49,304 nt of DNA from Polyangium aurulentum (GTDB taxonomy: Bacteria; Myxococcota_A; Polyangia; Polyangiales; Polyangiaceae): assembly GCA_945875545.1 (NCBI GenBank), contig CAMCKZ010000013.1, positions 1 through 49,304 on the forward strand, read 5' to 3'. The notes under the pieces are model-generated. The model was given only the letters and a program-made list of their open reading frames with translations, ran no database searches and was not told where the DNA came from. Both the position numbers and the translations under genes were made by a program. Shown piece after piece: positions 1 to 49,304 of this stretch. Position 1 is the first letter of the stretch, and each line of letters begins with the position of its first letter.

Positions 1-135
1 AAGCTCCGTAAAGCTCTCTTGGGCAGCGCGCAGGCCGTCTTGCCACAGGTCTTCGTGACTTGGCCACGCGACCCAAATGGCGTCGTGGTGAGACCACTCG
101 GCGGGGGCGTAAAATCCGTTCTGTTTGGGCGTCAC
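1..135 (-). CDS. agmatine deiminase family protein (N-terminal part, runs off the left edge)
   Basis: The gene starts with GTG at 135 and reads to the window edge, giving 45 codons. The peptide has the order EW..H.A.W.AWP (EWSHHDAIWVAWPSHEDLW), which is the N-terminal signature of agmatine deiminase / bacterial peptidyl-arginine deiminase family proteins. These hydrolyse agmatine to N-carbamoylputrescine or act on related guanidino substrates. A strong Shine-Dalgarno (TAAGGAGG) sits 4 bases before the GTG and fixes the start. It lies 34 bases after the membrane protein gene on the same strand, so the two may be co-transcribed. The catalytic Cys and most of the fold lie outside the window, so agmatine versus peptidyl-arginine specificity cannot be judged. 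Confidence 0.72.
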   Translation of the reverse strand, partial: MTPKQNGFYAPAEWSHHDAIWVAWPSHEDLWQDGLRAAQESFTEL

Positions 136-139
136 ACGG

Positions 140-147
140 CCTCCTTA
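140..147 (-). promoter_or_regulatory. strong Shine-Dalgarno for the agmatine-deiminase-like gene
   Basis: The minus strand reads TAAGGAGG, a near-perfect anti-16S match, 4 bases before the GTG at 135. It is unusually strong for this window and decides the start codon. Confidence 0.7.
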
Positions 148-169
148 CCCCGATTGTTAGGCAGTTTGG

Positions 170-1507
170 CTACCACAAGTCGCTGAGACTCGCGGCCACG
201 CCGGCCATCGCGAAGAGCACCAGCACGAGCAAAACGAGCAGCGGGCGCTTTCGCGTGGGGTCCACGACCGAGGCCGAGCCATCGATGGTGAGCTCCCTGT
301 CGCGTTTCTGGGAGCCTCCTAGACCTAGCCGCCCGAGGGTCACGAGGGACACGACGAGGCTCGCGAGAAATGCGACGGCCATGGCGCGCCGGCGCTTTTG
401 TTTCGCGTGCTTGACGGCTTGGGGAAAATCGTCGAACGCGCGCCAACGCGAAAGATTGGGACGCCGTCGACCCTCGTGCAAAGCCCCGAGATCCGCGGCG
501 GAAACCACGGGAAAAATCACTTTGGCATCGCTGCCGCCTGCTTCGCGCACGAGCAGCCATTGGGGCTTCGGGGAGGCGCCATTTGCAAAGCGAACGTCGC
601 CCGCGCCGTAGCCATCGGGAGACGGCGTGACCACGAGGCGTTCGTTCGCCAGCACGCCCACTTCGTCGACGAGCTCCAAATCGAACTGCGCCTCGGGAAG
701 ATTTGACCGCGCGTGCACGAGCAATGCGGGCCCCATGGTGCGCGCGTCGAGAACGATGTTTGCGGGGGGTTCCGGGAGGTCTCCGCGCCACGTGCTCTCG
801 GTGCCGTCGCGCTCGCGCAAGGTCACAAAAAGTCCCCGAACAAGGGGCGGTGCAAAGATGCGCGTGCGCACATAACCAGGAGAAATGCTGGGATAAACCT
901 CTACGAGAACGCCCTCGTTGTTGGTTGCTTGCAGTGTACACGCAGCTCCGTCGGCGCCGTCCACGTCCCAGTCGACGAAGAAATATTGCTCCACGGGCGG
1001 AGGCCACTGAAGGGCGTGCCCGCGAAGGCGACGAGGCCCCGTTCTGCCCGCGCGCACAAGCTCCAAAGTCGGCACCTCGGAGGTCTCGTGGGCGAGGGGA
1101 GCGAGGCGCAGGTCGCCGGGTGGGAGCGGTGTGCGCGAGCCGTTGAAGTCCCACGTCGCGGTCAAATGCACGGACAAAAAGTTGCGGCGCGCACGCTCCA
1201 GAGCGAAGGGAAAAAGCAGGGTTGCGTGCCCAAGGGCGTCCACGTCCAAGGTCGTTTCCACGCGCGCATCGAGAGCGTGCAGGGTCAGATTCAGCTGCCC
1301 GCCGGAGGCATTGGCCCGCTGCTGAAAGCGTTCTTCTTCCACCGAGAAACGCAGGAGCAAACCGCCCTGCCCGTCGCCCCCGAGGGGCCTCGCTTCGGCG
1401 ACGAGCCCGCAGACCCGCGGCGTCGCTCCGAGCCAGAGAAAAACGCCCAAAGCCAACACGGCCGCAGCCGAGGCCACGGCAAGGAACGCCAGGTTCCGGG
1501 GGTTCAT
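170..1507 (-). CDS. membrane-anchored protein of unknown function (445 aa)
   Basis: I do not recognise a family. The protein begins MNPRNLAFLAVAS, with a hydrophobic signal-anchor at about residues 6-28. A long extracytoplasmic stretch (about 30-370) follows, rich in alternating hydrophobic residues that suggest beta-sandwich modules. Two further membrane segments lie near residues 376-395 and 421-440, separated by a short charged loop. A topology with one N-terminal and two C-terminal helices around an exported beta-rich domain suggests a surface or envelope role. An open frame continues upstream of this start, antisense to sdhC, but the hydrophobic leader right after the chosen Met makes 1507 the natural start. 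The gene is divergent from sdhC (60 bases apart) and 34 bases upstream of the deiminase-like gene. Confidence 0.75.
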   Translation of the reverse strand: MNPRNLAFLAVASAAAVLALGVFLWLGATPRVCGLVAEARPLGGDGQGGLLLRFSVEEERFQQRANASGGQLNLTLHALDARVETTLDVDALGHATLLFPFALERARRNFLSVHLTATWDFNGSRTPLPPGDLRLAPLAHETSEVPTLELVRAGRTGPRRLRGHALQWPPPVEQYFFVDWDVDGADGAACTLQATNNEGVLVEVYPSISPGYVRTRIFAPPLVRGLFVTLRERDGTESTWRGDLPEPPANIVLDARTMGPALLVHARSNLPEAQFDLELVDEVGVLANERLVVTPSPDGYGAGDVRFANGASPKPQWLLVREAGGSDAKVIFPVVSAADLGALHEGRRRPNLSRWRAFDDFPQAVKHAKQKRRRAMAVAFLASLVVSLVTLGRLGLGGSQKRDRELTIDGSASVVDPTRKRPLLVLLVLVLFAMAGVAASLSDLW

Positions 1508-1567
1508 CGAGGCATCATGCGACAAGTCTCTTGAAAATGCGTGGGGGAGCGACCTATTCCAAGCAGC

Positions 1568-2320
1568 ATGAACGTGACGACCTCCACTCCCGCAACGGTG
1601 ACAGAAAGAGGGCCCGCGGCTTTTTTCAAGACGCGCATGGGCTCGTTTTTTGCAGTCGTTCCCCTGGCGTTTTGGACGGTCAACCACCTCTGGAATAACC
1701 TTGCTTCGTTGCGCGGCGCCCACGCCTGGGAGGCCGCGGTGGTGCAGCATTCCAGCCCTTTTGCAGAGGCCATCGGGGCGACCATCGCGCTGGCACCGCT
1801 GCTTCTGCACACCGTATGGGGCTTTTCGCGCCTGTTCACATGGCGGCCGAACGCGGTATCGTATTCGTATTACGGCAACATCAAGTTCATTCTTCAGCGC
1901 TTGTCGGCGGTCGGCGTGCTCCTTTTTTTGGGCGCACACATCTACTTGGCGTGGATCAAACCGCACGTGTTCGAGGGGCACGGCGAAGAGTTTGAAGACA
2001 TCGCGAAAGAGATGTTTACGTCCGCCGACGGCCCAACGCTCATCGTTTATGTGCTTGGAACTCTTGGAGTTTCTTACCACATCGGCAACGGTCTTCAGAG
2101 CTGGGTCGTGGGTTGGGGCTTGGTCGGTAGCCGCGATGCCGTGAAGAGGTTTGAGTGGGTAGCCATCGGCACTTTCGTCGTGCTGCTTGCCATGAGCTGG
2201 GGCGGAATCTTTGGGCTCTACACGCACGGTCGCGAGATCGTCGCCCACGAGAAGGCGTCGGCGTCGGCGGCGGCTTCACCTTCTGCGAGCGCGCCTGTCG
2301 CCGGCGGCAACGCGCCCTAA
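1568..2320 (+). CDS. sdhC: succinate dehydrogenase cytochrome b subunit (SdhC, b558 type)
   Basis: The 250-residue protein has five likely membrane helices, the architecture of the single-polypeptide, di-heme cytochrome b558 anchor found in Bacillus-type succinate dehydrogenases. It would anchor SdhA/SdhB and reduce quinone. Candidate heme His residues sit in the helices (for example in TVNHLWNN, LLHTVWGF and SYHIGNGLQSW), matching the family pattern. The C-terminus is a low-complexity Ala/Ser tail. The start at 1568 (MNVTTSTP) precedes the conserved region; an in-frame GTG at 1541 is an alternative, and neither has a clear ribosome site. It is followed by a terminator and then comF, so sdhA and sdhB are not adjacent, which is unusual. 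Confidence 0.88.
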   Translation: MNVTTSTPATVTERGPAAFFKTRMGSFFAVVPLAFWTVNHLWNNLASLRGAHAWEAAVVQHSSPFAEAIGATIALAPLLLHTVWGFSRLFTWRPNAVSYSYYGNIKFILQRLSAVGVLLFLGAHIYLAWIKPHVFEGHGEEFEDIAKEMFTSADGPTLIVYVLGTLGVSYHIGNGLQSWVVGWGLVGSRDAVKRFEWVAIGTFVVLLAMSWGGIFGLYTHGREIVAHEKASASAAASPSASAPVAGGNAP

Positions 2321-2321
2321 C

Positions 2322-2374
2322 GACGCCAGCGCCCAGCGCCCAACGCTCAAGGCCCAACGCCCAACGCGAACGCG
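2322..2374. repeat. short degenerate repeats between sdhC and its terminator
   Basis: The stretch contains GCGCCCA twice and GCCCAACG three times in about 50 bases, giving a simple, slippage-prone look. No ORF or known element is visible. Confidence 0.4.
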
Positions 2375-2376
2375 CC

Positions 2377-2424
2377 AAAAAAAAGAGAGAGGTGAACCCC
2401 CGGCGGTTTGCCTCTCTTTTTTTT
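2377..2424. terminator. bidirectional rho-independent terminator after sdhC
   Basis: The hairpin has the arms GAGAGGTGAACC and GGTTTGCCTCTC around a CCCGGC loop; two pairs are G-T and one GA dinucleotide at the base is unpaired. It is flanked by an 8-A run on the left and an 8-T run on the right, so both strands end in a U tract. It separates sdhC from comF. Confidence 0.85.
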
Positions 2425-2429
2425 GTGCA

Positions 2430-2440
2430 TGCAGGATACA
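2430..2440 (+). repeat. copy 1 of recurrent 11-mer TGCAGRATACA
   Basis: TGCAGGATACA in context GCATGCAGGATACAC, just after the terminator and 36 bases before comF. It is the only copy outside a gene. Confidence 0.5.
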
Positions 2441-2475
2441 CGCAAGTTTTTTTTGGCCGCGGCGATAGGGCACTC

Positions 2476-3375
2476 ATGAACCCTATGTCTGTACCCGCAG
2501 CGGTGACGCGGCAGCCTCCGTCTGGCTCCTTGGCGCATCGCGCGATGGAGCGCCTTCTCGACACTTTTTCCCCCCGAGGCTGCCTCGCCTGCGATGGCGC
2601 GGTGGCCCGAGACGCGATGTTTTGCAGCGTCTGCGAGGTTGCCGTCGAGCCGGGCGATCCTTGGGCGCCGTTTGCGTACGGGGGCGCTGTTCGCGAGGCC
2701 GTTGTGCGCCTCAAGTTCCGCGGTCGCACGGACTTGGGCATGCCGCTCGGGCGCGCGATGGGGCGTTGGGCACGGGCGACGCATCGCCAGAATCCCGCGG
2801 CGATCGTGGTCCCCGTGGCCTCGTCACCGGACCGCATTTGCGAGCGCGGCTACTGCCACGCCACGCTCTTGGCCCAAGGCGTCGCGAAGGAGCTCTCGCT
2901 CTCGCTCATGCCCCTCGGGCTCACGCGAAAACGCCACGTCGGAACGCAGCTCGGTCGCAGTCGAGCCGAGCGTCTCGAAGCGCTCGCGGGCGCTTACACG
3001 GCTTCTGCCAAGCTTTTTCGTGCCTCGGTCATTCTCGTGGACGACGTGCGCACGACCGGTGCAACCCTCGAAGCCGCGACGCGCGCCCTGAAGATCGCCG
3101 GCGTCTCCGAGGTCAGGCCCCTGGTGCTCGCGTGGACGGAGGCCGAATCGCCGACGACTCCGCCGCGTCAGTGGCTATCGGCGTTGTCCGCGTTGTCATC
3201 GTCGCCCGCGAGGAGGAGCGAAGTGGCTGCAGACTGCACCTTGTTCCACGTGTCTTCATCCTCGATCTCCGCGAAGATCTCGTCGCCGTCTTCGTCTACT
3301 TCGTGCTCGAAAAGAAACAGATCGAACTCCGCCTCGACGTCGTCGAGGTCCTTGTTCGTCGTCAGCACGGCGTAG
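2476..3375 (+). CDS. comF: ComF family phosphoribosyltransferase-like protein
   Basis: The 299-residue protein has an N-terminal zinc-ribbon (CLAC near residues 36-39 and CSVC near 51-54). A type I phosphoribosyltransferase fold follows, with the PRPP loop VILVDDVRTTGAT near residues 186-198 and the ComF-typical ERGYCHATLLAQGV. ComF supports uptake of transforming DNA in naturally competent bacteria; many non-competent species also carry it. Usual length is about 230-240 residues. The extra 65 or so residues at the C-terminus are Ser-rich, start just after the fold ends, and are antisense to the acidic DUF1292 gene, so they are probably a by-product of the overlap. ATG at 2476 is chosen; ATG 2485 is an alternative. 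Confidence 0.88.
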   Translation: MNPMSVPAAVTRQPPSGSLAHRAMERLLDTFSPRGCLACDGAVARDAMFCSVCEVAVEPGDPWAPFAYGGAVREAVVRLKFRGRTDLGMPLGRAMGRWARATHRQNPAAIVVPVASSPDRICERGYCHATLLAQGVAKELSLSLMPLGLTRKRHVGTQLGRSRAERLEALAGAYTASAKLFRASVILVDDVRTTGATLEAATRALKIAGVSEVRPLVLAWTEAESPTTPPRQWLSALSALSSSPARRSEVAADCTLFHVSSSSISAKISSPSSSTSCSKRNRSNSASTSSRSLFVVSTA

Positions 3376-3515
3376 TCGATGCCATCCACTTCAAGCATGG
3401 TGAGGCAGCGAAATTCCGTGTCTTTTCCCGAGCCGTCGGAAAGAATAATGACGTCGTCATCCGCGTCTTTCGTCTCCTTGGCCGGCTTCGGTTCGCTCTT
3501 CTTCGACTTACCCAT
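3168..3515 (-). CDS. DUF1292 family acidic protein
   Basis: The 115-residue protein has a Lys-rich start (MGKSKKSEPKP) and a DUF1292-like core: EFRCLTMLEVDGIDYAVLT, DVEAEFDLFLFEHEVDEDGDE and IFAEIEDEDTW. This core resembles YrzB of Firmicutes. The molecular function of the family is not established. It begins 42 bases after the ABC permease on the same strand and may be the last gene of that operon. Its 3' 208 bases overlap the comF tail on the opposite strand. The very acidic composition explains why the antisense frame reads as a Ser-rich tail. Confidence 0.85.
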   Translation of the reverse strand: MGKSKKSEPKPAKETKDADDDVIILSDGSGKDTEFRCLTMLEVDGIDYAVLTTNKDLDDVEAEFDLFLFEHEVDEDGDEIFAEIEDEDTWNKVQSAATSLLLAGDDDNADNADSH

Positions 3516-3557
3516 GGCGCACTCTTTCTGGTGAATCCGATTGCGTGCAAGAGGAGG

Positions 3558-6173
3558 CTACTCGTACGCAAGCGCCCGGGTCACGCTAAGGCGCGACGCG
3601 CGAAGGCCTGGCAAGGCACCGGAGAGCAACGCAAAGCCGAAAACCATCAGCACGGTTCGGGCCGCTGCAGCCGCGGGAAAAAGATACGGGATGGTCCACC
3701 CGGTGGCCTCAAAACCCACCGCGTTCATGAGCACGAGAGACGTGGGAATGGCCGAGAGAACCCCGACCAAGACCGACGCAAGCCCGAGAAAGCCCGCCTC
3801 CGCCACGATGGAGGCCAGTATTTGCGCGCGTGTCGCACCGATGGCACGCAGAACGCCGATTTCGCGGGTGCGGTCCATGACGGCCGCGAGCATGGTGCCG
3901 ACGACACCGAGCACGGCGACGATGAGGGAGATGGTTTCAGCGGCCTTCGACACACCGAGGGTTGAGCGGAGCACGCCGCGCACTTCTTCCTTCAACGCGG
4001 CATTCGTGGTGACAAAAAAGCCGCCCTCGTCCGGGTCGCCGGCAGCCATTGCGGCCCGCACTTGTTTCGCGACCTCGTTGACGTTGACGTTAACGTCAAC
4101 CGCCAAGAAAATATCCGTGGCCTCGACCTGGTCGTCGTTCCAAAACGCGCGAAGCCACTTGCGATCGAGCATCGCCCAGCCCTGATCGCTGGAATAATCC
4201 AGGACAACGCCCACCACGCGAAAACGATGAGCGCCGGTCGGCGACGGAAGTTCAAAGACTTCGCCGGTGTGCACGCCGCTGCGAACCGCGGTGGCTTCGC
4301 TCAAAACGATGGTGGGCTCGTCGCCGGAAAGGATGTTCGCGGGCAGGGGGTTCGGGCCCTCAATCACGTGGCGTCCGCCGCGCTTGGCAACCTCGGTCAA
4401 GTAGACCTCCGACGCGAGTCCAAGAACCTCCATTCGGCGGCCATACGCCTGGACGGAAATCGTTCGCACGGGATTCACCGCCGCCACCCCAGGAATGGAG
4501 CCGAGATTGGCGATGCTCGATGACGCGTACGCGACAGCATTTCTGTCGACGAGCGGAGAGCCCGCCGTGACGAACAAATCCGCGGGAATCGCCTGGTCAA
4601 GCCACTCCAAGCACGAGGCCTCGTAAGAGTGCGTGTACGTCGCCATGGTCAGCGAAGTGGCGGTCGCGAGGACCAAACTGGCGGCGGTGAGCGTGCTGCG
4701 GCCCATCTCGCGTTCCACGTTGTCGACGCCGAGTCGCCCAGGAATTCCCAGAACTCGGAGGGCGAGCGGGCGCAAAAAACGCGCGAGGTACACGACGACC
4801 CAAGGCAGCAGGGCCACCGAGCCGAGGAGCAGCAGACCGACCCCAAGAAAGCCGTGAAAGCGAAAGCGCAGGAATATGGTGCCGTAGCCCAGGGCGCAGC
4901 CCAACAGTCCGACGGCCGCGAGCCTCTTGACGGGCCAGCGGCTTCGCGATGCCGCGTGAAGGTCGCGACGAAGGGCCTCCACGGGCGCAAGGCGGGCCGC
5001 AAGACGCGCGGGCCAATAGGCAGCGAGGATGGTGGCCACGACGCCGATGGTGAAGCCCGTGAGCGCCAAGCCGGGGGTGACCGTGGCCTCGGGCATGACG
5101 ACGCTTTCGTAGAAGCGCGAGATGTTCGGCCCGAGGGCTCCGAGTACCACCGTTGCGATCGCCTTACCGCACGCGATCCCCAGCAAACTTCCGAGGCAGC
5201 CGATGACTGCGGCCTCGGCGACGAACACCGCGGCCACCCGCGATTGGCTCACGCCCAAGCTGCGCAAAATGCCGATTTCGCGTTTGCGCTGACCGACACT
5301 GACGGCCACCGCGTTGTAAATGAGGAACATGCCCACGAGGACCGCGATCATCGCTTGCACTTGAATGGCCAACTGAAAAGTTGCGGCCATGCGCGCCACT
5401 TGTTCGGCCCGAGCGCTCGGTCGGTCGACGGTGGCCCGGTCGCCCACGAGAGCTTGCAACTCCTTTTTCGCGGCCTCGACGTTGACTCCGGGAACGAGTG
5501 CGACGTCGATGAAGTCGACGAGGGACGCCCGCTCAAACGCGAGCTGGGCGGCATCGAGGGAGAGCACGGCCCACTGCCCGCCGAACGACTGGGAGCGCTT
5601 GTTGTCGCGCAGAATGCCGGCCACGCGGAAGGTTTCGAGGCCGTGGGAAGTGCGAAGTCGAAGGGGCGAATCGAGGACGAGCGAGCGGCGGGCCGCGAGG
5701 GTTTCGCTCACCAAAATAGCGTTGGGATCGTTGAGAAATGCCAGGGGATCGTCCAACACGTCGTCGCCTGCGGTTTGCTCAAACGGCAGGAAAAATTTGT
5801 CTCCCACAAAATCGAGGCCGAAGACCAGCACCCGCTCGCCGGGCTGGCCGCCCTCGCCCGCCAAGAAGGTTGTGCGCTCCATGCGAGGCGCCGCGTGGGC
5901 CACGAGATCGCGACGCGCGGTCACCGTGTCCAGGAGCTCGATGGACACACCCACTTCATCTTGCGCCACGGCGAGGTCGGACTTGCCGCCGGCGCGGTCG
6001 GCCAAATCGTCGAATGAGCGCAGCACCGATTGGTTCGCGGCCGTCATGCCGACCACCATCGCCACGCCCAACGCGACGCCAAAAAGCACGAGAAGCGTGC
6101 GCACCGGCGAGGCGGCCGCGTGGCGCAAAGAGACGTAACGAACCAGGGCGAAGAAGGCGCGAACGCTCCTCAT
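3558..6173 (-). CDS. ABC transporter permease with two FtsX domains (10-TM, YbbP/MacB superfamily)
   Basis: The 871-residue protein has an N-terminal helix (about 22-45), an extracytoplasmic domain (about 50-265), three helices (about 270-400), two more near 420-480, another helix and second extracytoplasmic domain (about 490-740), and three final helices (about 745-865). This duplicated FtsX arrangement is that of type VII ABC exporters such as YbbP, which move lipids, peptides or hydrophobic products out of the inner membrane or transmit force. FtsX signatures around the helices include QRKREIGILRSLGVS in the first half and DRTREIGVLRAIGATRAQI in the second. Its ATG overlaps the stop of the ATPase gene by 4 bases, so the pair is translationally coupled. 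The neighbouring decarboxylase and carrier protein suggest it exports their product; that is inference. Confidence 0.88.
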   Translation of the reverse strand: MRSVRAFFALVRYVSLRHAAASPVRTLLVLFGVALGVAMVVGMTAANQSVLRSFDDLADRAGGKSDLAVAQDEVGVSIELLDTVTARRDLVAHAAPRMERTTFLAGEGGQPGERVLVFGLDFVGDKFFLPFEQTAGDDVLDDPLAFLNDPNAILVSETLAARRSLVLDSPLRLRTSHGLETFRVAGILRDNKRSQSFGGQWAVLSLDAAQLAFERASLVDFIDVALVPGVNVEAAKKELQALVGDRATVDRPSARAEQVARMAATFQLAIQVQAMIAVLVGMFLIYNAVAVSVGQRKREIGILRSLGVSQSRVAAVFVAEAAVIGCLGSLLGIACGKAIATVVLGALGPNISRFYESVVMPEATVTPGLALTGFTIGVVATILAAYWPARLAARLAPVEALRRDLHAASRSRWPVKRLAAVGLLGCALGYGTIFLRFRFHGFLGVGLLLLGSVALLPWVVVYLARFLRPLALRVLGIPGRLGVDNVEREMGRSTLTAASLVLATATSLTMATYTHSYEASCLEWLDQAIPADLFVTAGSPLVDRNAVAYASSSIANLGSIPGVAAVNPVRTISVQAYGRRMEVLGLASEVYLTEVAKRGGRHVIEGPNPLPANILSGDEPTIVLSEATAVRSGVHTGEVFELPSPTGAHRFRVVGVVLDYSSDQGWAMLDRKWLRAFWNDDQVEATDIFLAVDVNVNVNEVAKQVRAAMAAGDPDEGGFFVTTNAALKEEVRGVLRSTLGVSKAAETISLIVAVLGVVGTMLAAVMDRTREIGVLRAIGATRAQILASIVAEAGFLGLASVLVGVLSAIPTSLVLMNAVGFEATGWTIPYLFPAAAAARTVLMVFGFALLSGALPGLRASRLSVTRALAYE

Positions 6174-6904
6174 CGCGACGCTCGCCGTTCGTCGCTGTGA
6201 AGACGCCCGTCGCGAATCGTCAGAACACGGTCGGCGCGCTCCGCAATGCGCGGGTCGTGGGTGACCAAAATAACGGTGCGCCGCGCCGATGCGGAGCCCA
6301 CGATGAGCGACAAAATGCCGTCGCCGGTTTTGGAGTCGAGGTTGCCCGTGGGTTCATCGGCGAGGAGGAGAGGCGGGTCTCCGACGAGGGCGCGCGCGAT
6401 GGCCACGCGCTGCATTTCTCCGCCTGACAGCTGGTCAGGACGATGCTCTTTTCGCCCCCCAAGGCCCACCTGCTCAAGGGCCGCGCTCGCCCGCACCATC
6501 ACATCTCGCGCTCGCTCGCCGCTGAGGAGGGCGGGCAGCATCGCGTTCTCGAGCGCGCTGAGCGTGGGCACCAGATTGAAGAACTGAAAAATGAAGCCGA
6601 TGCGCTCTCGCCGGAGGCGCGTGAGGCCGTCGTCGTCGAGGTCGTTTACATCTTGCCCGTTGAAAAAAATGCGGCCGGAACTTGGGCGATCAAGGGCGCC
6701 CATAAGGTTCAAAAGCGTGCTTTTTCCGCTGCCAGATGGCCCGACGATGGCGACGAACGAACCCGCCTCCACCGTCAACGTCATGGCCGCCAACGCAACG
6801 ACGTCGGGTGCCGTTGCCTGCTCCGCGCCGCTCTCGCCGTCGGTCTGGAGGTTTCCGCGGTAGCGCTTTTCTACGCTCTCAAACTTCACGATAGCTTCGC
6901 CCAT
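6170..6904 (-). CDS. ABC transporter ATP-binding protein (LolD/MacB/YbbA type)
   Basis: The 244-residue ATPase has Walker A GPSGSGKST, signature LSGGEMQRVAIARAL, Walker B LLLADEPTG and a switch His in ILVTHDPRIAERADRV. The LNLMGALDRPSSGRIFFNG segment is typical of the LolD/MacB/YbbA branch that partners FtsX-type permeases. An acidic insertion (QTDGESGAEQATAP) between the N-terminal strand and VVALAAM is longer than usual for the family. It powers the coupled permease, whose start codon overlaps its stop. The gene lies 72 bases after the carrier protein gene on the same strand. Confidence 0.93.
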   Translation of the reverse strand: MGEAIVKFESVEKRYRGNLQTDGESGAEQATAPDVVALAAMTLTVEAGSFVAIVGPSGSGKSTLLNLMGALDRPSSGRIFFNGQDVNDLDDDGLTRLRRERIGFIFQFFNLVPTLSALENAMLPALLSGERARDVMVRASAALEQVGLGGRKEHRPDQLSGGEMQRVAIARALVGDPPLLLADEPTGNLDSKTGDGILSLIVGSASARRTVILVTHDPRIAERADRVLTIRDGRLHSDERRASR

Positions 6905-6976
6905 GAAGCCTCCTTTTTTTGCCCCCGCAGCCGAAACGCAACCTCGTAGACAACGTGCCAGCGAGGGGCCCGGAAA

Positions 6977-7279
6977 TCAGGCTGCGTCGCGCTTTCGGCC
7001 CACGTAAGCCACGAGGTTGTTGATTGAGTCGAAGTTTGAAGGGAGCGCTTCCTCGGCCTCAACGACAAAACCAAAGGTCTCCTCGAGGTGCATGATTAGC
7101 TCCAGCATGCCCGCGGAATCGATGACGCCGGTGCGTTCAAGGGACTGCTCGTCTTTGAGAGACGAGGGGTCGGCTCCCGCCAGGAATTGGTCGAGGATGA
7201 AAGCTCGAAGCGCGTCGCGAGGGCCGCTAAGAGCATCGCGTACGGGGTCGCTGATCGTGTCGCTCATGGGCTTGTTCAT
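6977..7279 (-). CDS. acyl carrier protein
   Basis: The protein has up to 100 residues; an internal Met at 7267 would give 96. It has a four-helix carrier protein pattern with SLERTGVIDSAGMLELIMHLEETFGF. The Ser in GVIDS is the expected 4'-phosphopantetheine attachment site, although the usual Leu after it is Ala. This resembles stand-alone carrier proteins of small biosynthetic loci more than the fatty-acid AcpP, whose site is DSLD. It sits between a PLP-dependent decarboxylase gene (100 bases upstream) and an ABC exporter (72 bases downstream), all on one strand. It probably carries an amino acid or acyl group for that pathway. Confidence 0.85.
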   Translation of the reverse strand: MNKPMSDTISDPVRDALSGPRDALRAFILDQFLAGADPSSLKDEQSLERTGVIDSAGMLELIMHLEETFGFVVEAEEALPSNFDSINNLVAYVGRKRDAA

Positions 7280-7379
7280 GGGGTCACAGGCGAGGTCTCT
7301 GCGGGCAAGGAACCAGGGGCGTCACCAAACCCGAGACCGGGCTTGGGCGCAAGGCCGAACAGCAGTTGAGCGGCATCGG

Positions 7380-8618
7380 TCACGCAAAGTGGCCCATCGT
7401 GAACGACGGGCGAACCACCCGGGCATCGACGCCGTTCCACAGCAGTTCTTGCGGGGTCGGGTGCCCCAAAAACAGAAGGGGGCTCGCGGCGTAGGAGTAG
7501 GCACCCACATGCAGAAACGCGATGGCGTCTCCGATGCGGCACCGGGGGAGCACGGCCTCGCGCGCCAGACTATCGATGGGCGTGCAGAGGGGGCCGACGA
7601 CGTCTTGCAGGCACGGGTCGTCCACGCGCGAGAGGTTCACAATCGGGTAGTTCTTTTTCACGAGCTGACCGAAGTTTCCCGTGGCCGGAAACACGTGATT
7701 CATGCCGCCATCGAGCACGACAATGCGCTTACCGCGCGTCTCTTTCACGTCGATAACGCGGGCCACGTAAGCCCCAAACCGGCCGACGAAAAAGCGACCA
7801 AGTTCGAGCACGAAGCGCATCTGCGAGAAACGTGTATCCTGCAAGCGTCGATCTTCAAGGACGCCCGCGATGGCGGCCCCACCAACCTCTGGAGCGAGGT
7901 CGGGTTGGCCCTCAAAGTAAGGAACACCAAAGCCTCCGCCGAGGTTCACGTGGCGAAACGAGGCGCCGGTTTCGGTCATCAGGGCCGCAGCCAGATCAAG
8001 GGTTTGCCTTGCATTTTCAGCCAGCGCAGAGGCCTCGAGGCATTGGGTGCCCGCAAAAACATGCAAGCCGTCTAGATCGATGTGGGGCGATGCGATTGCC
8101 TGGCGAACCACCGCCGCTGCATCTTCTTCGGGCACACCGAACGCGGAGGCCTGCCCACCCATGCGCATGCCGAAAAGTTTGCTTGTGTGTTTGGGGTTCA
8201 CGCGAATCGCGATGCTCGCCTTGGTGCCTTTCTGCGAGGCGACGGAGACGATGCGGTGCAGTTCGGTCTCGGACTCAACGGAGATGGACGCGCGCTCTCG
8301 AATGGCCAGACTCAGCTCCGGCAAACTCTTGCCAGGCCCCGCAAAACTCATGAATGGGCCGGGAATTCCCAGCCCGCGCATGAACGCCAGCTCGCCCCCG
8401 GAACTTACGTCGAGCCCTTGAACCTCGGGCACCAAGAGCTCCACGAGCGAACGATTCGCGTTGGCCTTCACGCAGTACAGCAGGTCAACGCACGACGGGA
8501 GGGCCGCCCGTAGCTCCCGCGCGTGGGCCACCATCGCGGGGCCGTCGTAGAGGTAAAACGGCGCGTCGATGCGCGCGGCGAGTTCTTCAAGCGGGGCGTC
8601 GGTGAGAAACGGAATCAT
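7380..8618 (-). CDS. type III PLP-dependent decarboxylase (diaminopimelate/ornithine decarboxylase-like)
   Basis: The 412-residue protein has an alanine-racemase-like barrel. The PLP lysine is K51 in YCVKANAN, and the phosphate loop is NLGGGFGVPY. ELGRFFVG replaces the usual EPGR, and the C-terminal half has VLDGGMNHVF and VVGPLCTPIDSL with the active-site Cys. The GPLCTP variant and the adjacent carrier protein resemble the decarboxylases linked to carrier proteins in exosortase-type loci, rather than housekeeping lysA. The likely reaction is decarboxylation of a basic or diamino acid; the substrate cannot be assigned. Its start overlaps the acyltransferase stop by 4 bases (ATGA). One copy of the recurrent 11-mer lies inside (7833-7843). 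Confidence 0.87.
   Translation of the reverse strand: MIPFLTDAPLEELAARIDAPFYLYDGPAMVAHARELRAALPSCVDLLYCVKANANRSLVELLVPEVQGLDVSSGGELAFMRGLGIPGPFMSFAGPGKSLPELSLAIRERASISVESETELHRIVSVASQKGTKASIAIRVNPKHTSKLFGMRMGGQASAFGVPEEDAAAVVRQAIASPHIDLDGLHVFAGTQCLEASALAENARQTLDLAAALMTETGASFRHVNLGGGFGVPYFEGQPDLAPEVGGAAIAGVLEDRRLQDTRFSQMRFVLELGRFFVGRFGAYVARVIDVKETRGKRIVVLDGGMNHVFPATGNFGQLVKKNYPIVNLSRVDDPCLQDVVGPLCTPIDSLAREAVLPRCRIGDAIAFLHVGAYSYAASPLLFLGHPTPQELLWNGVDARVVRPSFTMGHFA
7833..7843 (-). repeat. copy 2 of recurrent 11-mer TGCAGRATACA
   Basis: The minus strand reads GCTTGCAGGATACAC inside the decarboxylase gene, encoding L-Q-D-T. Confidence 0.5.
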
Positions 8619-9325
8619 GGGGAACCCTCGGGCACGATGCGCTTCACCACACGGCCCGGATTTCCCATCACGATGGAGTCGGGCGGAACGCTGGTACGCA
8701 GCACGGATCCAGCTCCGAGAACACTTCGGGCTCCGACGCGCACGCCCTTCAAAATGGTGCAGTGCTTGCCGACTTGAACGCCGTCTTCGAGGATCACGGG
8801 CGCGATGTCGTCGTCGCCGGCGGGCACTTCCCAAATGGGCTTTTTCGGATCGTAGTGCGAGTGACCCTCCGTGTCGGCGATGTAACTTTGGGAACCGATG
8901 GACACAAAGTTGCCGAGGGTGATGCTCGACGCCACATCGAAGGTCGTGTTGTGGCCGATGAAAACGCCGTTGCCGATCATGAGCTTTGGGCTGCGCGTAG
9001 AAACGGGCTTGATGTTCACTTGACCGGAAAAACGCACGTCATCGCCGAGTTCGATGTGGCACGGCGCGGTCATGTACGGGATGCGGTCGATGGCGATTCG
9101 CTCGCCGTGCTTGGCGCACTTCGCTAGAAAAAGAGGCGTCGCGATGAGCGACCGCTCGGCCCATTCGGCGAGCTCGCGGGCCGTCCAGTGGCCTTCGAAA
9201 AGGGCGGCGTACAGGGGGCGAAGCGCGGCCGGTGGCACGAGAGCACGGTGAACCACTTTCTTGGCGATGGGCCTCACCTCGCTGTGCAGAAACCGCTCCC
9301 AAGCCGTGCGCGAATCGTCTCCCAT
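8615..9325 (-). CDS. left-handed beta-helix (hexapeptide) acyltransferase
   Basis: The 236-residue protein has a helical N-terminal part (about 1-95), then hexapeptide turns from about 95 to 225, for example IGNGVFIGHNTTFDVASSI and ILEDGVQVGKHCTILKGV. It ends with MGNPGRVVKRI, typical of WbbJ/CatB-like acetyltransferases. These transfer an acetyl or other acyl group to sugars, amines or antibiotics. It is the first gene of the minus-strand run leading to the decarboxylase and carrier protein, so the acceptor may be a decarboxylation product or a carrier-bound intermediate. That is an inference. It is divergent from apbC, 86 bases apart. Confidence 0.88.
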   Translation of the reverse strand: MGDDSRTAWERFLHSEVRPIAKKVVHRALVPPAALRPLYAALFEGHWTARELAEWAERSLIATPLFLAKCAKHGERIAIDRIPYMTAPCHIELGDDVRFSGQVNIKPVSTRSPKLMIGNGVFIGHNTTFDVASSITLGNFVSIGSQSYIADTEGHSHYDPKKPIWEVPAGDDDIAPVILEDGVQVGKHCTILKGVRVGARSVLGAGSVLRTSVPPDSIVMGNPGRVVKRIVPEGSP

Positions 9326-9394
9326 GACCGCATGATACCCATGGCGAGGCCCGTCGCGCTGTGGAAATCGCAGCCGTTGACCGTCTGTGCCCGA

Positions 9395-9406
9395 GGCCTT
9401 AAGGCC
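9395..9406. promoter_or_regulatory. perfect 12-bp palindrome over the putative -10 / start region of apbC
   Basis: GGCCTTAAGGCC lies 5 bases before the apbC ATG. A TTGACC (9377-9382) sits 17 bases before TAAGGC inside the palindrome, a weak -35/-10 pair that would place transcription start close to the ATG. It could be an operator or a site that masks the AAGG ribosome-binding bases. Confidence 0.35.
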
Positions 9407-9411
9407 GTGCG

Positions 9412-10521
9412 ATGGCTCACAGCTCCGACGCGCTTCTCTCCGCCCTTCGCCCCGTGGTTACCGATTCGGGCGCGTCCATCGTCGACGCAGGCCTTGTGAA
9501 AGAAGTGTCCGACGCCGACGGCCGCGTGGCTCTCACGCTCGATCTCAGCGAAGGAAACGTGGCCCAATCGCGCGCAAGGATTGGGGCCGAAGTGCGCGCC
9601 ATACTGCTGGCTCTCCAAGGCGTGGAACGCGTGGATATTCGCTGGCGAGACAACGTTCCAGGGCGCGCTATCGGCCCAGACGATCCCATGCCCGGCGTGA
9701 AACATATCGTCCTCGTCATGAGCGGAAAGGGAGGCGTCGGAAAGTCCACCACGGCAACCAACCTGACGATGGCCCTGCATCGCCTCGGGTACCGCGTGGG
9801 TCTGCTCGACGCAGATATTTATGGACCTTCCATACCCACCATGTTGGGCATCACAGGTCGCCCCGTTTCCACCGACGGCAAGCACATCGAGCCGCTCGAG
9901 CGCTTCGGGGTGAAGCTCATGAGCATCGGTTTTCTCCTGGAAGACCCCAAGCAAGCCGTCATTTGGCGCGGCCCCATGCTCACGGGCGCGCTCCAACAGT
10001 TCATGAAAGATGTGCACTGGGGCGACCTTGATTTTCTGGTTTTCGATCTGCCGCCGGGCACCGGAGACGTGGCGCTGTCGCTCTCCCAGCGCGTGCGGTC
10101 CACCGGGGCTGTCGTCGTGACGACGCCGCAAAACGTTGCCACCGACGACGTATTCAAGTCCGTGTCGATGGCGCAGAAACTCGAAATTCCTGTGCTCGGC
10201 GTGGTCGAAAACATGAGCTACTTTATCGACTCGGCGGGCATGCGCCACGAGCTCTTCGGAAGCGGCGGGGGCCAGGCGGTGGCTGATTTTGCAGGCGCTC
10301 CGCTTCTCGGCCAAGTGCCGATCGAGTCGATGGTGCGCGAGTGGGGCGACAAGGGAACGCCCGTCGTTCAGGCCATGCCCCAATCGGCCATCGCCCAAAC
10401 GTTCATCGCGATTGCCGAGCGGCTGATCGACACGATCGCGGAGGGCGCCGAAGACGCAGGACTTCCGATCATCGACCGCAGCGGAGGTCAGGGCCGCGTG
10501 CGGTTGCCTCTCGTCAAGTAG
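9412..10521 (+). CDS. apbC: Mrp/ApbC-type P-loop ATPase, iron-sulfur cluster carrier family
   Basis: The 369-residue protein has an N-terminal DUF59/MIP18-like domain (about 1-90). A ParA-like ATPase follows, with the deviant Walker A SGKGGVGKST near residue 104, DADIYGPSIP, and FDLPPGTGDVALS. The family assembles and transfers Fe-S clusters to apo-proteins, and the window encodes an Fe-S-rich complex. The usual C-x2-C cluster-binding pair after VENMSYF is absent here: the stretch reads VENMSYFIDSAGMRHELFG. Such Cys-less variants exist in some lineages, so cluster carriage by this copy is uncertain. The gene is single and convergent with the MoxR-type gene. Confidence 0.92.
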   Translation: MAHSSDALLSALRPVVTDSGASIVDAGLVKEVSDADGRVALTLDLSEGNVAQSRARIGAEVRAILLALQGVERVDIRWRDNVPGRAIGPDDPMPGVKHIVLVMSGKGGVGKSTTATNLTMALHRLGYRVGLLDADIYGPSIPTMLGITGRPVSTDGKHIEPLERFGVKLMSIGFLLEDPKQAVIWRGPMLTGALQQFMKDVHWGDLDFLVFDLPPGTGDVALSLSQRVRSTGAVVVTTPQNVATDDVFKSVSMAQKLEIPVLGVVENMSYFIDSAGMRHELFGSGGGQAVADFAGAPLLGQVPIESMVREWGDKGTPVVQAMPQSAIAQTFIAIAERLIDTIAEGAEDAGLPIIDRSGGQGRVRLPLVK

Positions 10522-10537
10522 GCTGCAAGTAGGCTGC
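10516..10537 (+). repeat. tandem duplication of an 11-mer across the apbC stop codon
   Basis: AAGTAGGCTGC occurs twice head to tail. The first copy contains the TAG stop, so the duplication looks recent and leaves the protein unchanged. Confidence 0.7.
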
Positions 10538-10544
10538 GCGGCGC

Positions 10545-11378
10545 TTACGCCTTCCAGCCTTTTTTCATCGCCGCGACGAGATCGACGTCTTGCTCCTTTT
10601 TGAGCAGAACGCCGAGAAAAGGCAACTCTTTGGCGAGGCGCTCTTTCTTGACACCCGTGCGGAGCAGCACCGCGAGCCAGTCTACCAGCTCGCTCGTGGA
10701 GGGCTTTTTGCGCAGGCGCGGCATGGCGCGGAGTTCAAAGAAAGCGATGACCGCTTGGTCGATCATCGCGTCGTCGGCCTCCGGATGGTGCACGCGCACA
10801 ATGCGCTTCATCAGTTCCGGCGTCGGAAAGTCGAGAAAGTGAAAGACGCATCGGCGGAGAAACGCGTCGGGCAATTCTTTTTCGTTGTTCGACGTGATGA
10901 TCACGATCGGGCGCTCTTTTGCCACGATTTCATCGCCGGTTTCGCCGACCACAAAGCGCATGCGATCAAGCTCGTGCAAGAGGTCGTTGGGGAATTCGAT
11001 GTCCGCTTTATCGACCTCGTCGATGAGAAGGACGACGCGTTTTTCGGCGGCAAACGCGCGACCAAGAGGGCCGTATTTGATGTACCGGCGGATGTCTTTT
11101 ACGTCGCCGTCGCCAAAGCGTGCATCATACAAGCGTTGCACGGTGTCGTAGACGTAGAGGCCGTCTTGGGCGCGGGTTGTGGACTTCACCGGCCAGTGAA
11201 TGAGAGCCGCTTGGGCGTGGGCCGCAATGGCCTCCGCGAGTAGGGTTTTTCCTGTGCCTGGCTCACCTTTGACGAGGAGCGGCATCTCCAAAAGAAGGGC
11301 GCATTCCACCGCCGCTTCGAGCGCGTCGCTCGTGAGGTAGCTCGGGGTTCCGGCGAAACGTGGCGTTGATGAATTCAT
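10545..11378 (-). CDS. MoxR-type AAA ATPase
   Basis: The 277-residue protein has Walker A GEPGTGKTLLAE, Walker B VVLLIDEVDKADIEF and the sensor segment ITSNNEKELPDAFLRRC, followed by the FPTPELMKRIVRVHHPE lid region. This is the MoxR/YehL-like branch of AAA+ chaperone ATPases, which typically activate a partner with a von Willebrand A domain. No VWA gene is adjacent here. The frame stays open upstream, but the conserved domain begins just after MNSSTPRFAG, so the ATG at 11378 is chosen. It lies 85 bases after trmB on the same strand. Confidence 0.88.
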   Translation of the reverse strand: MNSSTPRFAGTPSYLTSDALEAAVECALLLEMPLLVKGEPGTGKTLLAEAIAAHAQAALIHWPVKSTTRAQDGLYVYDTVQRLYDARFGDGDVKDIRRYIKYGPLGRAFAAEKRVVLLIDEVDKADIEFPNDLLHELDRMRFVVGETGDEIVAKERPIVIITSNNEKELPDAFLRRCVFHFLDFPTPELMKRIVRVHHPEADDAMIDQAVIAFFELRAMPRLRKKPSTSELVDWLAVLLRTGVKKERLAKELPFLGVLLKKEQDVDLVAAMKKGWKA

Positions 11379-11463
11379 GGTCGGCCTCTTGGATTCGGCA
11401 GGTATCGGTGAATTGGCGCGGCTATGCGAACAGAAAGAACGGCTGCGCCGGGCTTCTGGCGGG

Positions 11464-12099
11464 CTACGCCTTTTTTCGGAAGCGCATGCGTGTGACCGGC
11501 AGGCCGTCGGTGTCGGCACGAGCCTCCCGATCGCTTCGCGCGCCGTAGGGATTGAGCGCGAGAATGGCGCTGCCCGCGTCGTCGCCGGCGGGTTCAAACG
11601 CGTTGTAGCCGAGGCCCGCGTGCTCGTATTGGTCGGCGCGAAACGGGACGTCCGTCTGCATGTAAAGCTCGCCTCCCGGCTCGAGCAGTCGCGCGACCTC
11701 CGTCAAAAAAAGCTCGCCCATGACGAGGCGTTTTTCGTGACGCTTTTTCCACCACGGGTCCGGAAAGTGGAGGAACACGCGCCGCACGCCGCCCGAATTC
11801 GTGATGCGCGGCAAGACGTCGCGCGCGTCTTCGGCAAAACACCGCGCCCGCGCATTTAGCAGGCGTTTTCCAAGGCGTTCGTCGACGATGGTCGCCCACT
11901 TGCGCCGAATTTCGAGACCCACCAACGCTGCCTCTGGGGCCGCCACCGCGCGCTCCAAAAGAAACCGACCGCGACCGGGCCCCACCTCGAGCTCAAGCCA
12001 AGCCCCCTCGACGATGGCGCGCAGATCGATGGGACCGTCGGCGGAAAGGCGCGGCGCGTGGGAGTAAGGTCGCGGTTTCGGTGTTGGTTCGTCGGCCAT
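11464..12099 (-). CDS. trmB: tRNA (guanine-N7)-methyltransferase TrmB
   Basis: The 211-residue protein methylates G46 in the tRNA variable loop using S-adenosylmethionine. The SAM-binding motif LELEVGPGRGRFLL and the TrmB hallmark FLHFPDPWWKKRHEKRR-like segment (VFLHFPDPWWKKRHEKRL) are clear, followed by GELYMQTD. The start MADEPTP at 12099 is preferred; an upstream in-frame codon at 12144 would add 15 residues not typical of the family. It is divergent from the phosphatase gene with 70 bases between. Confidence 0.94.
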   Translation of the reverse strand: MADEPTPKPRPYSHAPRLSADGPIDLRAIVEGAWLELEVGPGRGRFLLERAVAAPEAALVGLEIRRKWATIVDERLGKRLLNARARCFAEDARDVLPRITNSGGVRRVFLHFPDPWWKKRHEKRLVMGELFLTEVARLLEPGGELYMQTDVPFRADQYEHAGLGYNAFEPAGDDAGSAILALNPYGARSDREARADTDGLPVTRMRFRKKA

Positions 12100-12169
12100 C
12101 GCCGCGCACCAAAGCCCAAGGTGCGTTCGGACGCCAAGAGCCAAGTGTCTGCGCTATCGTGGCTCGTCG

Positions 12170-12988
12170 ATGACCTCACCTCGCGAGCACCTTCCGCACA
12201 TGATCCGCCTCGCTCGCGAAGCCGGAGTCATGATCGCTGAGGCCTTCAAAAGGGACGTCTCCGTCGAATGGAAGGGGCCACGCGATCCGGTGACGGAAGT
12301 TGATCGGGCTGTGAACGCATTCTTGTGCCGCGAGCTCGCGAAAGTGGCCCCGGAGGTCGGCCTCGTGGCGGAAGAAACCGACGAAGCCACAAACCTCGTG
12401 GCCCAGCAGCGCCCCACCCTCATGTTCATCGATCCCCTTGATGGAACACAGGAATTTGTCGATCGGCGGCCGGAGTTTGTCGTGCTGCTAGGCCTCGTTG
12501 TAGGCAATCGCCCGGTGGCCGGCGTGGTGCATGTACCCATGAGCTGTGAGACGTATTACGCCGTAGCGGGTGAGGGTGCGTTCGGTATTGCGGCGGATGG
12601 ATCCGAAAAACGGCTTTGCGTGAGCGCGCGGTCCGTCGCCGAAGAGGCGTTTGCTGTCGTCACGCGGTCCCATGGTTCTCCGCGACTTCAGAAGGCGCTC
12701 GCAAAACTTGGGGTTCAAAAGAGACCGTGTGGGAGCGCGGGGCTGAAAGCCGTGCGCATTGCCGAGGGTGCGGCGGACGTGTGGATGTCGCCGGGGCCGG
12801 CGGGCATGCGGTGGGACGTGGCCGCCTCCGAGTGCCTTCTCAGCGAGGCCGGGGGCCGCATGACCGATGGCCTCGGCAGGGCCTTCGATTACCGAAACGG
12901 CCTCCGGAACGACGCGGGAATTTTGGCCTCGAATTCGCTGCTCCACGAGCGCGCGGTGGCCGCTATGGCCTACGGCGAAGAGCCGTGA
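12170..12988 (+). CDS. inositol monophosphatase-family phosphatase (CysQ-like)
   Basis: The 272-residue protein shows the lithium-sensitive phosphatase metal sites: the EE pair in LVAEETDE, IDPLDGTQEF, and the C-terminal MRWDVAASECLLSEAGG. The family includes inositol monophosphatases and the 3'(2'),5'-bisphosphate nucleotidase CysQ that clears PAP during sulfate assimilation. The DGTQEF form leans towards CysQ-like enzymes, but substrate cannot be fixed from sequence alone. Its stop overlaps the GTG start of the next gene (GTGA), so the two proteins are translationally coupled. Confidence 0.9.
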   Translation: MTSPREHLPHMIRLAREAGVMIAEAFKRDVSVEWKGPRDPVTEVDRAVNAFLCRELAKVAPEVGLVAEETDEATNLVAQQRPTLMFIDPLDGTQEFVDRRPEFVVLLGLVVGNRPVAGVVHVPMSCETYYAVAGEGAFGIAADGSEKRLCVSARSVAEEAFAVVTRSHGSPRLQKALAKLGVQKRPCGSAGLKAVRIAEGAADVWMSPGPAGMRWDVAASECLLSEAGGRMTDGLGRAFDYRNGLRNDAGILASNSLLHERAVAAMAYGEEP

Positions 12989-14181
12989 GCCGTGTCGCAA
13001 ATGGTGCCAACGCCGAGGTGGTGATCATCGGCGGCGGCATCATGGGATTGTCGGTGGCGTACCACTTGGCCCTCGGCGGCTTGACGAACGTAACCGTGGT
13101 GGATCGCAGCTATTTGTGCGGCGGCGCGAGTGGCCGAAACGGCGGCGGTGTGCGCGCGCAGTGGTCCACCGAGACGAATGTTCTGCTGATGCAGGAGTCG
13201 ATTCGCATGTGCCAGGCCTTCGCCCGCAAGATGCGCATTCACGTGTGGTTTCGCCAAGGCGGGTACCTGTTTTTGGTCCGCAGTGCAGACAAGCAGCGCG
13301 CCCTCGAAGGGAGCGTCGAACTGCAACAACGTCATGGGCTCAAGACGCGCATGCTCACCCCGCGCGAGGCCCAGTCGCAGGTGCCTGAACTCGACGTGAG
13401 TGGCGTTTTGGCGGCGAGCTACAACGGTGACGATGGCGTGGTTTTTCCCTGGCCATTCGTGTGGGGCTTTGCGCAGGCGGCAACCAAATTAGGGGTGCAA
13501 GTGCGCACGCACACGGACGTCGTCGGCTTTGAAACGGCGGGCGCCCGCGTGACCGGTGTGGTGGTCGTCAAACGCGATTCCGCCGGGCGCCCCGTAAGCG
13601 GCAGCGAGGAGCGCATCGGCGCGCGCATTGTGGTCAACGCCGCGGGCGCATGGTCACCAATGGTGGCGCGCCTCTTGGGCGTCGAGCTTCCCAATCACCC
13701 GCACCGCCACGAAATTTGCTCCACCGAGCCGCTCAAACCGTGGCTTCGTCCGCTCGTGGCCGACCTCGGCGATGGCCTGTATTTTTCCCAGTCGATGCGC
13801 GGTGAAATCGTCGGCGGAATCGGTCTTGATCCGGTGCCGCACGGGGTTCAACAAGAGAGCAGTATTCCGTTTCTCGCGCGGTACGCCCAATCGCTCGTGC
13901 GCTCGGTGCCGCGCCTCGGCGGCGTGAAAGTGCTGCGCCAATGGGCCGGCTGTTACGACATCACGCCCGATGCCAATCCGATTGTGGGCGAGGTCGATGA
14001 GGTTGAAAATTTCCTTCAGGTGAGCGGCTTTATGGGCCACGGTTTCATGATGGCGCCCGTCGTCGGCAAGCGTTTTGCCGACGAAATTCGCACGGGAAAA
14101 CCCGAACCGCTCTTCGCGAACTGGAAGCTGCGCCGTTACAAAGAGGGCAAGCTTCTGACCGAGTCCATGATTATCGGGTGA
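12985..14181 (+). CDS. FAD-dependent amine/amino acid oxidase (DAO family, sarcosine oxidase beta-like)
   Basis: The 398-residue protein has a dinucleotide-binding motif VVIIGGGIMGLSVAYHLAL at the N-terminus and GGASGRNGGGVRAQW. This pattern is seen in sarcosine oxidase beta subunits, dimethylglycine dehydrogenases and D-amino acid oxidases. The C-terminal FAD region includes WAGCYDITPDANPIVGEV and GFMGHGFMMAP. It would oxidise a secondary or primary amine; no alpha/gamma/delta sarcosine oxidase subunits are nearby, so a monomeric oxidase or dehydrogenase is likely. The GTG at 12985 overlaps the phosphatase stop. A longer open frame upstream runs through the phosphatase gene and is discarded. 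Confidence 0.9.
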   Translation: MSRVANGANAEVVIIGGGIMGLSVAYHLALGGLTNVTVVDRSYLCGGASGRNGGGVRAQWSTETNVLLMQESIRMCQAFARKMRIHVWFRQGGYLFLVRSADKQRALEGSVELQQRHGLKTRMLTPREAQSQVPELDVSGVLAASYNGDDGVVFPWPFVWGFAQAATKLGVQVRTHTDVVGFETAGARVTGVVVVKRDSAGRPVSGSEERIGARIVVNAAGAWSPMVARLLGVELPNHPHRHEICSTEPLKPWLRPLVADLGDGLYFSQSMRGEIVGGIGLDPVPHGVQQESSIPFLARYAQSLVRSVPRLGGVKVLRQWAGCYDITPDANPIVGEVDEVENFLQVSGFMGHGFMMAPVVGKRFADEIRTGKPEPLFANWKLRRYKEGKLLTESMIIG

Positions 14182-14276
14182 TGGCAATCGCGGCGTAAAT
14201 TGCTCATAACGCACCGCGCGAATGCTCCCTGCCATTGACCGCGGGGCCATGCGTTGCGTAGCCTTCGCGCGCTGCC

Positions 14277-16013
14277 ATGAAGAAAACCTCGCTTGCCATC
14301 GTCCTTGCTTTTGCCGTCGCTTGTCCCTCGCTGCTTTCGGGTTGTGCCGACGAAAACTCGCCAAACACCTGGGTAAGTCGCCTCGACGACGGCGCGAAGA
14401 GGGCCGCTGCGGTGAAGCGTTTGGGGCAGTTCTTTGAAGACACGATGACGAAGGTCAACGGCGATCGCGAAGATCCAACAGTGAAAGCTCTTCTCGACGT
14501 CATCGCGGAGCCGATGGCAAAGCTGTATGCGGGCCGCACCGGAGACGACAAGACGCGGCGCGAACTGCTGAAAATTATTTCCGACTTGCATGATGCACGC
14601 ACTTCTCCGGCGCTTGCGGCGGCCTTTCAAGACTACGAAGCCGGGCGCAACGACGAAGAGGTAAAGAATGCCGCGTCGTGCATTGTGGCGATGACAAAAA
14701 AGAGCGTCGTCATCGATGAAGCCCTGGAAGATGCGGTGTTTTCGGTCTTCGCCAAGTTTCGTCCATCGAAGTCCAAACTTGCCGGCGCGTACAAAGAATT
14801 GCACGGGGCGATCTTGGCGGTGAAGAGCAAGCGGTGGGCGACGAAGGCAGCCGATCTGCTGAAAGTACCGGTCGACGAAACGCCCGACTCCAAACTTGAC
14901 GAAATTCTTTTTCGCCAACTGACCGCGGTGCAGCTTCTCGGTGAGCTTAAGGATCCAGCCACCGTGCCAGCCCTCGTCGGCGTGCTTCTCACGAAGGAAA
15001 AAGGCGATCTTCGCGCCACGGTGACCTCGGTGCTTTTGCGCATCGGTGCACCCGCCGAGGCCGCGCTCGCCGGTGCCCTCGGAGGAGCCGATCCGGCCTG
15101 GGCAACGATGCAAAGTCGCTGGCCAGAAAGGTCTTGGGTTCCCGCGATTGCCGAGGCCGCGACCATGCTCGGCCGCCCCCTCGTGCGCGCCCAGGCGTTG
15201 GCCGTTCTTGCCACGGAGACGAACGTCACCAACAAGGCCCTCCTCGCGCAATTCGCTTACCGATTTGCCCCGAACGCCGACGCCCTCGCGGCCTACAAAA
15301 CAGCCGTCGAGTCTACGGACCCAGGCGCCGTTCTTGCCGGTGCCGCGAGGGGCGATGCGCGCGCGAACATGCTGGCCTCGGCGACCTATTTTTACGATGC
15401 CTCGCTCGTCGACTGGCTCGTGAAACTTTCCGCGCCCACCCTCAAACTCATCGCCGGCAAGAAAGACGACCCTCGAAAAGAGGAGCAATTGCCAGCACTT
15501 ATGACGGAAGCCGATACGGCCATCAAGCTCATGACGAAGGAGCAGCTGGCGTCGGTTCTCCCGCTTGTCACCGGCGCAGACGCCGCGATGTTTGCGCTGG
15601 CGGGCGTCAAGGGCAACACCATGCGGGCGAAGTACGACGCGGCGAGTGGCGCGCTCGAGACGTGCAACGCCGACGCCGAATGCTTCGCGCAAATCGTCAG
15701 CGACCCGGTGGAAACACGCAAGCCCGAGAAGGTGATGCGCGCGGTGAAAGCCGCCACCATGACAGCCTTTTTTAGCACGCCCGAAACGGCCACCAAGAAT
15801 GCTCAACGTCTAGCAAAACTGCTGGCCAAGCAGCCTGATCCAAGCGCGCGTTTGGCCGCCGTGGAAGCCATCGATTTCCTCCTGCCCAAGGGCGATGGCG
15901 AGGTCGCGACGGTGCTCGACGAAACCATCGACGGCGAGCTCAAAGCGGGCACCAAGAACCTGGCCCACGACGGCATGCGCAAGGTGGCAAACAGGCTTCG
16001 CGCGCGACTCTGA
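14277..16013 (+). CDS. lipoprotein with HEAT-like repeats, unknown function
   Basis: The 578-residue protein has a lipoprotein signal peptide (MKKTSLAIVLAFAVACPSLLSGC, lipobox LLSGC with Cys23), so it is anchored to the envelope. The body is almost wholly helical, with repeated helix pairs carrying spaced Leu/Ala. Several are HEAT-like, for example TAVQLLGELKDPATVPALVGVL and VTSVLLRIGAPAEAALAGAL. Such solenoids serve as scaffolds for protein binding. I recognise no catalytic motif. It is a single gene 95 bases after the oxidase gene and convergent with folK. Confidence 0.85.
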   Translation: MKKTSLAIVLAFAVACPSLLSGCADENSPNTWVSRLDDGAKRAAAVKRLGQFFEDTMTKVNGDREDPTVKALLDVIAEPMAKLYAGRTGDDKTRRELLKIISDLHDARTSPALAAAFQDYEAGRNDEEVKNAASCIVAMTKKSVVIDEALEDAVFSVFAKFRPSKSKLAGAYKELHGAILAVKSKRWATKAADLLKVPVDETPDSKLDEILFRQLTAVQLLGELKDPATVPALVGVLLTKEKGDLRATVTSVLLRIGAPAEAALAGALGGADPAWATMQSRWPERSWVPAIAEAATMLGRPLVRAQALAVLATETNVTNKALLAQFAYRFAPNADALAAYKTAVESTDPGAVLAGAARGDARANMLASATYFYDASLVDWLVKLSAPTLKLIAGKKDDPRKEEQLPALMTEADTAIKLMTKEQLASVLPLVTGADAAMFALAGVKGNTMRAKYDAASGALETCNADAECFAQIVSDPVETRKPEKVMRAVKAATMTAFFSTPETATKNAQRLAKLLAKQPDPSARLAAVEAIDFLLPKGDGEVATVLDETIDGELKAGTKNLAHDGMRKVANRLRARL

Positions 16014-16053
16014 GCCCTCGCTTGGAGAGACGCGTACGAGGTCTATGTGCCGA

Positions 16054-16617
16054 CTATCTGCTGAGTCCCCATCGTATTGGCGTCGTATAGCCGAAACCAA
16101 TACGCGTCAATGGCGGATCGGGCGCGGGCAGAAATGCCTGCCCGGTGCGCGGATCCACAGCAAAAGGCGCGACTTCCAGCAGTGGCGTCAGCGCAAACGA
16201 ACGCTCGTGCAGGCGAGGGTGGGGAACGAGGGCGTGGGCCGCGGCGCTGTGTTCCCCGTCGATCCACAGAAGGTCGATGTCGATGGTGCGAGGGCCCCAG
16301 CGCTCGCCGCTTTTGCGGTCGCGGCCGAGCCGCTTTTCGATAGCCAAGATGGCCCCGACCAGGTCACCGGCCGAGAGCTCGGAAAGCAGTGCTAGGGCGG
16401 TGTTCCAGTAGCGATCCTGCGGCGGCCCCACCGCGTCGGATTCCCACAGAGACGCGGCACCTTGGGCGACGCCGAGGGCGGCGATTTGCTCGCCGGCGCT
16501 GGTCAAAAGGGCCAGCCGATTGCCAAGATTGGTGCCGAGCCCCAAGACGACCAACCGCTGTGTGTTTTTCGTCGCAGAGTTCGTCGCTTGCCGGTGCAGG
16601 CTGATAGCATCGTGCAT
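16054..16617 (-). CDS. folK: 2-amino-4-hydroxy-6-hydroxymethyldihydropteridine diphosphokinase (HPPK)
   Basis: The 187-residue protein transfers pyrophosphate from ATP to 6-hydroxymethyl-dihydropterin in folate synthesis. The family signatures LGLGTNLGNR, YWNTALAL and GERWGPRTIDIDLLWIDG (the last with the metal-binding Asp pair) are all present, then VPHPRLHERSFALTPL. About 20 residues precede the domain. An in-frame TTG at 16554 would begin exactly at the fold and leave more room for a promoter, because the divergent prkA starts only 26 bases away. No other folate gene is beside it. Confidence 0.93.
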   Translation of the reverse strand: MHDAISLHRQATNSATKNTQRLVVLGLGTNLGNRLALLTSAGEQIAALGVAQGAASLWESDAVGPPQDRYWNTALALLSELSAGDLVGAILAIEKRLGRDRKSGERWGPRTIDIDLLWIDGEHSAAAHALVPHPRLHERSFALTPLLEVAPFAVDPRTGQAFLPAPDPPLTRIGFGYTTPIRWGLSR

Positions 16618-16643
16618 AGGCGTCTTACTTCACGAGGTGGTGC

Positions 16644-18719
16644 ATGGTGGGTGATGCGAGCAGCGGGTCCGGACTTCTCCAACGAATCTCGGCCTTTCAA
16701 GACACCACGCAGTACCGCGAATTGAACTGGGCGGGGTCCTTCGAAGACTACCTCGGCATCGTTCGCGAGAAGCCTGAAGTCACGCGAAATGCGTACCAGC
16801 GGCTGTACGACATGATCATCGCGCACGGCACCGAAGAGTACGTCGACAACAAAAAAAAGCTTGTAAGATACAACTTCTTTAAAGACGAGGCGAACCTCGG
16901 CGAGAACGCGATTTTCGGCCTCGACATACCGCTGATGCGCCTCGTGCACGTCCTGAAAGCGGCGGCCCAGGGCTATGGGCCCGAGCGTCGTGTGATCTTG
17001 CTGCACGGCCCCGTGGGCTCCTCGAAGAGCACGATCGCCAGGCTTTTGAAGCAGGGAATTGAGGAATATTCGCGCACCCGCGACGGAGCTCTTTACTCGT
17101 TCGACTGGGTCCATCTGGCGGGCACGGGGCTTGCGGGGCAAGACGTCGATACGTTTCCGAGCCCGATGAACGAGGAGCCGCTGCGGCTCATTCCGGAGGA
17201 GTGGCGCGAAAAAGCGTTCGCCGATCTGGGCCTCGGCAACGAGCGTTTCTTGGTGAAGGTCAAGGGCGACGTAGACCCGGCGAGCCGGTTTATTTTTAAG
17301 CAATTGCTCCTTCGCTACGAGGGCGATTGGGCTCAGGTGGTTCACAACCACGTGCGCGTGCGGCGTCTCATCTTGAGCGAAAAAGATCGCGTCGGCATTG
17401 GCACGTTTCAGCCAAAAGACGAGAAAAACCAAGACTCTACGGAGCTGACCGGCGACATCAATTACCGAAAGATCGCCGAGTACGGGTCCGACAGCGACCC
17501 TCGCGCCTTCAACTTCGACGGCGAGTTCAACATCGCCAACCGCGGCATCGTCGAGTTCATCGAGATGCTCAAACTTGATGTTGCATTCCTCTACGATCTG
17601 CTCGGCGCCAGCCAAGAGCACCGCATCAAGCCGAAAAAATTCGCCCAAACCGACATCGACGAAGTGATCATCGGTCACACGAACGAGGCCGAGTACAAGA
17701 AGCTCCTGAACAACGAGTTCATGGAGGCTCTCCGCGATCGCACGATCAAGATCGACATCCCGTACATCACCAAGGTGAGCGAAGAGACGCGCATTTACCA
17801 AAAGAGTTTCGGCCCGGCGAAGGTGCGCCACAAACACGTGGCCCCGCACACCCTTGAAGTCGCGGCCATGTGGGCGGTGCTCACGCGCCTCGAAGACGCG
17901 AACAAGCCGAATCTGAATCTTGTGCAAAAGATGAAGCTGTACGACGGCAAATCGCTGCCCGGATACACGCAAGACACGGTCAAAGAGCTGCGCAAGGCGA
18001 CCAAGCGCGAGGGCCTCGACGGCATCAGTCCGAGGTACGTCCAAGACAAGATCTCAAACGCGCTCGTGAACGATGTCGGCGAGGGAACGATCAACCCGTT
18101 CATGGTTTTGAACGAGCTCGAAAAAGGCCTTCGCCATCACTCGCTCATCACCAACGAAGAACAGCGCAAACGGTTTCTCGAAAGCATCGCCCTCGTGAAG
18201 CGCGAGTACGAAGAGATCGTGAAAAACGAAGTTCAGCGTGCCATCAGCGCGGACGAAGACGCCATCGCGCGACTATGTGGAAACTACATCGATAATCTGA
18301 AGGCCTTCACGCTGCGGGAGCGGGTAAAAAACCGCTACACGGGCCAAGACGAAGAGCCCGACGAGCGACTTATGCGGTCAATCGAAGAGAAAATCGATAT
18401 TCCCGATCAGCGCAAAGACGACTTCCGTCGCGAGATCATGAACTTCATCGGAGCGTTGGCCGTCGATGGCCGAAAGTTCGATTGGCAGACCAACGAACGC
18501 CTTCGTCGGGCCCTTGAACTGAAGCTTTTTGAGGACCAAAAAGATTCGATCAAGCTCAAGACGCTCGTCTCCTCGGTGGTCGACAAAGAGACGCAAGAAA
18601 AGATCGACGTCATCAAAACGCGTCTGATTCGCAACTTTGGCTACAACGAAGTATCCGCCACAGACGTGCTCAATTACGTCGCGAGCATCTTTGCCCGCGG
18701 CGATGCAAAGGGTACCTGA
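16644..18719 (+). CDS. prkA: PrkA family serine protein kinase / AAA+ protein
   Basis: The 691-residue protein has an N-terminal PrkA AAA domain with P-loop [17 protein letters not shown] near residues 118-134, and a C-terminal PrkA domain. The length and [23 protein letters not shown] and [12 protein letters not shown] segments match YeaG/PrkA proteins throughout. The family is known for stress and stationary-phase roles and for Ser/Thr kinase or Lon-like protease activity. Its usual partners, the YeaH/YhbH-type and SpoVR-type genes, are not next to it. Here it is followed directly by a eukaryotic-like kinase gene, whose ribosome site overlaps its stop codon. A ribosome site (GAGGTGG) precedes the ATG. 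Confidence 0.95.
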
Positions 18720-18724
18720 GGGAG
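18717..18724 (+). promoter_or_regulatory. Shine-Dalgarno TGAGGGAG overlapping the prkA stop
   Basis: TGAGGGAG contains the prkA TGA and ends 5 bases before TTG 18730. It favours that codon as the kinase start over ATG 18703, which has no ribosome site, and couples the two genes. Confidence 0.55.
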
Positions 18725-18729
18725 TTGCG

Positions 18730-21270
18730 TTGACTGTTCATGCCGCTCCTGACGGACTCATCATCGCGCCAGGGGCGGTGCTTGGCGGAAAGTACCGCGT
18801 TGTTCGGTCCGTCGGGCGCGGGGGTATGGCGCAGGTCTACGAGGCCATACAGCTGGGCATTGGCAAGCGTGTGGCGGTCAAGGTTCTCAACGCGCAATAC
18901 GCCGGATCGCCGATCCTTACGGAGCGATTCTTTCGAGAGGCGCGCGCGGCCTCGGCAGTAAAAAGTCTATACATTGTGGACGTTTACGACTCCGGTCGCT
19001 TGGAGGATCAGCGGCCGTTCATCGTGATGGAACTCTTGGAGGGGGAAACCCTCTACGAGCGATTGTCCCGCGAGCGCACCCTTCGCCCGGAGTATATGCT
19101 TTCCATAGTGGGCGATTGTTGCAAGGGTCTCGCGAAGGCCCACGCGGCGGGCATCGTCCACCGCGACCTCAAGCCGGAAAACATTTTTGTTGTCGAACAA
19201 GAAGACGGCAAAGAGGTCACGAAGCTCCTCGATTTCGGTCTCGCAAAATTTTATTCGCCGACCGACGACGATGAATCGGTGCAGCGCCTGACCCGCGACG
19301 GGGCTGTTTTTGGTACGCCGCCGTATATGTCGCCGGAGCAAGTGCGGGGCCAGGCCGGCGTCGACCACCGCACCGACCTTTGGGCCCTCGGGTGCGTTGT
19401 CTACGAGATCCTCGTCGGGCACCCCGTGTGGAAGACCGATCAGGGCGTCGCGATGATTTTTTCGGCCATTGCCGGTGGCGACGTGCCCCATCCGAGCTCC
19501 GAGAATCACGACCTACCCCTCAGTTTCGATCGTTGGTTTCGCAAGGCTCTCGCGCGCAAATCCGACGAACGTTTTCAGTCATCGCTTGATTTTATGGATG
19601 CGCTTCGAGAGGCGTTTTCCCAGGTCGGAATCGATCGCGCGCGGGTCGACGATGTAGCGGAAGCGGCGACTCGTCGCATGGCTTCGCTGCGCCCACCTGC
19701 CATGGGCGTTCCGCCGCCACCTCCGTTGATAGTGCCCGTTGCGGCGACGCAGGGGCCCATTAACGGCGACGGCGGGCTCCCGGTCGGTGTGCGGGAGCTA
19801 TTGCCGACGGCACCCCGCATGATGCCGCTGGCGCAGCCCAGGCGGGCGCGGTGGGCCAAAGTGTCGCTGGGCGTTTTGACCTCCGGGCTCGCGGGCGTGG
19901 CGGTGGGCATCGCGATTTCCACGTCGTCGGCGGTGGACGCTCCGTCGCGCGATGACGAGTCGCGCGGCCGCGTCGATGCGGGCGTGCTCACGGCCCCGGT
20001 TACGTCCTTTGAGGCGCGGCTTTCCGCACCCGTTTTGCCTCCGTCGGTCCGCGAGTTCGTGGCCCACAAGCGGTTCCTAGAGGCGACGCAGGAGCTTGCA
20101 AAAAGCCCGTCCAGCGCCCCGTCGCGGTGGCTCGCGGAGGCCTGGCGACGGGTGCTCCCAGGCGACGCGCAAGCGTGTGCACCGACCGCGTGGGCGGCGA
20201 TCGCGGGGGACCCCATCGCCATCACCAGCGGCACAAATCGGCGCGTCTTTTTCTTTGGCGGAAGCAAGGGTTCGCCGCACGTTTTCTCGCTCAGCGTGGA
20301 TGCCGCGGGGTGGCTCACCGACGCGCCCGCCGTAGACGCGACGCCGGAGGGAACAGCCGTCGTGACGATGCGAATTGTGCCCGTCGGAGACCGCTTCGCG
20401 CTGTTCCTTTTGGAGAGGGGCGAAGACGAAAAGACGGTGCGCCTGCGCGTGCGCACCCTTGGCGAAAACGGCGAGCCTCTGGGCACTTCCATCGTCGTGC
20501 AAACGGTAAAAGCGTATCGCCATCTGTCCGAGGTCCAGCTGTCCGACGACGGCTACGTGCTCGCGTATTCCACGCTCTCCGGCACGGGCGCCGAGTCGAT
20601 GCAGGCACTGCGCCTTGACCGCGCATTTCAGCCTCGCGGCAAGCCCACCATGTTGGCCCAAGGCACCGGGCGCGGAGCGTCGCTCTTTGGCGCGCCGCAC
20701 GTCGGACGCCTGGGAAAAGACACGCTTTTCGCGTACGTGGTCACTCACCCCGAAGGCCGTTTCGCCGAGACACAACTCCTGACGGCGGAGGCTCTCCAGT
20801 GGGGAACCGAGGTCTTGCCCGGAGCCCCCGATGCACGGCTTCTGCGGCGTCTCAAGCCCGGGTCGAGGGTCGCGGAGCGTGTGGCTCCGGGGGCAGAAAT
20901 AGACCTCGCGTGCACCGCCCAGAGGTGCTTTCTTGGCTGGGAAGACGATATCCGTGGAACGTATGTAGCGCGGCTAGATAGCATAAGTGGCTCACTCCAC
21001 GTGGCGACCTCGCTCGGAAAGGGCATCGGGCGCGTGTGGCTTGTTCCCGGGGCCACGGCTTCGGACTCCGTGCAGGTTGTCTCGCACCACGGCGCGGCGT
21101 TTCGCAGCACGATCGTCGATGCCCTCGGTGCGCATCCCGGTGGCGTCCTTGTGCGCAGCCTCGGCACGTTTGCAGGGGCGGCGGCGGGCCCGTCGGGACT
21201 CGGGCTGTTTCTGTCCGAAAACGATGGGCCGCAGCGCCACGGCCTCATGGTCACCACGTCCTGCCCATGA
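18730..21270 (+). CDS. transmembrane eukaryotic-like serine/threonine protein kinase
   Basis: The protein has 846 residues from TTG 18730 (855 from ATG 18703). The kinase domain (about 23-290) has the glycine loop [11 protein letters not shown], the ATP lysine in VAVKVL, catalytic [17 protein letters not shown] and the activation segment [14 protein letters not shown] Pro-rich linker and a single membrane helix (about 376-400) lead to a long extracytoplasmic domain. This domain has repeated beta-rich segments, perhaps propeller-like, that may sense envelope signals. The architecture is typical of Myxococcota Pkn kinases. It follows prkA with coupled translation and overlaps the CPBP protease by 4 bases. 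Confidence 0.92.
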
Positions 21271-21950
21271 CAGCGGGGCAGGCGCTTGAAGGCCCCGCGG
21301 CGGAAAAAAGAATTCTCGCGGAAGCCTCGGTCGTCGTGGCCCTTGCCGCGGTGATTTCGGGCACGGGGCACGAGAGCGGCGGCCTGGTGGTCGCGGGTCT
21401 TTTTCTCGGCGCCTGCCACTGGCGAAGCTGGCGACACGACGACGCGCGGGTCCTCGAAGATGGCCTCGGGCTCGGGGGTCTAGCGGCGCGCCTGCCGCAC
21501 GCGCAGGCGTCTTTTCGCCGTGCCATCGTGGCCTTTATGTGTGTGATTTTGCTAACATTTCCCTTGTATGTGTGGGCGTGGGTCGGGGTCGTTCGCCCCG
21601 TTCAACCGTTTGCGTTCGCCCGCGCCTTCACAGGCCTCCAGCCCTTCGCCGAGGTGCTCCTCGTGGCGCTCCCCGAAGAGGCATTTTTTCGCGGCCTGCT
21701 CCAATCGAGGCTCCACGAGGCCTCGCCGAGCCGGTGGCGCCTGCTCACGCGCGCCAACGTTCTGGCGTCGGCGCTGTTCGCGCTAGGCCATTTCGGAACA
21801 GGGTTTTCCCTGGCGCGCGCGTCGGTCTTTTTTCCGTCGCTCCTCTTCGGAGCGCTGCGCGAGCGCACGGGCGGCATCGTCGTCAGTGTGCTCTTTCATG
21901 CACTATGCAACCTTTTGTCGCATGGCCTTGCCCACGGATTCGCGCTCTGA
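21267..21950 (+). CDS. CPBP family intramembrane glutamic protease
   Basis: The 227-residue protein has about six hydrophobic segments and the three CPBP/Abi motifs: EEAFFRG (E137, E138, R142), FALGHF (H175) and LFHALCN (H211). The family includes Rce1-like CAAX proteases and the glutamic proteases that process C-terminal sorting signals in Myxococcota. No protein with a recognisable C-terminal sorting signal is nearby, so the substrate is unknown. Its ATG overlaps the kinase stop, which hints that it may act on or with the kinase's exported domain (inference). Pfam-type assignment is secure; role is not. Confidence 0.9.
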   Translation: MTAGQALEGPAAEKRILAEASVVVALAAVISGTGHESGGLVVAGLFLGACHWRSWRHDDARVLEDGLGLGGLAARLPHAQASFRRAIVAFMCVILLTFPLYVWAWVGVVRPVQPFAFARAFTGLQPFAEVLLVALPEEAFFRGLLQSRLHEASPSRWRLLTRANVLASALFALGHFGTGFSLARASVFFPSLLFGALRERTGGIVVSVLFHALCNLLSHGLAHGFAL

Positions 21951-22062
21951 CTTATGACGGCATGCGTCATTGTGGTGCAACGGCACCGCCGGAGGCTGCG
22001 AATGACGGAACACCCTGAGATAGGCAAACAAGCCAGGGATAACCCGCGCTAGAGGCCCCAGC

Positions 22063-22722
22063 ATGGCTTCGCGCGTGGCGCTGTTTGATTTGGACCGAAC
22101 ACTCATTCGCCGCGAGAGTGCATCTCTGTACGTGGCGTACCAGCGGTCTATCGGCGAGGCGTCCATCGTCGACGAAATGCGCATGGCGTGGTGGGTCCTT
22201 CAGTACACGCTCGGCGTCATCGACGCTCCGGCCGTGGCAAAAAAAGTTTTTAAGACCGTTCGCGGCAAGACCGCCGTGAGTCTTGCGGCCCGTTGCGACG
22301 ACTGGGTTCGCAACTACGTCGCGCCGCACCTTTCCGATGGTGCTCGTCGTGCGGTTGGCGCGCACCGGGCTGCGGGCCACACGCTTGCGATCGTGACCGG
22401 CGCCACCTCGTACACCGCGTGGCCGATAGCGCGTTTGCTAGGAATTCCGCACGTTTTGGCGACCGAGTTGGTGGTCGATGCGGGCGGCTTTTTGACCGGC
22501 GAAGCCATCGATCCCGTTTGTTACGGCCGGGGAAAAAACACGCGCGTGGAAGCCCTCGCGAAGGCCCAAAACTTCACGCTTCAAGACTGTGTATTTTACA
22601 CAGATAGTTACACCGACCTTCCGCTTCTCGAGGCGGTCGGTGAGCCCGTCGTGGTCAACGGCGACATGCGCCTTCGCCGCGAGGCCCGTCGTCGCTCATG
22701 GCGCACGGAGGAGTGGCGATGA
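22063..22722 (+). CDS. HAD-IB family hydrolase (SerB-like phosphatase)
   Basis: The 219-residue protein has the HAD nucleophile motif FDLDRTLI, motif II in IVTGATSYTAWPIA, the Lys in YGRGKNTRVEAL and motif III FYTDSYTDLPLLEAV. The FDLDRTL...TDSYTDLPLL pattern is that of subfamily IB phosphatases (phosphoserine phosphatase and lipid-phosphate relatives such as those linked to CicA). The substrate is undetermined. Upstream lies a 112-base gap containing ATGACG-GCATG-CGTCAT, a short inverted repeat. The stop overlaps the nadC start. An AT-rich palindrome (22588-22602) sits in the coding sequence near motif III. Confidence 0.87.
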   Translation: MASRVALFDLDRTLIRRESASLYVAYQRSIGEASIVDEMRMAWWVLQYTLGVIDAPAVAKKVFKTVRGKTAVSLAARCDDWVRNYVAPHLSDGARRAVGAHRAAGHTLAIVTGATSYTAWPIARLLGIPHVLATELVVDAGGFLTGEAIDPVCYGRGKNTRVEALAKAQNFTLQDCVFYTDSYTDLPLLEAVGEPVVVNGDMRLRREARRRSWRTEEWR

Positions 22723-23564
22723 ACGCGGTTCAAATCGCGGCGATTGTTCGCCGGGCTCTCGAAGAAGATCTGGGCTCCGGCGACCTCACGAGCGCGGCCT
22801 GCATCGGGCCCGAGAACGCCTGTCGCGCTGTCGCCGTGGCGCGAGAGAACCTCGTGGGTTCAGGCGAGGGAATCGTTCGCGAAGTTTTGCGCCAGGTCGA
22901 CGAAACCGTGCGCGTCCAGGTGCTCGTCGCCGACGGCGTTTTCGTGGAAAAAGGCACAGTTTTGTGGTCTTTGGAGGGGCGCACGCGGTCGATTTTGGCG
23001 GCCGAGCGCACGGCTCTCAATCTCGTGCAGCGCATGACCGGAATTGCCACCACCACGCGCCGGTACGTCGATGCGCGCGCCCCCGGGAGTCTCCTTCGCA
23101 TCACAGACACGCGCAAAACGATGCCCGGTCTTCGCGCCCTCGACAGGTGGGCCGTGCGCTGCGGCGGCGGTTTTAATCACCGCGACAACCTCGGCAGCGG
23201 GGTCCTCATCAAAGACAATCACGTGGCGGCATGTGGCGGCGTGGGCCCAGCGGTGCGAGCATGCAGAATACATGCACCGCACACGGTTCGCGTCGAGTGC
23301 GAGATTGATGGTCTGCACCAAATTCACGAAGCGATTGAAGCCGGCGCCGAGGTTTTGCTTCTCGACAACATGACCGACGAGCAGATCGTCGAGGCGATCC
23401 GGCTCGCCGATCACCGCGTATTCATTGAGGTTTCCGGAGGCATCACGCTGGAGCGCGTCCACGCACTTTCTCTTCTTTCCGTCGACGCCGTGAGCGTTGG
23501 CGCTCTCACCCACTCGGTGCGAGCTTGCGACATTGGCCTCGATTTCACGGACGCCCGTGTCTGA
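22719..23564 (+). CDS. nadC: nicotinate-nucleotide pyrophosphorylase (carboxylating)
   Basis: The 281-residue protein converts quinolinate and PRPP to nicotinate mononucleotide in de novo NAD synthesis. Recognised motifs are EDLGSGDLTS, ERTALNLVQRMTGIATTT, TRKTMPGLRALDRWAV, GGGFNHRDNLGSGVLIKDNH, and EVSGGITLERV near the C-terminus. The ATG at 22719 is preceded by GGAGGAG and overlaps the HAD gene stop; an upstream frame extension is discarded. nadA and nadB are not adjacent. The coding sequence contains copy 3 of the recurrent 11-mer, read as the rare codons AGA-ATA. Confidence 0.96.
   Translation: MNAVQIAAIVRRALEEDLGSGDLTSAACIGPENACRAVAVARENLVGSGEGIVREVLRQVDETVRVQVLVADGVFVEKGTVLWSLEGRTRSILAAERTALNLVQRMTGIATTTRRYVDARAPGSLLRITDTRKTMPGLRALDRWAVRCGGGFNHRDNLGSGVLIKDNHVAACGGVGPAVRACRIHAPHTVRVECEIDGLHQIHEAIEAGAEVLLLDNMTDEQIVEAIRLADHRVFIEVSGGITLERVHALSLLSVDAVSVGALTHSVRACDIGLDFTDARV
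23262..23272 (+). repeat. copy 3 of recurrent 11-mer TGCAGRATACA
   Basis: GCATGCAGAATACAT inside nadC, encoding C-R-I-H with rare AGA and ATA codons. CATG flanks the 7-base core on both sides. Confidence 0.5.
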
Positions 23565-24366
23565 GTCCACCCACGCCAACGCGAACGCTGACGCATGGAT
23601 CGCCCGGATGCGCGGGTGCACGATGGAGCTTGGGCTGCCCGCATCCTTCGTCGCGGAAACGGGTTCCACGAACGAAGACGCCAAGATTGCAGCCGCTGCA
23701 GGAGTCCCCCACGGCGCGGTCTTTGTCGCGGGCCGGCAGCACGCGGGTCGCGGTCGTCAAGGTCGCCGGTGGGAAGACGAGGCCGGTGCGAGCCTCCTCT
23801 TTTCGGTCGTCCTGCGGATTCCAACGGTTCCTGGTTTTTTGGGCGCGGTGCCCGTTGTTGCTGGTCTAGCGTTGGCCGAAGCCCTAGGCGCATTGAGTTC
23901 TGAGCTCGATTTCCGCGTAAAGTGGCCGAACGACGTTCGCGTCAATGGCCGCAAAATAGGCGGAATTTTGGCCGAATCCATCGCTCCGAGCGCGAGTGTG
24001 AGCACCATCATCGTGGGCGTAGGCGTGAACGTAGGAAAGATGCAGTTTACACCGGAGTTGGCGGGGCGCGCGACGTCGCTCGAAAACGAAGGCGTCTCGG
24101 CGTCGGGCCTAAGCATTCTTGAAGACTTCCTCCGGCGGTTCGGGGCTCTCGTGAGCCGCGTCGCCATGCACGGACTGAGCGAGGTGCGGGCGCGACTGGC
24201 TCTTCGCCATGAACTATATGGTTGCAGAATACAACGTTCTGATGGTGTGCTGGCCATCGCTGACCACATCGATGATGAGGGCCGTTTGATGGTTCGTCTC
24301 GACTCGACAACCGAGCGCTGGAGCTCCGGCGAAGTGCACCTTGTTTCCGGAGGGCGCGCCCCATGA
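23557..24366 (+). CDS. birA: biotin-[acetyl-CoA-carboxylase] ligase
   Basis: The 269-residue protein activates biotin to biotinyl-AMP and attaches it to carrier proteins. The biotin/ATP loop GRGRQGRRWEDEAGASLLFS, the catalytic segment KWPNDVRVNGRKIGGIL, and VGVGVNV are clear, with a small C-terminal SH3-like domain. There is no N-terminal helix-turn-helix, so it is a class I ligase without repressor function. The GTG at 23557 overlaps the nadC end by 8 bases; in-frame ATGs further in are alternatives. The stop overlaps the PP2C gene start. Copy 4 of the recurrent 11-mer lies inside. Confidence 0.92.
   Translation: MSESTHANANADAWIARMRGCTMELGLPASFVAETGSTNEDAKIAAAAGVPHGAVFVAGRQHAGRGRQGRRWEDEAGASLLFSVVLRIPTVPGFLGAVPVVAGLALAEALGALSSELDFRVKWPNDVRVNGRKIGGILAESIAPSASVSTIIVGVGVNVGKMQFTPELAGRATSLENEGVSASGLSILEDFLRRFGALVSRVAMHGLSEVRARLALRHELYGCRIQRSDGVLAIADHIDDEGRLMVRLDSTTERWSSGEVHLVSGGRAP
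24223..24233 (+). repeat. copy 4 of recurrent 11-mer TGCAGRATACA
   Basis: GGTTGCAGAATACAACG inside birA, encoding C-R-I-Q with rare AGA and ATA codons. GTTG and CAAC flank the core as inverted arms. Confidence 0.5.
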
Positions 24367-25847
24367 CGACCTCACCTCGCCTTCCGCCGATCACGCGATT
24401 TGAGGTTGCGAGCGAAGAGCCGCCCATTGTCCGAGACCGGCAGACGCAGGAGTTTTACCTCTGGCTACGCGGCCCCGAAGACGCTGTCGCCCTGGAAACC
24501 GCCGCACTAAACCTGCTTACGTCTGTGGCCGCTATGCCGCGCGTTTCGCCCTTGACGCAGGAGTTTGGTCAGGGCGTCCTGTGCGATCTTCCTCCGCGGC
24601 ATGCACGGCGCCTACGCGAGGCGGCGCGCTCCCTCGATGGTTTTTCGGGCGAGCGTCTGCTGCGCGAGTTGGTGCTGATTGCCATGCAGGTGGAGCGCGT
24701 CGGATTCGCCTTCGATCCGGACCTAGACGACCTCTGGGTCTCCAATGGGCGGCTTCGATTCCTCCGTTTGCGGCGCGTCGAAAGACTGCACCGAGGCCAG
24801 CCTTTCGACGTAGGCCCGCTCCTCGCGACCTTCGCCGATGCCGTGCTGCCGGAGCCTCTGATTCACGCGTCCACCGGGGCGTTGCGTTTCCTCCTCACGT
24901 ACCGCCGGCCCGCCGAACTCGCCCACGCGACGGACCTCATCGTCTCCGCCACCGACGCCAACCAACTGCTCGAGGGCCTGAGCGGATCGATGCCGGGCCC
25001 GCGGTCGTCTACGCCGCTTCCCGTGCGATCCCTCAAGCGTTTTCCAAGCTTTGCCTCGTCCGAGGCCGTGGCCTGTTTCACCGACGTGGGCCTTGTTCGT
25101 CGCGTCAACGAAGACGCCGTGGGCGCGCTCACCGGTGGTCAAGGCGCGAACTCCTGGGTCGCGGTCGTCGTATGCGACGGCGTGTCTTCGTCGCCCCGCG
25201 CCGCAGAGGCTTCCAAGGTCGCCGTCCACTGCATTCTCGAGACGGTGCACACCCTCGAAGGCGCCATGCCCGACGCCGATTTGCTGGCCATGGCCCTAGT
25301 TTCCGCGAACGATCAGGTGCTCACGCTGCCCCGTCGTCGCCCGCGCGATCAAGGCCCCGCAACCACCGTCGTCGTCGCGATTGTGCGGCCGGGGCGCATT
25401 GTGGTCACGTGGGCCGGCGACAGCCGCGCGTACGTCTGCGGTACGCACAACATGATTCGTCTGACGCGGGATCACAACTGGGCCACCGAGGTTGTGGCGC
25501 AGGGCCAAATGACCCACGACGAAGCTGCGCGGCATCCGCACGCCCATGCGATCACGCGTTTTCTAGGCGGTCGTGACGAAGACGGAACCCCCGCGCCGTT
25601 CCACCCGGAAACGCGCGAACTGAAGTTGACGGACGGCTGGCTGATTCTGGCCACCGACGGCGTTTGGGGTTTGGCCCCGAGCGAGCGAGCCTTCGAGGGC
25701 TGGATCCGCGACGGCTACACGGAAGACCCGGCAACGCTTGCGAAGCGGCTCGTACATCGGGCGCTTTTGGCCGGCGGCGACGACAACGCGTCGGTTGGAA
25801 TTGTGGCGCTCAAAGAACTCAACACGCCGCAAACGCGTACCCCGTAA
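24363..25847 (+). CDS. PP2C-type serine/threonine phosphatase with an unusual N-terminal domain
   Basis: The 494-residue protein has a C-terminal PP2C domain (about 235-485): TDVGLVRRVNEDAVG, VVVCDGVSSSP, TWAGDSRAYV, LILATDGVW and GGDDNASVGIV hold the metal-binding Asp residues. It should dephosphorylate phospho-Ser/Thr proteins in the cytoplasm. The first 230 residues are not part of PP2C. They read like a helical domain with a DDLWVSNGRLRFLRL segment that vaguely recalls a degenerate kinase-like lobe, but I cannot assign it. The gene overlaps birA by 4 bases and closes the run that opens with prkA and the Ser/Thr kinase, so it is a candidate partner phosphatase. Confidence 0.88.
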   Translation: MTTSPRLPPITRFEVASEEPPIVRDRQTQEFYLWLRGPEDAVALETAALNLLTSVAAMPRVSPLTQEFGQGVLCDLPPRHARRLREAARSLDGFSGERLLRELVLIAMQVERVGFAFDPDLDDLWVSNGRLRFLRLRRVERLHRGQPFDVGPLLATFADAVLPEPLIHASTGALRFLLTYRRPAELAHATDLIVSATDANQLLEGLSGSMPGPRSSTPLPVRSLKRFPSFASSEAVACFTDVGLVRRVNEDAVGALTGGQGANSWVAVVVCDGVSSSPRAAEASKVAVHCILETVHTLEGAMPDADLLAMALVSANDQVLTLPRRRPRDQGPATTVVVAIVRPGRIVVTWAGDSRAYVCGTHNMIRLTRDHNWATEVVAQGQMTHDEAARHPHAHAITRFLGGRDEDGTPAPFHPETRELKLTDGWLILATDGVWGLAPSERAFEGWIRDGYTEDPATLAKRLVHRALLAGGDDNASVGIVALKELNTPQTRTP

Positions 25848-25869
25848 AAGCAAGCGCAAAGTTAGCATA

Positions 25870-25887
25870 TTGCGGTAACGATCGCAA
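25870..25887. promoter_or_regulatory. inverted repeat upstream of the alternative complex III operon
   Basis: TTGCG, an 8-base spacer and CGCAA lie in the 160-base gap before actA, about 120 bases before its ATG. The gap is the only sizeable non-coding space upstream of a 14-kb operon, so a promoter and operator are expected here. No convincing -35/-10 pair was identified. Confidence 0.35.
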
Positions 25888-26007
25888 AACAGCCCAAAAA
25901 TGAGACGCACCGTAGCGAGCCATCGTAAGGCATCGCGAGGTCTGTTGTACGGACGAAGCAGTTGGTCTATCGAGCCCTTGACGCCCCTAAGGTGAACGCG
26001 CGGAACC

Positions 26008-26712
26008 ATGCAGATTTTCCCAAGGTCCCTGAATAAACTGCCTGCGATAGCCGCTGCTGCGGCGGCGCTTGGCCTCGGCGGAATTCTGTTCGTCGTGACC
26101 TACTATTTCTCTCCGTGGAACACGCAGGTCGGCTACGCGCCGAAACAGCCCGTGCCCTACAGCCATCGGCTTCATGCCGGCGAGCTGGGCATCGACTGCC
26201 GCTACTGCCATTCCAACATCGAGCGTTCCGGAATTGCCCAGATTCCGCCCACGCAAACGTGCATGAATTGCCACGCGGTGGTTCAAACCAAATCCGCGAA
26301 GCTCGCCCCCGTCCGCGAGAGCTGGTGCTCCACGGTGCCCGGAGACCATCGCACCGAGGCCACGTGCCCGGGCGTCGCGAAAGAAAAGTTCGCCGACGTC
26401 GGCGTTGACAAAGCCGTCCCGTGGGTAAAAGTCCACAAGCTCGCCGACCACGCGTATTTCGACCATTCCGCGCACTTGACAGCGGGCGTTGGCTGTGAGT
26501 CGTGCCACGGGCGCGTCGACCAAATGGAGGTCGTACGGCAGGTCAAGCCCCTCAGCATGGGCTGGTGCCTCGAGTGCCACCGCAACCCCGAACCCAATCT
26601 TCGCCCTCTCGATAAGGTGACGACCATGGGTTACCAGCCAGGTGCCTCGGGAACCTTCAAGAAGGCCCGCGAAGTGAATCCACCCCAACACTGTTCTGGT
26701 TGCCACCGATGA
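26008..26712 (+). CDS. actA: alternative complex III subunit ActA, pentaheme cytochrome c
   Basis: The 234-residue protein has a membrane helix near residues 13-33 and five CxxCH heme sites at C64, C85, C163, C187 and C229. It is the electron-transfer cytochrome of alternative complex III, the quinol:acceptor oxidoreductase that replaces the bc1 complex in many Myxococcota, Bacteroidota and Chloroflexota. The spacing of the sites and the closing HCSGCHR match the cytochrome c7-like ActA. The helix would anchor it at the outer face of the inner membrane. It is the first gene of the operon; its stop overlaps the actB start by 4 bases. Confidence 0.95.
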   Translation: MQIFPRSLNKLPAIAAAAAALGLGGILFVVTYYFSPWNTQVGYAPKQPVPYSHRLHAGELGIDCRYCHSNIERSGIAQIPPTQTCMNCHAVVQTKSAKLAPVRESWCSTVPGDHRTEATCPGVAKEKFADVGVDKAVPWVKVHKLADHAYFDHSAHLTAGVGCESCHGRVDQMEVVRQVKPLSMGWCLECHRNPEPNLRPLDKVTTMGYQPGASGTFKKAREVNPPQHCSGCHR

Positions 26713-29700
26713 CACGCCGCGCCCCCTTTGAGCACTCCCCTGCCGCCGCCGACTCGCCTGAATATTGGCGCAGTCTGCCCGAGCGCGCACGCCTCGCCGA
26801 CCCCGATTTTCTCCTGTCCCGCGCCGCCGAATTCCCCATGGGCGTCGGTGCATTGCCCAACTCCCCCGACTCCACGCCCGACGCGTCGTCTGGTCTCGGG
26901 CGCCGTGGTTTTATGGGCTGGCTTGGTGCAGCGTTTGCCCTCGCGGGCGCCGAGGGCTGCCGTCGTCCCCTCGAAAAGATATTGCCTTATGGTCGCCAGC
27001 CAGCCTCGCAGACCATTGGCGTGCCTTCGCACTTTGCCACTGTGCATGTGCGCCGGGGCGAAGCCCTTGGAATCCTTGCGGAAAGCCATGAGGGTCGCCC
27101 AACCAAGCTCGAGGGTAATCCGGGCCACCCGGCCAGTCAGGGTGCCGCAGACCTGCAAACCCAGGCGGAGATTCTGGGCCTTTACGACCCCGATCGCACG
27201 GGCACGGTAACCCTCGCGGGCGAGTCTTCGTCGTGGGAAGCCTTTTTCCTGGCGGTTTCCAAGGTAAAGGCAGACCTGCACTTTTTGGTTGCGCCAACGG
27301 CGTCGCCGTCGTTGCACCGGCTGCGCGCCAATTTCGGCCGCCGCGTCCACGTTTGGGGTGCCGACGCGGTTTCGCAGCCGCAGTCGGGGCACAAGCTCGC
27401 GTACGGGCAGGCGCTGCAAGCCGTTTATTCCTATGAATCGGCCCGCGCAATTGTCTCTCTCGACGCCGATTTCTTGCAGACCGAAGCCGGCAGCATCGCC
27501 GCGACCAAGGGTTTTTCCAAGAGCCGCCGTTTGCGTTCGCCAACCGACGTCATGTCGCGCCTTTGGGTAGCCGAGCCATCTTTCTCCTTGACGGGCTCGA
27601 ACGCCGACGAGCGACTCCCGGTTAAGCCGTCGGAAATCCGGGCGATTGCTTTGGCGTTGGCCGACCAGCTGAAGACGGCGAACCTTCGTCTTCCCGGAGT
27701 TCTTGAGAAGATCAAACTTTCCGACGCGGCGTCCGCCTGGGTCAAGGGCGCGGCCCAAGATCTTTTGGCGCACAAGGGTCAGTGCGTCGTCGTGCTTGGG
27801 TCTTTCCACTCGGAAGAAATCCACGCCCTCGTGGCCATGATCAACGAAAGTCTCGAGAACGTCGGCAAGACGGTCCGCTACTTCCAGCCGGCGGTCCCGC
27901 AAGACGCCGACACGGCCGATTTCCAGCAGTTCGCCAAAGATCTCGCCGCGGGTGCTGTCAAAGCGGTGGTAATCATGGGCGGAAACCCCGTCTACGACGC
28001 GCCCGCCGACCTGAACATCGCCGCGGGGCTCGCGAAGGTCCCGTTTACCGCGCGCCTCGGCCAACACGCGGACGAAACGTCCGATAAGTGCCAGTGGCAT
28101 CTGCCCGCGTCCCACACGTTTGAAAGCTGGGGCGACGCCCGCGCCTTCGACGGCACGTACTCGGTGCAACAGCCGCTGATAGCTCCCCTTCGCGACACGC
28201 GCAGCGAGCTGGAGCTCCTGGCCAAACTGACCGACGCCACGTCCGCGCCCATGCAGATCGTGCGCGATACGTTCAAGAATGTGGCAGCTTCCGACTCCGA
28301 CAGAGTTTGGAAGAGAACGCTGCGTGACGGCTTCGCGCCATCTACGCTCACCACCTCGTGGGGGTCGCGTGTGGTTGCCGACGGCGTGCTGGCGGCGCTG
28401 GCCCGAGCCGGCGCGGCCGAAAGCGGCGATCTGGAGGTACATTTCGTCCTGGACGCCCGCATGGAAGACGGCCGCCACGGAAATAACCCTTGGCTAAAAG
28501 AGCTCCCGGATCCGCTGACCAAGCTCTCTTGGGACAACGCGGCCGTGATTGGCCCAAAGACCGCACGGGATCTCGCCGTTAAAGAGGGCGATATTCTCAA
28601 GGTCACCGTCGGCGACGCCTCCATTGAAATTGGCGCGATGGTCCTGCCCGGTGTGGCCGATGGCGTTGTAAGTTTGGCGCTGGGTTGGGGTCGTACCCGC
28701 GGCGGGCGCATGATTACGCCTCTTCGCGAATCCTACGACCCCCTTCGCATGACCGAGGTCGAGGTCGACGGCGGCTTCAACGTCTACCCGATTCGTACGA
28801 CACAGACCCTCGCGTTTGCCTCCGCAAAGGTGGAGCGCACGGGCCGAACCTACGTTTTCGCGCAGACGCAAGAGCACCACGGCATGGACGGTCGGCCGAT
28901 TGCCCGCGAGACGAACTTCGCGGACTACAAGAAGCGCCCGAATTTCGCGGCACAAATGGGGCCTCAGCCCACGGCCACGAACAAATTGCCACTCTGGAAG
29001 GAGCACGATTATTCCGGTCCGGTCCACAAGTGGGGCATGTCCATCGACCTCGCGGCTTGCACCGGCTGCAATGCGTGTGTGGTCGCGTGCCAGGCCGAGA
29101 ACAACATCGGCGTCGTGGGCAAGCGCCTCGTCAAGGTGAACCGCGAGCTTCACTGGCTCCGAATCGACCGCTACTTCCTCGACACCCCGGAAAACGAAGC
29201 CAAAACCGCGGGCGACCCGACGAAGCCCGACCCAATGCCTGCGAATCCCCGCGTGGCCTTCCACCCGATCGCGTGCCAGCAGTGCGAAGAGGCACCGTGC
29301 GAGAACGTGTGTCCGGTGAACGCAACCGCGCACGGTCCCGAGGGCCTCAACGATATGTCGTATAACCGATGTATCGGCACGCGCTATTGCGCGAACAACT
29401 GCCCGTACAAGGTTCGCCGTTTCAACTACATGGACTACAAGTCCGAGTTCTGGGGCGACCCCGCGCTGGGTATTCCGCGCCACGATCCTCTGGCCCGCCA
29501 GGTCGAGTTCCCCGCGACGATCCAGATGCAGTTCAACCCGGATGTTACGGTTCGTATGCGCGGCGTGATGGAAAAGTGCACATATTGTGTGCAGCGAATC
29601 CAGCGCGCGAAGATCGAAAAGAAGGGGCGGCTCTCGGTGGCCGCGCATCTTACCGGTAGCGCAACCGTGAAGACTGAAGAGCTCCTTTTGACCGAAGCCG

Positions 29701-29891
29701 AGACACCGCTCACGGCGTGCCAACAGACGTGCCCCGCCGACGCCATTTCTTTCGGAAATCTCAACGATCCCGGAAGCCGCGTCTCCGCGCTTCACAACCT
29801 CGACCGCAAGTACGCCTTGCTCGGGGAACTCGGAACACAGCCGCGCACCAAGTACCTGGGCAAGGTCCGCAACCCGCATACGGAGGGCTGA
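26709..29891 (+). CDS. actB: alternative complex III subunit ActB, molybdopterin-like and iron-sulfur protein
   Basis: The 1060-residue protein fuses a molybdopterin-oxidoreductase-like region (about 85-700) with a C-terminal four-cluster ferredoxin region. The ferredoxin region has [11 protein letters not shown] from residue 784, [14 protein letters not shown] from 856, [14 protein letters not shown] from 888 and KCTYC near 957. In characterised ACIII the first part lacks the cofactor and the clusters form a wire to the hemes. A twin-arginine signal ([18 protein letters not shown]65-R66) lies after an about 60-residue N-terminal extension and is followed by GC, consistent with Tat export and possible lipid attachment at Cys84. 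It would sit outside the membrane on ActC/ActF. Confidence 0.95.
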
Positions 29892-29899
29892 GGCGTATC

Positions 29900-31375
29900 A
29901 TGGGTTATCACGAGCCACTTACAGAAATCGGGGAGTTTCCCCTCGTCCAGCCCGGAACGACCATGCGCGTCGTCACCGAGACCGTCGCCGGCGTTACCGA
30001 GAATCCGGCCCCAAAGGGCTGGTGGATGCTCTTCGCGGTCGCCCTCAGCTTTCTGGGCATCTTCGGCGGCACCATCGGCTACCTCTTTTGGCGCGGTGTC
30101 GGCATTTGGGGCAACAACAACCCGGTTTACTGGGGCTGGGACATCACCAACTTCGTGTGGTGGGTTGGCATCGGCCACGCCGGCACCCTGATTTCGGCGG
30201 TTTTGTTCCTATTTAGGCAGAAATGGCGAACGGCGATTAATCGGTTCGCCGAGGCGATGACCATTTTCGCTGTTATCTGCGCCCTGATTTTCCCTGGAAT
30301 TCACGTCGGTCGTCCCTGGCTCGCGTACTACATGTTCCCGCTCCCCAATCAAATGGGGATCTGGCCGAACTTCAAGAGCCCGCTCCTATGGGACCTCTTC
30401 GCGGTCGGCACCTACTTCACCGTTTCGCTGTTGTTCTGGTACGTTGGGCTCATTCCCGACTTCGCCACCCTCCGCGACCGCTCCAAGACCCAGGTTCGCC
30501 GGGTGGTTTACGGTCTTCTCGCCTTCGGATGGCGCGGTTCAAACCGCCACTGGCAGAACTACGAGCGGGCCTACCTGATCCTCGCCGCCCTCAGCACGCC
30601 ACTCGTTTTGTCCGTGCACTCGGTCGTTTCCTTCGACTTCGCAACCTCCCTTGAGCCCGGCTGGCACACCACCATTTTCCCGCCGTATTTCGTCGCGGGC
30701 GCGGTGTTCAGCGGCTTCGCGATGGTCATGACGCTGCTTCTCGTCACGCGCCAGGTGTTCAAGCTCGAACACATCGTCACGATGAAGCACCTCGACCTGA
30801 TGAACAAGATCATGCTCGTGACCGGCAGCCTCGTGGGTTACGCGTACGCTATGGAGTTCTTCACGGCGTGGTACTCCGGCAACACCTACGAGCGCTACGT
30901 GTTCATGAACCGCGCATTTGGTCCTTATGCGTGGGCGTATTGGGCAATGGTCAGCTGCAACGTGATTTCCCCGCAGTTTTACTGGTTTAAGAGCCTTCGC
31001 CAGAACATTCCGCTGATGTTCGTCATCTCGATCGTCATTAATATCGGTATGTGGTTCGAGCGCTTTGTCATCATCGTTACGTCGCTGCACCGCGACTTTC
31101 TCCCGGGTTCGTGGGGCTACTTCCACGCGACTATTTTCGACTTCTGCACGTACTTGGGCACGTTCGGCGTATTCTTTACGCTGTTTCTCCTGTTCATTCG
31201 CTGGGTTCCCATGATTGCCATCGCTGAAGTCAAGGCCACCCTACCGGAGGCAGACCCGCACTTCTCCGCCGCCGGAACCGGGTCGCATGCGTCGCACGGG
31301 TCGCACGGGTCGCACGGCGAGGCCCACGGGGCTGCGGCGGGAGTTCACGCGGCGGCGCACGGGGTGGCGGAATGA
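29900..31375 (+). CDS. actC: alternative complex III subunit ActC, NrfD-like quinol-binding membrane protein
   Basis: The 491-residue protein has about ten membrane helices and NrfD/PsrC features, including [15 protein letters not shown] and [19 protein letters not shown]. In ACIII it binds menaquinol and passes electrons to the Fe-S subunit, and may carry a proton path. The last 35 or so residues are His-rich (for example [15 protein letters not shown]), which is not part of the conserved fold. The ATG at 29900 lies 8 bases after the actB stop; the upstream extension of the frame is antisense-free but lies in actB. It overlaps actD by 4 bases. Confidence 0.95.
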
Positions 31376-31941
31376 GCGCCCCAACGCCCACGCGGGCAGC
31401 GAAAAAGCGGCCTGCGCTGCTTCTGGCCCAGTTCGAATCAACGGCCGACGTCCTTCACGCGGCGGAGAAGGTGCGGGAGGCGGGCTACCAAAAGTGGGAC
31501 GTCCACACGCCATTTCCGGTTCACGGAATGGACAAGGCCATGGGCCTGCCCGACTCAAAACTCGGATGGATTGTCGCAACCATGGCGATTATCGGGTTCT
31601 GCTCGGCGCTCTCGATGTACTATTTCATGAATGGGGTCGACTACGCGATCATCGTCGGCGGCAAGCCAGGGTTTAGCCCGCCCGCGGCCGTGCCGGTTTA
31701 CTTCGAGGTAACGGTTCTTTTGAGTGCCTTCGGCACGGTGTTCGGAATGTTTCACTTGAACGGGCTGCCAAGGCATCACCACCCGATTTTTGAATCCGAC
31801 CGGTTCGCGGCGGTGACGGACGATAAGTATTTTATCTCCATCGAGGCGGGCGACAGCAAATTTGATGTGAATGAAACCAGGGGTTTTCTAGAAAACCTCC
31901 ACCCGACGCACATCGAGCTGCTCGAGGAGGCCGTCTCGTGA
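31372..31941 (+). CDS. actD: alternative complex III subunit ActD (DUF3341)
   Basis: The 189-residue protein has a cytoplasmic N-terminal domain ([23 protein letters not shown], then [12 protein letters not shown]) and two membrane helices (about 64-88 and 104-127). The DUF3341 signatures of ActD follow: [11 protein letters not shown] and FFISIE-like [13 protein letters not shown]. In ACIII it is an accessory membrane subunit that contacts ActC on the cytoplasmic side. Both ends overlap neighbouring genes by 4 bases, so it is translated as part of the actC-D-E series. Confidence 0.93.
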
Positions 31942-32531
31942 GGTCCCCATCGCCGACCAGCATCCTGGCCGTTTCCGCGTTCGCCCTCGCGGCGTGCCGG
32001 GGCGAGGTCTCAGAAGACCCGCCGGTCACGCTCATTCGCAACATGCACAACCAGCCGAAGTACAAAGCCCAGGCTGCGGGCAAGTTTTTTGCCGATGGCC
32101 GCGCCATGAGGCAGCCCGTCGAGGGTACGCTTTCCGTGGAGGCGTTCGAAGAAGACGACGAGCGCTCCACCGGTGTCGCCAGCGATGCTCAGGGTTATGT
32201 GCTTGACATCCCTAAGAAAGCAGCGGCGGCGTTCGGTGGCGTCGATGCCCTCGTGGCGCGTGGCAAAGAGCGTTTCGGCATCTACTGCGCGCCCTGCCAC
32301 GGCCTCATCGGCGACGGCAACGGAACAGTGGCCAAGCGCGGCTTTACGGGGATTGCGAGCCTGCACCAAGACCGCATCCGCCGGAGCCCGGACGGTCAGC
32401 TGTACGCGACCATCACAAATGGTGTGCGAACCATGCCCGGCTACGCGGCGCAAATTCCCATGAACGATCGCTGGGCCATCGTGGCCTATGTGCGCGTGCT
32501 CGAACTCTCCCAAGCAGTCTCGGCGAAGTAG
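31938..32531 (+). CDS. actE: alternative complex III subunit ActE, monoheme cytochrome c lipoprotein
   Basis: The 197-residue protein starts with GTG overlapping the actD stop (GTGA). It has a lipoprotein signal with lipobox LAAC (Cys20), one heme site CAPCH (C117, C120, H121) and a downstream TMPGY supplying a likely axial Met. It is the membrane-tethered cytochrome that hands electrons from ACIII to the terminal oxidase, here probably to the heme domain of CoxB. The N-terminal NMHNQPKYKAQ segment is typical of ActE. Confidence 0.94.
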   Translation: MRSPSPTSILAVSAFALAACRGEVSEDPPVTLIRNMHNQPKYKAQAAGKFFADGRAMRQPVEGTLSVEAFEEDDERSTGVASDAQGYVLDIPKKAAAAFGGVDALVARGKERFGIYCAPCHGLIGDGNGTVAKRGFTGIASLHQDRIRRSPDGQLYATITNGVRTMPGYAAQIPMNDRWAIVAYVRVLELSQAVSAK

Positions 32532-32539
32532 AGGATCCG

Positions 32540-33916
32540 TTGGCTTCCACACACGAACACACTGTTAGCGAAATCCGCCTTCCCGAGGGCAGCGCTTGGC
32601 ACAAGGCCTGGCAATACTTTCTGGCGGTTGGTGCGGTAGGCCTTGCTGGGTCCGCGTTCGGGTACCACTCGGACCCAAAACGCTTTGGTTTCGCGTGGGT
32701 TTTCGCGCTCACGACCGTTCTCATGATCGGCCTCGGGTCCCTGTTTTTCGTCGTCGTTCAGCACGTGGTCGGCGCGTATTGGTCCGTGACCGTGAGGCGC
32801 ATCGCCGAAATGGTGATGAGCGGCCTGCCGTCGATCGTCGTTCTGGTGATTCCGCTGCTGGTGGTGGCCCCACGCGTCTACTCGTGGATGGGCGAACATG
32901 GGGAACACGGAGAGCACGCCGCGGCGGCCACACACACGGAACACGGCGGTACAGCACACGACCACGGCGGTACAGCACACGACCACGGCGGTGCAGCACA
33001 CGACCACGCGGACGTTTCGAGCCCGGTGGCGCTGGCGCACGCCGAGCACGAGGCCGAGGAGGCCTTGGAGGCCGGAATCGTCGACGGCAAAAAGGCGTAC
33101 TTGAACAAGGGCGGGTTCTACGGCCGTGCCGCCGGTTATGTGGCGGTGTGGTCCGTTCTCGCACTTTTGTACATGCGCTGGTCGATCAAACAGGACGAAG
33201 ACGGCGATTTGGCGCACACCAACGCCGCGCGCAGTTTGGCCCCCATTGCATTGATTCTCTTCGGTCTGACCCTGACCTTCGCCGGAATCGATTGGCTGAT
33301 GAGCCTCGACCCCCTTTGGTATTCAACGATTTTCGGGGTCTATTTGTTCGCCATGGGAATGGTGTCGTTCTTTGCGACGCTCATTCTTTTGATCACGGGG
33401 CTTCGCGCATCGGGGATTCTCGTCAAAGAGATATCCGTCGAGCATTTGCACGATGTGGGCAAGTTTCAGTTCGGGTTCCTGTCGTTCTGGGCTTACATCG
33501 CATTTAGCCAGTTTTTCTTGATTTATTACGCGAGCATTCCCGAAGAGGTCACCTTCTTCCACAAACGCTGGACGCTCGACCCGGGTGCCGATCACGCGTG
33601 GGCGAAGGTCACCGTTGTGTTGATTGCGCTCCACTTCATTGTGCCGTTCATCTTCATGATGTCGCGGAATATCAAGCGGAATACAAGCTTGCTCCCCGTC
33701 GGAGCGGTGCTATTGCTAGCTACGCATGTCATCGAAGTGTACTGGATTGTCCTCCCTAACTTCGGAGACCTGAGCCCAGCCCTCGTTGACGTTTCGGCGC
33801 TTCTGGCCTGCGTTGGCATTTTCTTCGGTGTTGGCTTGAAGAGCCTCACCGTCCACTCGCTCATCGCCGCCAAAGATCCTCGGATTGAGCGCGCGTTGAG
33901 TTTCGAGCAAGTCTGA
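32540..33916 (+). CDS. actF: alternative complex III subunit ActF, NrfD-like membrane protein with His-rich loop
   Basis: The 458-residue protein has about ten membrane helices homologous in layout to ActC, with HDVGKFQFGFLSFWAYIAFSQ and HKRWTLDPG typical of ActF. It probably forms the second quinol or proton half of ACIII. The start is TTG 32540 with GAGGA 4 bases before it. Between helices, residues 118-171 form a His-rich loop with 13 His, partly built from three HGGTAHD-type repeats. This loop is far richer in His than expected for the family core and may bind metal or buffer protons (inference). Confidence 0.94.
   Translation: MASTHEHTVSEIRLPEGSAWHKAWQYFLAVGAVGLAGSAFGYHSDPKRFGFAWVFALTTVLMIGLGSLFFVVVQHVVGAYWSVTVRRIAEMVMSGLPSIVVLVIPLLVVAPRVYSWMGEHGEHGEHAAAATHTEHGGTAHDHGGTAHDHGGAAHDHADVSSPVALAHAEHEAEEALEAGIVDGKKAYLNKGGFYGRAAGYVAVWSVLALLYMRWSIKQDEDGDLAHTNAARSLAPIALILFGLTLTFAGIDWLMSLDPLWYSTIFGVYLFAMGMVSFFATLILLITGLRASGILVKEISVEHLHDVGKFQFGFLSFWAYIAFSQFFLIYYASIPEEVTFFHKRWTLDPGADHAWAKVTVVLIALHFIVPFIFMMSRNIKRNTSLLPVGAVLLLATHVIEVYWIVLPNFGDLSPALVDVSALLACVGIFFGVGLKSLTVHSLIAAKDPRIERALSFEQV
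32942..33004 (+). repeat. 21-bp tandem repeat, three copies, inside actF
   Basis: The 21-base unit begins CACGGCGGTACAGC and ends ACACGAC, encoding H-G-G-T-A-H-D. Copies lie at 32942-32962, 32963-32983 and 32984-33004; the third has GCA in place of ACA, giving Ala. The near-identity of the DNA suggests recent expansion of the His-rich loop. Confidence 0.85.
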
Positions 33917-33928
33917 GTCGAGGACGAC

Positions 33929-34393
33929 ATGGCAGTCGAAAAACCCGAGCCCAAAAGCGGCATTATCATACAAATCGCGATTGCCTCCATCGTCGCGGTG
34001 GTGGCGGTGCGCTTCGGCGTCGTGTCTCTCTACCACCAGACCGTCGACGACGAGTACCACCGCAAGTTCGACAACGCCGGCCTCGAGGAAATCCGCGCGC
34101 AACGGGCGACGGCCGAGACCAAACTCGTGCACCTCGATCGGGCGGGCGCCGAGTACGCCAAGCTCGGCCGCGGTGCCGGGGCAAACGCCATCTTTCCGGC
34201 GGACTACGCGTGTGAGTCCGTCGACTCCGCGCCACAAAAAGGCTGGACACACACCCCCACAGGTTACGTCGCGAAGGCATGCCCGGTTGTCGACGCAGGA
34301 GCCGCCAGCGACGCCAGCGACGCCAGCGACGCGGCGGCAGACGGCTCAGCGGGCAACCCGGCCGCACCCGCGGCAGTACCCCCCCATAACTGA
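33929..34393 (+). CDS. single-pass membrane protein of unknown function in the respiratory operon
   Basis: The 154-residue protein has a short cytoplasmic start, one membrane helix (about 11-33) and an exported domain beginning SLYHQTVDDEYHRKFDNAGLEEIRAQR. The tail is low-complexity, with four near-identical 9-base units (GACGCCAGC-like) near 34308-34340 coding ASD repeats, then Pro/Ala. A GAGGA ribosome site lies 5 bases before the ATG. It sits 12 bases after actF and 2 bases before the SCO gene, so it is likely an accessory or assembly factor of ACIII or the oxidase. I recognise no named family. Confidence 0.8.
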   Translation: MAVEKPEPKSGIIIQIAIASIVAVVAVRFGVVSLYHQTVDDEYHRKFDNAGLEEIRAQRATAETKLVHLDRAGAEYAKLGRGAGANAIFPADYACESVDSAPQKGWTHTPTGYVAKACPVVDAGAASDASDASDAAADGSAGNPAAPAAVPPHN

Positions 34394-34395
34394 AA

Positions 34396-35247
34396 GTGAA
34401 CCGAGTAGCCCGTGCCATTTTCCTCCTATTCCTGTCGGGTGCACCCGTGATGCCGCTCGGCATTGCGCAGGTGAACGTCACCCCGCCGGAATTGGCGGCG
34501 GTGCGGGTCATGGAGCACCTCGGGGCCGAGTTGCCCGCGGGTCTCACGTTTCAGCGCCACGACGGCCCAGTGGTCTCCCTCGGCTCGGTGCTGAAAGGCT
34601 CGAAACCCACCCTTTTGGTCTTCGCGTATCATCGCTGCCCCATGCTGTGCAGCTTTGTCATCGATGGGCTCATGAAGGGTCTTCGAGACGTCAAGGCAAC
34701 CGCCGGCGATGAGTACCGCGTTGTGTCCGTGTCGATAGACCCGCGAGACAACCCGGAGTCCGCTTCCAAGAAGCGCGAACAAGTGATTGCGCGTTATGGG
34801 CGGGCGGCAAAGGCCAACGACGCCTTTACTTTTTTGACGTCGGACGAAGCAACGATTAAAGCGCTAACGGCGGCGGTCGGTTTCGAATACTCGTACGACG
34901 AGCGCCAAGACCAATACGCACATCCGGCGGCCGTTTTCCTCGTTTCGCCCACGGGGCACTTGACACGTTACCTGTACGGAATCGTCTACGACCCAGACGA
35001 TCTGAAGCTTGCGATCATTGAGTCGAAAGCCGAAAAAGCCCGCACAACGATCGAAAAGTTGCTGCTTTACTGTTACCACTACGACCCCCAGGGAAAGCGC
35101 TACGCCCTCGTGGCCATGCGCGTCATGCGCCTCGGCGGTCTCCTCACGGTCTTGGCCCTCGGTTCCCTCATTGGGTTTTTGTGGCGGGCCGATAAGCGAA
35201 AAATGGCACTAGCAGGGGGTTCAGGCTCCACCCCCGGGTCACTCTAA
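34396..35247 (+). CDS. SCO1/SenC family copper chaperone
   Basis: The 283-residue protein has a signal peptide, a thioredoxin-like domain with the copper ligands C81 and C85 (CPMLC) and H176 (QYAHPAAVF), and a C-terminal membrane helix (about 245-262). SCO proteins deliver copper to, or keep reduced, the CuA site of cytochrome oxidase subunit II, which is the next gene. The C-terminal anchor with a signal peptide is the usual form in ACIII-linked operons. The start is a GTG (34396) 2 bases after the previous gene. Confidence 0.92.
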   Translation: MNRVARAIFLLFLSGAPVMPLGIAQVNVTPPELAAVRVMEHLGAELPAGLTFQRHDGPVVSLGSVLKGSKPTLLVFAYHRCPMLCSFVIDGLMKGLRDVKATAGDEYRVVSVSIDPRDNPESASKKREQVIARYGRAAKANDAFTFLTSDEATIKALTAAVGFEYSYDERQDQYAHPAAVFLVSPTGHLTRYLYGIVYDPDDLKLAIIESKAEKARTTIEKLLLYCYHYDPQGKRYALVAMRVMRLGGLLTVLALGSLIGFLWRADKRKMALAGGSGSTPGSL

Positions 35248-35294
35248 GCGGCAACGCCCCACAGGCCTCGCAGACGAAGGCTCGAAGCAAACCT

Positions 35295-36254
35295 ATGAAC
35301 GATAATCCATCAATGCAAATGCCAGTGGCCCTGTCGGCGTACGCTACGGACGTCGACAAGAGTTACTATATTATCTATTGGCTCAGTGTGGTGCTGTTCA
35401 TTGGCATTATTGGCGCGGCCACGTATTTCTGCTTGGCTTACAAGCGAAAGGCGGGCGTTCGCGCGGAGCCGACGGGCCACAACAATATTCTTGAGCTCAG
35501 CTGGACGGTCGCGCCGGTGTTCATTCTCGCGTATCTCTTCTGGATTGGCTGGAAGGGCTACGTCGACATGTCGATTGTGCCGCCGAACGCCATCGAGGTG
35601 CGCGGGCGCGCGTTTCAGTGGGGCTGGGACTTCGAGTACCCGAACGGTGCCCACACACCCGACCTAAAAGCGCCGGTCGGCAAGCCCGTAAAGCTCATTC
35701 TTTCGTCAAACGACGTGCTCCACGCCTTTTTCATACCGCAATTGCGCATCAAACGAGACACCGTGCCGGGCATGTACGTCTCGCTGTGGTTCGAGGCGGA
35801 CAAAGAGGGCGACGCCGACATTTTCTGCGCCGAGTATTGCGGAGGCAAAGGCGAGGGAACGGCGGCGATAGGCCACTGGGCGATGATCTCCAAGGTGCAC
35901 ATTCTGTCCGTCGCCGACTACGACAAGTTCATCCTCGAGGGCGGGGGCGCGAAGCCCGGCGAGAGCGTGCCCGATTGGGGAAAACGTCTTTACGTCGAAA
36001 AGAACTGCGCGGGCTGTCATTCCCTCGACGGCGCCGTGGGGGCGGGCCCCTCGTGGAAGGGCATTTTTGGCCGCACCGGGGTCATGACGGCGGGGCCAGA
36101 TATCGTGGCCGACGAAAACTACATCCGCGAGTCGATTCTCGAGCCGCAGGCCCACATCGTCAAGGGTTTCGGTCCCGTGATGCCCAGCTTCAAGGGCATC
36201 CTTCAAGACAAAGAAATTGACGCCATCATCAGCTTTATGAAGACGCTGAAGTGA
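35295..36254 (+). CDS. coxB: cytochrome c oxidase subunit II with fused cytochrome c domain (caa3 type)
   Basis: The 319-residue protein has two membrane helices (about 24-46 and 70-90), a cupredoxin CuA domain and a C-terminal cytochrome c domain (CAGCH, C238/C241/H242, with M296 in VMPSF). CuA ligands visible are H143 (VLHAFFIP), C178 and C182 in CAEYC, H194 and M197 in HWAM. In ordinary subunit II only three residues separate the second Cys from the His (as in CGTDHSGM); here there are eleven ([11 protein letters not shown]), an 8-residue insertion inside the CuA loop. It accepts electrons from ActA/ActE and passes them to CoxA. Confidence 0.95.
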
Positions 36255-36264
36255 AGATTTAGCC

Positions 36265-37947
36265 ATGAACACACAAGCGCAACCCCAAGCCGGGCATCAC
36301 GACGACGCCATGCTGAATACCAATTACTTGAAGGCCGGCAGCGGCTGGAAGAGCTGGGCATTCACGCTCGACCACAAGCGAATCGGCATCATGTACTTGG
36401 TGTTCGTGCTCGCAGCATTTCTGACGGGCGGTATTTTCGCACTGTTGGTGCGCACCGAGCTCGCAAGTCAGGGGCACACCATCGTTTCCGGGCCAACGTA
36501 CAACAAGCTGTTTACGTTGCACGGCGCGATCATGGTGTTTTTGTTCATTATTCCGTCCGTTCCTGCATCCCTCGGAAACTTTATCCTGCCGATGCAGCTC
36601 GGCGCACGAGACGTGGCGTTTCCGAAGATCAATTTGTTGAGCTTTTACATCTACCTCGTGGGGGCAACCTTCGCCCTCGTGAGCATCGGATACGGCTCCG
36701 TCGACACCGGGTGGACGTTCTATACGCCGTATAGCCTCCACGACCCGGAGGCGGCGACGAAGGTCTTGTACATGACGGCGGCGGTTTTTGTCCTCGGCTT
36801 CTCGTCGATTCTCACGGGCCTGAACTTTCTCGTCACGATTCACACGTTGCGCGCGCCGGGCCTTACGTGGACGCGCCTGCCTCTCTTCATCTGGGGCATG
36901 TACGCCACCAGCATCATGCAAGTTCTCGCGACCCCGGTTTTGGCGATCACGCTGCTCATGCTCATCTTCGAGCGCGTATTTGGTCTCGGCATTTTCGACC
37001 CAAAGCTCGGGGGCGACCCCATACTTTTCCAGCATTTTTTCTGGTTCTATTCGCACCCCGCCGTGTACATCATGATCGTCCCAGGTATGGCGATCGTTTC
37101 CGAGCTCATCGCCACGTTTAGTCGCCGCGTGATTTTCGGCTACTTCGCGGTCGCCATGAGTTCCCTGGCCCTCGCGCTCGTGGGCTTTCTCGTGTGGGCG
37201 CACCATATGTTTACGTCCGGAATGAGCGAATACGCCAACATGCTCTTTTCGGCCCTGACGTTTCTCGTGGCAATTCCCTCAGGTGTTAAGGTCTTTAACT
37301 GGACGGCCACCCTTTACAAGGGGTCCATCTCGTTCGCCCCGCCCATGTTGTACGCGCTCGCGTTTCTGTTCTTGTTCACCATCGGCGGCCTCACCGGTCT
37401 GTTTCTTGGCACACTGAACGTGGACATACACTTGCACGATACGTACTTTGTGGTTGCACACTTTCATTATGTGATGATGGGCGGCACGGTCATCGGCTTT
37501 ATCGGGGGAATCCTTTATTGGTGGCCCAAGATCACCGGCAAGATGTACAACTTCACCTCCGCGTCGGTCGGGGCGTGGCTCACGTTTATTGGCTTTAACG
37601 TGACGTTCCTCTCACAGTTTGTCATGGGCAGCCGCGGAATGCCGCGTCGCTATTACGATTACCTGCCCGAGTTTGAGCAGCTTCACCGCGTATCCACCCT
37701 CGGGTCGTATATTCTCGCCGTGGGCCTTTTCACCACCGCCGGAACGCTTATTCAGTCGCTGGCGCGCGGGCGTGCGGCCGGCAGAAACCCTTGGGGCTCG
37801 GTTGCCCTCGAGTGGCAGACGCAGACGCCACCGGTTTTCCAGAATTTCGAGGAAACGCCCATCGTCACCCGGGGTCCGTACGATTACCATTTGGCGACCG
37901 ACGAAGAGCTCCGCGAAGACCTTTATGCGGTGGATCCGGCGAAATGA
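36265..37947 (+). CDS. coxA: cytochrome c oxidase subunit I, A2-type heme-copper oxidase
   Basis: The 560-residue protein has twelve helices with heme ligands H86 (TLHGAIM), H399 and H401 (VVAHFHYV), CuB ligands H264, H313 and H314, and the cross-linking Y268. The helix VI motif is FYSHPAVY: Tyr-Ser replaces the Glu of HPEVY, the mark of the A2 subtype known from Rhodothermus marinus caa3. The K-channel Lys is K342 in [10 protein letters not shown]. It reduces O2 and pumps protons. A His-containing cytoplasmic N-terminus (AGHHDD) precedes the first helix. It follows coxB by 10 bases. Confidence 0.97.
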
Positions 37948-37980
37948 GCCGCGCCCTCGAAACAGAGCGAGAAGGAATTC

Positions 37981-38700
37981 ATGTCTAGTCCCTCCGGCGC
38001 CGCGGCGCACGATTCGCACGACTCGCATGCGCACGAGCATCCGAGTTACGTTGCCCACCATTTCGACACCGCCCAGCAGCAGTTCGACGCCGCGAAGCTC
38101 GGGATGTGGGTTTTTATTGCAACAGAAATACTGATGTTCGGCGGGCTCTTCGTCGCCTACGGGCTGATGAAAGCCAAGGAGCCCGAAGTATTCATTGCGG
38201 GGCACCATTACCTTAATAAAGTAATGGGCGCGGCGAATACGATTGTGCTGCTGTTCAGCAGTCTAACGGCGGCCTTGGCCGTGCGGTCTTCCCAGTTGGG
38301 CAAGCGCAACGAGACCTCGGCGTGGCTGGTGATCACCATTTTCTGCGCGTGCATCTTCTTGGTGGTCAAATACTTTGAGTATTCCCACAAGATCGAAGAA
38401 GGGCTTTTGCCCGGCCGTTACTTTGGGCACCCGTTTTTCGACATGTCCGCGGCGCCGGGGTTTCACGAAGCGTTGCCTAGCCGCGCGAACATGTTTTTCG
38501 GCCTGTATTTCCTCATGACGGGCCTGCACGGGCTCCACGTCGTGATCGGGATGGCGATCCTCGGATGGGTTCTCATGCGCAACATGCGCGGCGATTTCTC
38601 CCCTGAGTATTTCACGGCAGTCGAGATTGGGGCGCTTTATTGGCATCTCGTCGACTTGGTGTGGATCTATCTCTTTCCGCTCCTTTACCTGATTGGCTGA
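37981..38700 (+). CDS. coxC: cytochrome c oxidase subunit III with His-rich N-terminus
   Basis: The 239-residue protein has five to six membrane helices and the subunit III features KLGMWVFIATEILMFGGLF, GLHGLHVVIGM and YWHLVDLVWIYLFPLLYL. Subunit III stabilises the proton-pumping activity of subunit I. The first 27 residues hold seven His (AAAHDSHDSHAHEHP), which is not a conserved part of the family. A ribosome site (GAGAAGGA) precedes the ATG. It lies 33 bases after coxA and 3 bases before coxD. Confidence 0.95.
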   Translation: MSSPSGAAAHDSHDSHAHEHPSYVAHHFDTAQQQFDAAKLGMWVFIATEILMFGGLFVAYGLMKAKEPEVFIAGHHYLNKVMGAANTIVLLFSSLTAALAVRSSQLGKRNETSAWLVITIFCACIFLVVKYFEYSHKIEEGLLPGRYFGHPFFDMSAAPGFHEALPSRANMFFGLYFLMTGLHGLHVVIGMAILGWVLMRNMRGDFSPEYFTAVEIGALYWHLVDLVWIYLFPLLYLIG

Positions 38701-38703
38701 ACC

Positions 38704-39147
38704 ATGAACGCCCACGCGGAACACCCGGACGACGGTAAAGTTCGCCCACACATTGCGCCGGCCCTTTTCTATTGGGGCATTTTCGGGGCGCTGATCTTCC
38801 TCACGGTCACCACTGTGGCGGTGTCCTACGTCGATTTCGGGGCCGCCAACACGGTCATCGCGGTCTTGGTCGCCACGGTCAAGGCCGTGCTTGTGGCCAC
38901 TTTCTTCATGCACTTGGCCCACGACAGCCTGTTTAACAGTATTATTCTGTGTATGGCTTTTGTGTTCTTGGGGGTCTTCGTGGGCCTTACCTACGAAGAC
39001 ACGTCCACGCGAAACCAGCTCGATGACGCCAATGGTGCCATGATTTACGTTCGCACCGGCGAAATTGCTCCCGCGGCGTTTCCGCACAAAATGATTGTGG
39101 CACCGCATGCCGCCGAGCACAAAGCGGCCGAGGGCGGGCACCACTAA
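38704..39147 (+). CDS. coxD: cytochrome c oxidase subunit IV (CoxD/CtaF-type)
   Basis: The 147-residue protein has three membrane helices (about 22-40, 47-66 and 80-96) and the core KAVLVATFFMHLAHDS, the signature of prokaryotic subunit IV. It is a small structural subunit of the oxidase. The termini carry extra His (HAEHP at the start and AAEHKAAEGGHH at the end). It follows coxC by 3 bases. Confidence 0.92.
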   Translation: MNAHAEHPDDGKVRPHIAPALFYWGIFGALIFLTVTTVAVSYVDFGAANTVIAVLVATVKAVLVATFFMHLAHDSLFNSIILCMAFVFLGVFVGLTYEDTSTRNQLDDANGAMIYVRTGEIAPAAFPHKMIVAPHAAEHKAAEGGHH

Positions 39148-39149
39148 AC

Positions 39150-39980
39150 GTGCTTGTCAACCTACACAAGTCGGCGGCGCGTTCCGCGTCGAAATTGGCG
39201 GCCAGTTTCGCGGGGGTGGCGGTGGCGGCGAGCCTATCGGGCTGCCAGCCCAAGCACATTGAGGTCGGCGAGGAGCCGGAGGTGGCTTACCCCGAGTGCG
39301 GCGCGCTGGCGGCTGGCGCGACGGCGCGGGTCTCCGGGCTGGTTGTGGCGGGCCTCCAGGCTGCCGAGGGAATGATTGAGAAGGGCTTGATTGAGCACTA
39401 CGAGCTGCGGCCCATGAGCTGCGGCTGGCGGTACCGCGGGGCCCAGCGTTGGGGCGGCGGGCACACGGAGGTCGAAATGATTTACGACGCCAATTGGGTG
39501 CCTTTGCGCGCGTGGCGGCGCATGAGCGCGCCGGGGCCGCGGGGCACCGAGCGCCTCGACACGCGGCGCTACGAGCTTCGAACGCCGGAGCCGCGCATCC
39601 GCAAGATGACCATCGAGGGCATTCTTGGGTTCGAGCATCTTCGCGGAAAGTTCCCCCAGATATTGGTCGCGCCGTCGCGGGCCAGCGTGATTCCGTGGGT
39701 GCGAAAGGCTCGGCTCGAGGCGGGGCAAAAAACGCGGCTTCCGGGTTTGGATTTTCGCGAGCCCTTGGAAAAAGTGCGCGACGTGACCTTGAAGCGCGAA
39801 GCAGACCGTTACCACCCGGAATTCGGGCGGAATATTCGGGTCTATACGCTGTATGGTCGCGAGGCGTATTTCTTCGACGAAGAGAACAATTTGTTGGGCG
39901 ATTTGGGCGGAATGCGGCCGTTGAACGACGGAAAGCCCGAGCCATTTTTCACGAGTCAAGACCCGATGTTGCCGCCCTAG
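39150..39980 (+). CDS. lipoprotein of unknown function at the end of the oxidase operon
   Basis: The 276-residue protein starts with GTG 2 bases after the coxD stop. It has a signal peptide with lipobox LSGC (Cys32). The mature part is rich in charged and aromatic residues (HTEVEMIYDANWVPLRAWRR, RIRVYTLYGREAYF-like) and includes two Cys that could pair. I know no family with this pattern. Tight linkage to coxD suggests an envelope-side accessory or assembly protein for the oxidase, but nothing in the sequence proves it. Confidence 0.78.
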   Translation: MLVNLHKSAARSASKLAASFAGVAVAASLSGCQPKHIEVGEEPEVAYPECGALAAGATARVSGLVVAGLQAAEGMIEKGLIEHYELRPMSCGWRYRGAQRWGGGHTEVEMIYDANWVPLRAWRRMSAPGPRGTERLDTRRYELRTPEPRIRKMTIEGILGFEHLRGKFPQILVAPSRASVIPWVRKARLEAGQKTRLPGLDFREPLEKVRDVTLKREADRYHPEFGRNIRVYTLYGREAYFFDEENNLLGDLGGMRPLNDGKPEPFFTSQDPMLPP

Positions 39981-40027
39981 GGCGATTGTTCTTGACATAG
40001 AAGAAACGCGCGACCCGCATCGCGACG

Positions 40028-40122
40028 ACACCGTCACACCGTCACACCGTCACACCGTCACACCGTCACACCGTCACACCGTCACACCGTCACACCGTCA
40101 CACCGTCACACCGTCACACCGT
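40028..40122. repeat. 8-bp tandem repeat, about 12 copies, between convergent genes
   Basis: The unit ACACCGTC occurs 11 times perfectly (40028-40115), followed by a partial copy. The unit length is not a multiple of three and there is no ORF. It lies in the 150-base gap where the lipoprotein gene and a minus-strand gene converge. It has neither the unit size nor the spacers of a CRISPR array. Copy number is likely to vary between strains. Confidence 0.95.
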
Positions 40123-40130
40123 GGTGGGCG

Positions 40131-40634
40131 TCACGCTTGCTTGCAGACTGCAATGAGATGGTGAATGGCGCGTTGGCGCATTCCGCGCCGCGGCATGAGG
40201 CCGTAAGCCTGCGCGAGGCCGGTGAGCGCCGTTTGAAAACTTTTCTTGTCGGCGGCTGTCATCGGCGCGAGAGCGAGTCGCTTCCACAGCAGCGCCTCCA
40301 GCAGTCGCGGCTTCTTCGCGAGGGCCTTGATGGCGCGTTCCACAATCACCGGTTCGCTCGGGGCGAGGCGCATCGCGCGCGCAAAAAGAATTGCGGCGCG
40401 TCGTCGGCGACCGAGGGTGGAGGCGAGCCGATCGGCCTCATCGCACAGCATCGCCACACGTTGCGCGTCACCGGGAAGTGCCGCGAGCGCCGCCCCCAGA
40501 TTGCTATCGGTTCGTCTCCTGAATTCGAGAGCATCGTCGCCGCCCATCGCGGGCCGGAGCTTCCAAAATAGGTAAAGCGCGAAGACAATGGCAGCAAACC
40601 CAAGAAGCACGTTGTCGGTCGTCGAAGAACCCAT
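40131..40634 (-). CDS. membrane-anchored helical protein of unknown function
   Basis: The 167-residue protein (from MGSSTTDN at 40634; a start at 40673 would add 13 residues) has one N-terminal membrane helix (about 8-27) and a cytoplasmic all-helical body. The segment AAILFARAMRLAPSEPVIVERAIKAL recalls a TPR-like helix pair. The C-terminus is basic (MPRRGMRQRAIHHL). I recognise no named family. It is divergent from the lytic transglycosylase gene, with 124 bases between. Confidence 0.72.
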   Translation of the reverse strand: MGSSTTDNVLLGFAAIVFALYLFWKLRPAMGGDDALEFRRRTDSNLGAALAALPGDAQRVAMLCDEADRLASTLGRRRRAAILFARAMRLAPSEPVIVERAIKALAKKPRLLEALLWKRLALAPMTAADKKSFQTALTGLAQAYGLMPRRGMRQRAIHHLIAVCKQA

Positions 40635-40758
40635 GGCAATCTGTGTTCTACCGCGTCTCGGGCTCTTCCCCAAAACTTACGCGTTACAAAGGCGTGACGC
40701 GCCCAGACTGCGAAGAGCTCACGCCTGGCCCGATGGACTTGCAACTGCGCGGGATTCG

Positions 40759-41445
40759 GTGAAGATCGTCGCCGTGGCAACGGTCCTTTCCCTGTTTTCC
40801 TCGCGCATTCGTGTTGCCTCGGTTGTCGCGCTTGTGGCCGCCACCCTCACCGTTTGTTCGCACAGTTCCGCAGACATTTACCGGTGGGTCGATGCGGACG
40901 GCGTCGTGCACTTTACAAGCAAAAAAGAAGACCCCGCGGCTCGCCTTTTTCTGAGGGGAAATCGCTCGAACCACGGGCGTGAATACGCGTCCACGGGGGC
41001 TGCCGCCGTCGGCGATCCCGACCGTTTCCGTCGCTTCGATCTGTGGATTCGCCAGGCCGCATCGGCCTACCAGTTGCCCGAGGCGTTGCTGCGCGCGGTC
41101 ATCAAAGTCGAGTCGAATTACGAGCCCACGGCCTTGAGTCCAGCGGGCGCGCGCGGCCTTATGCAGCTCATGCCCGACACCGCGGCGGCCATGCAGGTTC
41201 GCGCCATCAACGATCCGCGAGAAAATATTTTTGGCGGTGCGCGCTTCCTGCGAATTCTTGCGAACGCGTTCTCCGGCGACCTCCGCTTGACGATTGCCGG
41301 GTACAACGCGGGAGAGGCGGCGGTGCACCGTTACAAGGGCATTCCGCCGTACGCCGAGACCCAGGCCTACGTCGAGCGCGTGGCCACGTTTTACCGCCGG
41401 TACCGCGCGATGGCCGATGCCAGTGAGGCAAGTCGCGAACCGTAG
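40759..41445 (+). CDS. lytic transglycosylase (SLT family) with DUF4124-like N-terminal domain
   Basis: The 228-residue protein starts at GTG 40759 with a signal sequence (residues about 1-38). A DUF4124-like segment ADIYRWVDADGVVHFTSK follows, then a lysozyme-like SLT domain (about 95-220): catalytic Glu in KVESNYEP, ALSPAGARGLMQLMPDTA, GGARFL and AGYNAGEAAVHRY. It would cleave peptidoglycan to 1,6-anhydro-muropeptides in the periplasm. The DUF4124 plus SLT pair is common in Gram-negative bacteria. The frame is open further upstream, but only this start leads directly into the signal peptide. Confidence 0.91.
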   Translation: MKIVAVATVLSLFSSRIRVASVVALVAATLTVCSHSSADIYRWVDADGVVHFTSKKEDPAARLFLRGNRSNHGREYASTGAAAVGDPDRFRRFDLWIRQAASAYQLPEALLRAVIKVESNYEPTALSPAGARGLMQLMPDTAAAMQVRAINDPRENIFGGARFLRILANAFSGDLRLTIAGYNAGEAAVHRYKGIPPYAETQAYVERVATFYRRYRAMADASEASREP

Positions 41446-41483
41446 GTCCGCACTTGGAGACGGCGGGCCGACGGCGATGCCGG

Positions 41484-41523
41484 TTGGCTGTTTCGCCAAT
41501 TGCAAGGGAAAAGCACACTTTTC
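41484..41523. promoter_or_regulatory. two adjacent inverted repeats upstream of the S1-domain gene
   Basis: TTGGC-TGTTTC-GCCAA (41484-41499) and GAAAAG-CACA-CTTTTC (41508-41523) lie in the 226-base gap before 41672. The second has a 6-bp perfect stem and 4-base loop but no U tract. They may be operators, or the second a weak terminator for the transglycosylase gene. The rest of the gap shows nothing I recognise. Confidence 0.35.
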
Positions 41524-41671
41524 GCGCGGGCTGGTAAAAGCCGGAGAATCGCGCGATGGAAAGGCCGCTGCGCCGAAATCGAAGGGCACTTTCCGGCGCC
41601 GTCGTCCATTTCACGGGATGTGCCGATGGCATGACGGCAAGCGGCTCCCACTGTGCTAAGAGCGAGCGCCC

Positions 41672-42700
41672 ATGACGAGCGCTGTCGAGACCGAAGAAGA
41701 GGGCACGGAGAGCTTCGCGGCTCTCTACGAAGGACAAGAGCAGACTGTGGCTCATCGGCACCTGCGGGTGGGCGATAGCTTCGAGGGGCCCGTCGTCTAC
41801 ATATCCGCCGACGTTGTGCTCATCGAGATCGACGGCAAGCGCCAGGGCGCGATGGACCCCGCGGAGCTTCAAAACGAGGCGGGCGTCCTCACCGTTGAAC
41901 TTGGTTCGCGCGTTCGATCGCAAGTGGTCGGCGTCGACCAAGACGGCAACGTGAAGCTCGCGCGCACCCTCGGCCGCAACGCGGGTTCTGAGGCTTTTGC
42001 CCAGGCGAAAGCCGCGAATCTGCCGATTGAGGGCATTGTGCGCGCCGTGAACAAGGGCGGCATCGAGGTCGAGGCTTACGGCGTTCGGGCGTTCTGCCCG
42101 CTGTCGCAAATCGATCGCTTTCCGGTGTCCGATCCAAGCTCGCTTCTAGGTCAATCGATGCGCTTTATGGTGACCGAGGCCCGCGGAAAAAACGTCGTGT
42201 TGTCGCGGCGCACGCTTCTCGATCGCGAGGCCAACGAGATGCGCGATCAAACCCTCGCCACCCTCGGCGTCGGCTCTGAGATCACGGGCACCGTCATGCG
42301 CGTGAAAGACTTCGGCGCGTTCGTCGACATCGGCGGCCTCGAGGCCCTGCTCCCGGCGGGAGAGATTTCGCGCGATCGCAAAGTCAAAATCGAGAACATG
42401 CTCCGCGAGGGCGACAAGGTCGACGTGGTCGTGCGCGCCATCGGCGAGGCCGAGCCAAACAAGCGCGGCGACATGATCCGCAAGGTCACGCTCGCCCTCC
42501 GCGCCACCGGCGAAGAACGCGAAGCGCGTGGCGAAAACGATCGCACGGCCTCCGACGCGCGGCCTAAGGGCAGGCGCGAAGGCGGCGGCCAAAGTGGCGG
42601 CCAAAGTGGCGGGCAAAGTGGCGGTTCGTCGGCCCCCAAGCCGCCGAAACCGGGCTTCGGCACCCTAGGCGATTTGCTGAAAAAGTCCCTCAAAAAGTAG
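41672..42700 (+). CDS. S1 RNA-binding domain protein (three S1-like modules)
   Basis: The 342-residue protein has three S1/OB modules: about 31-105 (HLRVGDSFEGPVVYISADVVLIEI), 115-185 (PIEGIVRAVNKGGIEVEAYGVRAFCP) and 200-275 (GSEITGTVMRVKDFGAFVDIGGLEALLP). A low-complexity tail with SGGQ repeats (12-base units of GGCGGCCAAAGT type) and a basic end GTLGDLLKKSLKK follow. It probably binds RNA and may act like short S1-type translation or RNA-decay factors. It is shorter than ribosomal protein S1, which usually has four to six modules. Confidence 0.9.
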   Translation: MTSAVETEEEGTESFAALYEGQEQTVAHRHLRVGDSFEGPVVYISADVVLIEIDGKRQGAMDPAELQNEAGVLTVELGSRVRSQVVGVDQDGNVKLARTLGRNAGSEAFAQAKAANLPIEGIVRAVNKGGIEVEAYGVRAFCPLSQIDRFPVSDPSSLLGQSMRFMVTEARGKNVVLSRRTLLDREANEMRDQTLATLGVGSEITGTVMRVKDFGAFVDIGGLEALLPAGEISRDRKVKIENMLREGDKVDVVVRAIGEAEPNKRGDMIRKVTLALRATGEEREARGENDRTASDARPKGRREGGGQSGGQSGGQSGGSSAPKPPKPGFGTLGDLLKKSLKK

Positions 42701-42727
42701 GCCTGCGGCCGCGCGTAGGCGGGCCAA

Positions 42728-42757
42728 GGGCGTTGGGCGGTTAAACCCGAAACGCCC
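42728..42757. terminator. possible hairpin between convergent genes
   Basis: GGGCGTT and AACGCCC form a 7-bp stem around a 16-base loop, in the 68-base gap between the S1-domain gene and the minus-strand J-domain gene. There is no U tract, so it may not be a rho-independent terminator. Confidence 0.3.
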
Positions 42758-42768
42758 GGCGCCAATCG

Positions 42769-44889
42769 TCAATCGTGACCGATGGCTCGCCGGTAGCGGT
42801 CGCGTCGGGCGTCGTCGCGCAGCACGTGGTAGGCTTCTTCGACGACCTCCAAGATGGCGCGCAGGTCGGCTTCGAGGGCGTGCAACTGCGCGTATTGAAG
42901 GATTCGGCCCGGGTCGAATGACCGGCGTATGTCGAGGTATGCTTGACGTATTTCGAAGCTGTTGGCCTTCGGTGAGACCCCAAGAAGTGCGAAGTAGTCG
43001 CCTTCGTCGACGAGGCGACGGCGTGCCGCAATGCGATGGCGAAGTGCGTCCGCGTCGACGGACGACATGCGTCCCCCTTCGGCCGGTGGCGAGTGTTTTC
43101 CCTCGTCGCCGATGTGATCGATGGCCTGAAGAATACGCAGATGCACGAGCGCATCGAGGGTGAGCATGTGGCCAGAGAGGGCCTTGGCGGCGCGCTCATC
43201 GATGATGGAGTGGGTGACGTCTGCGAGATCGATGACGCCATCGAGGCCGCTCAACGCGTCTACGCTCTCCTCGTAGGCCTCGCCGGGCACGAGCTGAAAG
43301 GCCTGAGTGGAGGCCCGCTCTTCGAGGCCAGACACGCCGCGCGTCATGCTGAAGGCGCGCACAAATACGGCACTTCCCGCGAGGGCGCCAAACACGGACG
43401 GCCCCTCTTTTTCCCCGGTATTTTCCGCGAAAGAAACCGTTCCGCGCTCGCTCGCCAACATGGCAGACACTATTTGCTCGCCGTGGAGACGAAGCAGCGG
43501 CCACAAATCGTCTTGCGCGAGATGACCTCGGGCGACCAAGGCGGCGCACGCGAGGCGAGGCACCGGCGACAACGTGAAGCCGGTGAGTAGTGCGCGCGTG
43601 AGAAACCCTCGCCGCTCGAGGAGCAGCGGCAGGGCGTCGTCGGGGGCGTTGCTTTGCGCGGAGCAAAAATCACCGTCGCGGAGGGAAACCGTGCGCGTCG
43701 AATCGTCGCCGGTAAAAGACAGGGTACCCGTCGCGCGCTGGCTCACGAGCGACGCCATGTACGACGGCGCGGTTCCGCGCGAGAGGGTCGCGGGAGGCAA
43801 ATCGCGCCCCAAATCGCGCGGGGCGAAGGCTCTCGCAGCGGCGGCCCACCCGCGGCCCAGGTTGTCCCCTGTGCGCGCGAGGACGATTGGGGTGGGCGGT
43901 GGAGGCTCGAGGGGCTCGTCGTTCGCTAGGTGGGGCACGTAGGCCGCCGCAAGCGCCGGATTTCGGGGGATCGGCGTGCGCCGTTCTGCGGCCGATGGGT
44001 TGATCGACGCGGGCTTCAAGGCGCTGCGGTAGCCCGGCATGGTACTGCCACGCCCGGGCGCGGCGGTGCCGGTTGCTTGGGGTGCGCGGCGTTGCTTTGC
44101 GCCCTGCAACGGGCCTGGCGTCTGAAGGCGTTCTTCGTCGCTCTTGCCGCGCCGGTGACCGGCGCTCGTCGTGTATGATCGCTCGCTGCCGAGGTTCGGT
44201 TCCATCGCCTCGGACTCCGCTTCGTCCGGCAGTACGCCTTCCAGGTCTTCTGGCCCGAGGAGCACGCCAATTTCGGCCTCGCCATCGATGTTGGGGCTCA
44301 ACCCCGACAAATCAAGGGACGCGACGCGGGCCTCGGCGGCGGCCAAGAGCTGGCGGATATCGTCGCCGAGTTCGGGCAAGCCCACCTCCGGCACGAAACG
44401 GCCTTCGTTCGCTGCCTGACCCACGACCCGTCCGGAGGGTAGGTCTTCCGGCGGCGTTTGCGAGGGAGATCGCACCCGTGGCCCGGGCCTTTCGCGCTGG
44501 GCATCGCCTGGGCCGACGAGCGACTCGATCTTTCGCACGAGCGCGGCGGCATCGATGGGGCGAAGAAACAGCCCGCTTCCGTCCTGCATGAGCGCGTCTT
44601 CGGAACTGCGCAAAAGCCCGCCGACTGCGGCCACAAAAAGCACATGAACCGACTCGCCACCGACGATCGTTCGAATCTGCGCGACCACGGTCAAGCTCGA
44701 AGCATCGACGACATCGAGAATCACCGCCGCGGGACGTTCAAGGCGCACGCGGTCAAGCAGCCGGTGGCGCGGAACGTCCACGGCATCGTATCCGGCCTGG
44801 GACAGCGCGGACTCAATTCTTGTTCCCTCCGCCGACGGATCGCAGACGTAAATGGTGGGCCTGGGCGGCCCAGAATTTGTGCTGCTCAT
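42769..44889 (-). CDS. receiver-like / DUF4388 / J-domain fusion protein
   Basis: The 706-residue protein has a degenerate receiver domain at the N-terminus (about 10-125). A long disordered Pro/Arg-rich linker (about 130-355) follows, then a DUF4388 (PATAN-like) segment near 365-480 (YMASLVSQRATGTLSFTG, then VSLRDGDFCSAQSN). A C-terminal J-domain covers about 640-706 (DYFALLGVSPKANSFEIRQAYLDIRRSF). The HPD tripeptide needed to stimulate Hsp70 is replaced by FDP, so ordinary co-chaperone action is doubtful. The family is typical of Myxococcota signalling proteins. It lies 2 bases after the TatA-like mini gene in the ppk1 operon. Confidence 0.85.
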   Translation of the reverse strand: MSSTNSGPPRPTIYVCDPSAEGTRIESALSQAGYDAVDVPRHRLLDRVRLERPAAVILDVVDASSLTVVAQIRTIVGGESVHVLFVAAVGGLLRSSEDALMQDGSGLFLRPIDAAALVRKIESLVGPGDAQRERPGPRVRSPSQTPPEDLPSGRVVGQAANEGRFVPEVGLPELGDDIRQLLAAAEARVASLDLSGLSPNIDGEAEIGVLLGPEDLEGVLPDEAESEAMEPNLGSERSYTTSAGHRRGKSDEERLQTPGPLQGAKQRRAPQATGTAAPGRGSTMPGYRSALKPASINPSAAERRTPIPRNPALAAAYVPHLANDEPLEPPPPTPIVLARTGDNLGRGWAAAARAFAPRDLGRDLPPATLSRGTAPSYMASLVSQRATGTLSFTGDDSTRTVSLRDGDFCSAQSNAPDDALPLLLERRGFLTRALLTGFTLSPVPRLACAALVARGHLAQDDLWPLLRLHGEQIVSAMLASERGTVSFAENTGEKEGPSVFGALAGSAVFVRAFSMTRGVSGLEERASTQAFQLVPGEAYEESVDALSGLDGVIDLADVTHSIIDERAAKALSGHMLTLDALVHLRILQAIDHIGDEGKHSPPAEGGRMSSVDADALRHRIAARRRLVDEGDYFALLGVSPKANSFEIRQAYLDIRRSFDPGRILQYAQLHALEADLRAILEVVEEAYHVLRDDARRDRYRRAIGHD

Positions 44890-44891
44890 GG

Positions 44892-45101
44892 CTACGGTTG
44901 CCCGATGCGGTCGCTTTGGGTCGCGGGTTTCTGTGCGGCGTGCCCGAGCCCAAATCGCCCCAGCACGCGCGACGTGGTGCGCGCAATCGCGGGCAGGGAG
45001 ACGGCCAGGTAGACGAGGCCCACAAGAAAAAGCGCAAAGGCGAGCTCGCCGGTCGTCAGGTCGACATAGGAAAGAACCGAAGGCTCGAGGCTATTGGCCA
45101 T
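44892..45101 (-). CDS. small single-pass membrane protein with TatA-like layout
   Basis: The 69-residue protein starts with ATG 45101, inside the last codons of ppk1 (11-base overlap), and ends 2 bases before the next gene. It has a short N-terminus, one membrane helix (GELAFALFLVGLVYLAVSLP) and an amphipathic stretch (AIARTTSRVLGRFGLG). The order resembles TatA (helix, then LPeiAR-type hinge), but the canonical FG hinge is missing, so the likeness may be chance. The genetic coupling to ppk1 and the J-domain gene supports a real gene. Confidence 0.65.
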   Translation of the reverse strand: MANSLEPSVLSYVDLTTGELAFALFLVGLVYLAVSLPAIARTTSRVLGRFGLGHAAQKPATQSDRIGQP

Positions 45102-47337
45102 GTTTTTTGCGCGCTTTTTTTGCGGGCGGAAGGAGGCTCGAACGGGCCGAGGTTGGGCGCGAGTGCGCCAAGTGAAAAGTACGCGAAGAGATAGCGCCAA
45201 GCTCGCCGGATCGCGAGGTTACACGTGCGGCGTCGATGAACTTTTGCTGACTACGCACAGGGCGTCCGCCGTCTTTGATGCGATCGTACGACCCGTCAGC
45301 ACGCAATGCCCACGCCTTTGTGTTGTCGGCCAGTTGCCACGCAAGCATTTCGCTCACGCGTTCGCGGATTTGAGGGTCCAAAATGGGGCACAGCACCTCG
45401 ACCCGGCGATGAAAGTTGCGCGGCATCCAGTCGGCAGAAGCCAAGAAAAACTCCTCGACGCCGCCGTTCGTGAAACGCATGAGGCGCGAGTGCTCGAGGA
45501 AGCGGTCGAGGATGGCGCGAACCTCGATGGTTTCGCTGACGCCGGGAACTCCCGGGCGCAGGCAGCAGATGCCGCGCACGAGGAGACGAATGGGAACGCC
45601 GGCCTGCGAGGCGCCATAAAGGGCCTCGATGACATCGGCGTCGACGAGGGCGTTCATCTTCGCGACGATGCCCGACGGACGGCCCGCAAGCGCGTGCTCT
45701 CGTTCGCGGTTGATGAGGAAAAGAATGTGGTCGTGCATCGTCAGCGGCGCGATGACGAGTTCGTTCCATTTGGGCGGCGTACTGTAACCCGTGAGCAAGT
45801 TGAAGAGCGACGACACGTCTTCGCACAGCGCCGGACGCGCTGAAAAAAAGCTCACATCTGTGTAAAGTCTCGCGGTTTGCGGGTTGTAGTTTCCCGTGGC
45901 CAAGTGCACGTAGCGGCGCAAGTGCCCTTTTTCCCGCCGCACAACAAGCATGCACTTTGCATGTGTTTTGAGGCCCATCAAACCGTAGACAACGTGCACG
46001 CCGCTTTGCTCGAGGGTGCGTGCCCAGGCGATGTTGGAGGCTTCGTCGAAGCGGGCCTTGAGTTCGACGATCGCGGTGACCTGTTTGCCTGCTTCTGCGG
46101 CGCGGGTCAGGGCCTTCACGAAAGGCGAATCGCCGCCGGTTCGGTAGAGGGTTTGCTTGATGGCGAGGACGTCCGGATCGTCGGCCGCGGCGGTCACGAA
46201 GTCGACGACGCTCTCGTAAGAATCGTACGGATGATGAAGCAAAATGTCGCGATCGCGAATGACGGAAAAGAGGTCTTCTGCGTCGCGAAACGGCTTGGCC
46301 ACGTGGGGCGTAAAGGGTTCGTCGCGAAGGTCGCGGCGTTCTTCAAACGCGCTCAATTTCAGGAGATCGGTGAGGTTCAGGATGCCGCGCGATACGTAAA
46401 CATCGCGCTCCGGATCGAGCTTGAGAGCCTTGACGAGTTTGGCGAGAGAGGCCGCCGGTGCATCTCCTGAAACTTCCAGGCGAACAGCATTGCCGCGTTC
46501 TCGTTTTCTCAGCTCTTGCTGGATGGTTTGCAAGAGGTCTTGGGCCTCTTCGTCGTCGATCGAAAGGTCGAAATTGCGCGTGACGCGAAAGATGTAAACG
46601 CCCTTGAATCGCGCCCCGGGAAAACACGTTCCGACGTGCCGCGCGATGACGTCTTCGAGGAGAACAAAGGCGTTCTTGGCGCGCTGACCATTGGGCAAGC
46701 GGACGCCGCTTACCTTCATGAGGCGCGGCAACATGGTGGGCACCTGCACGACGCCGAAACCCGACTCGGTGGCCCCTTCTCGCGTGAACATGATGCCGAG
46801 GTTCAAGCTCTTATTTCGCACGTGCGGAAACGGGTGCCCCGGGTCGATCGCGATGGGCGTGAGGATCGGAAAAATTTCTTGCACGAAGAGTTCGTCGAGT
46901 TCTTTGAGCAGTTCTTCTGGCAGTTGGCCGGGCTTGAGGATTAGAATTCCGTGTTCCGGAAACAGAGGAAAAAGCCTGTCTTGCAGCGCGGTCGCCTGCA
47001 TGTGGGCCAGCTCGTGAGCGCGCTCGCTGATGGCCGCCAGTTGGTCGCTGACCGAGAGCCCATCGGGACTCTCTTCGCCTACGCCGCCAGAAAGTTGCTG
47101 CTTCAGACCCGCCACGCGAACCATAAAAAATTCGTCGAGATTCGATGCGACGATGGCGTGAAACTTGAGCCGTTCGGCCAAAGGAACCGCGTCGCTGTCT
47201 GCCTCGGAGAGAACCCTCGCGTTGAACTCCAGCCAAGAAAGTTCGCGGTTCAAATAAAGGCGCGAGGAGGTCAGGGAATGGGCGTCGCCCGAGGGACGGT
47301 CGCGGATCGTGGCGGAAGGAGGAATAGCGTCGCTCAT
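45091..47337 (-). CDS. ppk1: polyphosphate kinase 1
   Basis: The 748-residue protein makes polyphosphate reversibly from ATP. The N-terminal RELSWLEFNARVLSEA and HAIVASNLDEFFMVRVAGL, the central HHPYDSYESVVDF, and the catalytic His near residue 478 in RRYVHLATGNYNP are standard for PPK1, as are the paired phospholipase-D-like domains. The C-terminal tail (about 700-748) is longer and more basic than usual (PPAKKARKKHGQ). It is the first gene of a three-gene minus-strand operon and is divergent from the DHH phosphoesterase gene; polyphosphate metabolism and DHH exopolyphosphatase-like enzymes are a plausible pair. A 15-base palindrome (45949-45963) lies in its coding sequence. Confidence 0.96.
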   Translation of the reverse strand: MSDAIPPSATIRDRPSGDAHSLTSSRLYLNRELSWLEFNARVLSEADSDAVPLAERLKFHAIVASNLDEFFMVRVAGLKQQLSGGVGEESPDGLSVSDQLAAISERAHELAHMQATALQDRLFPLFPEHGILILKPGQLPEELLKELDELFVQEIFPILTPIAIDPGHPFPHVRNKSLNLGIMFTREGATESGFGVVQVPTMLPRLMKVSGVRLPNGQRAKNAFVLLEDVIARHVGTCFPGARFKGVYIFRVTRNFDLSIDDEEAQDLLQTIQQELRKRERGNAVRLEVSGDAPAASLAKLVKALKLDPERDVYVSRGILNLTDLLKLSAFEERRDLRDEPFTPHVAKPFRDAEDLFSVIRDRDILLHHPYDSYESVVDFVTAAADDPDVLAIKQTLYRTGGDSPFVKALTRAAEAGKQVTAIVELKARFDEASNIAWARTLEQSGVHVVYGLMGLKTHAKCMLVVRREKGHLRRYVHLATGNYNPQTARLYTDVSFFSARPALCEDVSSLFNLLTGYSTPPKWNELVIAPLTMHDHILFLINREREHALAGRPSGIVAKMNALVDADVIEALYGASQAGVPIRLLVRGICCLRPGVPGVSETIEVRAILDRFLEHSRLMRFTNGGVEEFFLASADWMPRNFHRRVEVLCPILDPQIRERVSEMLAWQLADNTKAWALRADGSYDRIKDGGRPVRSQQKFIDAARVTSRSGELGAISSRTFHLAHSRPTSARSSLLPPAKKARKKHGQ

Positions 47338-47394
47338 GGCTTACCTGTTCGGATGCGCAGCAATTTCCCGACCTATGGCACGTTTCTATGCCTT

Positions 47395-47410
47395 GTATCG
47401 TGACAGATAC
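47395..47410. promoter_or_regulatory. inverted repeat in the ppk1 / DHH divergent gap
   Basis: GTATC-GTGACA-GATAC lies in the 129-base region between the two divergent starts. It is a candidate operator for either gene; no clear Pho-box pattern was seen. Confidence 0.3.
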
Positions 47411-47466
47411 GTAGTTTTTGCGCCGTGGCGCCGCCCGCCAAAAAGGGTGGTACTCCATGCTCCACA

Positions 47467-48567
47467 ATGAACGACGTCGCTAGGCGCCTCACACTCATGG
47501 CCAGCACCCCCGAGCAACGCGCGAAAGCCTTCGAGGAGACCTTCGCGGCGGTGAAGGGGTCGCACGTCGTCACCGTTCTCCGTGGGCATCCAGACCCCGA
47601 CGGAATTGCCTGCGCCATCGCGCAAGCGCACATCGCGGCGCGCTTTGGCGTGCAGAATACAATCGCGTATGTGCACGAGCTAAGCCACCGAGAAAACCGG
47701 GCCCTCGTGAAGTTGCTGGGCCTCGAACTTCGCAAGATCAAGAGCCTGCGCGAGCTCGGCCCCGTCGATTTTATTTCCCTCGTCGACGCCCATGATGTGG
47801 AGCCTGATCTTGCCGATACGGCGGGTGTCGAGGTGCTCTCCATCGTCGATCACCATCGCGCGCCGGCGCCTCCGAAAGCCCGCTTCGTCGACTTGCGCCA
47901 AGACGTGGGTGCCACGAGCACGATCTTCGTGGAGTACTTGGAAGCGCTGTGCCCGCTCGACGCCGACATCGAAGAAGATAGGCGCATTGCCACGGCCCTG
48001 ATGCACGGCCTCGCCACAGACACCGACGACTTCGTGCTGGCGCGCGCCAACGATTTTCGCGCCGCCGCGACCCTCGCCGAAGTCGCCGATCGCGATCTTC
48101 TCGCGGACCTCTCGCGCAGGCTCATCGCGCCGAACGCGATGGACGTCATCGCGCGCTCCCTCGGTGCCCTGATTGTGCGGCGCAATTTTGCGATCGCCGG
48201 CGTGGGTTTCGTCAGCGAAACCGATCGCGATACCATCGCGCAAGCAGCCGACTTTCTCGCGCGCCGCGAAGACATCGACACCGTCGTTGTCTACGGAGTC
48301 GTGGGCGAAAAATACATCGAGGGGTCGCTTCGCACGCACTCTCCGAGCGTCGATCCTTCCGTGTGGCTTGAGAACGCATTTGGCCACGACGAGCAGGGTC
48401 GCGCCTACGGCGGCGGTCGGCGCGACAAGGGCGGTTTCCGAATTCCGATCGGCTTTTTGGGCCGCACCACAGACCGCGCGCAACTGTGGCAGCTCGTCGA
48501 ACACTCCACGCGCAACGTTCTGCTCCGCCAAGTGGGCGACGAACCGTCTCCCGTCGTTAAGCCCTAA
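47467..48567 (+). CDS. DHH family phosphoesterase
   Basis: The 366-residue protein (an in-frame GTG at 47425 would add 14) has DHH motifs: RGHPDPDGIACA, LVDAHD, VDHHRAP and, later, LMHGLATDTDDF. A C-terminal RNA/nucleotide-binding-type domain (DHHA1-like) follows. That domain has GGGRRDKGGFRIP where most members have GGHxxAAG. The superfamily covers oligoribonuclease NrnA, cyclic-di-AMP phosphodiesterase and exopolyphosphatase. Substrate is open, but the divergent ppk1 makes polyphosphate or nucleotide turnover worth testing. Copy 5 of the recurrent 11-mer lies inside. Confidence 0.9.
   Translation: MNDVARRLTLMASTPEQRAKAFEETFAAVKGSHVVTVLRGHPDPDGIACAIAQAHIAARFGVQNTIAYVHELSHRENRALVKLLGLELRKIKSLRELGPVDFISLVDAHDVEPDLADTAGVEVLSIVDHHRAPAPPKARFVDLRQDVGATSTIFVEYLEALCPLDADIEEDRRIATALMHGLATDTDDFVLARANDFRAAATLAEVADRDLLADLSRRLIAPNAMDVIARSLGALIVRRNFAIAGVGFVSETDRDTIAQAADFLARREDIDTVVVYGVVGEKYIEGSLRTHSPSVDPSVWLENAFGHDEQGRAYGGGRRDKGGFRIPIGFLGRTTDRAQLWQLVEHSTRNVLLRQVGDEPSPVVKP
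47651..47661 (+). repeat. copy 5 of recurrent 11-mer TGCAGRATACA
   Basis: GCGTGCAGAATACAATC inside the DHH gene, encoding V-Q-N-T-I. Confidence 0.5.
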
Positions 48568-48587
48568 GTTTCGGTCACGTGACGTGC

Positions 48588-49304
48588 ATGCAAACGCCGC
48601 TGCGCCTCGCGTATGTCGGCCTACCGCTCGGCGCAATTCTGCTCCATCGCGATGGCCACGACCTCGTGTGGGCGGGGCTGCCCCGGCGCGATTCCCTGGG
48701 AACTCGCCGGGTTCAGCGCGTTCTTGGCGAGCGCGTTGAGGTAATGCCTAAACTAGACGCAGCGTGCCTCAAGCGCGTACGAGAGATGGGCGCTAACTAC
48801 CTCGTGAGTTGGTTCTGGACGAAGCGCGTGCCGCCGCTGTGGCTCAAGGCATTTTCGGGTCAGACGATGGGCGTGCACCCGTCGTTGCTTCCACGGCATC
48901 GCGGCCCCGATCCGATTTTTTGGGCAATTGATGCGGGCGATTCGGTCACGGGCGTGAGTGCGCATCGCCTCGAAGAAATCTACGATGTCGGAGGCGTGCT
49001 CGGGCAGCGCTCGGTACCCATCGACGACGCCGTCAACGGGTGGGCGCTGGCGAAGCGACTGGATCGACCGAGTTTGGCCCTGTTGCGAGAACTCTTGGGC
49101 CGCGTGCGGGCGGGCGAAGGGCTGGGCGCGCTTCCGCAAGATGAGACCCTCGCGACAGAAGCGCCGGCGCTTGCGGACGAAGACCTAGCCATTGTATGGT
49201 CGTGGGATGCTGAGCGTATTCTTAGGCGCATACGCGCTGCATCCCCGTGGCCCGGAGCGTGGACGCAGATCGGCGCGGAACTCGTGACCGTCGTCGAGGG
49301 GGCC
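48588..49304 (+). CDS. formyltransferase family protein (3' end outside window)
   Basis: The gene starts with ATG 48588 and reads 239 codons to the window edge without a stop. The motif GVHPSLLPRHRGPDPIFWAID is the formyltransferase core, whose usual form is HPSLLPxxRGxxP. TGVSAHRLEEIYDVGGVLGQ matches the metal-site-like Asp region, and a C-terminal PWPGAW resembles the Fmt C-terminal domain. It could be methionyl-tRNA formyltransferase or a relative acting on sugar amines. The N-terminal LAYVGLPLGAILLHRDGHDL departs from classical Fmt, so I do not give a symbol. It begins 20 bases after the DHH gene. Confidence 0.8.
   Translation, partial: MQTPLRLAYVGLPLGAILLHRDGHDLVWAGLPRRDSLGTRRVQRVLGERVEVMPKLDAACLKRVREMGANYLVSWFWTKRVPPLWLKAFSGQTMGVHPSLLPRHRGPDPIFWAIDAGDSVTGVSAHRLEEIYDVGGVLGQRSVPIDDAVNGWALAKRLDRPSLALLRELLGRVRAGEGLGALPQDETLATEAPALADEDLAIVWSWDAERILRRIRAASPWPGAWTQIGAELVTVVEGA

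What the first reader, a model, noticed from the sequence alone, without database searches (positions are those of the whole stretch)
35826..35886. Eight-residue insertion in the CuA loop of CoxB
CuA normally has Cys-x3-Cys-x3-His-x2-Met. Here the second Cys (C182) and the His (H194) are separated by eleven residues, [11 protein letters not shown], with HWAM then intact. All ligands remain, but the loop must fold differently, which could alter CuA potential or docking of the ACIII cytochromes.
Basis: partly seen in the sequence, partly recalled or inferred. Interest (0 to 1): 0.5.

Follow-up and report, generated by a model that had tools for sequence, protein, structure and literature searches.

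The report
Lengthened copper-binding loop in cytochrome oxidase
The protein that takes electrons into this bacterium's oxygen-consuming respiratory enzyme has a natural 8-residue stretch inserted between two of its copper-holding residues, and relatives in the same order carry 7 to 28 extra residues at the same spot, where the spacing is usually taken as fixed.

Summary
Window CoxB (35295-36254, +) reads C178-AEY-C182[12 protein letters not shown]194-WA-M197: 11 residues where the usual CuA motif has 3, all ligands kept. It is inherited, not an error: a congener has the same length, and of 234 distinct CoxB examined 56 have 10-31 residues there and 178 have 3; none has 4-9. All 56 trace to the window's own order of Myxococcota; 54 lie in one clade of 69, with several gains or losses. 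The model leaves the CuA domain well predicted and the insert disordered. The insert replaces the turn that in bovine oxidase holds Asn203, at the cytochrome c interface. I read it as a flexible rim loop on the electron-entry face beside an ordinary CuA; a tolerated, nearly neutral loop is almost as likely. No spectrum or potential of a natural long-loop CuA was found. New variant of a known kind.

The parts
35295..36254 (+). coxB, caa3-type subunit II: two transmembrane helices, CuA cupredoxin domain, fused cytochrome c domain; 319 aa
   Evidence: Pfam COX2_TM, COX2 and Cytochrom_C over cut-off; fold matches 2yev_B, 7au6_B and 1w2l
35826..35885 (+). CuA ligand loop C178-x3-C182-x11-H194-x2-M197
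   Evidence: translation and codon positions; ligands invariant in 30 and in 78 aligned sequences
35841..35873 (+). the lengthened segment [11 protein letters not shown] (usual length 3, so 8 extra residues)
   Evidence: 8-residue gap against 2yev_B; pLDDT under 50 at residues 185-190 in an otherwise confident model
35721..35723 (+). H143, first His ligand of CuA
   Evidence: invariant column; role by homology
35970..36251 (+). fused cytochrome c domain of CoxB (CAGCH at residues 238-242, M296)
   Evidence: Pfam Cytochrom_C; 1w2l, cytochrome c domain of a caa3 oxidase, Z 18.3, rmsd 1.1 over 96 residues
34396..35247 (+). Sco-type copper chaperone gene directly upstream (CPMLC)
   Evidence: Pfam SCO1-SenC; CxxxC motif
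36265..37947 (+). coxA, subunit I, with FYSHPAVY (the YS motif of A2-type oxidases, label recalled)
   Evidence: Pfam COX1; motif scan
37981..39147 (+). coxC (37981-38700) and coxD (38704-39147)
   Evidence: Pfam COX3 and COX4_pro; NCBIfam caa3_sub_IV
26008..33916 (+). alternative complex III genes: actA (26008, five CxxCH), actB (26700), actC (29717), actD (31372), actE (31938, one CxxCH), actF (32540)
   Evidence: Pfam ActD, NrfD, Fer4 and cytochrome matches; none for actF; heme motifs; order from actB on repeated in L110, L111, L114. Names other than ActD are by order and homology

Best explanation
The window encodes an ordinary caa3-type CoxB whose copper-ligand loop has been opened at one place, between the second Cys and the second His, and fitted with a flexible segment. 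Shown: the ligands are all kept; the ends are marked by small or turn-forming residues (C-G-[A/G] ... [G/N]-H); the trait occurs through one order of Myxococcota with lengths 10-31; the model keeps the CuA domain and leaves the insert disordered. Inferred: the Cys-x3-Cys cage and the His-x2-Met end keep the normal CuA geometry, because the insert leaves and re-enters at one turn. The insert then stands on the rim of the copper site where in the bovine enzyme Asn203 meets cytochrome c, and there it acts as a contact loop or gasket for the electron donor, most probably CoxB's own fused cytochrome c domain, with ACIII's ActE as the possible donor to that domain. It would tune the dwell and orientation of the donor rather than the chemistry of CuA.
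For: Ligands H143, C178, C182, H194, M197 invariant in 30 and 78 sequences that include both loop kinds. 56 of 234 distinct CoxB have 10-31 residues, 178 have 3, none 4-9. In the long-loop set the residue before His is G or N in 56 of 56 (71 of 178 ordinary), the residue after Cys-Gly is A or G in 55 of 56 (4 of 178), the residue before Met is S, T, A or G in 54 of 56 (49 of 178), and an aromatic follows His in 24 of 56 (1 of 178). No Cys in any of the 56 segments, so no new thiol ligand. AlphaFold2 mean pLDDT 90.5 with only 185-190 as a stretch under 50; L111 with 20 residues behaves alike. Bovine Asn203 is in the cytochrome c interface and Met207 on the proposed entry path (PMC5286356, passages). 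Some lineages keep the segment as well as or better than the core, e.g. L066/L067 0.92 against 0.78.
Against: Over 118 pairs of equal loop length (core identity 0.5-0.98) the segment averages 0.46 identity against 0.67 for the CuA core and 0.36 for the interdomain linker, and beats the linker in only 71 of 118: near what a loosely held surface loop would show. The trait needs 7 changes on the tree and is absent from 15 rows inside the same clade, so it is dispensable. The residue preferences are confounded by ancestry: only 4 supported independent pairs exist and no test can reach 0.05. No partner change tied to the loop found in ActE, Sco, CoxA or CoxC (4 long-loop operons only). H194 lies in a block with mean pLDDT 70, so its geometry is not shown. 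The docking pose of the fused domain is not known.
Confidence: 0.4

Rival explanations
1. Near-neutral loop: the turn between Cys2 and His became tolerant of insertions in this order, and length and sequence drift with no effect on docking or potential.
For: Lengths 10, 11, 14, 15, 18, 19, 20, 22, 25, 26, 30, 31 within one order; segment diverges faster than the core; absent from 15 rows inside the clade; composition led by G, A, P, T, E, S, N; low-confidence in both models; no partner covariation.
Against: No lengths 4-9 among 56; end residues strongly restricted; several lineages conserve the segment closely. With about 7 changes on the tree the missing lengths may still be the chance of few origins.
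Confidence: 0.35
2. Redox tuning: the longer loop changes the CuA electronic structure or shifts its potential to match the donor.
For: Ligand-loop replacement is an accepted way of tuning CuA and type 1 sites (PMC7480511 section 4), and type 1 sites built in a CuA scaffold mostly shift 50-210 mV from their native proteins (section 7); an aromatic after His194 in 24 of 56 could alter second-sphere packing.
Against: First-sphere ligands all kept; within that series natural loop sequences account for up to 50 mV only; length varies widely without a matching change seen in ActE.
Confidence: 0.1
3. Copper-chaperone recognition: the loop is the site read by the operon's own Sco when the thiols are reduced and copper is inserted, and the extension makes the pair specific.
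For: Copper transfer in vitro depends on the Cox2 loop sequence (human Sco1 loads a chimera with human-type loops but not the bacterial domain; PMC6696091, passages). A sco gene lies directly before coxB here and in L110, L111, L114.
Against: Sco is also upstream of ordinary-loop CoxB (a sco match in 20 of 20 ordinary and 20 of 21 long-loop stretches). The CxxxC-to-His spacing shows no split between the two sets (one long-loop row, L289, gave no CxxxC), and no column parts long-loop from ordinary Sco within the clade (20 against 8 sequences).
Confidence: 0.08
4. ACIII-specific docking: the loop evolved to meet the ACIII cytochromes (ActE or ActA).
For: Operon actABCDEF-sco-coxBACD; ActE is stated to be a direct electron donor to caa3 in Rhodothermus marinus (PMC5928083, passages).
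Against: Ordinary-loop CoxB equally ACIII-linked, 47 of 47 placeable; among the named loci 33 with spacing 3 hold an ActD match in the fetched stretch, most of them outside Myxococcota; three orphan long-loop copies; the ActE insert follows ancestry.
Confidence: 0.06
5. Artefact: assembly error or frameshift.
For: The genome is a fragmented assembly of 188 contigs.
Against: In-frame, same length in G002 and G035, and long loops in many independent assemblies including G048 (one contig) and G421 (two contigs).
Confidence: 0.01

Closest known systems
caa3-type cytochrome c oxidase subunit II of Thermus thermophilus (2yev_B)
   Same: Two helices, CuA domain and fused cytochrome c; 28% identity
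   Different: Three residues between Cys2 and His; the window has 11. Whole-chain rmsd 7.8 over 265 residues, so the domain arrangement of the model differs or is not fixed
Rhodothermus marinus caa3 linked to alternative complex III (1w2l domain; PMC5928083, passages)
   Same: Same operon logic of ACIII then caa3, five-heme ActA, one-heme ActE, fused cytochrome c domain (47% identical to 1w2l, rmsd 1.1)
   Different: The five distinct Rhodothermota CoxB examined have spacing 3; the R. marinus CuA sequence itself was not read
Bovine COX2 and canonical CuA (C-x3-C-x3-H-x2-M)
   Same: Same five side-chain ligands and fold (1occ_B Z 18.8, rmsd 2.0, 199 residues)
   Different: Spacing Cys2 to His 11 in place of 3; the Asn203 turn replaced
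Engineered loop chimeras in the Thermus CuA scaffold (PMC7480511, sections 4, 6, 7)
   Same: Change of ligand-loop length in a CuA fold
   Different: Those are designed and turn CuA into mononuclear type 1 sites; here the natural CuA ligand set is kept and only the Cys2-His stretch grows

Membership tests
CoxB / COX2 (subunit II of heme-copper oxidases) | Pfam COX2 and COX2_TM over gathering cut-off | tested here: met
   PF00116 43.6 bits (cut-off 22), PF02790 27.2 (22.8)
CoxB / COX2 (subunit II of heme-copper oxidases) | NCBIfam equivalog TIGR02866 over its cut-off | tested here: inconclusive
   147.0 bits against a cut-off of 147.7, just under; the Pfam COX2 match stops at residue 184, where the insert begins
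Binuclear CuA site | Ligand residues His, Cys, Cys, His, Met all present | tested here: met
   invariant columns 143, 178, 182, 194, 197
Binuclear CuA site | Literal spacing C-x3-C-x3-H-x2-M (signature recalled) | tested here: not met
   C-x3-C and H-x2-M met; Cys2 to His is x11
Binuclear CuA site | Mixed-valence Cu2S2 spectrum and potential | not testable with these tools
   needs expressed protein
caa3 oxidase | Cytochrome c domain fused to subunit II | tested here: met
   PF00034 46.0 bits, CAGCH; 1w2l rmsd 1.1 over 96 residues
A-type heme-copper oxidase, A2 subgroup | YS motif in place of the Glu of helix VI in subunit I (definition recalled) | tested here: met
   FYSHPAVY at residue 261 of CoxA
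ACIII-linked oxidase | act cluster directly upstream | tested here: met
   ActD PF11821 214.7 bits and neighbours
ACIII-caa3 supercomplex | physical association and direct electron transfer | not testable with these tools
   no structure of this enzyme

The most novel reading that the evidence does not exclude
In one order of Myxococcota the CuA ligand loop has become a modular insertion site: either the classic 3 residues or a self-contained loop of 10 or more, sometimes accompanied by a Cys-rich microdomain placed just before the first Cys ligand, so that the electron-entry face of cytochrome oxidase is remodelled from species to species while the copper site stays fixed. The spacing held to be invariant in CuA proteins would then reflect which lineages had been looked at, and the loop would be a natural lid or docking part that sets electron entry.
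Probability: 0.25. Interest if true: 0.65.

Novelty: new variant of a known kind. Interest (0 to 1): 0.45.

Why it matters
C-x3-C-x3-H-x2-M is taken (recalled) as the signature of CuA from bacteria to mitochondria, and loop length is used by designers to tune copper sites. A natural series with 10 to 31 residues at one point of that loop, all ligands kept, is a ready-made set for asking how far loop length matters for CuA geometry, potential, copper loading and electron entry. It also warns annotators: the window CoxB falls just under the NCBIfam cut-off for CoxB.

Tried and rejected
ACIII linkage as the cause: ActD adjacency does not part the loop kinds. Partner change in ActE: a first comparison of 4 long-loop with 49 ordinary operons suggested a 6-residue ActE insert. 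With 21 long-loop and 20 ordinary ActE printed side by side and read by eye, a like stretch is also in the 8 ordinary members of the same clade and is missing in L021, a long loop from outside that clade, so it follows ancestry (one of the 20 ordinary rows is the second ACIII of G005; my notebook entry says 9 of 20, the recount is 8). Partner change in CoxA, CoxC or Sco: no indel and only scattered single residues (4 long-loop operons; Sco again). ActA had only 1 long-loop and 2 ordinary rows and says nothing.

Extra copper ligand in the insert: rejected, no Cys in 56 of 56; His 1.3% and Met 0.2% of the residues.

Occurrence outside Myxococcota: the first pattern scan (38 genomes) was faulty; its gap range missed all four known long loops in that set. 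The corrected pattern finds 32 of 40 known loops of 8-18 residues and was run over 297, 294 and 296 genomes of the phyla of L122 (Acidobacteriota), L135 (Planctomycetota) and L158 (Rhodothermota label): 14, 7 and 16 genomes gave 14, 7 and 17 matches. All 38 were read: most are out of frame or hold a stop. Of the loci fetched for them only L259 is a CoxB, with spacing 3. Of the unfetched in-frame ones, G1131 and G1092 themselves read spacing 3 and were not confirmed as CoxB, and the second match of G1293 resembles L264 and L265, which are not CoxB. Loops longer than 18 and other codons would be missed.

Structural second look: whole-chain match to 2yev_B has rmsd 7.8, so the relative placing of the CuA and cytochrome domains in the model is not used. 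The PDB chains were not read one by one for their spacing; chain 9wcx_d was not examined. Pfam names for the Cys-rich segment (Dickkopf_N, Lustrin_cystein) are below cut-off and not adopted.

Literature: 10 searches; from the titles and abstract starts listed I saw no paper on natural CuA loops of other length. Only open-licence papers are held, so this does not show absence from print.

Full report
What is there. The window carries an alternative complex III and caa3 oxidase cluster on the plus strand: actA, actB, actC, actD, actE, actF, a small unassigned gene, a Sco-type chaperone gene, coxB, coxA, coxC, coxD. ActA has five and ActE one CxxCH motif, CoxB one in its fused cytochrome c domain. 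The order from actB to coxD, without the small unassigned gene, recurs in L110, L111 and L114. The window lies in a 3.5 Mb, 188-contig assembly with a single COX2 match.

The observation. CoxB reads C178-AEY-C182[12 protein letters not shown]194-WA-M197 at 35826-35885. Against the solved Thermus caa3 subunit II the alignment opens eight residues between Cys2 and His.

How unusual. I read the Cys2-to-His spacing in 242 CoxB loci, L002 to L243, brought in by similarity to the window protein; every one gave a motif (earlier scripts missed some because of a too narrow filter). After removal of identical copies 234 remain: 178 with spacing 3 and 56 with 10, 11, 14, 15, 18, 19, 20, 22, 25, 26, 30 or 31; none has 4 to 9. 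Because loci were picked by similarity these are not prevalences. Of the 56, 53 come from genomes of the window's own order (own 1, same genus 1, same family 12, same order 39). The other three are named records, L111, L112 and L114; they sit on contigs of the same lengths as contigs of same-order genomes (G321:C50, G317:C1450, G329:C115), so I take them as the same assemblies. The 178 ordinary ones are 51 of the same family, 4 of the same order, 12 of the same class, 37 of the same phylum and 74 named records of many phyla. In the named collection 77 of 80 loci were translated by their match range: 73 have spacing 3 and the four others are L110, L111, L112, L114. Pattern scans of 887 genomes in three other phyla found no confirmed long-loop CoxB, with a recall of 32 of 40 on known loops of 8-18 residues. 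The order is probably Polyangiales; that name is my inference, the tools give only codes, and the NCBI title of L110 says Myxococcaceae.

History. In a tree of 108 CoxB with the loop removed, the 29 long-loop rows need 5 changes. In a larger one with 56 long-loop and 93 ordinary rows they need 7, and 54 of the 56 lie in one clade of 69 rows (SH-aLRT 98), which leaves L021 and L228 of family f8 apart (part of the printed tree was cut, L021's place is seen). So the trait is old in one clade, was probably gained again elsewhere, and was lost or never gained in 15 rows of the clade; counts of changes cannot tell gain from loss. Both are quick trees with SH-aLRT support only.

Anatomy of the loop. 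Ligands H143, C178, C182, H194 and M197 are invariant in alignments of 30 and of 78 sequences holding both loop kinds. In the long-loop set the residue before His is G or N in 56 of 56 (71 of 178 ordinary), the residue after Cys-Gly is A or G in 55 of 56 (4 of 178), the residue before Met is S, T, A or G in 54 of 56 (49 of 178), and an aromatic follows His in 24 of 56 (1 of 178). No segment holds a Cys. These preferences are not independent of ancestry: only four supported independent pairs exist, none going the other way in the tests printed, and no test can reach 0.05 (the printout for the upstream insert was cut). For 118 pairs of equal loop length and core identity 0.5-0.98 the segment averages 0.46 identity, the CuA core 0.67, the interdomain linker 0.36, the cytochrome domain 0.60; the segment beats the linker in 71 of 118. 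It is held less well than the core and somewhat better than the linker; the pairs share rows and are not independent.

Structure. AlphaFold2 with 78 sequences gives mean pLDDT 90.5; the only stretch under 50 is 185-190, and the blocks 181-190 and 191-200 average 51 and 70. A relative with 20 residues, L111, has its two stretches under 50 in the same segment, 188-190 and 197-200. The CuA and membrane part matches bacterial and bovine subunit II (7au6_B Z 19.3, rmsd 2.6, 208 residues; 1occ_B Z 18.8, rmsd 2.0, 199) and the C-terminal domain matches 1w2l (Z 18.3, rmsd 1.1, 96). Copper is not modelled and H194 is in a weakly predicted block, so ligand geometry is inferred, not shown.

Where the insert stands. 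It replaces the three residues before the second His ligand. In the bovine cytochrome c complex the last of these, Asn203, is described as the one side chain in the interacting region that differs between complex and free crystals, and the proposed entry path runs through Tyr105 and Met207 (PMC5286356, passages). That places the insert on the electron-entry rim by homology. In Rhodothermus marinus ActE is held to donate to caa3 (PMC5928083, passages; [quoted passage not shown]

ActD is found in 78 of 80 genomes searched. Among CoxB of those genomes that can be placed, 24 of 27 long-loop and 47 of 47 ordinary ones lie within 10 kb of ActD; 2 and 12 near contig ends were left out. The three exceptions, L054, L065 and L068, are second long-loop CoxB copies in genomes that also have an ACIII-linked one, and in 14-16 kb around them no other act or cox gene of the window's kind is found by tblastn. 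ActE and Sco were not seen to change with the loop. So the loop is not an ACIII signature, though contact with ActE in this particular enzyme is not excluded.

Sco as a reader of the loop. Copper transfer by Sco depends on Cox2 loop sequence in vitro (PMC6696091, passages), which makes chaperone matching a fair rival. No covariation was seen, but only 8 ordinary members of the clade were available for that comparison.

Second hot spot. The distance from the conserved Asp155 to Cys178 is 23 in 172 of 178 ordinary and 31 of 56 long-loop sequences, and is 25-86 in the other 25 long-loop and 25-35 in the other 6 ordinary ones. Twelve of the long-loop ones carry four or eight Cys in the added stretch just before the first copper ligand; where I read them in full they begin C-x5-C-x5-C-xn-C (L207, L209, L211). 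No Pfam family reaches its cut-off there (five proteins).

Verdict. A real, inherited, length-variable extension of the CuA ligand loop, limited in this sample to one order of Myxococcota; the copper ligand set is kept. Best reading: a flexible rim loop at the electron-entry face with a near-normal CuA (0.40), closely followed by a nearly neutral tolerated loop (0.35). The loop-engineering paper read in part (PMC7480511, sections 4, 6, 7) shows that loop sequence and length matter in designed mononuclear sites; no spectrum or potential of a natural long-loop CuA turned up in the ten literature searches made.

Noticed in passing
L273, L274, L275 (CoxB at about 6371-7438, 7834-8832, 7281-8318): Orphan coxB genes with long CuA loops, away from coxA, coxC, coxD and act genes, in genomes that also have an ACIII-linked coxB; possibly alternative subunit II isoforms.
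   Followed up: partly
L055, L065-L069, L207-L212: A stretch with four or eight Cys is inserted directly before the first CuA Cys of CoxB in 12 of 56 long-loop sequences, perhaps a disulfide-rich microdomain next to a copper site.
   Followed up: partly
window 31938-32531 and L276-L315: ActE of this clade has a short extra segment, often with 'GG', before its heme motif; it follows ancestry, not the CuA loop.
   Followed up: yes
window 35295-36254: CoxB scores 147.0 against the NCBIfam TIGR02866 cut-off of 147.7, so automatic naming may miss it.
   Followed up: no
window 33929-34393: A 154-residue gene between actF and sco has no Pfam match and was not found by tblastn in L110, L111 or L114.
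   Followed up: no
window 39150-39980: A 276-residue gene right after coxD has no Pfam match.
   Followed up: no
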